A stretch of DNA of 64,000 nucleotides from Marinomonas pontica (GTDB lineage Bacteria > Pseudomonadota > Gammaproteobacteria > Pseudomonadales > Marinomonadaceae), in NCBI RefSeq assembly GCF_026191375.1, contig NZ_JAODTL010000029.1, forward strand, positions 1 to 64,000, written 5' to 3'. This document shows, in pieces, positions 1-64,000 of this stretch. How positions within the stretch are numbered: position 1 is the stretch's first letter; each line of letters starts with the position of its first letter. A program made the translations under genes and the position numbers. The notes beneath the pieces are model-generated. The model was not told the origin of the DNA and did not search any database. It saw only the letters and a list, made by a program, of their open reading frames with translations.

Positions 1-641
1 CAAAAGTGGCACCAATAGAAAGCATTTGTTTAAACCTGATTGACGGTTGCGAACAACGCATCGACACCGCGACCTGCAACGACGAGTTAATGCTGTTGCT
101 CGCCGGCGTCGGCTTCGAACAACAAATGATAGAAAAAGCCGATCGCAGCAAAAAGAACACCAGTGGCCAGCTCGCTTATTTGAAAGGCTTATGGGAAGCC
201 ATCGGACAAAACGAAGTGTATGAATTTACGATTCAATTAAACGACGATGAGCCTTTTACCATCACCACACCAAGCCTAACCATTGCCAATGCGGCCCCCA
301 TCACGACCTTATTGGCTCAAGGCAAAGGCGTACCCGATATTATGGATGGTGAGTTGGATTTGACGTGGTTAGACCCAGAGCGCATGCAAATATTGAACTT
401 GGCAGAATTGGCTATGCTTGGGTTGGGCGACCAAAATGAAAACAGCGACTTATCAAAAGACAACAATAGCCCAGAAAGCAACAACGGTATTTTTCATCGT
501 TCGGCACAGCGTGTGACGGTGGATATCAGCCAAGTCGGCCATTATGTGGTAGACGGTGAAGTGCGTGAAGCGAAGACACTCGAAGTGGTCGTGAGACCTA
601 AGTCATTGAGTGTCATTGTTCCTGAATCAACGCTAAGCTAA
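1..641 (+). CDS. YegS/DagK-type lipid kinase, C-terminal part (cut by window edge)
   Basis: This is the C-terminal half of a diacylglycerol-kinase-family lipid kinase (LCB5/YegS type), which phosphorylates diacylglycerol or a related lipid with ATP. A GTG at position 6 could start a short ORF, but the frame is open to the left edge and the visible part lacks the N-terminal GGDGT catalytic segment, so the gene begins outside the window. Family landmarks are a GVGFEQQMIEKADR block followed by GQLAYLKGLWEA, and a final beta-rich section with VDGEVREAKTLEVVVRPKSL, matching the DGE...L.V.V.P..L.V.VP ending of this family. An insert rich in Asn, Ser and Asp around residues 140-160 is unusual. The gene is convergent with the diguanylate cyclase at 655. 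The family assignment is by recalled motif pattern. Confidence 0.72.
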   Translation, partial: KVAPIESICLNLIDGCEQRIDTATCNDELMLLLAGVGFEQQMIEKADRSKKNTSGQLAYLKGLWEAIGQNEVYEFTIQLNDDEPFTITTPSLTIANAAPITTLLAQGKGVPDIMDGELDLTWLDPERMQILNLAELAMLGLGDQNENSDLSKDNNSPESNNGIFHRSAQRVTVDISQVGHYVVDGEVREAKTLEVVVRPKSLSVIVPESTLS

Positions 642-654
642 GCAAGCCATGACG

Positions 655-2316
655 TCATAACGAATCATTCAATGAGGGTTTGCGTTTGCTGGCTTTGTGT
701 TGGTACATCCGTTTGTCGGCCGTGGCAAGACAGTCAATCGGACTCTTGCCCGTGTGTTTATGAGCAATGCCATAGCTGATACCTGCCGTTGGCCAATGCT
801 TTCTCAACGCCACTTCCGTGTCTAAAATTCGTTGCTCAAGCTCAGAGGCCAACGTGTCGTTTGACACGTCATCCCCTCCGATCAACCACACAAATTCGTC
901 TCCGCCAGAGCGGAAAACCTGATCTGCCGCCGGAGCGTGTCGCCGCATTAGATCGGCGGCATCCATTAAAAATTGGTCGCCAGCTTTGTGACCTTGTCCA
1001 TCATTAATCTGTTTTACGCCATCAAAATCAATGAACACCATACAATAATCCTTGCCCACACTCTCTAGCGCTTCATTCAAAGCGAAGCGATTACCGACTT
1101 GCGTCAGCGGATCAATGCGCGCCTCAAACATCACCTTGAGATATTCTCTTTGTTTGAGCTGCAACCACTCAGACAACGACAGCATGATACAAATACAATC
1201 CAGCGCTAATGCCGCAAGTACAACCAATTCAGGGTAAAGCAAGTGCGCAAAGACATTCCCATGGGAAGCCACGTAATACATCAGTGACATACTGTAGAGA
1301 AGGTTACCAACAAGATAATACTTGGCGCGAAAGTCTTGCTTAGACAGCATGGTAATGCCGATATAAAGGCTCAGCGGCACCCACACCATGGCGATAATAT
1401 GAGAGACATAAAAAGTCGTTTGAAAAGGCACAAAAGCGAGAATCACACCCAATACAAAAGAGGCCGTGGCAAAGTATTGGAGCGCCTTGCCTAATTTTCG
1501 CTCACTCAATAATGGCGAAAATAACCCTTTTGAAAACATGGCCGCGCACGCAATGGCGAAGGGAAATATATACATGCCACCGTACGTCAGGTTGACCGGA
1601 ATCGAAGGAACCAAATCATTTACCAAGCCAGACGCCACCGCCCAACCCACACCATGAAGACCCACATAGCCCGCGCACCAAAAAGGCAGCCCTAGCCGAA
1701 CCCTCAAAGAAATCACTAACGCAATAATAGCCAATGTCAGCATGACCACAACCGCGCTAATGGTGACCGCATTAATCACCGATTTGTAATGATAAAACTC
1801 GGACTGTGTGTCAAAAGACAATGGCACAGGGGTTGGGTAATGCTGAGCTGAGATCACAATCCACAATCGACCCGAGGCATTGGCAGGCAAATTCAGAGGA
1901 AATGTTTGAGCATGTAAAAGGCTGGGGATGCTCTGACCTCTTTGCTGAGAAAAGTCCGCTATTTTTTTGGCGACGCCTTGATCCGGCTGCCAGTAAGCGA
2001 CCCCTTGATCCATGAAATTGGTGTTTGGAATGACAAACCACGTTCTGGCTTCTTGGTTGGTCAGCGGTATTGACGCAACAAAACGCCCTGAGCGACCCAG
2101 AATGGAGCCCGTCATAAGCTCGGCCTGATCTAGGGAAGGTGTCCAGTCAGACGCGAAGTCAGACGAAACATTCGACAAGCGATACCATAAGCCAGCGTCC
2201 GTCAATTTCACCGACTGGTTCGATAGTTGAAGTGGCATTTGTGCGTGCACACCCCATGCGCCTGCGCTAAGGAAGGCAATGAAACACCACCGAAAAACCA
2301 CTGCCAATAACGCCAT
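655..2316 (-). CDS. 7TM-DISM membrane diguanylate cyclase
   Basis: Predicted to make cyclic di-GMP from two GTP. The 553-residue protein has an N-terminal signal-like helix (residues 1-26), a periplasmic 7TMR-DISM extracellular-type domain (about 30-170), seven hydrophobic helices (about 180-385) and a C-terminal GGDEF domain (about 395-553). The active-site GGDEF is at residues 471-475 and the metal-binding FIDFDGVKQIND segment is around 428-439. The inhibitory RxxD site is lost: the four residues at that place read PAAD. The ligand of the periplasmic domain cannot be told from the sequence. It is divergent from the chemoreceptor at 2645 across a 328-base gap. Confidence 0.9.
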   Translation of the reverse strand: MALLAVVFRWCFIAFLSAGAWGVHAQMPLQLSNQSVKLTDAGLWYRLSNVSSDFASDWTPSLDQAELMTGSILGRSGRFVASIPLTNQEARTWFVIPNTNFMDQGVAYWQPDQGVAKKIADFSQQRGQSIPSLLHAQTFPLNLPANASGRLWIVISAQHYPTPVPLSFDTQSEFYHYKSVINAVTISAVVVMLTLAIIALVISLRVRLGLPFWCAGYVGLHGVGWAVASGLVNDLVPSIPVNLTYGGMYIFPFAIACAAMFSKGLFSPLLSERKLGKALQYFATASFVLGVILAFVPFQTTFYVSHIIAMVWVPLSLYIGITMLSKQDFRAKYYLVGNLLYSMSLMYYVASHGNVFAHLLYPELVVLAALALDCICIMLSLSEWLQLKQREYLKVMFEARIDPLTQVGNRFALNEALESVGKDYCMVFIDFDGVKQINDGQGHKAGDQFLMDAADLMRRHAPAADQVFRSGGDEFVWLIGGDDVSNDTLASELEQRILDTEVALRKHWPTAGISYGIAHKHTGKSPIDCLATADKRMYQHKASKRKPSLNDSL

Positions 2317-2644
2317 AATGTCTCTTCGTAGCCGATGAAAAAGGGGCCCGACGCTTTATATTCACGCGTTAAAACAACGACACAGCGTCAATGCCACCCT
2401 TCCATAGTAAGAAACCTCAAGAAAGAAACAACCATAAAATGGTACACATTATGTATCTTTGAGCATAATTTCACTTAACTCCACATCAATTTTATGAGCA
2501 ATCAGTCCATCTACCCCCAAGGGCATATAGCGTTTAAGCGCCCATCTTTTTATCTTTTAGCGTTGCGTTGTCTATACTGAAAATCAACGCACCGTATTCA
2601 CTTGCTGAATCCATACCGATTGACTCACCGATAGAAGGCACCAA
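2317..2644. other. Intergenic region between divergent genes
   Basis: This 328-base gap must hold the promoters of the diguanylate cyclase and of the chemoreceptor. I see a TATACT-like -10 near 2574, but no convincing flagellar sigma-28 promoter (TAAA-N15-GCCGATAA) before the receptor, and no small gene or strong hairpin. Confidence 0.5.
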
Positions 2645-4747
2645 ATGTCGAATCTTAGTATCAGAGTAAAGCTTGTTTGTCTCGTTGGCTTTTTTGCCGT
2701 GTGTTTAGTTGGCATCATGATCTGGGCATCCACCCAATCCATTCGCTCAATTAACGAATTCGCCTCGGATGAATTGAATCAAGTCCAAAAAGATCAAGCT
2801 GAAACGCTGCTCAAATCCACCGCCAGCGAAGCACAAACCAAGGTGCGGGTGTTTTTAGGCGCTACCGCTTCGACAGTAACCAATTTTGCGTCGCTGCTCA
2901 CGCAAACGGCCAAGGGCAACGATGGCGAGAGCTTCAGCCGTGAACGCGTTCATGCGATGACAAAGGGCTTTTTAAAAAGCACGCCGACCATGAGCGCGCT
3001 TTATGCGCAATTTGAAAAAAACGGCTACGACCAGCTAGACAACAGCGCACCTAAAAACACTCTGACGACATCGGACGTGGGCACTCTGGATGTGTATTGG
3101 GTGAAAGAAGACGGTGAGTTTGCCTCCTACGAAACCGAATCAGCGGAAAAATACGGCACTGAAAAAGACGACAACGGCATTCGTGAATCTGAGTGGTACT
3201 TATGCTCTCTCGAAACCGCCAAAGCGTGCTTGCTTGACCCCTACCTGTACGAAATATCGGAAGGCAACAGCGTACTGATGACCAGTTACACTGAGCCGGT
3301 CTTAGTCAACCAAACCTCCGTCGGCTTGGTCGGTGCGGATGTCAACTTACCTAAAATCCAAACCGAAGTCACATCGCTAGCGCAAACCCTGTTTGATGGC
3401 CAAGGGCAAATCACCATAGTGAGTCAGCGAGGCATTGTAGTGGGTTCTAGCGCCTTCCCCAAAGCCGTGGGCAGCAATATAAAAGACACCCAACTGTCCG
3501 GTGTGGATCTGACAAAGAAAGGCTTAATTGAAGGTCAGCAAGAATGGTCATTCACCAGTGACTTTGCCATCGGCAACGCCACACAAAATTGGACAGTCTA
3601 CTTATCGGTTCCTACCCGTGTTTTATTGGCGCCTTCCATTGCGTTGAACGCTGGGCTAAGTACCAAAACCGATCAATCGGTTACCGTTCTACTTAGCTTA
3701 GCGTTGGCCTTGGTGGTCATCGGGCTGGGTATTATTTATGTCATTGTCCGCTCGGTAACGGCACCGTTGAGCGACATTGCATTACGCATGAAAGAACTGG
3801 CATCAGAAGAGGGAGATTTAACCCAACGCTTAGGACAGCAAAAACATTTCGAATTGGTGCAACTGGCCGATGGATTTAATTTGTTTGCGGAAAAACTGCA
3901 AAAAATGATCCTGCAACTCAATGAACAGCGCCATGTTGTCGCACACTCTAATGAACGTTTTGTGGAGACTACGGCGCAGGTCGACTCCTCCATTTCCTCG
4001 CAAACCGATCAAATTCAGTCTGTCGTAACGGCCGTAACGGAAATGTCAAGCTCTGCCTTTGACGTGGCGAACTTGGCGCAAGAAAACGGCAACGCCACCA
4101 ATGAAATGAGCGGCTACTTGAAAGAGTCGTTCGACTTGGTGCAACACAACCGAGGTCAAGTGGAAAGCCTAGCGTCTGAGCTGAATCAAGCCAGCGCGCA
4201 AGTGGCCAAAGTGTCAGAGCGCAGCGATGCCATTTACGGTATTTTAGACACTATCCGCGCGATTGCCGAACAAACCAATCTCTTGGCACTGAACGCCGCC
4301 ATCGAGGCCGCCCGAGCAGGCGAGCAAGGTCGAGGCTTTGCCGTTGTCGCCGACGAAGTTCGTAATTTGGCCGCGCGCACACAAGACTCCACCGAAGAAG
4401 TCGACACACTGATTAAAGCCCTGCAAGAGGATGTCAGTTCCGCTGTGAGTTTAATCAATAACAGCCAATCCAACGTCAGCGACACCGTCACCGCCGCCAA
4501 CAACAGCGCAGAAAAACTCGGCTTTGTGAACGACCGAGTGGTGACCATTTCAGAAAACTCCTCGCAAGTCGCCTCCGCTGCCACAGAACAGTCCAATGTG
4601 GCCGAAGAGATCAACCGCAACCTTGTCATCATCAGTGATGCCGCGCAAGCCTTACGAGACGTGGTGTCGGGTTTGTCGTCCAACCACAAAGACAACGTGG
4701 AAGCCGTTAATCAATTAACCGCCATTCTGTCGAAGCTAAAGGTGTAA
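2645..4747 (+). CDS. Methyl-accepting chemotaxis protein with dCache-type sensor
   Basis: A 700-residue transmembrane chemoreceptor that senses a periplasmic ligand and controls CheA through CheW. It has an N-terminal membrane helix (about 10-30), a large periplasmic region of the double-Cache kind (about 35-340, with the typical [10 protein letters not shown] strand), a second membrane helix (about 350-372), a HAMP linker and a long cytoplasmic signalling coiled coil. The conserved hairpin tip, beginning [19 protein letters not shown], is intact. The C-terminus lacks the NWETF-type CheR tether. The start is supported by AAGG eight bases upstream. The ligand is unknown; the neighbouring TRAP genes are on the same strand but separated by the sigma-54 regulator. 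Confidence 0.93.
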
Positions 4748-4840
4748 ACCCTGCCAATTAGATTAGAATAGCCATTCAGACGCACAACTCTATAACAAAA
4801 AAAGCAGGTTGAACTTCAACCAAGCGGAGTCGGAATCGGA

Positions 4841-6260
4841 ATGCCATTAAAAAAATTAGAAAAACTGACACAGGCGGCCAACACCTACAAAACCATTTTA
4901 AATGCGATGGAAGAGTGGGTAGTGATTGTCGACCACCAGGCCAAAATCTTTTTATTAACCGACCTTACGCGCGTTTTCTTGGTGTCAAAGCCGAAGACGT
5001 CATCGGTAAAAAAGTCACCGATGTGATCGAAAACACACGCATGCACATCACGGTACAAACTGGCCAAGCAGAACGTTTGTCGTTCCAAAAGATTTTAGGC
5101 AGCAACATGATCGCCAATCGCTTTCCCATCATTGAGCAAGGCGATGTTATTGGCGCGGTTGGCACCGTTATCTTCCACGACACCCACGAATGGAAACAGA
5201 TCAACAGCCACATCAAAGCCCTCTTAGCCGAACACGATTTCCACCGTCAGAAAAGTCTCACTGCCGACAAGACAGAAACCGGTGCCAATTTTCACCTTAA
5301 CGACATCATTGGCGACAGTCAGGTAATGAAGTCCCTCAGTGCCAAAGTCACCCAAGTGGCGTCAGGCGATGTGACAGTGTTGATTCGTGGTGAATCCGGC
5401 ACTGGCAAGGAATTGTACGCCCACGCCATCCATCAACTTTCGGATCGCGCCGAATTCCCCTTTATTAAAGTCAATTGCGCGGCCATTCCCGAAAACTTGC
5501 TCGAAAGTGAATTGTTTGGCTACGAAGAAGGCGCATTTACCGGTGCGAAAAAAGGCGGCAAAGCCGGTAAATTCCAACTCGCCAATGGCGGCACCTTATT
5601 TCTTGATGAAATTGGTGATTTGCCGTTGTTAATGCAGGCCAAGTTATTGCGCGTACTGCAAGACCGAGAGGTCGAATCGGTTGGCGGCACGCGTTCTACA
5701 CCGCTCAATATCCGTCTCATTACCGCCACGCATCGGCCATTAGAAAGCCTAATTGAAAGCGGCGATTTCCGAGAAGACTTGTATTATCGCATCAACGTGG
5801 TCGCCATCGATTTACCACCGTTAAGAGAACGTCGTGACGACATTGCCAAACTGGCGGATTTTTTCCTGCAGAAGCTCTCTCGAAGAACAGGACGACGCGC
5901 ACCTAAGCTGACCGTACAAGCCTTAACCGCTATGCTGGCGTACAACTGGCCGGGCAATATCCGTGAATTGGAAAACGTCATGGAAGCGGCATTTTATACC
6001 AGCCACGATCGGAAGATTCCGCTGTCTCTTTTGCCCCTCAGCTCGCTCAGAATGGCGCCGACCTTCAAGACAATGCCATGCTGCCAAACTTGGTTCAGCC
6101 AAACGCCAGCAGCTTAAAAGAACAGCTCAACCAAGCAGAACGCAACATCATTAAAGCCGTGCTCATCGAGTGTGGAGACAATCGAACCAAAGCCGCCAAA
6201 CAACTCGGCATCAGCAAATCCACGCTGTACGAAAAGCTCGATAAACATGGCATCAGCTGA
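4841..6260 (+). pseudogene. Sigma-54-dependent PAS activator, broken by two frameshifts
   Basis: Encodes an enhancer-binding activator of RNA polymerase sigma-54: a PAS sensor (about residues 20-125), an AAA+ ATPase with Walker A GESGTGKE, the sigma-54-contacting GAFTGA, Walker [11 protein letters not shown] and an arginine-finger region [11 protein letters not shown], then a Fis-type helix-turn-helix at the C-terminus (NRTKAAKQLGISKSTLYEKL). The reading frame is broken twice. A base is missing in the T5 run at 4949-4953 (restoring it gives [13 protein letters not shown]), and another near the C4 run at 6034-6037 (restoring it joins the ATPase to the helix-turn-helix part). With both repaired the product is 473 residues with every motif present, so sequence error is as likely as real loss. 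It sits just upstream of the TRAP operon and is its probable activator. Confidence 0.85.
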
Positions 6261-6293
6261 TCACCGCCATCTAAACTTCATAAAAACCGCCCT

Positions 6294-6340
6294 AACCGTC
6301 CGATCATTCGGACTCAGTCTTGTTTATCGGACGGTTTCTT
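6294..6340 (+). terminator. Hairpin after the sigma-54 activator gene
   Basis: AACCGTCCGAT at 6294-6304 and ATCGGACGGTT at 6326-6336 form a perfect 11-bp stem with a 21-base loop, followed by a short T-rich stretch. It could end the regulator transcript, but its left arm overlaps the first palindrome of the operator pair described next, so the two readings compete. Confidence 0.45.
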
Positions 6341-6386
6341 GCGCGTAAAAGCGTATTTTGGCGAATCAATCGTCCGGTTTTCCGGA
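6298..6386. promoter_or_regulatory. Paired palindromes, candidate upstream activator sites
   Basis: Two palindromes share the pattern TCCGR-N4-YCGGA. The first is TCCGA-TCAT-TCGGA at 6299-6312 (extended by one G:C pair on each side). The second is TCCGG-TTTT-CCGGA at 6373-6386. Their centres lie 74 bases apart, about seven helical turns, and they precede a candidate sigma-54 promoter by roughly 80 and 155 bases. That is the usual position for sites of a sigma-54 enhancer-binding protein, here presumably the product of the preceding gene. Confidence 0.5.
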
Positions 6387-6460
6387 GTATGGTTGTCATA
6401 ACGTTGAGAGTCTGTGTAAAAATAAATATAAGCCACTGAAAATTAAGGCTTTTTTATTTG

Positions 6461-6476
6461 TGGCATCTTTCTTGAT
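6461..6476 (+). promoter_or_regulatory. Candidate sigma-54 (-24/-12) promoter of the TRAP operon
   Basis: TGGCAT-N5-TTGAT fits the TGGCAC-N5-TTGCW consensus in spacing, with the GG and TTG elements present and the -12 GC read as GA. It would start transcription about 90 bases before dctP, consistent with the sigma-54 activator gene next door. Confidence 0.45.
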
Positions 6477-6576
6477 TTAGCCAATTCCAGCACCACAGCA
6501 CACCATGCTTTGTCAGGAACACACAGCGCTATGGCGTGTAACCGCACACACAATAAAAATAATAGGATTAAAAACA

Positions 6577-7635
6577 ATGAAAAATGCTTTGATAACAGCA
6601 ACTTGTTTAACAACATTAAGCTTCGCGATGCCGTCTTACGCCGACTTCGATAAAGTCCGTTGGCAAGTCCCAATGGCTTTCTCATCGTCCTTAACGGCGT
6701 TGGGCGATGCCATGCCTGAAGTCTCCAAAATGTTGAGTGAATCCAGTGGTAAAAAAGTAAATCTGCAAGTATTTGAACCCGGCACACTGATTCCGCCACT
6801 TAGTATTTTTGATAATGTCAGCGCTGGCAACGTGTCTGCAGGATATTCATGGATGGGCTACGAATGGGGACAAATTCCTGCGGCGGCACTGTTTGGCGCG
6901 ACACCATTCGGTCTAGAATCCAACGAATTTACCGCGTGGATGTACTATCACGACGGCGATAAAATGCTCAAGGAGCTGTTCAAACCTTACGATGTCTACC
7001 CAATTTTGTGTGGCACAATCAGCCCAGAAGCGGCTGGTTGGTTCCGCAAAGAGATCAATACCGTTGACGACCTAAACGGCCTTAAATTCCGCGCAGCGGG
7101 TCTTGGCGGTGAAATCATGTCTGAATTCGGTATGTCAATTAACGTCTTCCCAGGCGGCGAACTGTACCAAGCTCTGGAAACGGGCGTGCTTGATGGCACC
7201 GAGTTTTCGATCCCAACCGTGGATGAGCAGCTTGGCTTCTATCAAGTCGCTAAACATTATTACTTACCGGGCTGGCACCAACCGTCCACGAACCAATTCC
7301 TTTACATCAACCTAAAAGATTGGAACAAGCTAAACAAGCAAACTCAGTCCTTGATCGAAAATACCTGTGTGGCGGCCAATACCATGTCCTTGGCGAAATC
7401 CGAAGCGTTGCAAGGCGGAGTATTAGAGAAGTTCAAGGAAAAAGGCGTTCAGCTTCACCAGTATTCTCCCGAGATTTTAAGCGCGTTTGAAAAAGCCACT
7501 GACAAAGTTATGGCGCGTCATTCGGCTGAAAATCCAGAGTTCGCGAAGATTTACGCTTCCATGAAAGCCTTCCAAAAAGAACACAGCACTTGGAAGAAAT
7601 TCGGATACTTGCCACGTGATTGGGGCACAAAATAA
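6577..7635 (+). CDS. dctP: TRAP transporter solute-binding protein (DctP family)
   Basis: Periplasmic binding protein of a tripartite ATP-independent transporter, capturing a carboxylate for sodium-driven uptake. The 352-residue product starts at the ATG at 6577 with an AGGA ribosome site, giving a signal peptide of about 22 residues ending in SYA; an upstream in-frame start would add a non-signal tail. The WFRKEINTVDDLNGLKFRA segment carries the arginine and basic residues that bind the ligand carboxylate in this family. This DctP subtype is the kind often linked to mannitol, chloroaromatic or hydroxy-acid uptake. The dehydrogenase downstream suggests a 3-hydroxy acid, but that is inference. 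Confidence 0.92.
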   Translation: MKNALITATCLTTLSFAMPSYADFDKVRWQVPMAFSSSLTALGDAMPEVSKMLSESSGKKVNLQVFEPGTLIPPLSIFDNVSAGNVSAGYSWMGYEWGQIPAAALFGATPFGLESNEFTAWMYYHDGDKMLKELFKPYDVYPILCGTISPEAAGWFRKEINTVDDLNGLKFRAAGLGGEIMSEFGMSINVFPGGELYQALETGVLDGTEFSIPTVDEQLGFYQVAKHYYLPGWHQPSTNQFLYINLKDWNKLNKQTQSLIENTCVAANTMSLAKSEALQGGVLEKFKEKGVQLHQYSPEILSAFEKATDKVMARHSAENPEFAKIYASMKAFQKEHSTWKKFGYLPRDWGTK

Positions 7636-7726
7636 CTCTATTTGAACCCCATTAGAGTGAGTCGGCATCATACGATGCCGACGTTTTTCACTGGATGCAC
7701 ACCATCCGGAATCAAAGGAGAGGCAA

Positions 7727-8326
7727 ATGTCCGATCAATCAACAGAATTGAATTTGGCTGAAATCGAGGCGAGATTATCGCATTCCAATATCGCCGCATT
7801 ACCACACACTAAAGTGTCGCACTTTTTGGAATCTTGCATTGAGAAAATGGGGCAATTCGTGTCTTGGATTTGGCTGTTTCTCATGCTCTTGATCGTTGGC
7901 AATGCGTTGATGCGCTATTTCTTCAACACCACGTTTGTGGCATTAGAAGAATTACAATGGCATCTCTACGCCGTGGGTTTCATGCTGGGGTTGTCTTATT
8001 GTTTTATTCACGATGGTCACGTCCGAGTGGATGCGTTGGCCGAACATTGGTCCATGAAACGACGTGTGTGGATCGAAGTCTTTGGCATTAGCCTATTACT
8101 GTTACCTTTTTGTTTTGTGATGTTTAACTATGCCCTTCCCTTCGTTGAACGCTCCTACCGTCTTAATGAGGTTTCACCGTCTTTTGATGGTTTGCCTATG
8201 CGTTGGGTCCTGAAGTCATTCATTTTAATTGCACTGGCGTTATTGATCATGGCCGCCGTTTCTCGCTGGCTGCGCTGTGTCGCCTTTTTAAACGGCGCGT
8301 CAACCAGTCGCCCTTCACACGACTAG
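7727..8326 (+). CDS. dctQ: TRAP transporter small membrane subunit (DctQ family)
   Basis: Small integral membrane subunit of the TRAP transporter, 199 residues with four hydrophobic helices between about residues 45 and 185. An AAAGGAGAGG ribosome site precedes the ATG. It forms the membrane complex with the large subunit encoded 16 bases downstream and receives substrate from the DctP protein. The EELQWHLYAVGFMLGLSYC stretch is typical of the family. Confidence 0.92.
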   Translation: MSDQSTELNLAEIEARLSHSNIAALPHTKVSHFLESCIEKMGQFVSWIWLFLMLLIVGNALMRYFFNTTFVALEELQWHLYAVGFMLGLSYCFIHDGHVRVDALAEHWSMKRRVWIEVFGISLLLLPFCFVMFNYALPFVERSYRLNEVSPSFDGLPMRWVLKSFILIALALLIMAAVSRWLRCVAFLNGASTSRPSHD

Positions 8327-8342
8327 TCATTAGGGGAAGTTT

Positions 8343-9704
8343 GTGTTCGAAACATACGAATTCTTGGTCATTGCCATGCTTGGCAGTTTCATTTTATTGA
8401 TTTTTTCTGGCTTTCCTGTCGCATGGATCTTGGCCGGATTGGCGATTATTTTCAGTGTCATTGGTGTAACAACGTCGCAGTATTTGGACTGGGACACCTA
8501 TTACATGAATGACTGGCGGATTTACGGCACCATCATCCAGCGTATCTTTGCTCAAATGAGCAACTGGGTGCTCGTGGCTCTGCCGATGTTTATTTTCATG
8601 GGATTAATGCTGGAACGTTCTGGCGTGGCCGAACGCCTGATGGTCAATTTTGTGAACCTGTTCGGCCGTTTCCGTGGCGGGCTCGGTGTTGCGGTGATCT
8701 TGATCGGTATTTTATTTGCCGCTTCAACAGGCATTGTTGGTGCGTCTGTCGTGTTATTGGCGATGTTGTCTATGCCCGTAATGCTGGAGCAAAAGTACTC
8801 ACCATCGTTTGCCAGCGGCATTGTGGCCTCGTCTGGCACCTTGGGAATTCTGATTCCGCCTAGCATCATGCTGATTATCATGGCAGATCAGCTGTCTTTG
8901 TCGGTTGGTAACTTATTCATGGGGGCGCTGATTCCCGGTTTGTTGCTTGGCGGCCTTTATATTGTCTACGTCATTCTGTCGGCCATTTTTAACCCGAAAG
9001 TCTGTCAACCACCGCAGAATTTGCCACCCGTTACCATGGGGTTAATTTGGGACACGCTGAAAGCGATTTTTCCGCCGCTGGCGCTGATTTTATCGGTGTT
9101 GGGATCCATTTTCATGGGCATAGTGTCACCAACCGAAGCCGCAGGAGTGGGCGCGTTTGGCGCCACCTTGTTGGCCATCATCAATAAACGCTTCAACATG
9201 AAAATGCTCGCTGAAGTGTGCCGCAAAACCACCATTACGACATCGTTTGTGTTTGGCATTTTTTTGGGTGCTACGGCCTTTGCGGTGGTGCTAAGAACCC
9301 TAGGCGGTGATGAGTTCATCAGTGACTTATTGCAAAGCATCCCACTGTCGCCGACGGGCATCATTGTGGTGATTTTGTTGATCGCCTTTGTTGCGGGTTT
9401 CTTTTTGGATTGGCTGGAAATCAGTTTGATTTTGCTGCCTTTGGTTGGGCCGGTTGTGGTCGCGTTGGATTTCAATTTGGTGTGGTTTGTAGTGCTTTTT
9501 GCTTTGGCACTGCAAACCTCTTTTTTAACGCCTCCTGTCGGTTTTTCTCTGTTTTATTTAAAAGGTGTCGCGCCGCCAAGCGTCACCACACTGCACATTT
9601 ATAAGGGCATCATTCCTTTCGTTTTGTTGCAGTTACTGGCGGTATTTCTGGTGTTCATTTTTCCAGATCTCGTACTTTGGTTGCCAAAAGTCATTTACGG
9701 CTAA
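8343..9704 (+). CDS. dctM: TRAP transporter large membrane subunit (DctM family)
   Basis: Large, channel-forming TRAP subunit of 453 residues with about twelve membrane helices. It has the usual family features: LVALPMFIFMG near the start, the GIVGASVVLLAMLSMPVML helix, SGTLGILIPPSIMLIIMA, and ITSPTEAA-like VSPTEAAGVGAFGA around residue 260. The start is GTG at 8343, preceded by AGGGGAAG. Together with DctP and DctQ it makes a complete sodium-coupled importer. Confidence 0.93.
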   Translation: MFETYEFLVIAMLGSFILLIFSGFPVAWILAGLAIIFSVIGVTTSQYLDWDTYYMNDWRIYGTIIQRIFAQMSNWVLVALPMFIFMGLMLERSGVAERLMVNFVNLFGRFRGGLGVAVILIGILFAASTGIVGASVVLLAMLSMPVMLEQKYSPSFASGIVASSGTLGILIPPSIMLIIMADQLSLSVGNLFMGALIPGLLLGGLYIVYVILSAIFNPKVCQPPQNLPPVTMGLIWDTLKAIFPPLALILSVLGSIFMGIVSPTEAAGVGAFGATLLAIINKRFNMKMLAEVCRKTTITTSFVFGIFLGATAFAVVLRTLGGDEFISDLLQSIPLSPTGIIVVILLIAFVAGFFLDWLEISLILLPLVGPVVVALDFNLVWFVVLFALALQTSFLTPPVGFSLFYLKGVAPPSVTTLHIYKGIIPFVLLQLLAVFLVFIFPDLVLWLPKVIYG

Positions 9705-9734
9705 CCCTTTTGATTACCCGTTTGGAGAATAACC

Positions 9735-10508
9735 ATGACACATAAAACGGTATTGATTACAGGCGCGGCCAGCGGTATCGGCTTGGAAATTGCCCACGCG
9801 TTTCTTAAAGCCGAGATGAACGTCGCCATTTTGGACTTCAGCCAAAGCGCCATAGACGCGGCAACCGTTCAACTCGCGGCATTCCATCAGCATTGTGCGT
9901 TTTTTGCGTGTGATGTGACCAACGAAACGCAGTTTATGGGGGCCATCGATGACGCCGTTGCGCAGTTTGGCGGCATCGATATTTTGATCAACAATGCCGG
10001 AGTGCAGTACATTGCGCCGATAGAGGAGTTCCCTTCGGACACGTATCGGCGTTTGCTCGACATTATGTTGATTGCGCCTTTTTTGGCGATAAAAAAAGTG
10101 CTGCCGCTGATGAAGGAAGCCGGTGAAGGCCGCATTATCAACATGGCATCGATCAATGGTTTAATCGGCTTTGCAGGCAAAGCGGGCTATAACTCGGCCA
10201 AACATGGTGTGATTGGCCTAACCAAGGTCGCCGCGCTGGAAGCCGCGCCATTTGGCGTGACAGTGAATGCGCTTTGCCCGGGTTATGTGGACACGCCGCT
10301 GGTGCGCAATCAATTAGAAGACCTCGCCAGAACGCGAAACGTCTCTCTCGACAAAGTCTTAGACGAAGTCATTTGGCCACTGGTTCCGCAAAAACGCCTG
10401 CTTAGCGTTGAAGAGATTTCAGACTATTGCTTGTTTCTCACCAGCCCATCGGCAAAAGGTGTCACCGGCCAAGCCATCGTGATTGATGGGGGGTATACCG
10501 CGCAGTAA
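9735..10508 (+). CDS. SDR oxidoreductase, probable 3-hydroxybutyrate dehydrogenase
   Basis: Classical short-chain dehydrogenase of 257 residues. The cofactor motif TGAASGIG is at residues 9-16, NNAG near 86-89, and the catalytic Ser139, Tyr152 and Lys156 are present. The stretches NAGVQYIAPIEEFP and CPGYVDTPLVRNQ are very like D-3-hydroxybutyrate dehydrogenases, which oxidise 3-hydroxybutyrate to acetoacetate with NAD. It is the last gene of the TRAP operon, 30 bases after dctM, so the transporter probably supplies its substrate. The specific substrate is inferred from similarity, not proven. Confidence 0.85.
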   Translation: MTHKTVLITGAASGIGLEIAHAFLKAEMNVAILDFSQSAIDAATVQLAAFHQHCAFFACDVTNETQFMGAIDDAVAQFGGIDILINNAGVQYIAPIEEFPSDTYRRLLDIMLIAPFLAIKKVLPLMKEAGEGRIINMASINGLIGFAGKAGYNSAKHGVIGLTKVAALEAAPFGVTVNALCPGYVDTPLVRNQLEDLARTRNVSLDKVLDEVIWPLVPQKRLLSVEEISDYCLFLTSPSAKGVTGQAIVIDGGYTAQ

Positions 10509-10540
10509 ATGTGAGTTGACCAACTTCAAAGCACCCAAAA

Positions 10541-10574
10541 AAAAGCGCTTACCACCAAGGTAAGCGCTTTTTAC
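10541..10574. terminator. Bidirectional rho-independent terminator
   Basis: AAAAGCGCTTACC and GGTAAGCGCTTTT form a perfect 13-bp stem with a 5-base loop, A-rich on one side and T-rich on the other. It serves both the TRAP/dehydrogenase operon and the convergent DAACS symporter gene. Confidence 0.9.
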
Positions 10575-10606
10575 TATTATGAACCCAGAGTAAACGTGAA
10601 GGCTGT

Positions 10607-11896
10607 CTACGCCTGATTTTGCTCTAAATGCATTTCAGACTGATTACCCGCATCAGGGTCATTGTAGACACGTTCATCTAACTGGCCTTCGCTCTTAGCA
10701 ACCACGGTAGACACCATTGCATCGCCAGACACGTTAACCGCCGTTCGGATCATGTCTAACAAGCGATCCACACCCAGAATCAAACCAATACCTTCGATTG
10801 GCAAACCCACTTGTGAGAACACCATCGACAGCATGATCAAACCAACACCGGGCACGCCTGCCGTACCAATCGATGCCAATACAGACATCAATATCACGGT
10901 TAGGTAGCCCATCATGCCAAGTTCTACGTTGTAGATATTGGCAATAAAGACCGTCGCCACACCTTGCATGATGGCGGTGCCATCCATGTTGATGGTCGCA
11001 CCAAACGGCACAGTAAAAGACGCCACTGAGTTTTTCACGCCCAGACGTTTTGTTACCGCGCGCAAGGTCACAGGAATCGTCGCATTGGAGCTGGATGTAC
11101 TAAAAGCAAACACTTGTGTGTTGCGCATTTTCTTCATGAAGGTGACAGGGCTCAAGCCGGACAAAACCTTCAAAATCACCTGCAAGGTGACAAATAAATG
11201 GAAGAGCAAGACGCCAATCAACACCAATACATAACCCAACAGCTGAGCCAGTAAATCCATTCCCAAATCCGCAATGGCTCGGGCAATAAGACAAAACACA
11301 GCGTATGGCGCCACTTCCATAATGATGGTGACCATCTTCATCATGATGTCGTTTAAGGTTTCAATGAAATCGCTCACCACAGTGGCTTTTTTACCCACCA
11401 TTAAGATGCTCACACCAAACATGATCGAGAAAAAGATCACCGGCAACATGTCACCTTGCGCCATGGCACTGATCGGGTTGGAAGGAATAATATTGATCAG
11501 AACGGTCGACAGTGGTGGAGAATCTTTCCCTGCAAAATTCGCAGAGGATTCAGCATTCATTCCTTCGCCGATGCCAAAACCAGTCGCAATCACCAGCGCC
11601 GTAGCAATCGCCAATGCCGTCGTAACGAGATACAAGACAAAGGACTTAGAACCTATTCTGCCCAGTAACTTAATGTCACCAATCCCACACACACCGCACA
11701 CCAGCGAGAAAAAGACCAGAGGCACGACCAACATCTTCAGTGCATTCACAAACATGCTGCCAACGACTTTAAACAAGCCATCCGTTAAGTAACTGTTTGC
11801 CCACGAACCTTCAGCGTTCAGCCCAGTAAGATTGAGGATCAGCCCGGCAATAATACCCAGCCCCATCCCAAGTAATACTTTAAACGTTGTATTCAT
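10607..11896 (-). CDS. Dicarboxylate/amino acid:cation symporter (DAACS family)
   Basis: A 429-residue inner-membrane symporter of the GltP/DctA family, importing glutamate, aspartate or C4-dicarboxylates with sodium or protons. Family motifs are present: the serine-rich re-entrant loop STSSSNATIPVT (around 270) and the substrate/cation site ATINMDGTAIMQG (around 303-315). Eight main hydrophobic helices are visible. The exact substrate cannot be set from sequence. It stands alone with its own upstream region. Confidence 0.92.
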   Translation of the reverse strand: MNTTFKVLLGMGLGIIAGLILNLTGLNAEGSWANSYLTDGLFKVVGSMFVNALKMLVVPLVFFSLVCGVCGIGDIKLLGRIGSKSFVLYLVTTALAIATALVIATGFGIGEGMNAESSANFAGKDSPPLSTVLINIIPSNPISAMAQGDMLPVIFFSIMFGVSILMVGKKATVVSDFIETLNDIMMKMVTIIMEVAPYAVFCLIARAIADLGMDLLAQLLGYVLVLIGVLLFHLFVTLQVILKVLSGLSPVTFMKKMRNTQVFAFSTSSSNATIPVTLRAVTKRLGVKNSVASFTVPFGATINMDGTAIMQGVATVFIANIYNVELGMMGYLTVILMSVLASIGTAGVPGVGLIMLSMVFSQVGLPIEGIGLILGVDRLLDMIRTAVNVSGDAMVSTVVAKSEGQLDERVYNDPDAGNQSEMHLEQNQA

Positions 11897-12166
11897 AATA
11901 CTCTCTCATTCCATTTATTATCATCGTTGAAGCAGGCAAATCATCACCGCTCGAAAATCAAAATCACGCATATTGCACGCTACGACTGCGCATCACAACC
12001 ACTTTTTTGCTTAGATGGACAAGCCGACGCTACGTTAAAGCATAGATAAAAACACAAAAGCAGGGGGATTTTGTTCCGGTAGAGAGTGAAATCATGCGCC
12101 GTCTTTTAGATAGAGCAATAGGAAACTGATACAGAATAAGAGAGATGAAATAAGCGTAAAGTCAGG

Positions 12167-12547
12167 CTAGGAAGCGGCTTCATCGTACGTTTTTTGTGCT
12201 CGTTCAACCTGCCCTACATTTTTCTCTGCCCACACAGCAAACTGCTCAATCGTTTGGGCGAAGTCATGCCCCAAGTCCGTTAAACGATATTCCACTGTCA
12301 CGGGAACCGTCGCAAAGGCCGTACGAATGACCAAACCGTCTCGCTCCAGTTGTTTAAGCTTCTGGGATAAGACTTTCTGTGAAATGCCTTCTATCTCGCG
12401 TTTGATTTGATTAAAACGAAAAACTTTGTTTCTGAGTAACCCAAGAATGAGCAATGTCCAATGATCTGCCAGTCGATCAAAAAAAGCCCGTGCTGGACAA
12501 TCTTTCGAGTAAATACTATAGGCTAAAGGGGCTTTGTCTTGATTCAT
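12167..12547 (-). CDS. HxlR-family transcriptional regulator
   Basis: A 126-residue winged-helix DNA-binding protein of the HxlR type. The family's N-terminal cysteine is present (CPARAFFDRLADHWTLLIL), followed by the recognition part ISQKVLSQKLKQLERDGLV and a wing ending in VEYRLTDLG. Members often sense reactive electrophiles or redox change through that cysteine. It is divergent from the flavodoxin-fold gene at 12688, its likely target. Confidence 0.93.
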   Translation of the reverse strand: MNQDKAPLAYSIYSKDCPARAFFDRLADHWTLLILGLLRNKVFRFNQIKREIEGISQKVLSQKLKQLERDGLVIRTAFATVPVTVEYRLTDLGHDFAQTIEQFAVWAEKNVGQVERAQKTYDEAAS

Positions 12548-12559
12548 GGTGGTTTCTCT

Positions 12560-12570
12560 TAGGTAACCTA
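12560..12570. promoter_or_regulatory. Palindrome in the HxlR/flavoprotein divergent promoter
   Basis: TAGGTAACCTA is a perfect 11-base palindrome (centred on one base pair) just upstream of the HxlR gene in the 140-base divergent control region. It is a candidate operator for the HxlR protein. A single copy was seen. Confidence 0.35.
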
Positions 12571-12687
12571 GTCTCGAATTGGTGACTTCTTGTAGGGTTA
12601 GTTTCTAAAATATACTATCAATCATGTTGAAACAAGACGAGGTCTCACCTCGAACGAATCAATCCCGAAATAACACTGGAGTGAATA

Positions 12688-13239
12688 ATGAAAAAGACAG
12701 TCGTGGTTTTCTTCTCTGGATACGGACATACCAAACGCGTCGCAGAGTTTGTTGCAAAAGGGGCGAATGCAGAAAGCATCCAAATTGATGAGAATGGTGA
12801 TATTACCGATGCGGATTGGGATACCTTAAACGCCGCCGATGCTGTCATTTTTGGCGCTCCAACGTATATGGGCGGCGCGCCTTGGCAATTCAAAAAATTC
12901 GCTGATGCAACGTCCAAAGCGTGGTTCACGCAAGCATGGAAAGACAAAGTGTTTGGTGGTTTTACCAACAGCGCAAGTCTAAACGGCGATAAGCAAGTCA
13001 CTCTTATTTACTTACAAACATTAGCGTCTCAACATGGCGGTATCTGGGTAAGTTTAGGACTTCCACCAGCCAATGCACTGGCTTCTACTCGTAGCGACGT
13101 AAATAACTTAGGTGGTTCTGTAGGTGTTTTAGTCCAGTCTCCATCCGATGCTGGCGACGACGCTATTCCGGAAGGCGATTTAGAAACAGCACGCATTTAC
13201 GGAGAACGCGTTGCCAACATTACAAGCCGCTTCAATTAA
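12688..13239 (+). CDS. WrbA-like flavodoxin-fold NAD(P)H:quinone reductase
   Basis: Predicted FMN-binding flavoprotein of 183 residues, two-electron quinone reductase or related protein of the WrbA/flavodoxin-2 type. The N-terminal strand and phosphate loop (VVVFFSGYGHTKRVAE) and the FGAPTYMGGAPWQFKKF loop are typical; the region GGFTNSASLNGDK lines the flavin. The start has GGAG upstream. It pairs with the divergent HxlR regulator, a common arrangement for quinone or electrophile response. Confidence 0.85.
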   Translation: MKKTVVVFFSGYGHTKRVAEFVAKGANAESIQIDENGDITDADWDTLNAADAVIFGAPTYMGGAPWQFKKFADATSKAWFTQAWKDKVFGGFTNSASLNGDKQVTLIYLQTLASQHGGIWVSLGLPPANALASTRSDVNNLGGSVGVLVQSPSDAGDDAIPEGDLETARIYGERVANITSRFN

Positions 13240-13261
13240 TTAAGCATTGTGTTGGCTTTTC

Positions 13262-13289
13262 AAACGGCATGGCTATCCATGCCGTTTTT
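13262..13289 (+). terminator. Rho-independent terminator after the WrbA-like gene
   Basis: AAACGGCATGG and CCATGCCGTTT make a perfect 11-bp stem with a 4-base loop, followed by TTC. Confidence 0.85.
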
Positions 13290-13462
13290 CAATGCATTAG
13301 AGTGCTCCTCTAAACGTCTCGCGCTGCCCACATCATCCCTAATTGGTTACTACTTTGTTCCTTTGTAAATCACCGCTTAAGGTGCTTTAATTCTCCATTA
13401 TTCGTTGGCATTTCTTTTGTAAAAATGACAACGCAGACGACACATTCAAAGAGGAAACACCC

Positions 13463-13738
13463 ATGGTTACCGCTATTATCATGCTTTCTGTTGAGAAAAA
13501 GCACATCAACCAAGTCGCTGAAAAACTGGCGTCCATCGACGGTTTATCCGAAGTGTATTCTGTCAGTGGCACATACGACATTACCGCCATTGCGCGTGTT
13601 CAAACGAATGATCAACTGTCTGAGTTAGTGACTCACCACCTAGCGCAGATTGATCACATTTTAAAAACCGAAACCATGCTGGCGTTTCGCGCGTATTCAA
13701 AACATGACTTAGAAGGCATGTTTTCCGTTGGTGTTTAA
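13463..13738 (+). CDS. Stand-alone Lrp/AsnC ligand-binding (RAM) domain protein
   Basis: A 91-residue protein matching the C-terminal regulator-of-amino-acid-metabolism domain of Lrp/AsnC regulators (beta-alpha-beta-beta-alpha-beta), with no DNA-binding part. The core GLSEVYSVSGTYDITAIARV and the terminal KTETMLAFRAYS are diagnostic. Such stand-alone domains assemble into rings and may bind amino acids or modulate full-length Lrp proteins; the role here is unknown. A GAGG ribosome site lies upstream of the ATG. Confidence 0.88.
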   Translation: MVTAIIMLSVEKKHINQVAEKLASIDGLSEVYSVSGTYDITAIARVQTNDQLSELVTHHLAQIDHILKTETMLAFRAYSKHDLEGMFSVGV

Positions 13739-13767
13739 CCCTTACTGTTTTGTCGGAGCATTCAATT

Positions 13768-14175
13768 ATGAGCCATCTTCACACTGGATCTTGCCTATGT
13801 GGCGCCACCAAATTTGAGTTAGAAGGCGAGTTCAAACGGTTTTTCTTGTGTCATTGTAGCCGCTGCCGAAAAACGTCAGGCACAGCCCATTGCGCTAATC
13901 TGTTCGCACCTGGCGCGACATTGACGTGGTTGAGTGGCGAAGACAAACTGAGCTATTACCGCGTGGAAGGCACACACTTCGCGCGTACATTTTGCTCGCT
14001 GTGCGGTTCAAATATGCCAACCGACTCTAAAGAGCGAGGCCTCGTTGCTGTCCCAGCTGGTTGCTTAGACAGCGATGTGGACATTACGCCAAACGCGCAT
14101 ATCTTCATGGGCAGCAAAGGCAACTGGGACGATCATTTAGGCGACGTTGCCGCCTTCGATGGCATGCCAACCTAA
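13768..14175 (+). CDS. GFA/CENP-V-fold zinc protein
   Basis: A 135-residue GFA-family protein, related to glutathione-dependent formaldehyde-activating enzyme. Zinc ligands are visible as CLCGA near the start, CHCSRCRKTSG and CSLCGSNMPT. The ATG at 13768 is chosen because CGGAG lies about ten bases upstream; a TTG 18 bases earlier is less likely. Most members have no proven activity, so formaldehyde activation should not be assumed. It is 29 bases after the RAM-domain gene and probably co-transcribed. Confidence 0.87.
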   Translation: MSHLHTGSCLCGATKFELEGEFKRFFLCHCSRCRKTSGTAHCANLFAPGATLTWLSGEDKLSYYRVEGTHFARTFCSLCGSNMPTDSKERGLVAVPAGCLDSDVDITPNAHIFMGSKGNWDDHLGDVAAFDGMPT

Positions 14176-14187
14176 ATAGACAAGGAC

Positions 14188-14222
14188 AAACAAGCCTACG
14201 TAGATTGGCTTGTTTGCCTTTA
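14188..14222 (+). terminator. Rho-independent terminator after the GFA gene
   Basis: AAACAAGCC and GGCTTGTTT form a 9-bp stem with a 10-base loop, followed by a T-containing tail (GCCTTT). Confidence 0.75.
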
Positions 14223-14245
14223 ACAAATCACACTATAAACCGAGA

Positions 14246-15372
14246 TTAAAGCCCGCTTAAACGGCTTGCCGCTTCTAGTAAGGTGTTTTCTTCCTTAGCA
14301 AAACACAGACGAATGATTCGCTGATTTTTGGGTGGTTGCTGATAAAACACACTCACGGGAATCGCAGCAACACCAATTTCATCCACTATCCACTCACAAA
14401 ACGCCACGTCGTCAAGGTCACTGATCGCGCTGTAATCCAACAGCTGAAAATAGGTGCCATCGCACGGCAACAGTGTAAAACGACTGTCGGCCAAAGCACG
14501 TCTCAATACATCGCGCTTTTGTTGGTAAAACCCCCTAATTCATCACTGGCGTCGGGCAAAGCAAGCAGGTGCTCAGCCAAGGCTTGCTGTAACGGTGTGG
14601 CCGTACAGAAGCTGACAAACTGGTGAACTTTGCGCAACTCCACCGTCAGCTCAGCGGGCGCGATAATGTAGCCGACTTTCCATCCTGTCAGGTGGAAACT
14701 TTTGCCAAAGGAAGACACCACCAAACTGCGTGTTGATAACCCTGCGTGTTTGTGAACACTGACCGCAGACTCACCGAAGTGAATAAACTCATACACTTCG
14801 TCGGACAAAACATAAATATCGCGACTCGCAATGGCTTGCCATAGAGATTCTAAATCTGCCGCCTGCCAGCAGCTTCCCGTTGGATTATGAGGCGTATTGA
14901 TAATGACCAATCGCGTCTGGTCAGTGAGCAAGGATGCGAACGCCTGCCAGTCAGGACGAAAGTCTGGTGCGGTTAATGTCACTCGCTTACAAACGCCTCC
15001 GGCCAATGTGACTGCGGGTTCATACAAGTCGTAAGCGGGATCAAAAAGCACCACCTCATCGCCATCGCGGATCAAGGCGGCAATCGCATCAAAGATCGCT
15101 TCGGAAGCACCGCTGGTGACAGTGATTTCATCCTGCGAACTGACGATTCGGCCATAATGCCGCTCAACTAATTGCACAATGGCGTCTCTTAACATTGGCA
15201 ATCCTGTCATGGGCGAATATTGATTATTGCCCGTTAAAATCGCCGTTGAAGCGCGCGCGAGTAATCTTGCATCGGGAGGAAAATCCGGAAAGCCTTGCGA
15301 CAGATTGATCGCGCCTTTTTCCGCCGCCAACGCCGACATTTTGGTGAAAATAGTGGTGCCGACAGACGGCAA
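14246..15372 (-). CDS. Methionine aminotransferase (YbdL-like), frameshifted
   Basis: Fold-type I PLP aminotransferase close to E. coli YbdL, which prefers methionine and related amino acids. Visible are the N-terminal GTTIFTKMSALAAEKGAINL, the cofactor stacking and binding region, NTPHNPTGSCW, SDEVYEFI and the PLP lysine in SSFGKSFHLTGWKVGY. The frame breaks at the A4 run 14527-14530 (TTTT on the coding strand): adding one T joins GGF to YQQKRDVLRRALADSRF. The only start in frame is TTG at 15372, which clips the usual first ten residues. Adding one T in the TTT run just upstream would allow ATG at 15395 (MASLLFSKLPSVG) and a length of 383 residues, close to the family, so there may be a second break. 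Confidence 0.85.
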
Positions 15373-15475
15373 CTTGGAAACAAGAGGGAAGCCATGGTCA
15401 CGATGGAAGCGCCTTTAAAAAGTCATGATCGCTACGTTAAAAGACTTGGATATCGGCCGTCAATATTACTCCCAT

Positions 15476-15510
15476 AAAAAAACGCCAAAGCTCAAGCCTT
15501 AGCGTTTTTC
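15476..15510 (-). terminator. Terminator after the NemA-like gene
   Basis: Read on the minus strand, an imperfect stem built from AAAACGC and GCGTTTT with internal AAG/CTT pairing is followed by a run of T. It lies directly downstream of the ene-reductase stop. Confidence 0.7.
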
Positions 15511-15532
15511 GTATTGCACTTTTACGTTGAGC

Positions 15533-16609
15533 TTACGCGCTCATAAACGGGTAATCCGTGTAGCCTTCTGCGCCTGACGTGTAGAAAGTGTCTGAGTTAG
15601 GTTGATTCAATTCAGCACCTTGTTTGACTCGCTCAACGAAGTCTGGGTTTGCCAAGATGCCCGTACCAAACGCAACACTGTCGGCTTGGCCATCGGCAAT
15701 CACTTGGTTGGCCTCTTCTGGGGTATAACCCATGTTCACCATCAAGTGACCCTTATAAGATTCACGCGCCACACTCACCACATCGGCTTGTTGAATGCCA
15801 AAGAAATCCGCACGCATCAAATGCAAGTAAGCAAGATCAAAGCGGTTCAGTTGCTCAGCCAAGAAGCGAGTCCACGCGATCGGGTCGCTGTCTTTCATGC
15901 TTTGGAAACTGTTCAAAGGAGAAAGACGCAACCCCACTCGACCGCTACCAAAGACACCCGTTACCGCTTCAATCACTTCGAATAGAAAGCGGGAGCGATT
16001 TTCCAACGAGCCGCCGTATTCATCCGTACGTTGGTTAGCGCTGTCTCGCAGGAATTGGTCAATTAAATAGCCGTTGGCACCGTGAATTTCAACACCATCA
16101 AAGCCTGCTTCTTTAGCGTTAATTGCGGCCAAACGGAAATCGTTCACGATGTCTTTGATTTCAGCAACGGTCAAGGCGCGCGGCACAGTGTAAGGTTTTT
16201 TGCCTTCTGGCGTATGCGTTTCACCATCAATGGCAATCGCGCTGGCAGATACTGCTTCTTTGCCGTCGTTCAACAAAGGGTGAGCCGCACGGCCACCGTG
16301 CCATATTTGCATAAAAATACGACCATCTGCTTTGTGAACCGCCTCCGTGGTCAACTTCCAGCCTTCGACTTGCTCTTTCGAGTAAACGCCTGGGTCGTCA
16401 CCAAAAGACGACGTGCCTTCTGTTACCATGGTGCACTCGGTGATCAACAATCCCGTGCTGGCACGCTGTGAGTAGTATTCGGCCATCAAGGCATTTGGCA
16501 AATGCCCAGGCGCACGAGTACGCGTTAATGGCGCCATCACAAAGCGATTTGGCAATTCGACATCGCCCACTTTGACAGGGCTGAACAAGGTTTTCTCTGT
16601 ACTAGACAT
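15533..16609 (-). CDS. Old Yellow Enzyme family ene-reductase (NemA-like)
   Basis: FMN-dependent NADPH:alkene reductase of 358 residues that reduces activated C=C bonds, nitro compounds or maleimide-type electrophiles. The barrel begins LFSPVKVGDVELPNRFVMAPLTRTRA; the active-site pair is seen in GFDGVEIHGANGYLIDQFLRD, and RTDEYGGSLENRSRF is the classic motif. The ATG at 16609 has GGAG at a good distance; the GTG one codon earlier is less likely. No regulator is adjacent; it is divergent from gsp across 230 bases. Confidence 0.93.
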   Translation of the reverse strand: MSSTEKTLFSPVKVGDVELPNRFVMAPLTRTRAPGHLPNALMAEYYSQRASTGLLITECTMVTEGTSSFGDDPGVYSKEQVEGWKLTTEAVHKADGRIFMQIWHGGRAAHPLLNDGKEAVSASAIAIDGETHTPEGKKPYTVPRALTVAEIKDIVNDFRLAAINAKEAGFDGVEIHGANGYLIDQFLRDSANQRTDEYGGSLENRSRFLFEVIEAVTGVFGSGRVGLRLSPLNSFQSMKDSDPIAWTRFLAEQLNRFDLAYLHLMRADFFGIQQADVVSVARESYKGHLMVNMGYTPEEANQVIADGQADSVAFGTGILANPDFVERVKQGAELNQPNSDTFYTSGAEGYTDYPFMSA

Positions 16610-16862
16610 CACTTACTCCAATAATTTTTAATCTTGATCTTTCAGATAGTTTAGTTAGTTGGGTTGGCTTATTAAAAAACAATCGCTTGCACTTTCTTTA
16701 CTGAATGATAGTCATAATTTCACTCAATAGCCGATCAAAAAATACTCTTTTTCAGACCTTGCAGCCCGCCCTAGCAAGGACTATATTGCGAGCATCTGAC
16801 GACCCTTTAGTCGCCTTCCTTTGACCCTTTGAAGCACGTTCTGTGTGAGGGAATCCAACGCA

Positions 16863-18741
16863 ATGACATCCGACTCCAATAGACCCGTTTCACCTTTTGG
16901 TACTTTATTGGGCATGGCCCCAGGCAATGTGCCCGTCTACTCTTCTGACTACGATACCGCCGATGAAGCAGCGTTGCCCAATCGCCATGCGTATCGCAGT
17001 TATGTCGACGGTATTTTCATGGGGTACAAATGGCAATGCGTGGAATTTGCTCGACGCTGGTTGTACATAAACAAGGGCTACATCTTTGATGATGTCGCCA
17101 TGGCCTATGATATTTTCCGCCTGACGTCAGCTCGGCTGATTGCCGATGAAAGTCGTTTGCCACTGAAATCCTTTCGCAATGGCTCTTTGCGTCACCCCGA
17201 AGTCGGCGCGTTGTTGATTTGGAGCGAAGGTGGCGAATTTGAAGTCACCGGCCATGTGGCCATCGTCACCAAGGTATTGCCAGACCGCTTGTATTTAGTC
17301 GAACAAAACGTCGGGCACCAAATTTGGCCAGAGGGACAAAATTATTCTCGCGAATTAGAAGCCCGCATCAGCGCCGATGGCGGTTATTGGCTGCGTTGCT
17401 CCTACGGTGACGCGTCCATTCTAGGTTGGGTAATTCAAACCGACGAAGAACAGCACGCTGAAAACATCGAACCCGACGATCCGGCGCTGTTTGATTTACA
17501 GATTCGGCATGTCCCGAATAAAAACCAAGCCTCTCGTGCTTGGTTAAATATAGCGAATCCGGCGGAAGAAGCCTTTGTCGACATGATGGGCGGACACAAA
17601 CTCGCCAGCCGACCAGAAGACGACGGCAAATACATGGTGATGACACAGACCGCCGAACGAGAATTAAAACGTGCGACAAACGAACTGCATGCCTTGTTTA
17701 TGCACGCCACCGATTACGTTTTGCAAAACGACGAATTGCTGTCGAGTTTTAATATTCCACCCGCACTGTGGCCAAAGATCCACCAATCTTGGGACAATCG
17801 TCGCAACCAAATGATCACTGGACGCTTTGATTTCAGCCTGTCAGCACAAGGAATTAAAGTCTACGAATACAACTGCGATTCGGCCTCTTGTTACATGGAA
17901 GCCGGTATTATCCAAGACAAATGGGCCAAACATTATGGCGCAACGGAAGGCGAAGGTTCCGCGACAGAGCTGGTCGACGAGCTGATCGAAGCGTGGAAAA
18001 ACAGTGCGGTAAAAGGCGTGATTCACATCATGCAAGACACCGATCTTGAAGAAAATTATCAGCGCCCTTTTCATGAAGCGCACCATGGAAAAAGCCGGTC
18101 TGCAATGCAAAGTCATCAAGGGCGTCAGCAGCCTGCGTTGGGATGAAGACGGTGATGTCGTCGATGCTGATGGCGTGAAAATACGCTGGGTATGGAAAAC
18201 CTGGGCATGGGAAACCGCGCTAGACCAAATTCGTGCGGAATGCGATGACGACGAACAACGTCTTCGTGACTACAAAACCGACGTAGTTCGCAGCGAAGCG
18301 CCACGATTGGTGGACGTATTATTGCGCAAAGACGTCATGGTGTACGAACCACTTTGGACGCTCATTCCAAGCAATAAAGCGATTTTACCGGTTTTATGGC
18401 TGCTTTTCCCCGATCATCCGTATTTATTGGAATCGTCTTTTGAATTAAGCGATTCACTAAAAAGTCACGGCTACGTAAGCAAACCCATCGCCGGACGCTG
18501 TGGTTTTAACATCAGTATGTACGATGGCGAAGACGCTTTAATGGAGGAAACCGTTGGCCGCTTCTCTCATCAAGATCAAATATTCCAAGCACTGTGGAAA
18601 CTGCCCGACATCGAAGGCTATCGCTCACAAGTGTGTACGTTTTCAGTCGCAGGACATTACGCTGGCAGTTGTTTACGTGTCGACCCCAGCTTGGTCATCA
18701 CCAAAGACAGCGACTTAATGACCTTACGAGTGATTGAATAG
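16863..18741 (+). CDS. gsp: Bifunctional glutathionylspermidine amidase/synthetase, frameshifted
   Basis: Makes and hydrolyses glutathionylspermidine. The N-terminal CHAP amidase has Cys59 (in YKWQCVEFARRW) and His131 (in GHVAIV), the same numbers as in E. coli Gsp; the C-terminal ATP-grasp synthetase has YEYNCDSASC, WKTWAWETA and EPLWTLIPSNKAILP. The ATG at 16863 is preferred, with TGAGGGA upstream, over a GTG at 16845. The frame shifts by +1 near 18060: removing one base there (giving EENYSALFMKRTM, compare EERYHAQFM-like sequence in E. coli) yields 625 residues. Both domains are otherwise intact. Confidence 0.92.
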
Positions 18742-18824
18742 CGGGCAAATACAACCAGAAGCCGAACAAACGTCCACTACGACTAAAATGGGCGTCTGTT
18801 TGGCTCTTCTTGAGACTAAGGTAT

Positions 18825-20488
18825 TCAACGCTCAGCAAATTTAACGGCGTACATGGCTTTATCTGCGCGGTGCAGTAGTTTTTCCAGTGTGTCGCCTTCT
18901 TGGACAAGGGCGCTGCCGACACTAAATTCAATCGTAACGTCGTGGTCTTGTATATTGATCACCAAGGATTCTAGGTCGCCTAATAGACGCTCTGTAATCT
19001 GTTGAACCACTTTGTCATTGGATTGTTTTACCAAGATAAGAAACTCGTCTCCGCCCCATCGTGCCACTTCGCCTTTGCCTTTCACTATGGCGTGTAAATA
19101 CGCAGCGACGTCTTGCAAAACGTGGTCTCCAATGGCGTGACCGTATTGATCATTGATGTCTTTAAAGCGGTTAATATCGACATTAATAAGGCCGAATGGT
19201 TGCTGAGTGGCTTGCCAGTGCGCCATGTATTCGCTCATGTGTGCTTCAAAACCACGGCGGTTGTACAGTTCGGTCAAGGGGTCTAGCTTAGCAATCCGGT
19301 TCAGCTCTTCTGTGCGCTCCGCTACTTTGCTTTCCAGCTCTTGTTGGTATTCTAAAAGAGACGTCGACATTTTCTGATAATGCAGAATCAAGCGTTTGAT
19401 TTCCAAACCAGCAAAGCGACTCAGTTTAGGCTTGCGATTGTGGTTTTTACCTAATTCAGCTATCGATAAATCCAGCTCTTCTAATGGCTTTGTGACCATC
19501 AAGGTCATCAAGACATAGACAATAATTAAGGCGCAAACCAAGCTAACAAAGAACACCCACAGCAAACCGGAAAACTCAGTCAGAGGAAGGAAGCTATTGA
19601 TGTCTATGAAGTTTACTTGGAACCAATCAATTTCGGGAATGTAAATAACACTGGCTAACTGACGAACCCCGTCTTTATTTACGGAGGTCATTTCGACGTG
19701 GTTGGGGTTGCTTTTCGCGTCGGCGAAGCTGTGTTGTAGACGCTTTTGAGAGTCTGCGTCGCTCAGCAATTGAAAGATGAATTTTTTGTCGTGGGCGTTT
19801 TTCGTGATCGACGCAAAATCGATCAGCTCTTCTTTTTGATGAAGCTGAATCGCCCCTTCGTAATTGGTAAATACAATGCCAGAGTAAATGTCCTGTTTTT
19901 CGACCATTTGTTGCAAAAATGTAGACAAATCCAGACCCGTTCCGACCACCCCTAACACCGCATCACCATCACGAATCAGCACATCGTTCCACAGCTTGAT
20001 CACCCCTAGTTCCACATCGGGATTCACGTTCAAATGCAGATTCAGTTTGATCGCCATGAGTTGATAAAACCAGGCATCGGAGGGCTTTTCTTCCTGAAGC
20101 GTGTATCGATAAGGATCCGCCGATGTCGAACCATCACTGTAGTAATAACGATCGTTGGCTTTTAACGCGATGAAGTAGGATTTATCAGAAAAACGGTGTC
20201 GGAATGCTTCTGTGTCGATTAAGGCTTGCTGCTTTAACGTCTCATTATCTGGTTGCTTCGCCCACGCTTTTAACGATTCCAGTTCAGCCAGTTCTTTGGA
20301 GAGTTTTACTTCTTGAATCAGCGGCAATAACGTTCTGACTTTATCATACCGAATCTGTTTCTCAGCATACCGCTCCACCCAGCTGACAATGATGTCTTCT
20401 GCCAACACTCGCATTGAAAGCCAAGAAAAAAGCAGGTAAGCAATAAAATCAACGTCGTTGATAGTAAAAAGCGTGACTTAATAGTCAT
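18825..20488 (-). CDS. Membrane diguanylate cyclase with Cache sensor, frameshifted near N-terminus
   Basis: Predicted c-di-GMP synthase of 554 residues: an N-terminal membrane helix (FLLSTTLILLLTCFFLGF), a periplasmic Cache-type sensor (about 60-300), a second membrane helix, a short linker coil and a C-terminal GGDEF domain. The motif ARWGGDEF lies about 75 residues from the end; the RxxD inhibitory site is absent (KGKG). The main open frame begins at 20414 without the membrane anchor. Adding one A at the AA pair complementary to 20414-20415 joins LGFQ to MRVLAEDIIV, so I place the start at 20488. The region before it shows no strong ribosome site. Confidence 0.85.
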
Positions 20489-20627
20489 GTTCAAAACGGT
20501 TCCATTTGGTGAAAGCAAGACACGGCCATTCGAGTGAAGCAACAATTAAGCCATTATACGTAAACGAGTAATGAAACACTTTTTTCGATGAAAAAAAGAC
20601 ACGTTTTGTAACCAAACGACTGGCGGG

Positions 20628-21437
20628 TCAACGCCTCGCTTGGAGCGGGGATCGTCCAATCACTTTGCGGTAAGCACGAGAGAAGGAAGAAACACTCGAA
20701 AAACCATAGCGATCCGCCAAGATAGAAATAGGAATGGACGTGCTCTTGATCAAATAATCGGCGTGCTGAAGTTTGCGCGCCAAGATGTATTTTTGTGGAC
20801 TCATGCCCAACTGAGTCTGACACACCACATAAAAATGGCTCGTGCTCATGTTGAAATAGTGAGCGAGCCATTCATTGCTAAACGTCTGATCCAACTGTTT
20901 GTCGATCAAGGCATTAAACACCGCCAAATCCAACCGCTGGTGCGCCACGGCGCGCCATGCACGGTCTTGTTCTGCGACAATGTCGGTAATTTGCAGCAAT
21001 AACATCGGCAGCATTTGAGTACTAATACGGCGTCGTAGCGCATCCGGCGCTTGATGCAATTGCTTAGCCGCAAATTCAAGGCAACCCATCATTTCAACCG
21101 GCAGCTGGGAAAACATCGCAGACGAGCGCATCAAGGTGTCCAAAGACACGCCGGCACTGTCCTTGATATAAGTCATTAACGGATCTTGTTGATGAATGTC
21201 GACCACCAACAACTCACAGTCTTGGGTCTGACCCGAAAACAAATGGGGAATATCATTTGGCGCGAACGCAAACTGGCCGCGACTTAACGCACGCGCAGAA
21301 GAAGGCAACTCGCACGTCATTTTTCCCTGCCACCCTATCAGGATCTGAGAAAAATCATGCAGATGCTCGCCGTGCTGTGTCGAGATCAAATTGCGACGAA
21401 TTTCGCTGTGCGTGCCTTTCATTTGCGCCGTGTTCAC
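20628..21437 (-). CDS. AraC-family transcriptional regulator
   Basis: A 269-residue regulator with an N-terminal cupin-like sensing domain (HDFSQILIGWQGKMTCEL onward) and a C-terminal double helix-turn-helix (FNMSTSHFYVVCQTQLGMSPQKYILARKL...ISILADRYGFSSVSSFSRAYRKVIGRSP). It is divergent from the ornithine-cyclodeaminase-like gene 150 bases away and is the obvious candidate to control it and the FAD oxidoreductase. The inducer is unknown. Confidence 0.92.
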   Translation of the reverse strand: MNTAQMKGTHSEIRRNLISTQHGEHLHDFSQILIGWQGKMTCELPSSARALSRGQFAFAPNDIPHLFSGQTQDCELLVVDIHQQDPLMTYIKDSAGVSLDTLMRSSAMFSQLPVEMMGCLEFAAKQLHQAPDALRRRISTQMLPMLLLQITDIVAEQDRAWRAVAHQRLDLAVFNALIDKQLDQTFSNEWLAHYFNMSTSHFYVVCQTQLGMSPQKYILARKLQHADYLIKSTSIPISILADRYGFSSVSSFSRAYRKVIGRSPLQARR

Positions 21438-21585
21438 CCACTCTATTTTACCAATGTCTCTCTTTATAACAGCTCCCTTAAACAGTGCATAGCCTTGGTA
21501 TCAATCACCGTAGTTTTGGTCAACTCGCCTGTGGATTGGCTTGCTAGGATGACACCTCAATCATTCAACCAACAGGACGAAGACG

Positions 21586-22539
21586 ATGCAGATCTCAGCA
21601 GACACATTACGAGAGCGTTTAACATGGCCAAAAATGATCGCCGCATTACGCGACATTTTTGTGGCAGACGTACATTCTCCTGTGCGTCACCATCATTTTA
21701 TCGACGTACCAAACGCGCCCCAAGCCACTTTATTGCTCATGCCAGCGTGGATCGAAGGCCAGTATTTGGGCGTAAAACAAGTCAGTGTTTTTCCCGGCAA
21801 CAACGCCAAAGGTCTTCCCGGATTGACCAGCCTGTATACCTTGAGCTGTGGCGAAACTGGCCAAACCTTAGCGCAAATGGACGGCAATGTGATTACGGCT
21901 ATTCGAACAGCAGCGGCTTCGGCGTTGGCTTCGGCGTATTTATCACGCGACGATTCTCGTTCTATGTTGATGGTTGGCGCAGGCCGAATGGGACGCCACC
22001 TTGTGCCGGCTCACTGCAGTGTTCGCCCGATCGAGACCGTGTGGATTTGGGATCGTAACAGCGCCGCCGTGTCCGATTTCGTTGCTGAGTTACAGTCACA
22101 GGGCATCGATGCCCGTTCATGCCACACAGAACAGTTGCCAAACGTTACGGGTCAGGTCGATATTATCAGTTGCGCCACCCTTGCCAACGACCCCGTGATC
22201 TTAGGCGAATGGCTATCACCGGGCGTTCACGTGGATTTGGTCGGCAGCTTCACGCCTTCCATGCGCGAAGTGGACAATCTTGCCATGCAAAAAGCGAAGA
22301 TCTTTGTGGATACCCGAGCGGGCGCTTTAGCGGAGACAGGTGATCTTATTATCCCCATTCAAGAAGGGGCAATGGCGACAACAGACATTCAAGCCGAATT
22401 GACCGAATTATGTGGAAATACCCACCTAGGTCGTTCCGCCCTAGCGCAACCAGACCGCGCTATCACCTTGTTTAAATCCGTTGGAGACTCTCGGGAAGAT
22501 TTGGCCGCGGCCATTTTGGCTTATCAGCCAACCGAGTAG
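21586..22539 (+). CDS. Ornithine cyclodeaminase / mu-crystallin family protein
   Basis: NAD(P)-dependent enzyme of 317 residues. It has the Rossmann motif MVGAGRMGRHL, substrate-side RTAAASALAS and VDLVGSFTPSMREVD. Family members act as ornithine cyclodeaminase, delta1-pyrroline-2-carboxylate reductase or related imino-acid reductases. With a D-amino-acid-oxidase-type enzyme 63 bases downstream, a role in proline, hydroxyproline or D-amino-acid breakdown via a cyclic imine is plausible but not shown. An AACAGGACG region gives the ribosome site. Confidence 0.88.
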   Translation: MQISADTLRERLTWPKMIAALRDIFVADVHSPVRHHHFIDVPNAPQATLLLMPAWIEGQYLGVKQVSVFPGNNAKGLPGLTSLYTLSCGETGQTLAQMDGNVITAIRTAAASALASAYLSRDDSRSMLMVGAGRMGRHLVPAHCSVRPIETVWIWDRNSAAVSDFVAELQSQGIDARSCHTEQLPNVTGQVDIISCATLANDPVILGEWLSPGVHVDLVGSFTPSMREVDNLAMQKAKIFVDTRAGALAETGDLIIPIQEGAMATTDIQAELTELCGNTHLGRSALAQPDRAITLFKSVGDSREDLAAAILAYQPTE

Positions 22540-22602
22540 ACAAATAACACCTAATCCCATTTTGCTTCACGTTCATTAACACCGCTTTTTAGGAGAGCCG
22601 AC

Positions 22603-23906
22603 ATGCACGACAACCCCCTTTCTGCGTTTACGAATGCTTCGTTACCCCACCAAGGTTCTGCGGGCATTTCGTTGGCCGTCGTGGGCGCGGGTGTTGTCGG
22701 TTTATGTGTCGCCTTAGAAGCACAGAGACGTGGCCATCACGTCACCTTAATCGACCATACCGCACCGGGAAAAGCCACCTCGTATGGCAATGCGGGGTAT
22801 TTGGCGACCGAAATTATTGACCCATTAGGCACGCCAGACGTCTTACGGGCTGCGCCCAAGTTATGGCTAAACCCCAAGGGGCCAATTTGCACTCCGTGGC
22901 GCTATATTGCCAAAGCAATCCCGTGGTATTGGCGTTTTTTAAACGCCGCGCAAGCCGAGCCAGCACAGCGCGGAACAGACATGATCCACCAGCTTAATCA
23001 AGCGGCCGTGGGTGCGTGGCAACGCACCTTAGCCGACATCAACGCTTCGGCGCTGCTGATAAAAGGCGGTCACCTTGTGGTGTGGGAAAATACGCAAAAA
23101 CGCGACGAAGCCCATCAACTGATAGAGAAAATGCACCGCTACGATATTCCATGCGAATTCGTGGACGCAGAACGCTTGGCTCAGCTCGAACCAGAACTGT
23201 CGCTGTCGCTCAGCCACGCGGTGTTTTTTCCTGAAAGCCACCGATTAACCGATCCTTACGAGGTGTGTCGAGCGCTTTTTGATGCATTTTCAGCCCGTGG
23301 TGGCGTGTTCATTAACGCTAAAGTGGACGACGTTCATCCCAGTAGTAATACTCACATCGATCTACGCATAGCGGCTCAAACACAGCGCTTTGACAAAGTT
23401 GCCCTGTGTGCAGGGGTTTGGAGTAAACAGTTACTGGAGCGCGTCGGCATAACCGTCCCACTGGAAGCGGAGCGGGGTTATCACGTCACCTTTCCCCATG
23501 ATGCCGCTCGCATCCATCACACTGTTTTATCCGCAGACAGAAAGTTGGTGTTATCGCCACTCAACGCAGGACTGCGCGCGGTGGGAATGAGTGAAATCGG
23601 TGGCACGACATTACCAGCGATCAAAAACGCTATCGCGTGTTGCGCGAACACACAAAAGGGCTGCTGCCTAAGCTCTTTGACAATCCGCAACTTGAGTCGA
23701 CAGAGTGGATGGGGTATCGACCGTCGTTCCCAGATTCGTTGCCGGTGATCGATTTGCATCCGATGTATTCGCGCTTGTCCTTTGCTTTTGGCCACCAGCA
23801 TTTGGGCATCACTCAAGCGGCGATCAGTGCAGAATTACTGCTGGACAAGATCGAACAGCGGCCCAGCCTAATTCCGCTGGACGCACTGCGCCTAGACCGT
23901 TTCTAA
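22603..23906 (+). CDS. DadA-type FAD-dependent amino acid oxidoreductase, frameshifted
   Basis: D-amino-acid dehydrogenase/oxidase family flavoprotein of 434 residues once repaired. The FAD-binding motif [21 protein letters not shown] is followed by [12 protein letters not shown]; near the end, [14 protein letters not shown] and [10 protein letters not shown] complete the FAD domain. The frame breaks in the A5 run at 23623-23627; adding one A gives [20 protein letters not shown]. It overlaps the end of the convergent hybrid kinase gene by 4 bases. Operon position suggests it works with the ornithine-cyclodeaminase-like enzyme. Confidence 0.88.
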
Positions 23907-26281
23907 ACGGTTTTCAGCTTGTCCTCAAGCAATGTCAAAGTGGCTTCATAGAGCGGTCGCAGCGCAGCAATGTCTGCACCAAAGTCTTCGTCTGTGCCGA
24001 CATTGCAATGAGTTTCCATGGCTCGGAACGCGTCCGCGAGAGTTTGTGCGCCCACCGCATCCGCATCACCGGCCAAGCGGTGTGCGATGTCAGCCAGTTC
24101 GTACATATCTTGCTGAGCGTTCATTTCCGCCATCTCATCCAAGCCTCGTTCCATCGCGGAAGAAAACAACGTCACCAGTTTTTGCAGGCGCTGTTTGCCC
24201 AAGGCGGCCAGATGAGAGTGCACTAGGCTGATGTTTAGCAGTCCATTGTTGGCTTGCTGATCAATGGCAAATTGATAGTGACGGTCTAGCTGTTCGTCCA
24301 TCACTTGATACAACAATTCACGTTTAAAAGGCTTAGGAATCACGGCTCGAATGCCGATGTCATGGCACTGTTTCACGTTGCTTGGCAAGACATTGGCCGT
24401 GAGCGCCACAATGGGGGTTTGCGCATTGGTTTGGCCTTCTTGACGAAGTCGGCTGGCCACCTCTAAACCGCTCATCAGAGGTAAGTGAATGTCCATTAAA
24501 ATCAAGTCAAAGTGGCACTCTGCGGCTTTTTTCAAGGCTTCTTGGCCATCGGTCGCGAGCGTGACGCGGTGGCCATCTTGCTCTAATAGTTCGGTGGTGA
24601 CCGCTTGGTTGATTGGCGTGTCTTCAACCAACAAGATGGACATGGGTGGCCGTTGACGCAGCGGTTCTATTGCCTTCGCCGGTTCGTGTTGCTGATTGTC
24701 TGCGGCCAACAATGGCACGTAGAACCAAAACACACTGCCGCGCCCTTCCTCACTTTCGACGCCCATTTCTCCGTCCAGTACTCGCACTAATTGCGCAGTG
24801 ATCGCCAGCCCAAGACCCGTCCCACCAAAACGACGAGTAACACTTTCATCGGCTTGGCTAAAACGCTCGAAAATATGCGCAAGGTAATGATCGGGAATGC
24901 CCATCCCTGTATCTTCAACTTCGATCAATACGCCGTTGGAATGATCCGGCTGTTCGTTTCCGGGCATCACAGAGATCGTTACGGATCCGTTCCGAGTGAA
25001 TTTAATCGCGTTTGATACCAAATTAGACAAGATCTGCCGCAGCGCGCCCGCCGCGCCTTGGTAACGGTCTGGCAGTTGATCGCTGATGATGACATTTAAT
25101 TGGGTATGTTGTTGCTGTGCCTGTGCCAAAAACAGCAAGCTGGTGGAGTTCACCAATTCGCTAAGGGAAAAGGGGAGAATCTCTGGGCTGTACATGCCTT
25201 CTTCAAGACGAGCGTAATCCAGCAAACCGTTCAAAATTTCCAGCAAGGCTTCACCAGATTGGTAAATTGCCGCCAATTTTTCCGCACTTTGCGCAGGCTG
25301 GGGCTGGCTTTGTAATAGCTCCACCATACCCAAAATACCGTTCAAAGGCGTTTTGATTTCATGGCTCATGGTGGCCAAAAATTGGCTCTTGGCTAAGTTG
25401 GCTTTTTCTGCGGCTTCTTTGGCGTCTTGCAAACGTCGTGTGCGGCGGCTCACTTGCTCTTTAAGCTGATCGCGGTGATAACGCAACTCGGCTTCAATCA
25501 GGTCTTTTTGCTTGATGTCCGCCAAAATAGCTTCTCGCATGTCGTTCATCGCGTTCACCACAGAGTCGATTTCGTCGCTGTCTGTACGAGGCGTTTTGTG
25601 TGGCAAAATCAGCTTGGTTTTTAAATTCCCTGCGCCAATAGAACGTGTATAACGCGCCATGTATTCAAGGTGTCGTGTCACCATAAAATGCACAATCAGC
25701 AGCAGCAACACGCCATTTATCAACACCAATAAACTTTGAAAAAGCGCGATTTCGATGGCGGATCGAAGCAATTTGGACTGAATGGCAGCCATGTCGTGAT
25801 ACACCGTTAGTTCACCGAGCAGGCGCTGTGTGGGCTTTCCTTCACGATCGATGTAATAAATCGGCAAGGTGGTACCGTTGTTATTGTTGGAAATCGCAGA
25901 CTTGTCTCCCACGATAATATCGTCTTGCCAATCGGCAGAATGCAGCGTCACCGCGTTCACGTTCGAGAAGTTCATGATGCCTTTGAGCTGCAGCTCAAGT
26001 TGCTCGCTGTCCAGATCCCATAAGCCTTTGCGAACACCTTCGATGTGCGAAGACGTGATGTAGTCGGTTTGCTGCTGCATGGAAGCGCGCTCGCGGCGGT
26101 ATTCATTAAATACCTGAATACTGGTCGAGATCAGCGCCAACAAAAGGCTCAGTGACAACAGTTTAATGAAAATCCGATACGCCAGCGGATGCATTTGCTT
26201 ATAACGCAGCAGATTAGGAATTAAGGCGAATTTAGCGGGTTCTGCAATGTGAGATTTTGACGAGGTCGATTGAGGTGTCAT
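23903..26281 (-). CDS. Hybrid sensor histidine kinase (HisKA-HATPase-REC-Hpt)
   Basis: A 792-residue unorthodox kinase. Two membrane helices (about 38-56 and 178-200) flank a periplasmic region, followed by HAMP, a dimerisation helix with phospho-acceptor His307 ([15 protein letters not shown]), the ATPase domain (N box [13 protein letters not shown] boxes EDTGMGIP and FGGTGLGL), a receiver with Asp597 ([13 protein letters not shown]) and an Hpt domain with His734 ([12 protein letters not shown]). All relay residues are present. Its ATG overlaps the stop of the periplasmic binding-protein gene (ATGA), so the two are translationally coupled; the overall organisation recalls TorS. Confidence 0.94.
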
Positions 26282-27107
26282 TGGTTACGGCTCCCCGTGT
26301 TCAATCCAAGGTCTGAATGGTATTTTTGGCGATATTGAGACACCAGCTTGGCCACTGTGTCCGGGTCTTGTAAGAGCGTATTTAAGCGTTGATTTAAAAA
26401 GGGCAACCACTTCAACAGCGGCGATTTTTTGGAAATAGCCAGATACCAAAAGTCACTCACATCGGTTTCGGTGTAGCCGATCTTTCCTTCTAGCCCCAAC
26501 CGATGCACATCCAATTGCCCCGACAGTTTGCCCATCGGCACTACGTCCAATCGGTTGTCGGCCAGCTTTAGTAGGTTTTGATCTTGCGTTGAAACGAACT
26601 CAAGGCTTGGGTATTCATGCAAGGCGGCATCCACCTCATTGCCAAAGCTGTCTCCCATTAAGACACCAACACGCAACCCAGCCATGTCCTCCCAACCGCT
26701 GAACACCAAAGGGTGCTTGATGGGATAATAAAGATAAATGACCTCCCGAATCACAGGCGCATCCAAATACACCATAAACGTCTGGCGTTGGTCGGTTTTA
26801 AAACCGGACAGCATGTCCACGCTGCCCAATTCCACTTCTTTTAGGCAACGACGCCAATTACTGTCTTGTTGCGCATCAATGGTTACCCCGAGCGGCTCCA
26901 ACAGCATCCGCATCACCGCTACGTTCACACCATCTATTTCTTCATGAGAATTCACCCAAGACACGGGAGGGTAAGCACTGTTACCGCACACCTGATGGTC
27001 AACCCAGACAATTCATCCGTCACAGGCGGCATGTCTGCCAAGATCGGCGCACTCACACTCGCCATGATTGCCAGCGTGGCGACCCAACGATAGGCACGCG
27101 CCAACAT
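26278..27107 (-). CDS. Periplasmic binding protein (SBP_bac_3 type) of the sensor system, frameshifted
   Basis: A secreted amino-acid-type binding protein of 276 residues that probably presents a ligand to the hybrid kinase encoded next. The signal peptide ([20 protein letters not shown]) is in a different frame from the body; adding one G at the GGG run complementary to 27003-27005 joins DELSG to [16 protein letters not shown]. The body shows [35 protein letters not shown] and a [12 protein letters not shown] hinge. Start and stop overlap the regulator and kinase genes by 1 and 4 bases. It has no ABC permease partner, which supports a sensory role. Confidence 0.85.
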
Positions 27108-27838
27108 CAACAGTCGTCTTGTGCAGTGTGACTAAGAAGATACCCAACACCGTGCACGGTGATAATCACCTGCGGACACAAAGGGTCTTCGCTTAATTTA
27201 CGACGAATGCGGCCAATCAGCACATCAATGGTTCGGTCAGTGGCATTCCACGTTCGGTTCTTGATTCGATCCATCAACTGATCACGGGTTAAGGCAACGC
27301 CTTCATTGGCTTTTAGGGCGAGTAATAATTGAAACTCCCCTTCGGTAAGCTGGCTGATAGTGCGATCCGATTTCACTAGAACACGGCGCGACGTGTCTAA
27401 TTGCCATGTCCCCACGGTGCGCAAAACAGGTTCTTCAACCATGGGCTTCGCTAGCTCTCTTTGTTTGCGCACGCGACGAATGAGATTCTTGCCTCGCGCT
27501 AACACTTCCCTTGCATTAAACGGTTTGCACACGTATTCATCGGCGCCACATTCTAGGCCGATAATCCGGTCAATGTCGTCTTGCTTCCCCGTCACTAAGA
27601 TGATGCCAACTTCTGATCGGCTTCGTAATTCTCGCGTGAGGGTTAAGCCATCTTTCCCTGGCAGACGAATATCCAACAGAATGAGGTCGAACTCTTGTTC
27701 GTTTAACAACAGCTCTGCCGCTTCGGCGGTTTCTGCGCCTGCCACGGTATAACCTTCTTCTGCAAAGTAACTTTCGAGGGTTTCTCGGATGACGCTGGAA
27801 TCGTCAACAACGAGAATTTTACTGTCTGACATTAACAT
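27107..27838 (-). CDS. OmpR/TorR-type response regulator
   Basis: A 243-residue regulator with a receiver domain (phospho-acceptor Asp56 in LILLDIRLPGKDGL, Lys in CKPF) and a winged-helix DNA-binding domain (LTEGEFQLLLALKANEGVALTRDQL, VIITVHGVGYLL). The receiver reads most like TorR. It is the first gene of a three-gene operon; its TGA shares its A with the ATG of the binding-protein gene (TGATG). A second ATG two codons in (27832) is an equally good start. Confidence 0.93.
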   Translation of the reverse strand: MLMSDSKILVVDDSSVIRETLESYFAEEGYTVAGAETAEAAELLLNEQEFDLILLDIRLPGKDGLTLTRELRSRSEVGIILVTGKQDDIDRIIGLECGADEYVCKPFNAREVLARGKNLIRRVRKQRELAKPMVEEPVLRTVGTWQLDTSRRVLVKSDRTISQLTEGEFQLLLALKANEGVALTRDQLMDRIKNRTWNATDRTIDVLIGRIRRKLSEDPLCPQVIITVHGVGYLLSHTAQDDC

Positions 27839-28575
27839 AGCTAGGCACTACACAAGGTAAAAGTTAAATCCAATATTTCGAGATCGTTTTTTATCGTTAT
27901 TTTTAATATTGAACAAATCATTGCATGAGTTGTTCCAAGAACTATAACAATTACGTCTGTAAAAGATAAGAGAGTAGATTTAATATTGGAATATTAACAA
28001 GATGTAAATGAAGGTAGACTTTGTAAATGTACGTTTATAATTTTTGTTTAAATATATTTAAATAAAACCATTTCATGACAGATTGGTGCTTTCTTCTCTT
28101 TTGGTTGGTTTTATCGTTTACTCAATCTGCCAAGCTCATGCTTTAAATGGAGTCACAATATCGTCACAGAGCAATATTGGTGCGTTTTATACAGTGATTC
28201 ACTTAGCAAGCAAAGCGAACTAAGCCAATGTTGTTTATTGCCTTCGACTTCACTTTCTGCTTTGCACCATTATGTAACGCAGTTTGAAATAAACACTGAA
28301 CGCTGTGTTGCTTTTAAGCGTCTGTCTCGACGCACTTTTTATCATCAATTCAGTAAAATTACTCTTATGGGTGGGTGTTTCTGTCAAAAATCTGCCACAA
28401 AACTCGGTGTTTTTACTGTTTTCGCCTTTCACATTGTTCATACAAAGTATTACGACTTGTTTGTGAATTAATTAAATCTTCCTGCTAAAACATCCATTAA
28501 GAAAAAAGAGCGCCTTGCGATCTTGCTCACTCCTTTTTCTAACCTCTTACAAAAAAAGAAACAAAGGAACTTCCT
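27839..28575. other. Large AT-rich intergenic region
   Basis: This 737-base gap separates the divergent regulator operon and nhaC. It is markedly AT-rich, with repeated TTTAATATT-like words around 27885-28000. It must carry two promoters. A 77-codon ORF at 28238-28471 has no recognisable features and I do not call it. A hairpin-like GAGC...GCTC flanked by A- and T-runs lies at about 28500-28545, just before the nhaC ribosome site, and could be a leader structure. Confidence 0.45.
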
Positions 28576-30063
28576 ATGTCTGTAAACACTGGATCTGCGG
28601 AGATGCAAAAGCCAAGCTTAATGCTTGCTCTTGTCCCCGTTGTATTGACGCTTGCGTTACTTGGTATTCAAATTTTTTACTTTGGCGATTTCACCCCACA
28701 TATTCCGTTGGCTATTGGTTTGGCGCTCACGTCATTAGTCGGAATCAAACAAGGTCTGAAGTGGAAAAAAATCGAAAAAGGTATTTTCAATGTTATTCAC
28801 GTCTCCATGCCATCGGTGTCAGTATTGATTCTGGTCGGTATGTTGGTCGGTGTGTGGATTGCCAGTGGTACGGTTCCAACACTGATTTATTACGGTCTGA
28901 CATTGTTATCGCCACAGATTTTCCTAGCAGCGGCCATGCTTCTTTGTGCCGTGGTTTCGCTATCGTTGGGCACATCTTGGGGTACTGTTGGTACCGTTGG
29001 TTTGGCGTTGATGGGCATTGGTGCTGGGTTCGAGATTCCAATGTACTGGACAGCTGGCGCGGTTGTTTCTGGCGCGTTCTTTGGGGATAAAGTCTCTCCT
29101 CTTTCCGATACCACCAATTTAGCACCTGCGGTTACCGGCACCGATGTGTTCTCTCACATCAAAAATATGATGCCAACCACCATTCCAGCCATGCTGATCG
29201 CTTTTGTGATTTATTTGGTTGCAGGCTTCACTCTGATCGACAGCGATCACGGTTCTTTTGAACGCATCACGGCCATCACCTCTTCTTTACAACGTAACTT
29301 TGAAATCTCTGCGTGGCTTCTTGCTCCTGCATTAGTGGTTATCGTGTTGGCGGTTCGCCGTATGCCTCCGATTCCGTCTTTGTTTGCCGGTGTCGTAGCA
29401 GGCGCCATTGTGGCGGTGTTTACTCAAGGCGCTGGCATTCACGACATCATCACTTATGCCAACAGTGGTTATTCCATCACCACCAGCTCTGATGCGATCA
29501 ATAGCCTACTAAACCGTGGCGGCATTCAGTCCATGATGTGGACCATCTCTTTGATCTTGATCGCACTTGGCTTTGGTGGTGCGCTTGAACGTACAGGTTG
29601 TCTTGAAGCGATCATCAGCGCGATTATGACCAAAGTGTCTACGTTCAAAGGTATTCAAACGTCTGCCACGTTAACGTCGGTTGCAACCAACCTTGTCGCA
29701 GGTGACCCATACCTATCGATCGCGTTACCAGGTCGTATGTATGCACCCGTTTACCGCGGTATGAAATACTCTACGTTGAACCTTTCTCGCGCCATTGAAG
29801 AAGGCGGCACCTTGGTATCTCCTCTTGTTCCTTGGAATGCAGGTGGTGCTTTTGTTATCGGAGCATTGGGATTAAGTATTGGCGACGGTAACTTCGAAAA
29901 CTTACTCTACATTCCATTGGCGTTTGCGTGCTGGATCTCACCCGTATTAGGTCTCATGTACGCACAGCTTGGACTCTTCTCTCCAAAAGCTTCTGCTGAA
30001 GAACAAGCACGATGGGAGAAAAACAATGAGTTGGTTATGAATTATGGTGCCGAAGCTAAATAA
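28576..30063 (+). CDS. nhaC: NhaC-family Na+/H+ antiporter
   Basis: A 495-residue inner-membrane antiporter with about twelve helices. NhaC-type motifs include SLGTSWGTVGTVGLALMGIG, GAFFGDKVSPLSDTTNLAPA and EEGGTLVSPLVPWNAGGAF. Members exchange cytoplasmic sodium for protons; some exchange malate and lactate, so the precise reaction is not certain. AAAGGA lies about ten bases before the ATG, and the gene is single. Confidence 0.92.
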   Translation: MSVNTGSAEMQKPSLMLALVPVVLTLALLGIQIFYFGDFTPHIPLAIGLALTSLVGIKQGLKWKKIEKGIFNVIHVSMPSVSVLILVGMLVGVWIASGTVPTLIYYGLTLLSPQIFLAAAMLLCAVVSLSLGTSWGTVGTVGLALMGIGAGFEIPMYWTAGAVVSGAFFGDKVSPLSDTTNLAPAVTGTDVFSHIKNMMPTTIPAMLIAFVIYLVAGFTLIDSDHGSFERITAITSSLQRNFEISAWLLAPALVVIVLAVRRMPPIPSLFAGVVAGAIVAVFTQGAGIHDIITYANSGYSITTSSDAINSLLNRGGIQSMMWTISLILIALGFGGALERTGCLEAIISAIMTKVSTFKGIQTSATLTSVATNLVAGDPYLSIALPGRMYAPVYRGMKYSTLNLSRAIEEGGTLVSPLVPWNAGGAFVIGALGLSIGDGNFENLLYIPLAFACWISPVLGLMYAQLGLFSPKASAEEQARWEKNNELVMNYGAEAK

Positions 30064-30093
30064 CCGTCCCTACGTTATTTAGCCGGCTACAAC

Positions 30094-30130
30094 AAAAGGC
30101 AGATTCTGAAAGGAATCTGCCTTTTATTTT
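30094..30130 (+). terminator. Rho-independent terminator after nhaC
   Basis: AAAAGGCAGATTC and GAATCTGCCTTTT form a perfect 13-bp stem with a 6-base loop, followed by ATTTT. Confidence 0.92.
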
Positions 30131-30268
30131 AAGAAAGTCACACCGGCCTTTCTCTTTAGTTATGCTTCGCCTTCTTATACAAATTCTCGTCCCCAAAAAC
30201 ATCAAAAAATACGTCAAAGTGCTACACTAGCGCCTTCAACGTGCATTTTTATTATCAGCGGGACACCC

Positions 30269-31516
30269 ATGAGCTTTGCGTCATTAGGACTTCACCAAGA
30301 CATTCTTCAGCAAGTACAGACACTCAACTACACAACACCGACACCTATCCAGCAAGCCGCTATTCCTGTTGTCCTTCAGCACAAAGATCTGATGGCTGGC
30401 GCACAAACGGGAACGGGAAAAACCGCCGCGTTTGCGCTTCCGCTGTTGCACCATATTCTCCAAAACAAACCGGCTGAGACAACCGCCATCACAGTGCTTG
30501 TTTTGACACCAACACGTGAACTAGCACAACAAGTCCACGCCAGTTTTGTGAAATACAGTGAGAACCTACCAATTCAATCTGTCGTTGCCTATGGTGGAGC
30601 CAGCATCAATGTTCAGCTCGACGCCTTAAAACAAGGTTGCGATGTCTTGGTGGCTACTCCAGGTCGCTTGCTTGAACTGATCATGAAAAAATTGATCGAT
30701 TTAAGCCAACTGCAAACCCTTGTGCTGGATGAAGCAGATCGCATGCTCGACATGGGATTCATCATTGATATCCAACGAATCTTAAAAACTCTGCCCGAAT
30801 CACGTCAAACCCTGTTCTTTTCCGCAACGTTTAACGACGACATTTTTGCGCTGAGCAAAACCCTACTAAAAGACCCGCAACTGATTGAAGTCGACAATCG
30901 CAACACAACCGCAAATAAAGTCGAACAGGTGGTGTATGCCGTTGATCAAAACCGCAAAAGCGCTCTACTTTCTTATTTGATTGGCTCGAAAAATTGGCAA
31001 CAAGTGCTGATTTTTACGCGTACCAAACAAGGCGCAGACGACCTCGCCAAAGAAATGCAAAAAGACGGCATTACGACCCAATCCATCCACGGTGACAAAT
31101 CCCAAGGTGCGCGTGAACGTGTATTGGCCGACTTTAAAAGCGGCAAAGTACGCGCACTTGTTGCGACGGATGTCGCAGCAAGGGGAATAGACATAGAACA
31201 ACTGCAATACGTGGTAAATCACGAATTGCCATACAATGCGGAAGATTACATCCATCGAATCGGACGTACTGGGCGTGCTGGCGCAAACGGCCTTGCCATT
31301 AGTTTAGTGGCTGAAAAAGAACGTTACCTATTAACCGACATTGAAAAATTACTGAATGAGCAATTCATTCCGCAGTGGTTTCCAGGGTTTGAGCCCGACC
31401 TGAATCAGCTCGACAACACGCCAAAAAAACGTGAACCATCGAAAAAAGAACTGCGTGCAAAAGCGCTGGGGCTTTCCCCATCCAAAGACAAAAAACCGAA
31501 GCGTAGAAGACGCTAA
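30269..31516 (+). CDS. rhlE: DEAD-box RNA helicase, RhlE-like
   Basis: ATP-dependent RNA helicase of 415 residues, likely in ribosome assembly or cold-phase RNA remodelling. All core motifs are present: the Q motif with TPTPIQ, AQTGTGKT, PTRELAQQ, DEAD, SAT, VATDVAARGID and HRIGRTGRAG. A basic tail (KDKKPKRRRR) ends the protein. The single-gene context and short tail fit RhlE better than DeaD or SrmB. Confidence 0.93.
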   Translation: MSFASLGLHQDILQQVQTLNYTTPTPIQQAAIPVVLQHKDLMAGAQTGTGKTAAFALPLLHHILQNKPAETTAITVLVLTPTRELAQQVHASFVKYSENLPIQSVVAYGGASINVQLDALKQGCDVLVATPGRLLELIMKKLIDLSQLQTLVLDEADRMLDMGFIIDIQRILKTLPESRQTLFFSATFNDDIFALSKTLLKDPQLIEVDNRNTTANKVEQVVYAVDQNRKSALLSYLIGSKNWQQVLIFTRTKQGADDLAKEMQKDGITTQSIHGDKSQGARERVLADFKSGKVRALVATDVAARGIDIEQLQYVVNHELPYNAEDYIHRIGRTGRAGANGLAISLVAEKERYLLTDIEKLLNEQFIPQWFPGFEPDLNQLDNTPKKREPSKKELRAKALGLSPSKDKKPKRRRR

Positions 31517-31890
31517 CCCTTTCAGCCCCTTTATCAGTTCTGCATGACTCGCCTACTGGAGCGCATTATTTTACTCCAGTAATGGCGAACCTATATCCGA
31601 AATGTACCTGACCTTATTGCCAGCCCCCCAACAAACAATGCACTTATTCACTATAAATCGTTTATTTGGCCTTCCTCTGCACCCTTCTTTCACCGATGCA
31701 AGAATTTCCGATTAAAACAGTCAATCCATTCCATTAATGTGCACTTTTCAACCTAAAAAGTAGATCAAAAAATCATCAAATTCACTGTCAAATTATTGTA
31801 AGTTTACTAAAATACACGTAAGGTTTACGGAACACTCTACACAGTAATTTAATGGAAAGAATAATAAGCAAATAGCCAAAAGGAATAAAA
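31517..31890. other. Intergenic region with weak hairpin
   Basis: This 374-base gap contains TACTGGAG...CTCCAGTA (31554-31561 and 31574-31581), a perfect 8-bp stem with a 12-base loop and no T-run, probably the end of the rhlE transcript. The rest is AT-rich and presumably holds the promoter of the next gene. Confidence 0.4.
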
Positions 31891-32799
31891 ATGATAAAAA
31901 ATCCCTCGGAAGTCTTAGTCGCCGTCTCAGAAAGAGAATGTGCTTTTTACACCGATTATTTGCTTAAAACGATTCGTGGAAGTTCTGCCAAAAATTTACG
32001 GGGGGACTCTCTTGCTGAGCGTTTGAAAAAACTCAATGAAGAATTGGACTCGCTCATCAATAAAAATCGCGCGCCAAAAAACTTTGCCTCTCAAATGCGC
32101 AGCGCATTTAAAGCAACGCAATTGCCATCTCATTATTTCCGCTGGATCGACAAAAAAGACGAACGACTGTGTAATTGGCTCTGGTGCTACCTGAAAACCC
32201 ATACGAAACAAACCGACACAGCAACCACAACAACCGCGGTACACAGCACTGAATTTTCTCAGTTATCAGAAAAAGCCTTTAGTGATGATAGGGACAGTAC
32301 ATCAGACCGTTACATGGACATATTGAGCGCGTTTTATGACGGGGAAGCCGATACAGAACAACAACAGGCATTGCTCGACCTCCTAAAAGCCAAATGGCAA
32401 GACATTCGTTTCAATGAATCGGTTGTGAACTGGTTGGAACCCAACAACCCTTCCCAATGGGCATGGGCGTGGGCGTATTTACAGAACATAAGTCAGCGAC
32501 CGTTAGAACAAGCTTGGATGCCAACCTCAGACACAGAAAAAAAGGCGGTGGTTATTGCTACTCTGGATTTATCTGATAACGTAGACCGTAAAGCGTTAAT
32601 CATTGATAAAATGAAAAAAGCGTGGAGCCAGAAGAAATTTCGAGAGAAATCCAGCGGCAAAAAACCGTACAGCATTAGCATGACGCTGAATACGAAACAA
32701 AAGCTCAATGCGCTGGCAGAAGAACGAAACATGAAAATCAATGAAATGATTGAGTATTTGGTGAGGAGTGAATATAAAAAGCGTGAAATGAACGAATAG
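31891..32799 (+). CDS. Uncharacterised protein with RHH/MatP-like C-terminal tail
   Basis: A 302-residue protein I cannot assign. The N-terminal 110 residues are helical and charged, the middle is helical with Trp-rich runs (NWLEPNNPSQWAWAWAYL), and the end from about residue 250 is basic (AWSQKKFREKSSGKKP) followed by a strand-helix-helix pattern (YSISMTLNTKQKLNALAEERN), which resembles a ribbon-helix-helix or MatP-type DNA-binding end. DNA binding is inference. There is no signal peptide or membrane helix. A good ribosome site (AAAGGAAT) precedes the ATG. Confidence 0.75.
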   Translation: MIKNPSEVLVAVSERECAFYTDYLLKTIRGSSAKNLRGDSLAERLKKLNEELDSLINKNRAPKNFASQMRSAFKATQLPSHYFRWIDKKDERLCNWLWCYLKTHTKQTDTATTTTAVHSTEFSQLSEKAFSDDRDSTSDRYMDILSAFYDGEADTEQQQALLDLLKAKWQDIRFNESVVNWLEPNNPSQWAWAWAYLQNISQRPLEQAWMPTSDTEKKAVVIATLDLSDNVDRKALIIDKMKKAWSQKKFREKSSGKKPYSISMTLNTKQKLNALAEERNMKINEMIEYLVRSEYKKREMNE

Positions 32800-32894
32800 C
32801 TGCCTAAAGCAGATAAATCCGATTTCGTAACACCAGTGAAAATGTCTATTCCTGGTTGTTTCATCTGTCACCTAATCACTGTATAACGAGCCGC

Positions 32895-33752
32895 ATGAAA
32901 ATCCCTAAAAGAATAGAACCACTCATTGAAGATGGCTTAGTAGACGAAGTACTTCGACAATTAATGAGCGGAAAAGAAGCGACTGTCTACGTCGTTCGCT
33001 GCGGATCAGAAATCCGTTGCGCCAAAGTATATAAAGAAGCCGGCAAACGCAGCTTTAAGCAAGCCGTTCAATACCGTGAAGGCCGCAAAGTACGCAACAG
33101 TCGACGCTCTAGAGCCATGGAAAAAGGCTCTAAGTTTGGCCGCGACGAACAAGAAAACTTATGGCAAAACGCCGAGGTGGATGCGCTTTATCGTTTGGCC
33201 GCCGCCGGCGTTCGTGCGCCTACGCCATATGGTTGCTTTGATGGTGTCTTGCTCATGGAATTGGTAACAGACGACAGCGGCGAAGTAGCGCCTCGACTCA
33301 ATGATGTGGTGTTAACGGAAGAACAAGCGCGAAGAGACCACGACACCATTATTAAAGACATAGTACGCATGTTATGCGCAGGTCTGGTGCACGGGGATTT
33401 GTCAGAGTTTAACGTATTGGTGGATTCTCATGGGCCGGTCATCATCGACCTTCCACAAGCCGTTGACGCTGCGGCAAACAACAACGCTGAATGGATGCTA
33501 GAACGTGATGTGAATAACATGCGGAATTACTACGGTATGTTTGCACCTGATCTTCTTGAGACCAAGTACGCCAAAGAAATTTGGGCGTTATTTGAAGCCG
33601 GCAAGCTCACACCAGAGACAGAGCTAACGGGCGAATTTGACGAGCCCACCGACGAAGCGGATGTGGACTCTGTTCTGCAAGAAATCAAAGACGCCTTTGA
33701 AGAAGAACAAGAGCGCCTTGCTCGTATTAACGACTCAAACGACGACGATTGA
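32895..33752 (+). CDS. RIO-type serine/threonine kinase
   Basis: Atypical protein kinase of the RIO1 group, 285 residues from the ATG at 32895. Motifs: the flexible-loop part VDEVLRQLMSGKEATVYVV with a following CAKVYKE lysine, catalytic LVHGDLSEFNVLV and metal-binding IIDLPQAVD. The tail is acidic (about the last 45 residues). Bacterial RIO kinases occur in some gammaproteobacteria; substrates are not established. The in-frame start 39 bases upstream is less likely. The gene ends 21 bases before the convergent tetR gene. Confidence 0.92.
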   Translation: MKIPKRIEPLIEDGLVDEVLRQLMSGKEATVYVVRCGSEIRCAKVYKEAGKRSFKQAVQYREGRKVRNSRRSRAMEKGSKFGRDEQENLWQNAEVDALYRLAAAGVRAPTPYGCFDGVLLMELVTDDSGEVAPRLNDVVLTEEQARRDHDTIIKDIVRMLCAGLVHGDLSEFNVLVDSHGPVIIDLPQAVDAAANNNAEWMLERDVNNMRNYYGMFAPDLLETKYAKEIWALFEAGKLTPETELTGEFDEPTDEADVDSVLQEIKDAFEEEQERLARINDSNDDD

Positions 33753-33773
33753 CATTAGGTACAGATTTTAAAA

Positions 33774-34328
33774 TCATCCCAAGAGAGCAACAGCCATGGC
33801 TTTTGCTCTCTTGGCCGCCTCTAAGTCACCAGCAACGTACGCTTGTGCGATCGCTCCTTCTTTTAACACACTGATACTTTGAGCCAATTCAGCGGCATGC
33901 AATGCCGAGGTGCTGTTTACCAAGTTTGCTTGAATGAAAGACGTAATATTGTGTTTATGACGCAAACACAACGCATTGACAGCGTGATTAGAAAATTCGC
34001 CATTTGCTTTGACAAAAAAGCAGCCTTTAAACGGCAACAGCTCTGGTACTTGGTTATGAAACCAATCGTCCAAAGCATCAAATATAGCCAAAACAGCCGC
34101 TTTACCCTCTCCAGCAGCCAACATTCGAGACGTTAACCAGTCCATAAAAATGTGATCTCGGTATTTTAATACCGCCTCAACCAAGGCTTCTTTGCTGGAA
34201 AAATGATGGTACAGCGTTTTTTTCGCCACTCCCGTCTCGTTTAAAATCGTATTGATCCCAACCGCATGAATGCCCTGTTCATAGAAAAGCTTAAACGCCG
34301 TATGAATCAATAAATCTGGCTTAGTCAT
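33774..34328 (-). CDS. TetR-family regulator
   Basis: A 184-residue repressor with an N-terminal helix-turn-helix (ILNETGVAKKTLYHHFSSKEALVEAVL) and a helical ligand-binding part containing a cysteine in LLPFKGCFFVKANGEF. The promoter region has a GACC-N4-GGTC palindrome, and a second one precedes yhhQ, so it may control both itself and yhhQ. The ligand is unknown. Confidence 0.92.
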   Translation of the reverse strand: MTKPDLLIHTAFKLFYEQGIHAVGINTILNETGVAKKTLYHHFSSKEALVEAVLKYRDHIFMDWLTSRMLAAGEGKAAVLAIFDALDDWFHNQVPELLPFKGCFFVKANGEFSNHAVNALCLRHKHNITSFIQANLVNSTSALHAAELAQSISVLKEGAIAQAYVAGDLEAAKRAKAMAVALLG

Positions 34329-34391
34329 ATATTTTCCTCTTCATCAAGACGAACACTGACACAAGGAGACAATGCTGTCTACCAACAAGAG

Positions 34392-34405
34392 AGACCGATT
34401 GGTCT
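34392..34405. promoter_or_regulatory. TetR-type operator before tetR
   Basis: AGACC-GATT-GGTCT is a perfect palindrome next to a TATAAG-like -10 on the minus strand (complement of 34407-34412). It agrees with the AGACC-N4-GGTCT class of operators used by several TetR/NemR-type repressors, and suggests autoregulation. Confidence 0.65.
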
Positions 34406-34520
34406 ACTTATAGATTTCACGAATTAGTTATGCCATCAAACCGTCACCATGACAGAGTAAACCACTTTTTTAGCTTTTGGCTCTTTTTTAACCAGCTGTT
34501 TAATGTATAATTCCGCTCCA

Positions 34521-34548
34521 CATTTGACCACTAGGTCAAATGTATAAT
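34521..34548 (+). promoter_or_regulatory. yhhQ promoter with matching TetR-type operator
   Basis: CATTTGACC-ACTA-GGTCAAATG (34521-34542) is a perfect 9-bp palindrome with a 4-base spacer and directly abuts TATAAT at 34543-34548. Its core GACC-N4-GGTC is the same as in the operator before tetR. A repressor bound here would cover the -35 to -10 spacer. A second TATAAT occurs at 34506-34511. Confidence 0.6.
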
Positions 34549-34565
34549 CGACAGATCCGTCAACC

Positions 34566-34600
34566 ACTTGGGTTCCCTAACCCCAATTCAACGAAAAAGG
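34566..34600 (+). promoter_or_regulatory. preQ1 class I riboswitch (translational)
   Basis: The leader just before yhhQ reads CTTGGG-TTCCCTAACC-CCAATTCAACG then AAAAAGG. P1 is TTGGG (34568-34572) with CCCAA (34582-34586). An A-rich tail then ends in the ribosome site AAGG (34597-34600), eight bases before the ATG. Layout and sequence closely match the Thermoanaerobacter preQ1-I aptamer (CUGGG...ACCCCAGUUAAC...AAGG), in which ligand binding sequesters the ribosome site by a pseudoknot. The downstream gene encodes a queuosine-precursor transporter, which independently supports the call. Confidence 0.85.
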
Positions 34601-34607
34601 TCACACT

Positions 34608-35273
34608 ATGAGTACATTCACGCCCGCGCAGCAGGTTAAAGCACTGCGCTACCTTGCCATGTTCCACCTGCTAATCATTGCGTCTAGCAATTATTTAGTA
34701 CAAATTCCCTTTACGATTGCTGGGTTTCACACGACATGGGGAGCTTTTACCTTTCCCTTTATCTTTTTGGCTACCGATTTAACCGTGCGTATTTTTGGCG
34801 CAGCTCTGGCTCGTCGAATCATTTTTTTAGTGATGATCCCATCATTAATCGTTTCGTATGTCTTATCCGTTGTGTTCGCGCAGGGTGAGTTTCAAGGTTT
34901 TGGGGCGTTGGCTTCATTAAATAGCTTTGTTGGCCGAATCGCGATCGCCAGTTTAATGGCATACCTTCTAGGTCAAGTGCTTGATATTCAGGTATTTAAT
35001 CGTCTTCGCCAGCTCAAAGCATGGTGGGTCGCGCCTGCGGCATCTACCTTATTTGGTAATGGTTTAGACACATTAGCGTTTTTCGGCATCGCTTTTTACC
35101 AAAGCCCAGATCCATTCATGGCACAACATTGGCAAGAAATCGCATTGGCAGATTTTGGCTTCAAGCTGATTATCAGCCTTGGCTTGTTTATCCCTATGTA
35201 TGGTGTGTTGTTGAATTATCTGACTAAAAAAATCACCGCGATTAAGCCGGATTTCACATTAGCAAACGCGTAA
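34608..35273 (+). CDS. yhhQ: Queuosine precursor transporter (YhhQ family)
   Basis: A 221-residue membrane protein with about six helices, importing preQ0/preQ1 for tRNA queuosine synthesis. Family features include TTWGAFTFPFIFLATDLTVRIFG near the start and NGLDTLAFFGIAF in the fifth helix. The preQ1 riboswitch in its leader gives feedback control; the promoter carries a TetR-type operator. Confidence 0.93.
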   Translation: MSTFTPAQQVKALRYLAMFHLLIIASSNYLVQIPFTIAGFHTTWGAFTFPFIFLATDLTVRIFGAALARRIIFLVMIPSLIVSYVLSVVFAQGEFQGFGALASLNSFVGRIAIASLMAYLLGQVLDIQVFNRLRQLKAWWVAPAASTLFGNGLDTLAFFGIAFYQSPDPFMAQHWQEIALADFGFKLIISLGLFIPMYGVLLNYLTKKITAIKPDFTLANA

Positions 35274-35300
35274 GCTAGTTCAGAACAAATCACAGACCTA

Positions 35301-35335
35301 AAAAAGGCCTATTGGATGACAATAGGCCTTTTTTC
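35301..35335. terminator. Bidirectional rho-independent terminator
   Basis: AAAAAGGCCTATTG and CAATAGGCCTTTTT make a perfect 14-bp stem with a 5-base loop, flanked by A- and T-runs, between yhhQ and the convergent metallopeptidase gene. Confidence 0.92.
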
Positions 35336-35360
35336 TCACCCCTTTGCGGCGTACTTCGCG

Positions 35361-35885
35361 TTACCACAAATCCCCAAAACGATCTCGATGACTTAAGTAC
35401 AAGCGCAGATCAAATTCCAATTGATGATAATCCGGCTCCATGTAACAGCACAGTTTATAAAACGCCTTGTTGTGGTCTTTCTCTTTTAAATGCGCCAATT
35501 CATGCACCAAAATCATCTTGAGCAACGGCTCAGGAATACGTCGAAACAACGACGAGATTCGCACTTCGTTCTTTGCTTTTAATTTATTGCCCTGCATCCT
35601 AGACACATAAGTATGCAGTCCCAGCGCGTTGTTGATGATGTGAATTTTGTCGTCGTAAATGACTTTACTGATCGGCGGCGAACTGCGCATAAAGTCGTTC
35701 TTTAAATCCATCGCGTATTCGTACAAAGCTCGTGGGCCATTTAACGTGTGCGCCGTCGGGTATTTTTTGAGTAACCAAGCCCCAGATTGTTCCGAACCCA
35801 ACAAGGTTTGCGCTTGTTCTTGAACTTGAGGGTGATAACCACCAAGGTATTTTTTCACATCGCTCAAGGGTGTAGTTTGACTCAT
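35361..35885 (-). CDS. YgjP-like metallopeptidase-fold protein (M48/WLM-like)
   Basis: A 174-residue zinc-dependent protein of the YgjP (COG1451) family. HELAH (His128, Glu129, His132) and a downstream His138 in KEKDH form the zincin site. No signal peptide, so cytoplasmic. The family has been described variously as peptidase or hydrolase; the substrate is not known. Confidence 0.87.
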   Translation of the reverse strand: MSQTTPLSDVKKYLGGYHPQVQEQAQTLLGSEQSGAWLLKKYPTAHTLNGPRALYEYAMDLKNDFMRSSPPISKVIYDDKIHIINNALGLHTYVSRMQGNKLKAKNEVRISSLFRRIPEPLLKMILVHELAHLKEKDHNKAFYKLCCYMEPDYHQLEFDLRLYLSHRDRFGDLW

Positions 35886-35952
35886 AAACTTACTGCTAAA
35901 GCATGGTTATTAAGGGATGACGAGACAATGAACGCCCCTAAAAGGGAGGGAA

Positions 35953-37368
35953 TCATAATGAAAGCAAAGGAGGAACGCTATTAAAATCCAACGCAAAAAC
36001 ACAGTTTCGACCCGCCGCTTTAGACTGATACAAGGCCTTATCAGCATGATTCAACAGGGAATCAACCGTACACGCACCATTTTTTCTATGAGCAACACCC
36101 AAAGACACAGTAAAGCGAACAACCCGATTTCCCTCGCCTAACACCGTGCTTTTCTCAATACTTTCTCTCAGTCGCTCCGCGATGCGCAAGGCTTCTTTTT
36201 TATCTGTGAAAGGCAATAAAATCGCGAACTCTTCGCCACCGATGCGAGCAATCAAATCACTCCGTCTTAGAATAGACATGCTTTTCGCAGCCAGCGTTTG
36301 CAGCACGAGATCCCCTGTTTTATGACCAAATTTATCGTTCACCTGCTTAAAATGATCCACATCCATCATGACAATAGAAAGCGGAAATGCCTGCTCCGCA
36401 GCGTTGCTCAAAATGCTTTCGCATTGCTGGAAAAAATGCCCTCGATTTGCCAACCCTGTTAAATGATCGAAATAAGCACGGTTTTGTAACTCTTCTTGGG
36501 CACGAAAGCTTTCAATCGCAATACTCACTAAATTACTCGCGAAACTAATCAGCTCAAAGTCTTTGTCTGTTGGTGCAGAAGGAAAGCGTTTATAAATCGC
36601 AAACGTTCCCAATAAATCGCCTTTTGACGACATAATTGGATCGGACCAGCAGGCCGCCACCTCGGCATGACGAGCAAGAGAGGTGTAATCTTTCCAATAA
36701 GGGTGAGAGAAAATATCTTCAACAATGACACGTTTGCCTAAAAAAGCCGCCGTGCCACACGATCCGACATTTAGGCCAATCTGAACGCCATCGATCGCTT
36801 CATTATAAAAATCGGGGAAATCGGGCGCAGCTCCCAGTCTCAGTCGCTGCTCGACTTTATCAAATAGCAGCACGCTGCATAACGAATGGGGACTTTCTTT
36901 TTGTATCTGTTTCACAATCACATTAAGGATGTCTTTTAACGCAGAGCTTTTCGCGACCATTTCCAACATGTCACTGCGCACTCGCAAACGCTCTTCCGCC
37001 ACCCAATGCTCAGTAACGTCATTAAAATACCAAAGGCGTTTATCATCGATAATGGTTGAACACATTCTCACGTGTCTAACCGAATGGTCTTTGCAAAACA
37101 GAGTGGTTTCAATATCAACCAATGTATTTCTGAGAAAACAGTCCTGAACCCATGGCTCAATCACCGTTTTATAATGCTGAGGATCCGATACAACGCGTAA
37201 ATACCAGCTTTCGATATTGCCTAATTCATCCAATGTGTAGCCAAACAAATCACTAAAAGACGAATTAATGTATTCGACATGGCCAGACGTCAGACCAGAC
37301 CACGCCACGGCAATGGGTGTCGCGTTTAAAACATCATTTAATTGAACATCATTGTGGCCGTTCTGCAT
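35953..37368 (-). CDS. PAS-GAF-GGDEF diguanylate cyclase
   Basis: A soluble 471-residue c-di-GMP synthase. A PAS domain (about 10-125, SGHVEYINSSFSDLFGYTLDELG) is followed by a GAF domain (about 145-290) and a GGDEF domain (about 300-465) with active-site ARIGGEEF. The inhibitory RxxD site is intact (RRSD five residues before GGEEF), unlike the other cyclases in the window. The GAF ligand is unknown. Confidence 0.93.
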   Translation of the reverse strand: MQNGHNDVQLNDVLNATPIAVAWSGLTSGHVEYINSSFSDLFGYTLDELGNIESWYLRVVSDPQHYKTVIEPWVQDCFLRNTLVDIETTLFCKDHSVRHVRMCSTIIDDKRLWYFNDVTEHWVAEERLRVRSDMLEMVAKSSALKDILNVIVKQIQKESPHSLCSVLLFDKVEQRLRLGAAPDFPDFYNEAIDGVQIGLNVGSCGTAAFLGKRVIVEDIFSHPYWKDYTSLARHAEVAACWSDPIMSSKGDLLGTFAIYKRFPSAPTDKDFELISFASNLVSIAIESFRAQEELQNRAYFDHLTGLANRGHFFQQCESILSNAAEQAFPLSIVMMDVDHFKQVNDKFGHKTGDLVLQTLAAKSMSILRRSDLIARIGGEEFAILLPFTDKKEALRIAERLRESIEKSTVLGEGNRVVRFTVSLGVAHRKNGACTVDSLLNHADKALYQSKAAGRNCVFALDFNSVPPLLSL

Positions 37369-37517
37369 ACAAAAATCCGTGATATAGCCTGTATCATGCG
37401 GCGTTTGACTGTATTCGCCGCCTATCTACCCACTAATACGAAATTACAGTCTGTAACACAAGTAAACAGACTGTTTTATTTGTATGTTTTTTGTACTAAC
37501 CACCAAGACACGGCCCG

Positions 37518-38243
37518 TTAGGAAAAAATGAACAACTTCAACGCCGCCGCCGTCGACATAATACGAATGAGCCATTTGAACTGAATAGGATTGACCTTTT
37601 TCAGGACATGAAAGCCAATAAAAGACCCGATAATCAACCCAGGAATAGCGTATAAACTGGCTTCGGTACTCTCGACAGACAGCAAACCAAGACCAATATA
37701 GAAAGGCAGTTTCACTACGTTAATAATAAAGAACGCCCACGCACGCGTGCTCACATAGGTTGTTTTATCCAGTTTTTGCTCTAACAAGAACAGACTAAAT
37801 ATCGGCCCTGCGGCGTTGGCCATCATGGTCACAATACCGCCAATAAACCCCATGGAATATGCCGCAAGCGGCTTCTGCATAAAAGACGTAGGGCGGTAAT
37901 CCAGATATAACCCAAGTGCAATCATGGCAATGATCATCACCCCGAGAAAGCCGACAAATTGATCCGCATTAATGTTGGCCAAAAAGTGACTCGCCACAAA
38001 CACACCTAAAAATGCCAAAGGCAAAAAGCGCGCTAACACCGACCAAGCAATCTTAGACTTATAACTAAACACCGCCATAATATCGGTAATAATATAAAGC
38101 GGTAATAATATCGCCAACGCCTCAGGGCCAGGAAAAGCAATCATCACAATCGGCAGCACCAGCAGCCCCATGCCACCCACCGAAAATTTCGAAAAGCCGG
38201 TAATCAAACCCGCTAAAAACAACACAATAACCGTCGTATCCAC
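37518..38243 (-). CDS. TSUP (TauE/SafE) family sulfite/organosulfonate-type permease
   Basis: A 241-residue inner-membrane protein with about eight helices, containing the TSUP repeats (FSKFSVGGMGLLVLPIVM and FIGGIVTMMANAAGPIFSLFLL). Family members export sulfite, sulfoacetate or related anions. It is divergent from a LysR gene 129 bases away, which probably controls it. Confidence 0.9.
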   Translation of the reverse strand: MDTTVIVLFLAGLITGFSKFSVGGMGLLVLPIVMIAFPGPEALAILLPLYIITDIMAVFSYKSKIAWSVLARFLPLAFLGVFVASHFLANINADQFVGFLGVMIIAMIALGLYLDYRPTSFMQKPLAAYSMGFIGGIVTMMANAAGPIFSLFLLEQKLDKTTYVSTRAWAFFIINVVKLPFYIGLGLLSVESTEASLYAIPGLIIGSFIGFHVLKKVNPIQFKWLIRIMSTAAALKLFIFS

Positions 38244-38372
38244 GTTTTTCTCCTCTTAATCCGTCACGAGATAGCTCGTTTAATGTGTGTTATGGTAAAG
38301 CAAATAATGAACAATAAATAATTTCGTTTTATTATCAAAACGATTCGAATTAATGATCATATTGAGGGCAAC

Positions 38373-39281
38373 ATGAAACTCGACCAACTCAGAGCCTTTA
38401 TTGCGGTTGTCGAAACGGGCAGTTTTCGTTCTGCAGCGGATTCGATTCATAAAACCCAACCGGGAATCAGCGCCGCGGTCAAAGCACTAGAAGAACAATA
38501 CGGCATTTTGCTATTTGATCGAAACAGCTACCGGCCCACACTGACCGCCGAAGGTCATGCCTTTTTCCAGCAAAGCAAAAAACTGATTTCACAAGCGCAG
38601 CAGTTGGAAAACCTTGGCCATGATTTGGCGAAAGGCATAGAAGCACCGTTACAGCTCTGCCTCAGCCAAATGGCGCTCGACGATGACTGCATGTCACGCA
38701 TCAAAGCCTTTCAGCATCAGCACGCGGATATTGCCTTAGACATCACCACAGATCACCTTTATGGCGTGCAAGAAAAGCTCGCCAAGAACAAATGCGAAAT
38801 CGCCATTGGCCCACGATACGGGCTTGATGACCGACACGCCTTTATCGAACTGAACAAAATCACCATGATTGCGGTGATCAGCCCAGAATTACTCGCCACG
38901 CTTAACGCCAGCGACACCAAAATAAAGCAACAATCCCTGTATTCGATTCCCCAAGTTTTGGTTAACGACACCACCGCCAACGCCTCAGAAAATGGCCACC
39001 GATACGTTTTACCCACAGGCAAACGCTGGTATGTGAACGATTTCCAAGCGAAGAAAACCTTGTTGATACACGGACTGGGTTGGGCACGCATGCCAAAACA
39101 TTGCATTCAAGCCGAGTTAGACAATGGCCAGCTGGTGCCGATTGAAGTAGAAAATTTCACCTCACAGAATCAGCTGCCCATTTTTATGATTCGCTTACGC
39201 CATCAAACCCAAAGCTCGCAAGCAAACGTATTCTGGGAAATGATGAAGAGCTTCGCTAACAGCACGGGAAGCGATTTATAA
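38373..39281 (+). CDS. LysR-family regulator divergent from the TSUP permease
   Basis: A 302-residue LysR protein with an N-terminal winged helix (LRAFIAVVETGSFRSAADSIHKTQPGISAAVKALEEQYG, positions 5-43) and a periplasmic-binding-protein-like effector domain. A T-N11-A-like element (ATAAT...ATTAT) lies at about 38318-38335 in the shared control region. Its last 6 bases overlap the convergent DUF547 gene. Confidence 0.92.
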   Translation: MKLDQLRAFIAVVETGSFRSAADSIHKTQPGISAAVKALEEQYGILLFDRNSYRPTLTAEGHAFFQQSKKLISQAQQLENLGHDLAKGIEAPLQLCLSQMALDDDCMSRIKAFQHQHADIALDITTDHLYGVQEKLAKNKCEIAIGPRYGLDDRHAFIELNKITMIAVISPELLATLNASDTKIKQQSLYSIPQVLVNDTTANASENGHRYVLPTGKRWYVNDFQAKKTLLIHGLGWARMPKHCIQAELDNGQLVPIEVENFTSQNQLPIFMIRLRHQTQSSQANVFWEMMKSFANSTGSDL

Positions 39282-40094
39282 AGTACGATTCAGCGCCCAA
39301 TCGTAATCTAGAAAACGGATGGTCATATCCTTGTCTTTCAGCTTCTGAATCTCTTCAGGGTTTAAAGACAAATCCACCGCGTAATCGACTAAAAACAGCT
39401 CCAATGATGAATAACCCTTCCAGCCTTTTTCGAAGTCTTCTCGATACCATTTAAAGATAGAAGACAGCGCTAACTTGCCATCATCTATTCGGTTTCGACT
39501 GCGATCTTGCAAGAAAAGTCGCGTTTGTTCGTCTAGTTGAGCATCTAAATGCTTGCCCGTATAAGCGTCATTGCGAAGCGCAGGACACCCGATACTCGCG
39601 CAATTCACCGCGAAATGAATGCGTGGGTCTTGATAACGATCTGAACCACGAATCAAATTATGTTCGATATCATCCAAAGAGCGCGTTTCACCCAATAGCG
39701 GAATAAACGACTTACTCCACGGTGAACGAAAAAAGCTACCGAGATCTTTAATCGACTCCAGATCCGGCCACTGGCTAACAATCAAATCCACTGTCCACGC
39801 ATTGTACGCATTAATCAAAAAAGCCAATTGCTCGTCTTTGGACCAGCTATCAAAATCAGTGTTATCGACTTGAGACAAATCCGCTAAATAGCGATCCAGT
39901 TGCGCCTTATCATCGGCAAAACCTTGGTAATCCACTTGGCTTGCCTGACCGCCCTTGAGCTCCACGACGTGCTGTTTGAGCAAGGCATCCCACTGGCCAT
40001 GATCAAATGCGTTTGCCGCGCTTACCTGAACACTGAACAAACCAGCGAAGGTAAAGCTCAATAGCGTGAATACCAATAAGCGAAGTTTATTCAT
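39276..40094 (-). CDS. Secreted DUF547 protein
   Basis: A 272-residue exported protein of unknown function. The ATG at 40094 follows GAGG by a good spacing and gives a signal peptide (LRLLVFTLLSFTFAGLF). DUF547 features are AFLINAYNAWTVDLI and FAVNCASIGCPALRNDAYTG, with a conserved cysteine pair. The gene starts 4 bases after the reductase fusion gene and is clearly in its operon. Confidence 0.9.
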   Translation of the reverse strand: MNKLRLLVFTLLSFTFAGLFSVQVSAANAFDHGQWDALLKQHVVELKGGQASQVDYQGFADDKAQLDRYLADLSQVDNTDFDSWSKDEQLAFLINAYNAWTVDLIVSQWPDLESIKDLGSFFRSPWSKSFIPLLGETRSLDDIEHNLIRGSDRYQDPRIHFAVNCASIGCPALRNDAYTGKHLDAQLDEQTRLFLQDRSRNRIDDGKLALSSIFKWYREDFEKGWKGYSSLELFLVDYAVDLSLNPEEIQKLKDKDMTIRFLDYDWALNRTL

Positions 40095-40098
40095 CACA

Positions 40099-42249
40099 TT
40101 AACCTCGACGCCAAGCATGGTATTTTTCCAGCCAATTCAAAATACGCTGTGGCGCGTGGGCACGTTTCCACTCACCTGCAGCGTATTTATTGGCTTCCGC
40201 CCACGTTGGATAAGTGTGAATCGTGCCGAGGACTTTATTCAGGCCAAGACCATGTTTCATCGCCAGTACAAATTCTGCCAACAAATCCCCAGCGTGTTCG
40301 CCAACAATGGTCACGCCCAAGATCGTATCTTTGCCCGGCACCGTCAGCACTTTGACAAAGCCTTTTGCCGCGCTGTCGGCAATGGCGCGGTCCAAGTCAT
40401 CCAATTCGTAACGCACCATTTCATAAGCAATGCCTTGGTCTTTGGCGTCTTTTTCACTCAAGCCCACTCGCGCCACTTCAGGGTCAACAAACGTCGTCCA
40501 AGGAATCACTCGATAATCGACACGGAACTTTTTAAACGAGCCAAACAACGCATTCACCGCGGCATACCACGCTTGGTGAGCGGCAACGTGAGTAAATTGA
40601 TAAGGTCCCGCCACATCGCCCGCGGCAAAAATGTTAGGGTAAAGGGTTTCAAGGTAATCATTGGTGACAATGGTGCCTTTGGTTTCAATCCCCAGATTTT
40701 CCAAGCCGTAACCTTCCAGGCGCGCTTCACGACCAACGGCACAAATCAGCGCATCAAATTCCACCACAGACTCTTGCCCATCGTGTTCAACGATCAAACG
40801 CTTGCTTTCCCCTTCCTTCTCACAACGCACCGCACTATGAGAAGTCAACAGGATCACCCCATCTTGAAGGAGGCTTTCTTGTGCCAGCTTGGACACATCT
40901 TCGTCTTCTCGCCCCATAATACGAGCCGAGCGCTCCACTTGCGTGACCGTCGATCCCAAACGGGCAAAACTCTGTGCCAATTCACAACCAATCGGCCCAC
41001 CACCCAACACCACAAGGCGCTTCGGCGGCTCATCGAATTTGGCAAAAGCTTCCCATAGAGTGTCGCTGGTGTAATAGCCTACCTCGTCCAAGCCCGGTAA
41101 ATTCGGCACAAAAGGACGTGCGCCGGTTGCCAACACAATACTGCGCGCCGTCAAACGTTGCGTATCGCCGTCGTTTCGTTGAATTTCCACCGTCCAAGGG
41201 TCAATCAATTTAGCGTAACCTTGCACTACATCGACACCCATGTTGCTGTAACGCTCAACGCTATCATGAGGCTCAACCTTCGAGATCACATCGTGAACAC
41301 GTTGCATGACTTTTTTGAACGAAAACGTCGGCTCGCTGCTGTTCAATCCATAATTTTCAGCATGGCGCATTTGATGAGCAACTTTCGCACTCTTGATTAA
41401 CGCCTTACTCGGAATACAACCGTAATTTAAACAATCACCGCCCATCTTGTGAGCTTCAATCAAGGTGACTTTAGCCTTTACTGTCGCCGCGATGTAAGCA
41501 CTCACTAATCCACCAGCGCCAGCGCCAATGACGATCAAATTACGATCAAAGGATTTTGGCTTAGTAAATCCAGCATACACACGACGGGCTTTCACCAGAT
41601 CGACGATTTTTTTCGCGATAAGCGGAAACACTCCCAACAAGACAAAAGATAATAATAACGAAGGCGATAAAATGCCCGACAAACTCTCCAATTGACCCAG
41701 CTGAGTTCCCGCATTGACGTACACCAAGGTTCCGACGAACATGCCCACTTGGCTCACCCAATAGAAAGTCAAAGCACGAATCGTCGTTAACCCCATCAGC
41801 AAATTAATTAAGAAAAAAGGAAAAATCGGCACCAGACGAAGAGTAAACAGATAAAACGCGCCGTCTTTGGCAATGCCTTCGTTAAACGCTTTTAGACGCC
41901 CGCCAAAACGCGATTGCACCGTGTCTTGCAACAAATAACGCGACACCAAAAACGCCAAGGTTGCCCCAATGCTGCTGGCGAACGACACAATCACCGTCCC
42001 CCACAACAAACCAAACAAGGCACCTGCCGCCAAGGTCATGATCACCGCGCCGGGCAAAGACAGCGCCGTCACAATAACGTACAGCAGCAAAAATGCGCCG
42101 CCGACCAATAACGGGCTGTCATCGCGCCACGCACCAAATTGCGCAAGCCCAGACTTCAAACCATCCAGCGTCAATAACGTATGCAGGTCAAAATAAAAGA
42201 AGCCCGCCGCTAATGCTGCGATGAATACCAGCAATCCCATTTTTTTCAT
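40099..42249 (-). CDS. TVP38/DedA-like membrane domain fused to MerA-type flavin reductase
   Basis: A 716-residue fusion. The N-terminal 220 residues are a TVP38/TMEM64 (SNARE-associated) membrane domain with helices and FLVSRYLLQDTVQSRFGG plus RLVPIFPFFLINLLMGLT. The rest is a pyridine-nucleotide disulfide oxidoreductase: GAGAGGLVSAYIAA for FAD, redox pair Cys273 and Cys278 in GGDCLNYGCIPSKA, GGGPIGCELAQSF for NAD(P)H, and a C-terminal dimerisation domain. It lacks the mercuric reductase N-terminal HMA domain and C-terminal cysteines, so mercury reduction is not implied. Physiological substrate unknown. Confidence 0.9.
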   Translation of the reverse strand: MKKMGLLVFIAALAAGFFYFDLHTLLTLDGLKSGLAQFGAWRDDSPLLVGGAFLLLYVIVTALSLPGAVIMTLAAGALFGLLWGTVIVSFASSIGATLAFLVSRYLLQDTVQSRFGGRLKAFNEGIAKDGAFYLFTLRLVPIFPFFLINLLMGLTTIRALTFYWVSQVGMFVGTLVYVNAGTQLGQLESLSGILSPSLLLSFVLLGVFPLIAKKIVDLVKARRVYAGFTKPKSFDRNLIVIGAGAGGLVSAYIAATVKAKVTLIEAHKMGGDCLNYGCIPSKALIKSAKVAHQMRHAENYGLNSSEPTFSFKKVMQRVHDVISKVEPHDSVERYSNMGVDVVQGYAKLIDPWTVEIQRNDGDTQRLTARSIVLATGARPFVPNLPGLDEVGYYTSDTLWEAFAKFDEPPKRLVVLGGGPIGCELAQSFARLGSTVTQVERSARIMGREDEDVSKLAQESLLQDGVILLTSHSAVRCEKEGESKRLIVEHDGQESVVEFDALICAVGREARLEGYGLENLGIETKGTIVTNDYLETLYPNIFAAGDVAGPYQFTHVAAHQAWYAAVNALFGSFKKFRVDYRVIPWTTFVDPEVARVGLSEKDAKDQGIAYEMVRYELDDLDRAIADSAAKGFVKVLTVPGKDTILGVTIVGEHAGDLLAEFVLAMKHGLGLNKVLGTIHTYPTWAEANKYAAGEWKRAHAPQRILNWLEKYHAWRRG

Positions 42250-42451
42250 TCGTAAAACCCCGAAAGAGCCTTTTCGACTCTGGATAAAAACCAATTGATT
42301 CGATGTGTAGACATTAGACTGAGCCCAAGCCTAAATTATTACAGGACTTTGGATTCTTTTTGAAACAAAACATGAAGAGAGGCCATGCTTGTGAATCAAA
42401 CACGGCCAAAACACAGAAAGTACTAACCAGAAAAAGACTAACCAGAAAAGA

Positions 42452-43660
42452 TTAACGAGTGCCTTTAATGCGCCCAGCAAGAAGACTGAACAAAACGCCA
42501 AAACAACACACCGCCAATACCAACGCCACCAGCCCCGTCAAACCATAAAGCGAAATGGCCGTTGCAAACGACGGCGGCCCAACGGTCGCACCAAGGTTAC
42601 CAAATTGCGCAAGCAAACCATAACCTTGCGCCTGCTCACTCGGATTGCGCGCCAGAGTCGGGATCATCGCCAACGCAGAGCCCGGCACCATACCCAAAAA
42701 CAGCACCAATATCCCAACGACAAAACAAAACCACCCCGCGGAACCATTAATGAAAGACAGCACCACGGCACAGCTCGCCACACCGCAATACGCCATCAGC
42801 GCAACGCGCTGCGGCTTCATCAAATACTGCGCAATCGCCCCCGCTAAAAACGTACCGCTGGTACTGATTAACGGCAACACCACCAACATCAACGTCTTTA
42901 ACGACGCATCATCAATCAGCCCCGGCACATAGGTCAAAATCGACACTAAAGTGCAGGTATAAAACAAGAACACACAGCTAGGCAGCAAGGCTCTCGGGTT
43001 ACGATAAACCTGCATCATTTGCTTCAAAAAGCCCTCTTGCATTTCTGTCACAGGCACCAAATCCAACACCGGATTTTTTCGCAACTTAAAAAACAACACC
43101 ACGCCAATGGCCGTAATAAACACACCATGACTAAGAAACAAAGCCTGTAAACCGTAATGACCTAGAATGCTCTTGCCCAACCAGCCACACACAGCAAACG
43201 CCACACCAAAAAACGTCCCCCAAATGCCCATGGTCAACGATCTATGTTGTGGCGCACTCAATTTCGCAATCAAAGTGGGTGCCGCAACCACCACACCCAA
43301 CTGAGAAAAGCCTTCTAACATTCGAGTGATAAACAGCACCTGAAAAGAAGGTAAGCTGGACTGAACAAACGACAAAGTGCCGCCCAATAACAAAGCCCCC
43401 ACCAACACTTTCAAATACCCAACGCGACTGGCAATCATCCCCGCTGACACACCGAACACCAAACCCACAATGCCCACTGCAGACAACGCAGCCCCTGTAG
43501 ACGGCGCGCCCATTTGATAATGCGCCAGCAATGCGTCAAACGACACCGACACCTTAGCAAACTGCATCGCCGCGGAAATCCCCGCGATCCACAATAAAAT
43601 AACGTTTAGCCACTGGGTTTTCGGCTCAACCATTGGAGAATGAACAGACGTGTTTGGCAT
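42452..43660 (-). CDS. MFS transporter
   Basis: A 402-residue major facilitator protein with twelve predicted helices. The loop motif is seen as GMIASRVGYLKVLVGALLLGG after helix 2. It resembles CynX/NimT and related anion or drug carriers only in general terms; I cannot name the substrate. Its upstream side faces the ribN terminator; no regulator adjoins it. Confidence 0.87.
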   Translation of the reverse strand: MPNTSVHSPMVEPKTQWLNVILLWIAGISAAMQFAKVSVSFDALLAHYQMGAPSTGAALSAVGIVGLVFGVSAGMIASRVGYLKVLVGALLLGGTLSFVQSSLPSFQVLFITRMLEGFSQLGVVVAAPTLIAKLSAPQHRSLTMGIWGTFFGVAFAVCGWLGKSILGHYGLQALFLSHGVFITAIGVVLFFKLRKNPVLDLVPVTEMQEGFLKQMMQVYRNPRALLPSCVFLFYTCTLVSILTYVPGLIDDASLKTLMLVVLPLISTSGTFLAGAIAQYLMKPQRVALMAYCGVASCAVVLSFINGSAGWFCFVVGILVLFLGMVPGSALAMIPTLARNPSEQAQGYGLLAQFGNLGATVGPPSFATAISLYGLTGLVALVLAVCCFGVLFSLLAGRIKGTR

Positions 43661-43755
43661 CTCGCTTCCTTATTAGAGTAAAAATGACGGCATCCATACG
43701 AAAAGACCCGCTAAAAGCTGACCTCGCGGACAAATTAAGAGCGCCATTCTAATGC

Positions 43756-43775
43756 AAAAAGCCCCAAATAGGGGC
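43756..43775 (-). terminator. Rho-independent terminator downstream of ribN-like gene
   Basis: Read on the minus strand, GCCCC-TATTT-GGGGC is followed by TTTTT. A second hairpin with AGAGCC/GGCTCT arms lies at 43812-43839 immediately after the stop codon; either or both may end the transcript. Confidence 0.75.
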
Positions 43776-43849
43776 AGGTATTTGCGGAATTAAAAAAGGA
43801 AAAGCAGAAACAGAGCCCGACAATTGTCGGTCAGGCTCTTACCATTCTG

Positions 43850-44779
43850 TTACTGAGCCGCTGGCGCTAGCTCTGTTTTTCTCAGTTCTTTCATGCGTAG
43901 GCCAATATTGCCTAAAATCAGCATCAAACCGCCGATGATTTGGTAGCCAGTTAAGCCCATGTCTAGGAATAGCCAGTTGATGGCGGCGGCGAAGACGGGA
44001 AAGGACAGTTCGGCCAGGGTAGCAAGTTGTGCGGGGACGGTTTTGAGCCCTTGGTAATAGAACCACATGCCGATAAAACCACTTAGTAGAGCCATCACAA
44101 CCGCCAAACTCAAATCAATAGACGTCATTGGTACTAGGCTCTCAGACTGTGCCAACGCCATCGGTAGCAACACCAATAATCCCGCTACAAAACGCCCTGA
44201 CATGATCGCGTTGGCGGGCATGTGTTGATGCGATAAATATTTACCGCACACCGTTGCTGCGCCCCATGCAATCACGGCGATGAGCGTATAACCGTAACCT
44301 TTCATGATGCTGGCAGTGTCGCTTGAATAGTGCCATTGCGCATCACCCAATTGGCGAAGGTCTGGCCACATCATCACGAAGCTGCCCAGCAAAATCACCG
44401 CCGCCCAGCGAACAAACTGCCCTTCAATGCGCTCTTTCAACAACCAGTAGGCCAATAGAATCGCCACAATGGGTTGCAGCTTTTGCAGCAAGATCACCAC
44501 AGTTGGATTCAAATAATGAAAGGCTTCCGTAAATGCCAAGGTACCCATGGCCGAGCCTATGCCGCCAATAAAAAACAGGCACGAAAAACCGCTGATCGAC
44601 ATATGACGATAAACGTGACGATAGCGCCACAGCATAGGACTGACGAACAGCACCAAAGTAAGGTGTTCGATAAGAACAATTTGCAGTGTGGAATAACCCG
44701 CGCCCAGTAAAGGGTAACGAATTAAGGTATCCAATGCCCACGTGAAACACGCGATCATGATGAAAAATGTGCCTGCCAT
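43850..44779 (-). CDS. ribN: EamA-family transporter, probable riboflavin importer RibN
   Basis: A 309-residue drug/metabolite-superfamily protein with ten helices and two EamA repeats. It is preceded on the same strand by an FMN riboswitch with no riboflavin synthesis gene between, and RibN proteins are the known EamA-type riboflavin importers under such control in proteobacteria. The ATG at 44779 has GGAGA eight bases upstream and is preferred to the TTG at 44794. The assignment rests mainly on the riboswitch. Confidence 0.82.
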   Translation of the reverse strand: MAGTFFIMIACFTWALDTLIRYPLLGAGYSTLQIVLIEHLTLVLFVSPMLWRYRHVYRHMSISGFSCLFFIGGIGSAMGTLAFTEAFHYLNPTVVILLQKLQPIVAILLAYWLLKERIEGQFVRWAAVILLGSFVMMWPDLRQLGDAQWHYSSDTASIMKGYGYTLIAVIAWGAATVCGKYLSHQHMPANAIMSGRFVAGLLVLLPMALAQSESLVPMTSIDLSLAVVMALLSGFIGMWFYYQGLKTVPAQLATLAELSFPVFAAAINWLFLDMGLTGYQIIGGLMLILGNIGLRMKELRKTELAPAAQ

Positions 44780-44908
44780 CTTTGGTTTCTCCAATCAGTA
44801 AGATGCACAGGGGTGATGAGAACGAATAGTACCAAGATCTGTACGCAGAAAAGCACAGCTCAGAAGCACCTGAAAAGCATCAGGCGCCACAAAGACTTGG
44901 TCGACTTC

Positions 44909-45054
44909 TATCATCCGGACTGTAACCGTCGGCTCTGGAGTCTCACCAGATCTGCTGACCTTTGCTCATAATAAACAAAGCGCTCGCGGGCTGTTGATAG
45001 ATTCTTCAATCTTGTCAAATCACCGCCGGTGGGGAATTTCGCCCCGCCCCGAAG
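44909..45054 (-). promoter_or_regulatory. FMN riboswitch (RFN element)
   Basis: On the minus strand the leader has the conserved blocks in order: GGGGCGGGGCGAAATTCCCC then ACCGGCGGT, CAGCCCGCGAGCG, AGCAGATCTGGTGAGACTCC and AGAGCCGACGGTTACAGTCCGGATG. These are the hallmark sequences of the six-helix FMN aptamer. It lies about 130 bases before the ATG of the EamA transporter gene. Confidence 0.96.
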
Positions 45055-45255
45055 TTCGATTAATGTAAAAATTTCAACCGTCACTTTACCGCTATCCCTT
45101 TGTTTAGGCAATAAACCGGCGATAAATTGACCGCCTCAAAATGACATTGTTTGTTTCTTTATCAACAAAATTCTGACCATTTATGCAGTATTGCTATACA
45201 CTCTCATGCACACGTTCACATCTAAAAATAATCTTCATTGAATAGGATGATTTCA

Positions 45256-46170
45256 ATGCAAACCTCTTCCAAAAGCGGCATTTTTTATGCGCTGACGGCG
45301 TTCACTTTGTGGGCCATCGCGCCGATTTACTTTAAAGAAATGTCATTTGTTCCGGCACAAGAAATTCTGGCTCATCGAGTCGTCTGGTCCTTCATCCTTG
45401 TTCTGATATTGATCTTACTTCTTCGCTATACCGACGCATTGAAAACCGTCCTTCGCTCTCGTAAAACACTGTTGGCCATGCTGGTTTCAACTTTGCTTAT
45501 TGGCTTCAATTGGGGGACGTTTATTTGGGCGGTACAAAATAACAAGATGCTCAGCGCCAGCTTGGGTTACTACATTAACCCTCTCATCAGTATCTTGTTA
45601 GGTATGATTTTCTTTCAGGATAAACTCGATAAAGTACGTAAAGCCGCCGTTGTTCTGTGCTTTTGTGCGGTGGTGTTTGAGGTGGTTCAATTCGGCTCTT
45701 TGCCTTGGATAGCGCTTATTCTCGCAGTGACTTTTGGCTTTTATGGCTTGGTTCGCAAAAAAGTGGCCGTCGACAGCTTCACCGGCATGGCGATAGAAAC
45801 GGGGATTATGTTGCCATTTGCGCTTTTGTATTTGATCTGGAGCCCATCTGCTACGGCGAATATTTTTGACAACAGCGCGCATGTAAATTGGTTGTTGTTC
45901 GCGGCAGGGCCAGTCACTATGGTACCGTTGATGTGCTTTGCGGCAGCGGCAAACCGAGTCAGCATGGTGACGCTTGGGTTCTTTCAATACATCGGCCCAA
46001 CGGGCATGTTTTTTCTCGCGGTGTTTTTGTACGACGAACCGCTTAGCCCAGAAAAGCTGACCACCTTTGTGCTGATCTGGTCCGCGCTTGCCATATTGAT
46101 TCTCGACTCGGTTCGTAAAATTCGTAAAAACCGAGCCAAACAGGCACTCGATAAAAACGCCTTACGTTAA
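45256..46170 (+). CDS. rarD: RarD-family EamA transporter
   Basis: A 304-residue ten-helix membrane protein of the RarD subgroup (TLWAIAPIYFKEMSFVPAQEILAHRVVWSF at the start; WGTFIWAVQNNKMLSASLGYYINPL). RarD is named for chloramphenicol sensitivity but its natural substrate is unknown. The ATG at 45256 has AGGA eight bases upstream; ATG at 45247 and TTG at 45238 are alternatives. Confidence 0.9.
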   Translation: MQTSSKSGIFYALTAFTLWAIAPIYFKEMSFVPAQEILAHRVVWSFILVLILILLLRYTDALKTVLRSRKTLLAMLVSTLLIGFNWGTFIWAVQNNKMLSASLGYYINPLISILLGMIFFQDKLDKVRKAAVVLCFCAVVFEVVQFGSLPWIALILAVTFGFYGLVRKKVAVDSFTGMAIETGIMLPFALLYLIWSPSATANIFDNSAHVNWLLFAAGPVTMVPLMCFAAAANRVSMVTLGFFQYIGPTGMFFLAVFLYDEPLSPEKLTTFVLIWSALAILILDSVRKIRKNRAKQALDKNALR

Positions 46171-46197
46171 GTTCGCCTCACCATTGAACCTATGACC

Positions 46198-46234
46198 AAT
46201 CCACATGACGAGTCCTCGGCATGTGGATTTTTTC
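46198..46234 (+). terminator. Rho-independent terminator after rarD
   Basis: AATCCACATG and CATGTGGATT form a perfect 10-bp stem with a 12-base loop followed by five T. Confidence 0.9.
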
Positions 46235-46361
46235 CGCTCTGTAAGGATTGCCAAAACACCGTCATCAAAAAGGAAGCTTAGCGGTAACGTATTGATCCGA
46301 CTGTTTATTTCCCCCATAAGCCCCATTGTAAAGAACAACTTCCACAACATGGCTGCTTGCA

Positions 46362-46823
46362 ATGAACTTCAATGTCCAAAAAACTTTCGCCAAAACGTTC
46401 TCAACCATTTTTTTCACTCTGGCAGGCTTGGTGGTCATTGCCAGCTTTGCGGGTGCCATAAGCGATTTTCGAGGTGGTGAAAGCTTTACCCAAATCGTCA
46501 TTAAAATCATCAATTCAAACATCATCGCGATTGCCGTGTTTGAACTGGCCATGGTGATAAATAAAGAGTACGGTCACGGTAATGAGCATGACATCATTGT
46601 CTTATTACAACGCACGCTGCCCCGTTTTATTGGCACCGTGTGTGTTGCGATGGCACTAGAAGGCCTCATTATGGTGATCAAATATAGCCAACTCGATATG
46701 GCGGGGAACTTGTACTACCCCGTGGCCATCATCGCCAGCGCTGGTTTTCTATTGATTTCACTTGGCATTTTTCTGAAATACGCGCCACGAGAAAGCGAAC
46801 ATATGAAAAACAAAACGGTCTAA
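46362..46823 (+). CDS. Uncharacterised four-helix membrane protein
   Basis: A 153-residue protein with hydrophobic segments at about 13-32, 48-65, 88-105 and 117-138. I do not recognise it with certainty; the topology and the pattern FELAMVINKEY...LEGLIMVIKYSQ recall PsiE-like membrane proteins. No clear ribosome site. It stands alone between rarD and an ATP-grasp gene. Confidence 0.7.
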   Translation: MNFNVQKTFAKTFSTIFFTLAGLVVIASFAGAISDFRGGESFTQIVIKIINSNIIAIAVFELAMVINKEYGHGNEHDIIVLLQRTLPRFIGTVCVAMALEGLIMVIKYSQLDMAGNLYYPVAIIASAGFLLISLGIFLKYAPRESEHMKNKTV

Positions 46824-46931
46824 TAAAATAAGTTTTTAGCATGATTGGATATATAAACCCCGTCGTTTTTTGTTTCTTTTTTAGGCGCTAAGTCCCAAAA
46901 TCGCGGCATGTTTGTCTACTGATTATACGCT

Positions 46932-47738
46932 ATGAAAATCATCTCTTTTGACGCCCTAAGAACCTTGCATTTGCCGCAAGTTCGCTACATCAAACCCGAA
47001 TCGATGTACGACCATTTGGATGAAATAAAAGACGCCGATTGGCTGCTTTTTCCTCAATATTGGCAACTCAACGCCTTGGTTCACGGGCTGAAAAAGCGAA
47101 TTTTTCCTAGTCTGGCCACCTACATGATTGGGCACGATAAAGTGGAAATGACACGGACGTTTCGTACCGTCGCACCCGCACAACATCCCTACACGATTAT
47201 CGCAGCCAACACGCCCTACGAAGCCGAGAAAATCTGGGACGACATGCCTTCTCCTTTCGTGGCAAAGATTCCACGCAGCAGCATGGGCAACGGCGTATTT
47301 TTGATCGAAACCATTGGTCAATGGCGCGACTACGTGGCGCAAACAGACGTTCTGTATGCGCAAGAATACCTGCCCATTGACCGAGACATGCGCGTCATCT
47401 GGGTTGGTAATAAAATCGTTAACGGTTACTGGCGTTTGCAGTCAGACAACGGCTTTCACAACAACATCAGCCAAGGTGGGCAGGTGGAAGCGGCCTTGAT
47501 TCCAAAAGAAGCGCAAGATCTTGTCACCTATTTGGCCGAATCGTTAGACATCAACCACGCAGGTTTCGACATTGCCATGGTCGGTTCAGTGCCATATGTG
47601 ATTGAAATCAATCGTATCTTTGGCAACCAAGGATTGCCTACCATACAAAATGACGTCAACACGGAACTGTTGAACTACCTCAATGAGCAGCATTTGCTGT
47701 CAGTGGCTAACTTGATCGATCAACCTAGCGGTTTTTAG
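46932..47738 (+). CDS. RimK-like ATP-grasp ligase
   Basis: A 268-residue ATP-grasp enzyme expected to join a carboxylate to an amine or similar nucleophile using ATP. Recognisable parts are VAKIPRSSMGNGVFLIE (nucleotide-binding lysine and loop), YAQEYLPIDRDMRVIWVG and the metal-binding VIEINRIFGNQG. The N-terminal domain is short. Substrates are unknown. It lies about 1 kb from the GAK-type operon but on the opposite strand, so a link is only suggested. Confidence 0.82.
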   Translation: MKIISFDALRTLHLPQVRYIKPESMYDHLDEIKDADWLLFPQYWQLNALVHGLKKRIFPSLATYMIGHDKVEMTRTFRTVAPAQHPYTIIAANTPYEAEKIWDDMPSPFVAKIPRSSMGNGVFLIETIGQWRDYVAQTDVLYAQEYLPIDRDMRVIWVGNKIVNGYWRLQSDNGFHNNISQGGQVEAALIPKEAQDLVTYLAESLDINHAGFDIAMVGSVPYVIEINRIFGNQGLPTIQNDVNTELLNYLNEQHLLSVANLIDQPSGF

Positions 47739-47773
47739 CGCGCCGCCCCTGCCAATAAGCCAAGCCTGATGGC

Positions 47774-48246
47774 TTACGGTCTCTGTCTCGCCATTTTAAT
47801 CATGGTGTTGATGGCTGTATTAAGGGTTTTGGCGATGGCAGGGGGAATGCTGACATTCGCACGACAATCATTGATGCCTGCAGCGTATTCAGTGAAGAGT
47901 TTTTCTCGGTGTAACGCCCATTTAGCGTCTTATAAAAGCTGGCTTTTTGACGATCAAACAACGCTTGCATGAGTTTCGCTTGGGCTTCATTGCCACCATA
48001 CATGTTCAGCAACTTGGGCTTAATCATGTCATTTTGCAAAAAGCCGCCATACGCCGATAAACCAGCATGCACCGCGAGCACGTCTTCCTTTGCATAATTG
48101 CCCGCGAATTCGTCCAATTTTGAATCGACAAAATCCACCAAAGCAAAACAAGAATTAAGCTCATTAATAGACGGATTTGCCGCCAACAGCCACGAAGGCG
48201 AGCACAACAAACTGACAAGGAAGAACAGGTGTTTAAGCACGGACAT
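47774..48246 (-). CDS. Small secreted protein of unknown function, frameshifted near the end
   Basis: A 157-residue protein with a signal peptide (FFLVSLLCSPSWLLAA), otherwise unrecognised. The open frame continues to 47800 with an unlikely tail. Adding one A in the run complementary to 47900-47904 changes the end to EKKLFTEYAAGINDCRANV and stops at 47774, with a second cysteine matching the one near residue 33. The repaired form looks natural, so I prefer it. Confidence 0.65.
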
Positions 48247-48316
48247 CCCCTTTTCTTTTTTATAATTATAGTAATGGGCTGGATAAAACGACCTGTCGAG
48301 ACAGGTCTATCTAATA

Positions 48317-48556
48317 TTATGAGGTAGAACAGTCCGAAACAACCCGCTCAGTCGAAGGTGGATTGTTCGCCAGTTTACTGACCGGACGAATCGGTCTAGG
48401 GGAAAAGTTACCGCCGCAATTTGGACAACGACCCTGCAACACAGAATCGACACAATCACGACAAAAGGTACATTCAAAACTGCAAATCATCGCGTCGTCG
48501 GCAGACGGCGGCAGGTCTTTATCGCAGCATTCGCAGTTCGGTCTCAGCGCTAACAT
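48317..48556 (-). CDS. DUF1272 zinc-ribbon protein
   Basis: A 79-residue protein of the DUF1272 (COG3813) family with eight or more cysteines in CxxC-like pairs: CECC, CSFECTFCRDC and CPNCGG. Probably binds zinc. Function unknown. It lies 83 bases after the amphi-Trp gene on the same strand and may be read with that operon. Confidence 0.88.
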   Translation of the reverse strand: MLALRPNCECCDKDLPPSADDAMICSFECTFCRDCVDSVLQGRCPNCGGNFSPRPIRPVSKLANNPPSTERVVSDCSTS

Positions 48557-48639
48557 GAATCACCTCGTGGTCATCAACAATAGATAAGACAATCTAGCAA
48601 AGTTTGCGATTCAAGGCACTATTTACACCAACGCTACGA

Positions 48640-48909
48640 TCACGACGAAATAGTGGGAGCGGTTTTATTGAGGCGCTTAGGGCGTTTTTCCCAGCGTACT
48701 TTGACTTCAAATTGCTGGCTGTCTTCGTCTTCTGACGCGCTGACTTTCAAGCGCATCAGGCCCTTTGGGTCGAGCGTCAACGCACCGTCTTTGTCTTCGC
48801 TGAACTCCAATTTGCCTTTGGATAAGCCTTTGGAAAGCGCTTTTAATACGCCTTGAATATCATCAGCATCCAGTAACGCTTCGTATTTGAACTCGGTTTT
48901 TGATTTCAT
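48640..48909 (-). CDS. amphi-Trp domain protein
   Basis: An 89-residue single-domain protein matching the amphi-Trp family: a helical first half (DADDIQGVLKALSKGLSKGKLEF) and amphipathic strands with FEVKVRWEKRPK at the end. The domain is a recognised marker of the GAK gene set (ATP-grasp, amphi-Trp, HprK-like kinase). It starts 5 bases after the metallophosphoesterase gene and is the last gene of that tight operon. It could be a substrate or carrier for the enzymes encoded upstream; that is a guess. Confidence 0.87.
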   Translation of the reverse strand: MKSKTEFKYEALLDADDIQGVLKALSKGLSKGKLEFSEDKDGALTLDPKGLMRLKVSASEDEDSQQFEVKVRWEKRPKRLNKTAPTISS

Positions 48910-48914
48910 AAATG

Positions 48915-50239
48915 TTATCCGTAAATTCCTTGTAGATCCTGAGCCGTAATGACTTTTGCGGTTGGGTAGTCACAACTTAACCCAACAATACCGGCGTCTT
49001 TCCCTATTAAAGTCGCACCTATGCCAAAGCCGCTTAAACCTTCGGCTTTGCGAGAATGCGCGTCTAGCGTGATGTCCGCTTCCACGTGCACCAAGCCTTT
49101 TTTGATGGTGATTCGCTGACCTTGCTGACGGTTGATATGGCCTTGAACCACCACATGAATGCCCGCTTTATGAATCGCTTCGACGCCACGTTTGGTCAGT
49201 GGCAGGTCGGCATCGCGGTATTTGGTTCGAAAGGTGTTGGCAATCGAACTGTAGTAAAAGCTGAATAAGTCACGACGCTTGAGGTTACGGTGAAAGGCCT
49301 TGTTCGCGTATTTGGTGCCGCTTTTTAGTAGCATTTGCCCCATGCTGTCATCCAATCCCGCGTGCAAAAACAAGAACGAGCCACGTTTCGCGACCAGCTC
49401 CATTTTGCGGAAAAACCAATTGAACTCGCCTTTTTTATGTAGGAACAAAGCTTGGCATTTCAACGAGGTAGCGTACACCTTGCGCAGGCTCAATCCCGCA
49501 GCCAAGCAATGCTTTTCAAAGCTGTGGTTCTTCGATTCCATTTTGCGCACTTCGCGATCGATGCCTTCCGCCGTCAAAAAGCCAGCCGCATGAAAAGGAA
49601 ACTCTTTAAACCATTCGTCGCCAGGAAAAAGCAATTCTCGACAGGTATCTTCATCAGGGATTTTTTTGTCCCAATGCGTGTCTGCCAAATATTCGTCGAA
49701 TACTTCGCGAAACAATGGCACGACTTTTTTGCCCATGCGCACAAAAAAGTGCTGATTGCCGACGTCTTTTTTCGCGCCAACGCTAACAAGCCCATGAGCA
49801 AACGCAAATCGTGGTTGCCCGCCAGCAGCGTCACTCGCGCTTTCAGCTTATAAAGCTGTTTTACACTGCGCAGTAATTCGAGGTTGCTTGGCCCTTTGTC
49901 CAAACAATCCCCACCGACGATGATCTCCGACTGTTTGCCTTTTTTCGTCAACGTCAATTGACCCAAGCCCGCTTTTTTCTTGCGCTCTGCCACACCCGCC
50001 GCGATCAATGACGCTTCAAATGCATGAGCGTCCGCGTGCGGATCGGAAATAAACACCACCGAACGCTTTGGCCAACGCAAATTTTTCTTCCGAAACAACG
50101 AAGGCGTTTTATTGGGCTCCAATACATGGCTGTTGACCGAGCTGTCGTCCCGTGGCCAAGACGTCCACTCTTTTGGTAGACGCGCAATAATATCCGTATG
50201 GTGAGGTCGATCAGAGATAGCAGGGATTGGGCTTTGCAT
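48915..50239 (-). CDS. Metallophosphoesterase (calcineurin-like), frameshifted
   Basis: A 441-residue phosphoesterase with the five metal-binding blocks: ISDPHAD, GGDCLDKG, GNHD, LHAG and QGH. It would remove a phosphate placed by a kinase. The frame breaks in the A6 run at 49743-49748; adding one base (T on the coding strand) gives AISTFFVRMGKKVVPLF and restores the whole protein. The ATG at 50239 follows AAAGG and is preferred to one 30 bases upstream. It sits between the HprK-like kinase (48 bases) and the amphi-Trp gene (5 bases). Confidence 0.88.
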
Positions 50240-50287
50240 TGTGTTTACCTTTTTTATTAAAAGAGCCATTAATCAGGCACGTGACAT

Positions 50288-51373
50288 TCAGTCCAGCGCA
50301 GCGATTAATTCATAAGCGTAATCAAAATCGATTTTGCCTTTCAATCGATACACCGCTACTTGGCTAAGCTCAGAGGCATAGTGCGACACCGACCTAATCG
50401 CATTCAAATCAATAAACGCACCGTCTTTGCCTTGAAAAAAAGGCCCAGGACGCTTACGCAAGCCTTCAATGGCATCGGGTTCGGAGGACAAATCAACCGC
50501 TTCAATCTGAGTGGGTTCGTCACTGTTCAATGACCAATCCAGCATAATCAGACGCTCTAAATTACCCGCCAAATCCACGCGACCAGCACCGTAATCGTCT
50601 TCGATTTGCACATCGTACTTTTCTTCTATTGACCACAATTCAGCTTGCGTCATTTGCGCCAACGCTTGCTGGCGAGATTCGGGCAAAATGTGACGCAAAC
50701 GATCCGAATGCAACAAAGTACCTGGGTTTACTCTTGGCAGTTTTGCTAACCCCATGGCCTTTGTGCCTTGCTCCGTTTTCTTCAGCAGGATTCGGTCGTT
50801 GGTCAGAAAGTGGCGCGCTGGGTTTTCAAGACAACGCAGCATCAGCGTCGATTTCCCCCCACCAGAGCCCGCCGCAATGGCCGTCACCGCACCATTAACA
50901 CTGAACGCAGACGCATGCCCTAAGGTAAAGTCATGACGCAAATACAAATTTAAAAACTGGTTGTTAATAAAATTAATAATTTGCGCCAAATTCGCCGCAC
51001 AGGGACCAATCGCCAATAACTTTTGTGGACGCTGTAAAAACGCCATACCGGTTTTGAACTTCTTAATCCAACGACCGCCAGCCACATCAATGTAGCCTTC
51101 TTTTCGACCTTGCTTGCCTTCTTCTCTTGGCACGGCGAGCCAGTCCAGCTCTTCGCCTGCGGCCTCTTGCTCGATGACATACAAATCCAGCGCCACTGTC
51201 GCTTGCGCTTCAATGCTTGTGTAGCTGCGATAATAATCCGCCAGTGCGGCCAGCAACATCGGCTCATTGGCGTGTACCGTGACGGCCAAATCCGCAAACA
51301 CCAAACGTATTGTGTCGGTGCAATGTTTTGTCCCTTCATCCACGTGGGCCATGTTCAATAATGTTTTAATCAT
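50288..51373 (-). CDS. HprK-related kinase B (GAK system)
   Basis: A 361-residue relative of HPr kinase/phosphorylase, with a P-loop GSGGGKST at residues 169-176 preceded by the capping strands FTLGHASAFSVNGAVTAIAA. It matches the class annotated as HprK-related kinase B. There is no HPr gene nearby, so the target is probably another operon product. The ATG at 51373 overlaps the ATP-grasp stop (ATGA) and has a near-perfect AGGAGGT ribosome site, which decides the start over one 60 bases upstream. Confidence 0.88.
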   Translation of the reverse strand: MIKTLLNMAHVDEGTKHCTDTIRLVFADLAVTVHANEPMLLAALADYYRSYTSIEAQATVALDLYVIEQEAAGEELDWLAVPREEGKQGRKEGYIDVAGGRWIKKFKTGMAFLQRPQKLLAIGPCAANLAQIINFINNQFLNLYLRHDFTLGHASAFSVNGAVTAIAAGSGGGKSTLMLRCLENPARHFLTNDRILLKKTEQGTKAMGLAKLPRVNPGTLLHSDRLRHILPESRQQALAQMTQAELWSIEEKYDVQIEDDYGAGRVDLAGNLERLIMLDWSLNSDEPTQIEAVDLSSEPDAIEGLRKRPGPFFQGKDGAFIDLNAIRSVSHYASELSQVAVYRLKGKIDFDYAYELIAALD

Positions 51374-52266
51374 GATTTCGTTACCTCCTGTAAAACATGT
51401 TCTGCGTAGACCCGTGCCGCGTCTATGTTGCACCCTTCAAGTGCGCCTTTAAAGCCACCAAACGCCGACACTTCGAACACCACCGGACCTTGATCCGTTA
51501 GGGCAATGTCCACCGTGGTGAAGCTAAGGTCGTAGCACGCTTGCGCTTTGCGACCCAGCTCAATCAGCCTAACATCAGGCTCGAATAATTCGTATTTCCC
51601 GCCACTGTTAATGGTGGTATTCCAAGAGTCCTTATTGCCCACACGAGCATAAGTACAAAGATACTCGCCACCCACAAAGACCATGCCCAAATCACGACCA
51701 TCCAGTTTCACCGTTTGCTGGATGTAGTAAATGGACTGATTCTGACGATATTCTTCTAAGGCGTTGCGCACAAATTCATCGCTGTCGTCGTCCGTCAACA
51801 TGATCATGCCGCGCGCTTTAGTGGAATACAGCGGTTTTAAAATCGCTGAGCCGAACTCTCGCACTGTTTCAAACGCTTGAGCAGGACTTTCAGTAATGCG
51901 GGTTTTCGGCATAGGAATATTACCCTGCTGCAGCGCCAGCGTGCCGCTCAAGCGGTTCACCAAGTTACCCACGCTGTCAGTCGGGCTGAATACTTTTACC
52001 CCCGCACGTTCGGCGTGAGACAACAAATGAATCCGATCTTCTGTCGCTGGAGAATACACCTCACTGATTTTTTTGATGATCAAGCCATCCAGCGTCATCA
52101 AATCCAGCCCTTGATACATCAGCTCATTGGTGTCTAAACGCAATTCCACTTGATTCATATCGATCACGGCGCGAAATCCAGTTTGCTCTTCAAGGCGATC
52201 AGCCAACACTTCAGTCGACCATTTTCCGGGGATGCCAATGACCCCGATTTTCGGCTTATTCAACAT
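51370..52266 (-). CDS. GAK-system ATP-grasp enzyme
   Basis: A 298-residue ATP-grasp ligase with an N-terminal preATP domain (KIGVIGIPGKWSTEVLADRLEEQTG), ATP-binding ILKPLYSTKARGM, YIQQTVKLDGRDLGMVFVGG and metal site FEVSAFGGFKGA. It belongs to the ATP-grasp group that accompanies HprK-related kinase B. It overlaps the upstream gene by 11 bases and the kinase gene by 4, so the three are translated together. The product is unknown. Confidence 0.87.
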   Translation of the reverse strand: MLNKPKIGVIGIPGKWSTEVLADRLEEQTGFRAVIDMNQVELRLDTNELMYQGLDLMTLDGLIIKKISEVYSPATEDRIHLLSHAERAGVKVFSPTDSVGNLVNRLSGTLALQQGNIPMPKTRITESPAQAFETVREFGSAILKPLYSTKARGMIMLTDDDSDEFVRNALEEYRQNQSIYYIQQTVKLDGRDLGMVFVGGEYLCTYARVGNKDSWNTTINSGGKYELFEPDVRLIELGRKAQACYDLSFTTVDIALTDQGPVVFEVSAFGGFKGALEGCNIDAARVYAEHVLQEVTKS

Positions 52267-53929
52267 AGAGATCCTTCAATGGTAAGGTAAATTTTTGGGC
52301 TTGTTCGGGCGATAACTTCGCCAAGCGCTCAAGCAAATAGCGAGCGCGTAAATGCATGCGAGAAGCCAGTTTTTTATCGAAGATAAAACGCGTAGAGGTC
52401 GCGAAAGATCGCGCCAGCCCCGCCGCCAGCCTGACTTCAAAGGTCGTATCCTGCTGGCGTGCCGCAAAGCGCCTAGCAAAGCGATAAACGGCTTTCACGC
52501 TGTCCATCATCTGGGTTCGCGCTTCGCCGCTTAGCACCTGCAAGCGATAGATAGAAACCATCAACACCGAAACATCTTGAACGTAATCAAAATACGCCGA
52601 GCGGTGTAAATCGATAAAGTAGACACGTTTTTCCGTGTCGTCGTAAATGAGGTTGTCGACGTTAAAATCGCCGTGTGTCAGCACGGAAAAAGGCGCACGC
52701 CATTGTGCTTCTTTTTCCGCCACACACTCCACCAGCTCATCAAAACCTTGGCTGACGTAACAACCGATGCGCTCTTCGTCTTTAAAAAAATCGGGGTGCA
52801 CTTTGCGGCTGTCACCAATGCGTTTTTGCAACTGCACCATAAAATTCGCAGCGCAGGATTCCGCTGTTAATGTGGTTTTCCACGTTTGGTTCAGCGTTTT
52901 GAATAAGGTTTTTAGCGCGGCTTGGGTACCGTCTTGATCCCCCGCCAACAACAAGGCTTCTAATGTGTTTCCGGGAATGTGTTCAATGAGTAACGACGAC
53001 GATTCGCTGTTGTCTTTGTGTTTTCCGCCGTCGGTTCGAGACGTTCCAGTTTGAGAAAGCACGCTAGGGGCTAATCTTGGATCGATATTGCGCCACTGAT
53101 TCACACCCGCGACTTCTTCTTCGATCTTGGAGCGATCCCCTTCCTTGTACACCGCCAACACCTCTTTGCCCGATTCGTCTTTATGGGTGATCGCCGCAAT
53201 CGCGCTACCAGAACGAGTCAACGCCAAACGTCGAACTTTCAAGTCTCGCAGGTCATAATTCAAATTGGTTGCGCTGTCTAACAAATGTGGATAATTCTGC
53301 AAAGTGGCGATCTGGCCAAGATCCGCTTTAATCAAGGCTTCTGCGACCACACCCAACTGCTCGACCAAGCGTTTTACACTGACGTTACTGACAATCGCAG
53401 CGCGCAGTTGGTCATCGCTTAAATCTGCCTTAGCTTGCACGGTGAGCGCTTGCAGCTCGTTATAACTGGCGAGCAATTTATGAGTCCGACGACCTAACTT
53501 GATGCCAGTACGGCGACGATTATCGCTCACACCAACGCGCACCAAACGCAACGCACGCCGAATGCGCTTTACCAACTTACTGCATTCTGGGCCGGTTGGG
53601 TGCTCATAAGACGACGCTAACGTGCCTTCTCGAACACAATCAAAACAATGCTGAGTTAACCGCTCTAGCGCGATCACCAACGCGTGCATTCCCGACACCT
53701 GCGCATGGAACGTTGTATGCGCTTTACGACGCTCTAGCAACCGCGCCGTTTCAATATCGGCCTTCTCACGCAACGCCTGTACATAACCTCGGCGGCTGCG
53801 AATACTCGATAAAATAGAAGTAGAACCAGACGTAAAAAATCGCTCAACAAGATGACAGTGTGTTTCCACTTCATTCAAGAGAAACGACACATGCTCTTGA
53901 AGCGAAGACACCACTGGGGGTGAATACAT
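52256..53929 (-). CDS. Helical (PhoU-like) domain fused to APH-type kinase
   Basis: A 557-residue protein with a helical N-terminal region (about 1-210) that looks like two PhoU-type bundles (ALERLTQHCFDCVREG; VKRLVEQLGVVAEALIKADLGQ), and a C-terminal aminoglycoside-phosphotransferase fold. Kinase residues are Lys262 (AVYKEGD), the catalytic loop HGDFNVDN at 419-426 and metal-binding Asp440 (YFIDLHRS). It would phosphorylate a small molecule or sugar. As the first gene of the Pho-box operon, the PhoU-like reading would fit phosphate control. The PhoU likeness is my judgement; the kinase fold is clear. Confidence 0.8.
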   Translation of the reverse strand: MYSPPVVSSLQEHVSFLLNEVETHCHLVERFFTSGSTSILSSIRSRRGYVQALREKADIETARLLERRKAHTTFHAQVSGMHALVIALERLTQHCFDCVREGTLASSYEHPTGPECSKLVKRIRRALRLVRVGVSDNRRRTGIKLGRRTHKLLASYNELQALTVQAKADLSDDQLRAAIVSNVSVKRLVEQLGVVAEALIKADLGQIATLQNYPHLLDSATNLNYDLRDLKVRRLALTRSGSAIAAITHKDESGKEVLAVYKEGDRSKIEEEVAGVNQWRNIDPRLAPSVLSQTGTSRTDGGKHKDNSESSSLLIEHIPGNTLEALLLAGDQDGTQAALKTLFKTLNQTWKTTLTAESCAANFMVQLQKRIGDSRKVHPDFFKDEERIGCYVSQGFDELVECVAEKEAQWRAPFSVLTHGDFNVDNLIYDDTEKRVYFIDLHRSAYFDYVQDVSVLMVSIYRLQVLSGEARTQMMDSVKAVYRFARRFAARQQDTTFEVRLAAGLARSFATSTRFIFDKKLASRMHLRARYLLERLAKLSPEQAQKFTLPLKDLYVE

Positions 53930-53983
53930 AACATTTTCCCTAAAAGTTTATGAGCAACTATACAGACAGTAGAAAGCATCTAG

Positions 53984-54001
53984 ATGACAGTTATGTGACA
54001 A
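53984..54001 (-). promoter_or_regulatory. Pho box before the GAK-type operon
   Basis: On the minus strand TTGTCAC-ATAA-CTGTCAT matches the PhoB consensus of two CTGTCAT heptamers with an AT-rich 4-base spacer in 12 of 14 heptamer positions, with one mismatch (the last base) being accepted at the second repeat. It lies about 55 bases before the start codon of the helical/kinase gene. Possible -10 hexamers downstream are TACTGT and TATAGT. It predicts induction by phosphate starvation. Confidence 0.72.
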
Positions 54002-54043
54002 AAGCTAGTAGAGAGTAAGCAAAAAATCATGTTCAAAACGATA

Positions 54044-54070
54044 AAAACCCAGTATGTACTGGGCTTTTTA
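54044..54070 (-). terminator. Terminator of the Aap/oxidase operon
   Basis: CCCAGTA-TG-TACTGGG with A-runs before and T-runs after on either strand, immediately downstream of the oxidase stop. It also separates that operon from the GAK-type promoter. Confidence 0.82.
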
Positions 54071-54090
54071 GGAAGTATGCCGACTACAAG

Positions 54091-55401
54091 TTACCAACCG
54101 CGACGGTCGGCGAAGTCGTGCCATTTCATGATCATCGGCAAGAACCAAGGCTTGCCCGTGTAAAGCGGACGCGTGTTGAACGGAAACTGGTCGAAAGACG
54201 TTTTTCCTTCTACTTGGTTTAATACCTGCTGGGCGATTTTGCGGCCAAAATAATTGGCACGCCCAACGCCAGAACCACAGTAGCCCATGGCGTAATGCAT
54301 ATCGTCCATCTTGCCGATGTGTGGCACATGGTCGAAAGTGTAGGCAACATAACCTGACCAAGCATAATCGATCTTTGCGTCTTCCAATTGCGGAAAAGTA
54401 CGAATCATGAAGTCTTGTAGGTATTTTGAATACAGCTGTGGCTGATCACCGCGGCCAAACGCTCGTCCGCCAAACAAGATGCGCTTACCATCTGGCGACG
54501 GTCGATAATAAGCAACCAAACGCTCGGTACCGCCGTGGGCGCGTAGTTTCGGGCTCACGGAACGAATCACTGATTCAGGCAATTCTTCGGTGGCAATCAT
54601 CGCAGAGCGAATCGGAATGATGCGACGTTTGAATTTCTCGAACTCGCCACCGGTGTAACCATTAGTCGCAATAATCACTTGATCGGCATCGATAATACCG
54701 CCATCGTACTGAACCTTGTAGCTGGCGCCTTGTTTACTGACATCGCGCACCTTGGTGTGTTCTAGCATCAACACACCCGCTTGCTGAGCAATTTGGCACA
54801 GACCACGATGTAACTTGGCTGGCTGTAAGGTGCCATCGGTCGGATAAACCACGCCGCCATGGTAAGCGTTAGAACCTACTTCTTCGAATTGATCCTGACG
54901 ACTTACTGTGATCGCGGGGAAGTCCACGACCTTCGCAAGCTCTTCCGCTTGCTCGATCAAGCCCGCGTAATGACTCGGATGACTGGCGCCACGGAAACGA
55001 CCACATAAAGACAAATCACAATCGATCTGTTCTTCCTTGATAAAATCCACCAGCCAATTAAAGGCTAATAAGCTTTCACGAATCGTCTCATGAACATTGT
55101 CACGACCATACTGGCGTTCGAGTCCATCAACGCCTAATTTACTAAAGCTTGGCCCAAGCAAACCACCATTTCGACAGCTCGCGCCTTCACCTAATTGCCC
55201 CGCTTCCAGCAGTACCACTTTGAGCCCCGCTCGCGCCAAAGTAATGGCCGCAGAAAGCCCCGTAAAGCCACCACCAACGATCACAGCGTCAGCTTTGTGT
55301 GACATTTCAAAGCGTGCATTTGAATGTATTTTGCTCGCCAAAGACGTATCTGCCAGCCAAAAAGGCATGTTGGTATACGTCGATATATTTTTTGCCAACA
55401 T
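54091..55401 (-). CDS. PuuB/OrdL-like FAD-dependent amine oxidoreductase
   Basis: A 436-residue DAO-family flavoprotein near gamma-glutamylputrescine oxidase: FAD motif VIVGGGFTGLSAAITLARAGLKVVLLEA (split around residues 40-67), GEGASCRNGGLLGPSFS, and the C-terminal MGYCGSGVGRANYFGRKIA. Members oxidise amines or amino acids to aldehydes or keto acids. It lies at the end of the amino-acid ABC operon after a 181-base gap, so it may oxidise the imported compound. The exact substrate is unknown; puuACD partners are not in the window. Confidence 0.85.
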   Translation of the reverse strand: MLAKNISTYTNMPFWLADTSLASKIHSNARFEMSHKADAVIVGGGFTGLSAAITLARAGLKVVLLEAGQLGEGASCRNGGLLGPSFSKLGVDGLERQYGRDNVHETIRESLLAFNWLVDFIKEEQIDCDLSLCGRFRGASHPSHYAGLIEQAEELAKVVDFPAITVSRQDQFEEVGSNAYHGGVVYPTDGTLQPAKLHRGLCQIAQQAGVLMLEHTKVRDVSKQGASYKVQYDGGIIDADQVIIATNGYTGGEFEKFKRRIIPIRSAMIATEELPESVIRSVSPKLRAHGGTERLVAYYRPSPDGKRILFGGRAFGRGDQPQLYSKYLQDFMIRTFPQLEDAKIDYAWSGYVAYTFDHVPHIGKMDDMHYAMGYCGSGVGRANYFGRKIAQQVLNQVEGKTSFDQFPFNTRPLYTGKPWFLPMIMKWHDFADRRGW

Positions 55402-55582
55402 ATCGATTTCATTCCATAAAATAAGGGTAAATTCGTATTTAATTTAAACCACATGAACGAAGTCGCGAGCGAAGCTAAGACGAGGAAAAAATAGACGAGA
55501 AAGCAGAGTTTATAATTATAAATGAGCATTTCGAGTCTATTTTTAACAAAGTATTAACGAGCACAGCAATCGTTCAAAGGTT

Positions 55583-56353
55583 TCAGAGTATGTGTTGTAA
55601 AAACTCTCTAGTCCTATCCCACTGGGGATTCACCAACACCTGCTCTGGCGGCCCAACTTCGATGATTTCACCGTCGGCCATGAACACCACCCGATCAGCC
55701 ACTTGTCGAGCAAACTGCATTTCATGAGTGACACACACCATGGTCATGCCGGTTTTGGCGAGATCGATCATCACGTCCAAGACTTCCTTCACCATTTCGG
55801 GATCGAGTGCGGACGTCGGCTCATCGAACAACATGATTTTGGGCTCCATGGCGAGAGATCGAGAAATCGCCACACGCTGCTGCTGACCACCAGATAATTG
55901 CCCTGGATAACGTGTCGCAAGATGGGCAATCCCGACGCGATCCAGCAAACGCATCGCCATTTTGTCGGCGTCACGTTCTGACATCTTGCGCAGCCAAGTC
56001 AAACCCAAGGTACAGTTCTGCAAAACAGTCAGATGAGGAAACAAGTTAAAGTTCTGAAACACCATGCCCATGGTTTGGTGAATAATTTTATGGCTTTGAC
56101 GATCCCGAGAAAGCGGCTGTCCAAACACAGAAACTACGCCTTCTTGGTACTCTTCTAAATGATTCAGAGAACGAATCAGCGTCGATTTACCTGAGCCAGA
56201 CGGTCCACAAACCACCATGATTTCGCCTTCACTAATGTCTAGAGAAACGTCTTTCAGAACGTGATGATCTCCGTACCACTTGTTCAGGTTGTCGATTTTA
56301 ATCGCCGTTTCAGTCACGGCTTTTTGAGCTAAATTTCCTGATGACGTCGTCAT
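55583..56353 (-). CDS. aapP: Amino-acid ABC transporter ATPase (AapP/GlnQ type)
   Basis: A 256-residue ATPase energising the Aap-type importer. Walker [11 protein letters not shown]-loop [11 protein letters not shown], signature [16 protein letters not shown] and Walker [15 protein letters not shown] are intact, as is the switch histidine in VTHEMQFA. Its ATG overlaps the aapM stop by one base. Confidence 0.95.
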
Positions 56354-57712
56354 TAGCGATCCACCTTTAAACGTTTTTCAAGATTCAAACTGTATTGGGA
56401 CATGCTGTAGCACAAGATAAAGAAGAGCACGGAAATCATTACCAAAGGCTCGGTGTGCATTCCCACCCAGTCTTTATCGTTAGCAATGTTGCGCGCCATC
56501 AACATGATGTCGAACAAGCCAATGATGGAAACCAAGGTGGTGTCTTTCAGCAAACTGATAAACGACGTCATGATATTTGGAATCATCATTCTTAACGCCT
56601 GTGGCAAAATAATCAGCACCATTGTGTGCAGATAACCTAAGCCAAGCGTAGCCGCGGCTTCGTACTGACCTTTTGGAATCGCCTGCAAACCACCACGAAT
56701 GTTTTCAGCCATGTAAGCACCAGCAAATAAACACACCGCGACCAATACTTGCGTGAGCTTGTTAAACTCCATATCCGCCGGCAAAAAGATAGGCAGTAAG
56801 GTCACCGCCATAAACAAGACGGTGATCAAAGGTACAGAACGAACTAGCTCGATCACTGTCATCGACAACCAATGAATCACTGGCAATTTAGAACGTCGAC
56901 CCAACGCTAAAATCACACCAACAGGAATCGCCATGGTGATGGCAAAACCAGCAATAATGAAGGTTAGGAACAAACCGCCCCAACGCTCAATAGGCACTGG
57001 CTCAAGTGATACTTGGCTAAGGCCAAGAGCGATCACCAATGCAACAAGCAGCCAAACAGCAACAAAGCTAAACAGATGGATACGACGCTCAACCAAGCGA
57101 GACACCAGCGGCACAAAGAGTTCGTTTAGGCCTTTTTTACCCAGCGCCGACAAGATCCAATTAGCGTAAAGGATGACCAAAAATGCCAAGGCCAAACACG
57201 TCATCGCGCCATGTACCAAGCCTAATTCCTCGCCAAAACGGCCGCCTAAGAAAAGATAACCGCCCACAAAAGGATACAAGCCAATCCAAGACAGCAAGAC
57301 AAAGTTGCGTAATGGAATAAGCTTCGACATCAGCGGTAATAACCAAACCAATCCGAGCAAGACGCCGATATTGAGCGCGCCATTGTTCATCTATTGGAAA
57401 GCGCCCGTAAATTAAACCATTGAACCAGCTAATAACACCGGCCCAACAGGCGCCGTCTGGGCTGATATCCATACATTGACGACGATTGTCTGCGATGAAA
57501 ACCGCATTAAACACCGCCCAATCCAACACATGTTTCACTAGATAAAACAGCATAGTTGCCACACACAAGGTCAGCAAGCTATTACCAATACTGTTAAAGC
57601 AACGATGACGAATTGTACCTAGAATGCCTCTTTCGCTTTTACGTGGCGGACGAGGTGGCGTCGGGACAAATTGCTTTAATGCAGGTTGATTTTTCACATT
57701 CAAATCGTCCAT
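56353..57712 (-). CDS. aapM: Amino-acid ABC transporter permease (AapM type), frameshifted
   Basis: One of two permeases of a general L-amino-acid importer. The C-terminal half has the EAA-type loop [24 protein letters not shown] and several membrane helices; the N-terminal 110 residues are the long AapM-type leader. Near 57375-57380 the frame shifts by +1: removing one base in the GCGCGC stretch gives [15 protein letters not shown] and a 452-residue protein. Start adjoins the aapQ stop without a gap. Confidence 0.85.
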
Positions 57713-58949
57713 TTATCGCACCTTATACTGCACGCTGTCGTTGTACTTGTTGAGCAAGTAAGAGATCAGCAAACTGATGAAGATATAGAACCCCATGACC
57801 ATAAAGATGATCTCGATGGCGCGTCCGGTTTGGTTCATGGAAGTTTGCATGAACACAGACACCAATTCAGGGAAACCAATTGCCACAGCAAGTGACGAAT
57901 CTTTTGTCGCCGCCAACCAAGAGTTGGTCATTGGCGGAATAATGGAGCGAATCGCCTGAGGAATCAGAATCAAGCGCAACGATTGAACACGTGAGAAACC
58001 AATGGTAAACGCCGCCTCGTGCTGCCCCTCGGTCGATAGACTGCATGCCAGCTCGAACCGTTTCCGCAATTGCCGCAGATCGATACACTGTCATGGCAAC
58101 AAACGCCGCACCGAATGACGCAGGGAAGAAACGCACCGCCGCTGAAGTTAAAGCCTTGTAGTGTTGGAACAGACAAGCTCGTCGAATTAGAAAAACTCCA
58201 AATAACCCAACAAGCAGCCAACGCCCACACAACTAAGCCGATATAGAATCCGGTGGAGCGAGAGCCTGACACGGTGTAATAAGGTTTAGACCAACGGAAC
58301 AAAGCGTAAAGCGCCGCGATTAAGGCAAGTCCAATGGCAATAATCCATCCCCATGACAAGCTGGTATCCATCGTTGTCACATACAAGCCACGGTTATTCA
58401 GGAAAAGCCATTCGCCAAGATGATAGCTTTGACGAGGCGCAGAGCAAGGTCGAAAACACCACGGTAAACCAAAAGATAAATTTGGATTAATAAAGGCACA
58501 TTACGCACGACTTCAACGTACCAGCGCGCTAGTTGAGAAACCAAAGGGTTATCGGATAATCTTAAAATCCCCACCACTGTACCAATGAGAGTGCCGACAA
58601 CAATCACGCAGAAAGACAAAATCAGCGTGTTCACAATACCGACTAAAAATACACGCCAGTAAGTCATACCAGCGTCGTAAGGAATCAAGCTCCAGCTAAT
58701 ATTAAAGCCAGCGGTCACTTGCAGAAAATCGAAGCCAAACGTCATGCCTAGACGGTTTAAATTTTCACTGGCATTGGCGAATAAAAACCACAAGCCGAAC
58801 AAAACCAGCATCAAGACAATGGCTTGCAAGATCACCGCTCTGCTTGAATCATTATTAAGCAAAGACAGCCATTTTTGTGTCGTAGACGAAGGCAAACCAG
58901 CACCCTTAGTCGGGCGTTTTTGTGGCTTGCTCGTAGAGGACTGAATCAT
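57713..58949 (-). pseudogene. aapQ: Amino-acid ABC transporter permease (AapQ type), four frame breaks
   Basis: Parts of one permease appear in different frames in the right order: FDFLQVTAGFNISWSLIPYD through VVRNVPLLIQIY, then FWFTVVFSTL, SAPRQSYHLGEWLFLNNRGL, a membrane part ending FNFSGG, RFFPASFGAAFVAMTVYRSA with AETVRAGMQSIDRG, and QHEAAFTIGFSRVQSLRLIL to the end. The joins lie near 58475, 58445, 58134 and the C4 run 58025-58028, each needing removal of one base. Repaired length is 410 residues, normal for AapQ. Four same-direction breaks in one conserved gene suggest a poor-quality stretch of assembly rather than stepwise decay. Confidence 0.82.
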
Positions 58950-58986
58950 ATCTATATACCGAACGAAGGAGGAAAACCAAAGTTGC

Positions 58987-59014
58987 AATAGATAGGCCAA
59001 GCGACCTATCTATT
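58987..59014. repeat. Hairpin between aapJ and aapQ
   Basis: AATAGATAGG and CCTATCTATT form a perfect 10-bp stem with an 8-base loop (58987-58996 and 59005-59014). Such intergenic stems after a binding-protein gene commonly stabilise its mRNA or trim read-through to the permeases. Confidence 0.6.
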
Positions 59015-59054
59015 CGCATAGACAGCACTGTGTTATGAGCGCAGTAATCGTGTA

Positions 59055-60085
59055 TTAACGGAAAGACTTCGCGTACATCAAACCGCCATTCGTCCACAAC
59101 GCGTTCAATGTGCCTTCACGATCTAAACCCAAAACACTATCAGTTCCTACGTTACGTTCGTACACTTCACCGTAATTACCAACGTTTTTAATAACTTGAA
59201 ATGCCCAGTCCTGAGGAAGTCCTAGACCTGTATTCAGATCACCTTCAACACCAAGTAAGCGGCGAACCACAGGGCTTTTGCTTTCGTCACGCATTTTCTC
59301 GACGTTTTGTGAATTCACGCCAAACTCTTCCGCTGCAACCATGGCAGCAAAAGTCCATTTCACAACATTCGCCCATTCGCTGTCGTTTTGTTTTACAGCA
59401 AACGATAAGGCTTCTTTGGAAATAGTTTCAGGCAAAATAACGTAATCATTTGGATTCGGTGCTGCAGAACGTTGCGCAGCTAAACCCGATTTGTCATTGG
59501 TTAATGCGTCACAATTGTTGTTAAAAAAGCAGTGTTACGGACGGAAGAGTCGTCAAATACGACGGTTTTTATATCTAAATTATTCGCACGGCTGTAATCC
59601 GCGATGTTCAATTCGCTAGAAGTTCCGGTCAATACACATACCGTTGCGCCATTTAGCTCTTTTACAGATTTCACGCCCAAATCTTTACGCACCATGAAAC
59701 CTTGGCCGTCATAAAAATACGTATCAAGAAAATCTAAGCCCTGTGCTGAATCACGGGAAAGCGTCCACGTCATGCCTTTTGATAAAATGTCACCTTTACC
59801 ACTCTTAATAGAAGTGAAGCTTTGTGCCCACTGTACCGGCAGGAATTTCACTTTAGAGGCATCACCAAACACCGCGGAAGCCACGCCACGACACATATCA
59901 ATGTCCATGCCCTGCCATTCGCCAGCCTTGTTTAAGCTGTAAAAACCGGGGAAAGAGTTACCAATTACACAGTTTACATAGCCACGCTCTTTGACTGCAT
60001 CTAGGGTAGACGTGGTGTCTGCTGCGTAACTGTTTGCCGCTAGAAGCGTAGTGGTTGCCGCTAACGCCATAGAAAATTTCTTCAT
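59055..60085 (-). CDS. aapJ: General L-amino-acid ABC binding protein (AapJ type), frameshifted
   Basis: Periplasmic binding protein of 343 residues, capturing L-amino acids for the AapQMP importer. Signal peptide MKKFSMALAATTTLLAANSYA; family motifs CVIGNSFPGFYSLNKAGEWQGMD (split over 39-61), LSRDSAQGLDF and the disulfide-like NNNCDALTND. The frame breaks in the A6 run at 59523-59528; adding one base (T on the coding strand) gives NTAFFNNNCDALTNDKSGL and joins both halves exactly. Confidence 0.9.
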
Positions 60086-60136
60086 TGTTCGTTCCTTTTA
60101 TTTGCCGTTGATTTTGTAATTTCTTTTTATTCGGTA

Positions 60137-60220
60137 CCCCCTTCCAACCTCCCCCTTAGCAAGGGAGGAGCTAAAGCTCTTGTTCCCGCCCCTTTCTTCA
60201 AGGGGAGGGTTAGGGAGGGG
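60137..60220. repeat. G/C-rich double-hairpin repeat (REP-like)
   Basis: Two small hairpins in tandem (CCCCCTT-AGC-AAGGGAGG and CCCCTT-TCTTC-AAGGGG) lie inside an imperfect 21-base inverted repeat (60137-60157 and 60200-60220, 15 of 21 matching). The strand-biased C-rich and G-rich runs are unlike the surrounding DNA. This resembles dispersed palindromic intergenic elements. It sits between the divergent aapJ and LysR genes, about 50 bases from the aapJ start. Confidence 0.65.
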
Positions 60221-60349
60221 TCGTAATACCGTGATCACACCGTTTTGTTAAATCTTTTGATGCAGATCAAACAACTAACAGTTAGGATCTTATGTGAAGA
60301 TTTCCTATAATCACACTGAATATTTTTAATAGTCTAATAACTTTAGGTT

Positions 60350-61288
60350 ATGCCGATGAACATCAATAAGTTGCGTATATTTCACGAGGTCTTTGTTACT
60401 GGCAGCATCACTAGAGCCGCAGAGCGGAGCTATGTCAGCCAACCAGCGGCCAGTAAAATGCTAGCGAATTTTGAAGATGAAATTGGCTATAAATTGTTTG
60501 TGCGTAACAACGGCAAGCTCATTCCGACAGATGAAGCGCTCTACTTGCACGAAGAGGTCTATGGCATCTTGCAAGGCGTAAACCATCTAGAAGACAGCAT
60601 AAAACGAGCAAAAAACAGCAAAACAGGCAGATTACGCATCGCCACCATTTTCGGTCCGTCCTATCAATTTTTACCTGAACTCATTGCCGAGTATATGAAA
60701 GCAAACCCTGGCGTAGATGTGAGTTTACACCTTTCCGGCTGCTCGGCCATTCGACAAGGGATCGCATCAGGACAATATCAAATCGGCTTGGTTGATAAAG
60801 CCCAAAGTTCCTCAAAGCACGACTCGGTTGCTTTTGATCTCGCTTGCTATTGTGCTGTACCAAAAGAGCACCCTGCCGCTCAATTAGACGTTATTCGCCC
60901 AGACGATTTACAAGATTTAAGCTGGATCACGCTGGACTCAGAAAACGCCACCACCAAAGCACTAAAGCGTATATATGCGGAGAATGGCTTGTCCTTTCAT
61001 CGCTCACTTGAAGTCCATACGACCATTCATGGTTTATCCTTCGTGAACCTAGGCATGGGCGTCACCTTAGTCGACATTCTCAACTTTCGCTATTTTGACA
61101 AAGTTTTCCAATTATCCAATGTCGTACTGAAACCATTTGCGCCAAACGTTGTTGAACCGTTAGAAGTCCTTACTTCAAACTTGAGCCCATTGTCTGGTCA
61201 CGCTAAAGATTTTTACGATGCCCTCATTGCCAAGTTGGAAAAGCAAACTCAATTGATTACGGAGGAATATCATGTCAATAGACCCTAA
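60350..61288 (+). CDS. LysR-family regulator divergent from the aap operon
   Basis: A 312-residue LysR protein with N-terminal winged helix (LRIFHEVFVTGSITRAAERSYVSQPAASKMLANFEDEIG, residues 8-46) and effector-binding domain. It resembles the NAC/GcvA-like group only broadly. Divergent orientation to aapJ makes the amino-acid importer the likely target. ATG at 60350 or 60356 may be the start. Its last 17 bases overlap tag. Confidence 0.92.
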   Translation: MPMNINKLRIFHEVFVTGSITRAAERSYVSQPAASKMLANFEDEIGYKLFVRNNGKLIPTDEALYLHEEVYGILQGVNHLEDSIKRAKNSKTGRLRIATIFGPSYQFLPELIAEYMKANPGVDVSLHLSGCSAIRQGIASGQYQIGLVDKAQSSSKHDSVAFDLACYCAVPKEHPAAQLDVIRPDDLQDLSWITLDSENATTKALKRIYAENGLSFHRSLEVHTTIHGLSFVNLGMGVTLVDILNFRYFDKVFQLSNVVLKPFAPNVVEPLEVLTSNLSPLSGHAKDFYDALIAKLEKQTQLITEEYHVNRP

Positions 61289-61862
61289 ACACCGCTGCGA
61301 GTGGGCCAGCACCGCGCCAGACTTTCCTCATTACCACGACAACGAATGGGGTTTTCCAGTCGATGACGACCAACGTCTATTCGAAAAACTCTGTCTAGAG
61401 ACCTTTCAGTCAGGCTTAAGCTGGCGAACCATTTTAAGTAAACGAGAGAACTTTCGTGCGGCCTTCGAAGGTTTCGACTTTCATAAAGTGGCTCAATTTG
61501 GTGAGGAAAATGTCGCTATTTTACTCAAAAACGACGGCATAGTGCGTAACAAACGCAAAATCCTCGCGGTGATTAATAACGCTAAACGCGCCATAGAAAT
61601 GGTTGAAAAAGAAGGTTCATTGGCTGCATTCATCTGGCGCTACGAGCCCGACGAAAACACCCTACCGCCGCCCGAAACCCAAACCACCTGCGCTGAATCC
61701 ATCGCCCTTGCTAAAGCGCTCAAAAAACGCGGCTGGCAATTCGTCGGCCCAACAACCCTGTACGCCTTCATGCAATCCATGGGACTCATCAACGACCATG
61801 CAGAAAACTGCTTTATGCGAGAGGACATTGATCGGACGAGGAAGGGGTTTGAAAGGCCGTGA
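61272..61862 (+). CDS. tag: DNA-3-methyladenine glycosylase I
   Basis: Removes 3-methyladenine from alkylated DNA; 196 residues. Zinc and base-recognition parts are visible: CEWAS near the start, YHDNEWGFPVDDD, FQSGLSWRTIL and TTLYAFMQSMGLINDHAENC with the conserved cysteine/histidine end. The start has GGAGGA nearby within the LysR coding end. The last 98 bases appear to have been supplied by the inserted toxin-antitoxin cassette: the displaced original end remains at 62553-62659. Confidence 0.93.
   Translation: MSIDPKHRCEWASTAPDFPHYHDNEWGFPVDDDQRLFEKLCLETFQSGLSWRTILSKRENFRAAFEGFDFHKVAQFGEENVAILLKNDGIVRNKRKILAVINNAKRAIEMVEKEGSLAAFIWRYEPDENTLPPPETQTTCAESIALAKALKKRGWQFVGPTTLYAFMQSMGLINDHAENCFMREDIDRTRKGFERP
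61765..61832 (+). repeat. Direct repeat, copy 1 (within tag)
   Basis: The segment 61765-61832 is repeated at 62553-62620. The first 37 bases are identical (CCTTCATGCAATCCATGGGA onward); the remaining 31 differ at about five positions. The distance between copies is 788 bases and the toxin-antitoxin genes lie between them. Confidence 0.93.
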
Positions 61863-61889
61863 AAGCACATCCAACCGCAGCCGATACGC

Positions 61890-62189
61890 TCATTTTTGCG
61901 TATGGATCACGGCTTTCAAATCAAAATTAAGGGATTTAAGCACTTTTACTATCGTGTCAAATTGTGGCCGAGAACCGGATCGAAGGGCTTTATAAAGACT
62001 CTCACGCCCAAGCCCACTGTCTTTAGCGATCTGCGTCATACCTCGCACTTTGGCAATATGACCAAGCGCATGAATAAGCTCGTTGGTATCCCCATCTTCA
62101 AGCACCATAGACAAGTACGTGGCAATGTCTTCGTCGGTACGAAGCTGCTCGGCCATATCAAAGTTGGTTAATTCTTTTATTGAAGTCAT
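61890..62189 (-). CDS. Addiction-module antidote (HI1420-like antitoxin)
   Basis: A 99-residue antitoxin of the COG3636 group: N-terminal FDMAEQLRTDEDIATYL and a helix-turn-helix (GMTQIAKDSGLGRESLYKALRSG). It should bind the RelE/HigB-type toxin encoded just upstream and repress the pair. Its ATG overlaps the toxin stop (ATGA). It is intact. Confidence 0.92.
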   Translation of the reverse strand: MTSIKELTNFDMAEQLRTDEDIATYLSMVLEDGDTNELIHALGHIAKVRGMTQIAKDSGLGRESLYKALRSGSRPQFDTIVKVLKSLNFDLKAVIHTQK

Positions 62190-62486
62190 GTCGCATCATC
62201 CAGTTTTGTGGCTCGCTGTTTAGCCAATTCTATGTCTCTGCTTTGCGTCGATTTATCGCCACCAGCCAACATTATGATCAAAGTCGTCCCGCGTTGAACG
62301 TAATACATTCTCCAACCTGGTCCAAAATGCTCTCTCATTTCATACAAACCATCGCTACAGGCTTAACATCGCCAAGTAAACCACGTGACGCCTTTTCTAG
62401 GCGGCGGGCTAAACGAATTCTAGTAGAGGATCTTTTAGTCGGCGTAGCCAAAGGTTGAACTCATCCGTGAGTTTAATATCATACAT
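62186..62486 (-). pseudogene. RelE/HigB-type toxin (HI1419-like), two frame breaks
   Basis: The partner of the antidote: a ribosome-dependent mRNA endonuclease family member of 100 residues when repaired. It reads YDIKLTDEFNLWLRRLKDP, then LTRIRLARRLEKASRGLLGD, then GDGLYEMREHFGPGWRMYYV and GGDKSTQSRDIELAKQRATK. One base is missing near 62423 and another near 62354. If real, the toxin is dead while the antidote is intact; if not, the pair is complete. Not called by simple ORF finding because of the breaks. Confidence 0.83.
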
Positions 62487-62552
62487 AAAACAATCCGTAT
62501 CCGATTGAATACAGTATGGTTGTTTTTTAACCTAACCTCAATACTTTTTTCA

Positions 62553-62659
62553 CCTTCATGCAATCCATGGGACTCATCAACGACCATGCGGAAAACGGCT
62601 TTATGCGGGAAGAAATTGATGTAGCAAGAAAGGAGTTCAAAAAACCGTCGTCTTATTGA
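62553..62659 (+). pseudogene. Displaced 3' end of tag (direct repeat copy 2)
   Basis: In one frame this reads FMQSMGLINDHAENGFMREE, then IDVARKEFKKPSSY and stop, a tag C-terminus that is similar but not identical to that of the working gene. It has no upstream tag sequence. It ends 8 bases before the stop of the convergent PAS-GGDEF gene, as an original tag end would. It is the remnant left after insertion of the cassette. Confidence 0.88.
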
Positions 62660-62666
62660 TGCACTA

Positions 62667-63637
62667 TTAAGGCAAGTTTTTACTATGGACCTGCGCTTTG
62701 CCGAGTGCTTTCGCTTGAGCAACAATTTGTCAGCTTCTTCAAAGTACTGCCAAAAGGGTTCTGCTGGGGTGGGGGTGCCATAAGCCAAGCCAACACTGAT
62801 CGACAGTAATGCGTTGTTCATTTCGGGGATGCTGATTTGGGATACGGCATCGAGTAGACGTTGGGCGGTGTATTGAGCATCTTCGAATGCCGTATTGGGC
62901 AGAATCACGACAAATTCGTCACCGCCGTACCGAGCCAAAATATCGCTACGACTTAGGCAAGTTTGTAGCGTTTTCACGACGCGCTCTAACACTAGGTCGC
63001 CGCCCTGATGTGTGAGATGAGTGTTTAATTGTTTAAAGTTGTCGATATCCAAAACCAACACCGCAACGGGCGTGTCGCCATCATTGGCGAAAAATTGGGA
63101 TTGTTTGGTTTCAAGGTAACGGCGATTGGGAATATTTAGGAAGTCGTCTCTAATCACCAATTGCGCTAAACGCTCTCTTTCTTCTTCTAGAAGCTGGCGC
63201 AGTCGGCGTTCTTCGGTAATGTCTCTGTCGGCGGCAATATAGAGTTCTGGCTGGCCATCTTCTGATCGGTATACCATGGTGCCTTTGTTCGCAATCCAAC
63301 GATATTCACCATTGACCAAAAAACGGTATTCGGCTTCAAAAATGTCCTTTTTGCCTACGATTACTGTTTCCCATATTAAGCGAACACGCTCCCTGTCGTC
63401 TTCGTGAACATAGTCCAGCCATTTGCTTGGGTCATAATGAAGCTGCTCCATGACGTCTTTGTCCGGCATCATGCTATTACTGAGACGCTGACCATGGGGG
63501 TCATGATCAACCACAAACACATTCATTCGATAGAGCGCTTGCGCTATTGCTGTATCGTTGAAAAGTACGTCAAGGGCTTTTGTTTTGTTTCCCGTAAAAG
63601 TGATGTTTTGTGTTTTTTTCATACAATGAAACAGCAT
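62667..63637 (-). CDS. PAS-GGDEF diguanylate cyclase, frameshifted at the C-terminus
   Basis: A soluble cyclase of about 320 residues: PAS/PAC domain (about 30-150, FEAEYRFLVNGEYRWIANKG) and GGDEF domain with ILARYGGDEF. The RxxD place reads SRSD, so the inhibitory site is imperfect. The open frame runs on to 62435 through the tag remnant and toxin gene, which is not natural. Adding one A near 62715 gives LLLKAKALGKAQVHSKNLP and a stop at 62667, the usual GGDEF ending. The start is uncertain: ATG at 63637 or at 63622, neither with a clear ribosome site. Confidence 0.85.
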
Positions 63638-63823
63638 TAGATATGTAAAGGATTTTTGATAGTAAGTGCAGCCTTAGCGATTTTCAACAAAATGAAAAAA
63701 ATCTATGTTTTGATAATGCAACTATTATCAATATCTACCATACTTCTGATCTGCACATTTTTTGCAAATTACAACCATAAAAAAAATTGTGCAAAAAACC
63801 ATACCTTATTAAGGATCGACGAG

Positions 63824-64000
63824 ATGATTTTTAGCAGAAAAGAAGCCAAGCCGTCACACACCAAATCCAACAGTGAAAAATCCCTTCAATGTCAAGCCGA
63901 GCTAAACGCTATCAAGCAAAATGCGGCCTATATTAGTTTCAGCATGGACGGTATTGTATTGGATGCCAATAATTTGTTTTTAGACACAGTTGGCTATTCG
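63824..64000 (+). CDS. PAS-domain chemoreceptor or sensor, N-terminal part (cut by window edge)
   Basis: The first 59 codons of a gene leaving the right edge. AAGGA lies eight bases before the ATG at 63824. After a basic start and a helix (CQAELNAIKQNAAYISFSMD) comes the beginning of a PAS domain (GIVLDANNLFLDTVGYS). This resembles the start of PAS-containing soluble methyl-accepting proteins; the signalling domain lies outside the window, so the class is tentative. Confidence 0.7.
   Translation, partial: MIFSRKEAKPSHTKSNSEKSLQCQAELNAIKQNAAYISFSMDGIVLDANNLFLDTVGYS

Follow-up and report, generated by a model that had tools for sequence, protein, structure and literature searches.

The proteins that RimK and HprK modify are ribosomal protein S6 and HPr, respectively, and for ligases of the LysX/ArgX type the acceptor is a small carrier, LysW, which is loaded at its C-terminal Glu. 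RimK/LysX ligases carry a metal-binding E-x-N motif, and calcineurin-type phosphoesterases are characterized by the motifs D.H, GD, GNHD, H and GH.H. PPIP5K, one of the eukaryotic inositol-pyrophosphate enzymes, combines an ATP-grasp fold with a histidine phosphatase. The family models of the GAK system (TIGR04354 to TIGR04357) describe an amphi-Trp protein, an HprK-related kinase B (HprK-B), an ATP-grasp enzyme and a CofD-like protein; these genes are named in annotation, and the GAK names and accessions that we tried gave no match in the open-access literature searched.

Here we analyzed a 64,000-nt stretch of a Marinomonas pontica contig (the window), which includes an operon whose assignment to GAK in the original prediction was borne out: TIGR04354, TIGR04355 and TIGR04356 all matched above their NCBI cut-offs, within one operon.

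Gene content and order of the operon

The operon genes are collinear on the minus strand and run from position 53929 to 48640 (Table 1). The positions and common direction of the five genes, the overlaps of 11 bases (PhoU/APH-type kinase and ATP-grasp genes) and 4 bases (ATP-grasp and HprK-B genes), and the gaps of 48 bases (HprK-B to phosphoesterase) and 5 bases (phosphoesterase to amphi-Trp) all match the sequence, as originally described.

Table 1. Features of the GAK operon and its upstream region (window coordinates)
Feature	Position	Strand	Evidence
PhoB-box-like direct repeat TGTCACATAACTGTCATC	53983..54000	-	21.1 bits, E. coli PhoB matrix
-10-like TATAGT	53957..53962	-	many rows of 34-region Marinomonas upstream alignment
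PhoU-like helical domain fused to APH/EcKL-type kinase, 557 aa	52256..53929	-	APH 35.6, EcKL 36.1 bits
GAK ATP-grasp, RimK/LysX-like, 298 aa	51370..52266	-	TIGR04356 451.8 bits (cut-off 300)
HprK-related kinase B, HprK/PEPCK fold, 361 aa	50288..51373	-	TIGR04355 281 bits (cut-off 200)
48-base gap, histidine phosphatase site in many relatives	50240..50287	-	locus comparison
Calcineurin-type phosphoesterase, N-terminal piece (D.H, GGD, GNHD)	49574..50239	-	PF00149 Metallophos 29.9 bits
A-run where phosphoesterase frame changes	49767..49772	-	sequence and comparison with other loci
Phosphoesterase C-terminal piece (HAG, GH.N)	48915..49742	-	508.7 bits to profile of alignment A4
Amphi-Trp protein, 89 aa, one helix and four strands	48640..48909	-	TIGR04354 61.4 bits (cut-off 31)

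An identical five-gene order was present in all 17 other Marinomonas loci compared, and eight of 13 non-Marinomonas Pseudomonadota loci displayed it with an added histidine phosphatase; the remaining five are incomplete, rearranged or truncated where the contig ends. The arrangement is not due to chance, and its order recurs across Marinomonas and other Pseudomonadota loci. The possibility that these genes are rarely found together was contradicted, because the phosphoesterase, present in 15 of 398 Pseudomonadota genomes, never occurs outside the 16 genomes that match HprK-B strongly. The PhoU-APH kinase and the phosphoesterase, initially viewed as two further enzymes added to the GAK proteins, are instead core members: the core gene set includes both, from Pseudomonadota to Planctomycetota, often with the histidine phosphatase. 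The GAK model names considered here cover neither of them, nor the histidine phosphatase or the SixA-Nudix proteins of other loci.

The histidine phosphatase gene, located between the HprK-B and phosphoesterase genes in many relatives, occurs in 24 of 48 Marinomonas genomes and gave no match in the whole genome of this strain. Neither this gene nor the upstream repeat described below featured in the original prediction. Loci with fewer components were also identified. In L090 (genome G080), HprK-B and ATP-grasp genes have no APH gene beside them and no phosphoesterase was found in the genome; L082 (G187) shows no amphi-Trp protein in locus or genome, and the 19.9 kb retrieved for the planctomycete locus L102 contain neither a phosphoesterase nor a histidine phosphatase gene.

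There is no GAK CofD-like gene (TIGR04357) in the operon, and the copy elsewhere in this genome is split in three, each piece scoring below the cut-off. The family exceeds its cut-off in 47 of 48 Marinomonas genomes, including genomes lacking GAK ATP-grasp, and is found in no Marinomonas GAK locus fetched, so that we discarded it as an operon partner in this genus. We treat it as optional to the GAK locus because only four fetched loci contain it (L048, L084, L089 and L103). The XXXCH protein (TIGR04358), presumably linked to GAK, gave no match in this genome or in the control genomes. An anti-phage defence system was also considered, and was discarded since none of eight proteins matched PADLOC models at E 0.01.

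Motifs and predicted folds of the operon proteins

The proposed PhoU-APH fusion was corroborated by the family profile, which matches the PhoU homologue 4q25 (E 4e-12) and APH(3') (E 3e-7), and by a relative in L048 that scores 87.9 bits against Pfam PhoU; the PhoU part of the window kinase itself had no Pfam match. HGDFN.DN and F.DL.R are invariant in 23 sequences of this kinase, and the catalytic motifs of the family enzymes are conserved across relatives. The PDB relatives of the ATP-grasp protein include LysX, ArgX and RimK, with LysX/ArgX-type ligases among the closest by single-sequence search; it shares their family, and most of its length could be aligned. It differs from them within the invariant stretch FEVSAFGG, which has E-V-S (23/23 sequences) where three aligned PDB relatives read E-V-N or E-L-N, an invariant Ser thus occupying the place of the Asn of E-x-N.

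HprK-B resembles both HPr kinase/phosphorylase and PEP carboxykinase in its predicted fold (AF2 model, pLDDT 92.6; Foldseek E 5e-8 for PEPCK 1j3b and 2e-6 for HprK/P) and in its P-loop, which reads SGGGKST in 21 of 22 sequences and SGMGKST in one. Unlike HPr kinase/phosphorylase, it has no Pfam Hpr_kinase_C match, a domain for which the whole genome gave none at E 0.001; a sequence search of the PDB at E 0.01 likewise returned no match.

The AF2 model of amphi-Trp (pLDDT 84.5) found no fold match in the PDB by Foldseek at E 0.001, and no PDB sequence match was better than E 0.05. In eight of 21 amphi-Trp genomes no HprK-B exceeds the cut-off, and inspection by eye revealed no neighbour common to all eight; neither fold nor context thus served as a clue to function. 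Among these loci, L137 resembles L139, and L140 resembles L141. The amphi-Trp protein had been put forward as a possible target of the kinases. Conservation does not support a role as phospho-target, because only Phe7 and Trp73 are invariant in 28 sequences; no Ser, Thr, Tyr or His is conserved at 90% or more, and the C-terminus varies in sequence and length.

The phosphoesterase reading frame

The phosphoesterase is of calcineurin type, as predicted, but is not an intact gene in this assembly, where it occupies two frames. The calcineurin-type motifs are invariant in 21 sequences (alignment A4), with Asn in place of the last His. Best matches are to ApaH; these are weak and span only about 55 residues. 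The C-terminal piece has no family match by itself and is 94% identical to its counterpart in L031. In all 54 other fetched loci holding the gene (duplicates included) it forms a single open frame, and in L088 it extends beyond the contig end. Both halves have dN/dS values of 0.01–0.06 for the pairs where these were computable, similar to intact controls and indicative of purifying selection, and three further genes within 11 kb (at 56.4–59.7 kb) are split as well. Thus, the 54 intact loci, the selection acting on both halves and the three other split genes make a sequencing error the likely cause of the split. The A-run reads A_AAA_AAG, which we take to be a dnaX-like slippery motif; programmed frameshifting was discarded in view of the single frame in the other 54 loci.

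A PhoB-box-like repeat upstream of the operon

A direct repeat begins 71 bases 5' of the first gene, that of the PhoU-APH kinase. Scored against a matrix built from 56 PhoB sites mapped in E. coli by ChIP-seq, it ranks between E. coli pstS (22.2 bits) and phoA (19.4 bits); it is the highest of approximately 128,000 window positions (runner-up 16.5), and its score was attained in none of 60 simulated windows. The -10-like hexamer follows the second TGTCA by 27 bases, presumably a larger spacing than in E. coli phoA. Of 34 non-redundant Marinomonas upstream regions, 12 contain a perfect 10/10 core between -90 and -25, where shuffling predicts 0.003, and 26 contain a core of at least 8/10, where it predicts 1.2. 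The best site in 360 bases reached the median E. coli site score in 27 of 35 Marinomonas rows and fell under it in eight. These counts are not independent because the sequences are related. In many Marinomonas loci the site is placed some 70–75 bases 5' of the start codon.

The repeat is clear only in Marinomonas and in L086 (19.4 bits, minus strand, 157 bp); L089 has a weak site (12.5), and 11 of 13 non-Marinomonas loci scored showed nothing above shuffling. Within this genome, similar repeats precede a pstC-like gene and a PhoX alkaline phosphatase gene. Genome-wide, the perfect repeat occurs 11 times and the reversed pattern, used as a control, five times; several of those 11 copies neighbour genes without an evident link to phosphate, putA among them. 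Weaker sites at 28.1–28.4 kb (16.3–16.5 bits) were set aside, as they lie between response-regulator and NhaC-like genes (names assigned by eye), which are not known phosphate genes. Phosphate genes accompany two loci of other groups: in the planctomycete L102, PstS (294.8 bits) and PhoU (203.3 bits) are encoded about 4–6 kb past the locus, and in L084 roughly 1 kb separates a Na/Pi cotransporter gene from the kinase gene.

Discussion

In its sequence and score, the repeat is like the E. coli PhoB sites of the Pho regulon (pst, phoA and phoH boxes). Unlike members of that regulon, the operon is predicted to encode transferases and phosphatases rather than proteins for uptake or scavenging. With the gene set, its conservation, the catalytic motifs, the repeat and the neighbouring phosphate genes all obtained by computation, we tentatively propose, at a likelihood slightly short of even, that the Marinomonas GAK operon is part of the Pho regulon and makes and unmakes a phosphorylated soluble compound when phosphate is scarce. 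In the scheme that we infer, low phosphate would cause PhoB to bind the box at 54000–53983 and turn the operon on. The two kinases, one with the PhoU domain and one of HprK/PEPCK fold, would add phosphate, and the RimK/LysX-like ATP-grasp enzyme would activate a carboxylate and join it to an acceptor. Phosphate would be removed by the calcineurin-type phosphoesterase, often together with the histidine phosphatase and, in certain genomes, a SixA-Nudix protein. The amphi-Trp protein, apparently non-catalytic, may bind the compound or keep the enzymes together, and the PhoU domain could couple the kinase to phosphate status.

The same enzymes could act on protein. Distant relatives of RimK and HprK, encoded with a second kinase and phosphatases in one operon, would suit a reversible modification in which the kinases and ligase act on a protein, be it amphi-Trp or a different one, and the phosphatases undo the change. 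We consider this unlikely, given the lack of conserved acceptor residues in amphi-Trp beside its invariant F7 and W73, its occurrence without HprK-B above the cut-off in eight of its 21 genomes, and the best families of the phosphoesterase and the APH protein, which are ApaH-type and APH/EcKL and not protein phosphatases or protein kinases. Amphi-Trp might alternatively be a LysW-like carrier that the ATP-grasp enzyme loads with a substrate, on which the kinases then act to yield a small molecule. Its small size and the proximity of the ATP-grasp enzyme to LysX/ArgX-type ligases are consistent with such a pathway; its unconserved C-terminus, with no LysW-like tail, and the invariant E-V-S in place of E-x-N argue against it, and make it distinctly improbable.

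Nor is it probable that the compound is a polyphosphorylated messenger, be it a dinucleoside polyphosphate, polyphosphate or an inositol-pyrophosphate-like molecule. Seven of the 13 non-Marinomonas Pseudomonadota loci do encode SixA-Nudix proteins, the Nudix domain of the one examined being closest in the PDB to DIPP, Ndx1 and Ap4A hydrolases, and an ApaH gene adjoins L080 and L085, in line with the weak ApaH match of the phosphoesterase. The fetched Marinomonas loci, however, have no SixA-Nudix, the ApaH similarity is short and the sequence of the ATP-grasp enzyme resembles ligases. Inositol pyrophosphates are further weakened as substrate by PF07994, which we take to be inositol-phosphate synthase: it was absent from all 48 Marinomonas genomes and matched in five of 14 control genomes. 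The catalytic fold list across GAK loci is similar to that of the eukaryotic inositol-pyrophosphate enzymes (PPIP5K and DIPP Nudix), although GAK sequences fall outside those families, the Nudix resemblance excepted. PPIP5K is reported to join a kinase and a phosphatase domain (PMC11836120). That GAK as a whole is a bacterial phosphate-starvation messenger system, with two kinases (one bearing a PhoU domain) and ATP-grasp building a polyphosphorylated compound, phosphatases of the histidine, calcineurin and DIPP-like Nudix types degrading it and amphi-Trp reading it, is quite doubtful; if true, such a system would parallel in function the inositol-pyrophosphate signalling of eukaryotes, but with a scaffold different from de novo inositol. 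Finally, the operon could be decaying in this strain, its histidine phosphatase lost and its phosphoesterase a pseudogene. The absent histidine phosphatase, whose absence corresponds to four changes on the tree (at least two forced), and the divided phosphoesterase would fit. Purifying selection on both halves, the splitting of three nearby genes and of the CofD-like gene, which points to sequencing error, and the open remaining genes of other lineages without the histidine phosphatase render decay very unlikely.

We return to the proposed phosphate-responsive operon, which would handle a soluble compound. The PhoU-APH kinase, the phosphoesterase and the histidine phosphatase now have to be explained jointly with the three named GAK parts, and amphi-Trp has become less likely as the modified target. 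The Marinomonas GAK set looks like part of the phosphate-starvation response. The Pho-box-like repeat, the PhoU domain and the genes for phosphate transport close to two loci from other groups provide a physiological context for GAK, and this link to phosphate offers a first testable role for a conserved, unstudied family.

Organization of the operon and its enzymes

The draft assembly from which the window (G000:C29:1-64000) derives (3.55 Mb, 62 contigs) has Marinomonas species as its nearest named relatives. As originally predicted, all five genes are read in one direction (here the minus strand), two junctions overlapping by 11 and 4 bases and the other two being separated by 48 and 5; the assignment to the GAK set, which is already known as an NCBI annotation, was confirmed by scores above NCBIfam cut-offs for the ATP-grasp protein (TIGR04356, 451.8 bits), HprK-related kinase B (HprK-B; TIGR04355, 281 bits) and the amphi-Trp protein (TIGR04354, 61.4 bits). 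The first gene encodes a kinase that matches APH (35.6 bits) and EcKL (36.1 bits). Its proposed PhoU-like/APH fusion was borne out by the family profile, which matches the PhoU homologue 4q25 (E 4e-12) and APH(3') (E 3e-7); PhoU is detected by Pfam in the planctomycete L048 kinase (87.9 bits), and in the window protein alone the kinase part only is detected.

The predicted structure of HprK-B (AF2, pLDDT 92.6) matched PEPCK (1j3b, E 5e-8) and HprK/P (approximately 2e-6) in Foldseek; a sequence search of PDB gave nothing at E 0.01. HprK-B is thus an HprK/PEPCK-fold enzyme and at most a candidate HPr kinase. The GAK ATP-grasp has relatives among the RimK/LysX ligases but differs from them in carrying FEVSAFGG in 23/23 sequences, where three aligned PDB relatives show E-V-N or E-L-N. 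A second RimK-like ATP-grasp gene (64.9 bits, under the TIGR00768 cut-off) lies close to the operon, and near GAK in several Marinomonas loci too.

Locations of features in the window and in other loci
Feature	Location	Strand
GAK operon	window 53929-48640	-
Pho-box-like repeat	window 54000-53983	-
Phosphoesterase, two frames	window 50239-49574 and 49742-48915	-
Genes split into 2-3 frames	window 56.4-57.7, 57.7-59.0 and 59.1-59.7 kb	
Genes including two ABC permease-like	window 56353-59680	-
Place split for one query	window 47.8 kb	
Second RimK-like ATP-grasp	window 46932-47738	+
CofD-like gene, three pieces	G000:C32:109471-110560 (L145)	
PhoU-APH gene of G023, two overlapping frames	L114 10464-12133	
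Dual-specificity-phosphatase-like gene	L125 1714-2364	
ApaH genes	L080 5718-6539; L085 9729-10607	
Stand-alone Nudix genes	L079 12776-13246; L084 12963-13451	
Inositol-monophosphatase-family gene	L048 11179-12003	

The split phosphoesterase

The calcineurin-type phosphoesterase had been predicted as the fourth gene; its family match stood (29.9 bits, for the N-terminal piece alone), and the frame is not intact, the gene being divided at an A-run. It is undivided in one open frame in all 54 other fetched loci that contain it, a count in which some genomes appear twice (two collections) and the L088 copy runs off its contig. Both halves showed dN/dS values of 0.01-0.06 against seven intact relatives (computable pairs), and intact control pairs behaved alike. 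Three more window genes required 2-3 frames to match Marinomonas relatives (split calls from 8, 7 and 3 query proteins, with one query fitting the first gene in one frame), a fifth place was split for one query and whole for three, and 20 places in the same comparison matched in one frame. Another broken gene of this genome, the CofD-like one, lies in three pieces and is whole in the 47 other Marinomonas genomes. The intact phosphoesterase elsewhere, the low dN/dS and these other split genes make sequencing error the likely cause.

In the region of the three split genes, two genes resemble ABC permeases by eye, and frameshift errors in the assembly are suggested there. The CofD-like gene, whole in 47/48 Marinomonas genomes, is also present in those without GAK ATP-grasp, and in the 4 other loci viewed it lies, by eye, near a response-regulator gene. 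In another Marinomonas genome, G023, the PhoU-APH gene is also split.

An extended gene set and its distribution

The order kinase, ATP-grasp, HprK-B, phosphoesterase and amphi-Trp is kept in 17/17 other Marinomonas loci, and the GAK core has more than five genes: in many of these loci a histidine phosphatase (PF00300, 60 bits; invariant RHG and a second His-Gly in the alignment) lies between HprK-B and the phosphoesterase. It occurs in 24/48 Marinomonas genomes, all 24 within the 36 above the ATP-grasp cut-off, and was not found in a genome-wide search of G000, the genome of the window. In a 37-locus tree, 4 changes are needed to explain the 12 loci that lack it, and well-supported branches force at least 2 of these changes.

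Among 398 Pseudomonadota genomes, HprK-B exceeded the cut-off in 14 (3 of them Marinomonas), and two further strong fragments (G080, G229) bring the number to 16. The phosphoesterase profile matched 15 of these 16 and none elsewhere among the 398, the exception in the profile search being G080; the genes are therefore not rarely together. All six occur in the same order in 8/13 non-Marinomonas Pseudomonadota loci (L079-L091); L087 also has all six, its amphi-Trp gene lying approximately 4 kb off. Contig ends truncate L088 and L091; L082 is incomplete on one side, with no amphi-Trp on the other nor in its genome (87% complete); and in L090 (from G080), where the contig ends inside HprK-B, no APH lies next to the ATP-grasp gene. 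HprK-B was found in 3/392 genomes of the planctomycete phylum of L048 (E 1e-20). L048 and L103 carry the six genes, a CofD-like gene and a second amphi-Trp in a different order; in L102, phosphoesterase and histidine phosphatase were not found within 19.9 kb.

A SixA-Nudix fusion is added in 7/13 non-Marinomonas Pseudomonadota loci; the closest PDB relative of the one tested was human DIPP (E 2e-8), followed by Ndx1 and Ap4A hydrolases. An ApaH gene (symmetrical Ap4A hydrolase) directly adjoins the GAK locus in L080 and L085, at opposite ends, and was seen by eye in L081. A stand-alone Nudix gene lies immediately 5' of the PhoU-APH gene in L079 and L084, and the L048 CofD-like gene adjoins an inositol-monophosphatase-family gene (155.7 bits).

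A Pho-box-like repeat upstream of the operon

Upstream of the first start codon lies TTGTCACATAACTGTCATC, whose first TGTCA begins 71 bases before it. It contains the window's one perfect TGTCA-N6-TGTCA (expectation 0.14; at least one in 13/100 shuffles). The PhoB box consists of two 11-base direct repeats, according to a review (PMC4415409). A matrix built from 56 E. coli PhoB ChIP-seq sites (PMC10294691) gave this site 21.1 bits, compared to 22.2 for pstS and 19.4 for phoA; the next-best of approximately 128,000 window positions reached 16.5 bits, and 0/60 simulated windows reached 21.1. In 34 unique Marinomonas upstream regions (-90 to -25), the TGTCA core was matched at 10/10 in 12, at least 9 in 19 and at least 8 in 26 (shuffle expectations 0.003, 0.10 and 1.2), and by the matrix the best site within 360 bases on either strand was at or above 14.2, the E. 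coli median, in 27/35 rows, all these counts being inflated by kinship of the sequences. A -10-like TATAGT, seen in many alignment rows, follows 27 bases past the second TGTCA, a larger spacing than in phoA.

Genome-wide, G000 carries 11 perfect repeats versus 5 for the reversed pattern. A pstC-like gene (TIGR02138 30.8 bits, under cut-off, the gene being truncated in the fetched sequence) has one 43 bases ahead of it, PhoX (432.6 bits) has one at 140 bases, and a PAP2 phosphatase gene is also preceded by one; several of the 11 lie near genes without an obvious phosphate role, such as putA. By the same matrix, the pstC-like site ties with the GAK site at 21.1, and the PhoX site scores lower (13.0). 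Also in G000, a strong Pho-box-like site (18.2 bits) precedes a dual-specificity-phosphatase-like gene.

Of 13 non-Marinomonas loci scored with this matrix, L086 has a box (19.4 bits, minus strand), L089 a weak one (12.5), and the other 11 none. Two of the 11 have phosphate genes close by: L084 a Na/Pi cotransporter that includes a PhoU domain, and L102 PstS (294.8 bits) and PhoU (203.3 bits) 4-6 kb beyond the GAK genes, followed farther out by genes for ExbB, ExbD, TonB and a response regulator. A TonB gene is present in the fetched stretches of both planctomycete GAK loci, L102/L142 and L103; in L142 it comes after the ExbB and ExbD genes, with a response regulator farther on.

Candidate readings: phosphorylation pathway or protein modification

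The original prediction considered a reversible modification system with amphi-Trp as a possible target. The amphi-Trp protein was found in 21/398 genomes, of which 13 fall within the 16 HprK-B genomes and 8 lack HprK-B above cut-off. Conservation does not support it as a target: its invariant residues are F7 and W73, no Ser, Thr, Tyr or His reaches 90% in the alignment, and the C-terminal tail is variable. Its predicted fold, a single helix plus four strands (pLDDT 84.5), had no PDB match at E 0.001. Among the amphi-Trp genes of the 8 genomes (L134-L141), those of L137 and L139 follow tsaD-like and gpsA-like genes, as judged by eye.

A phosphate-responsive phosphorylation pathway agrees better with the PhoU-module kinases, the matched phosphatases and the Pho-box-like promoter than amphi-Trp modification does. 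The lack of a conserved acceptor residue in amphi-Trp, together with the DIPP/ApnA-like and ApaH-like relatives, leads us to infer a soluble substrate for such a pathway. Marinomonas is unlikely to make inositol de novo: PF07994, the inositol-phosphate synthase family, was found in 0/48 genomes.

In the open-access PMC literature searched, we found no mention of the GAK system, amphi-Trp, HprK-related or TIGR04354-TIGR04357, and no paper in which four of six gene-set terms co-occur; on this basis, the link to phosphate and the extended GAK core appear to be new.
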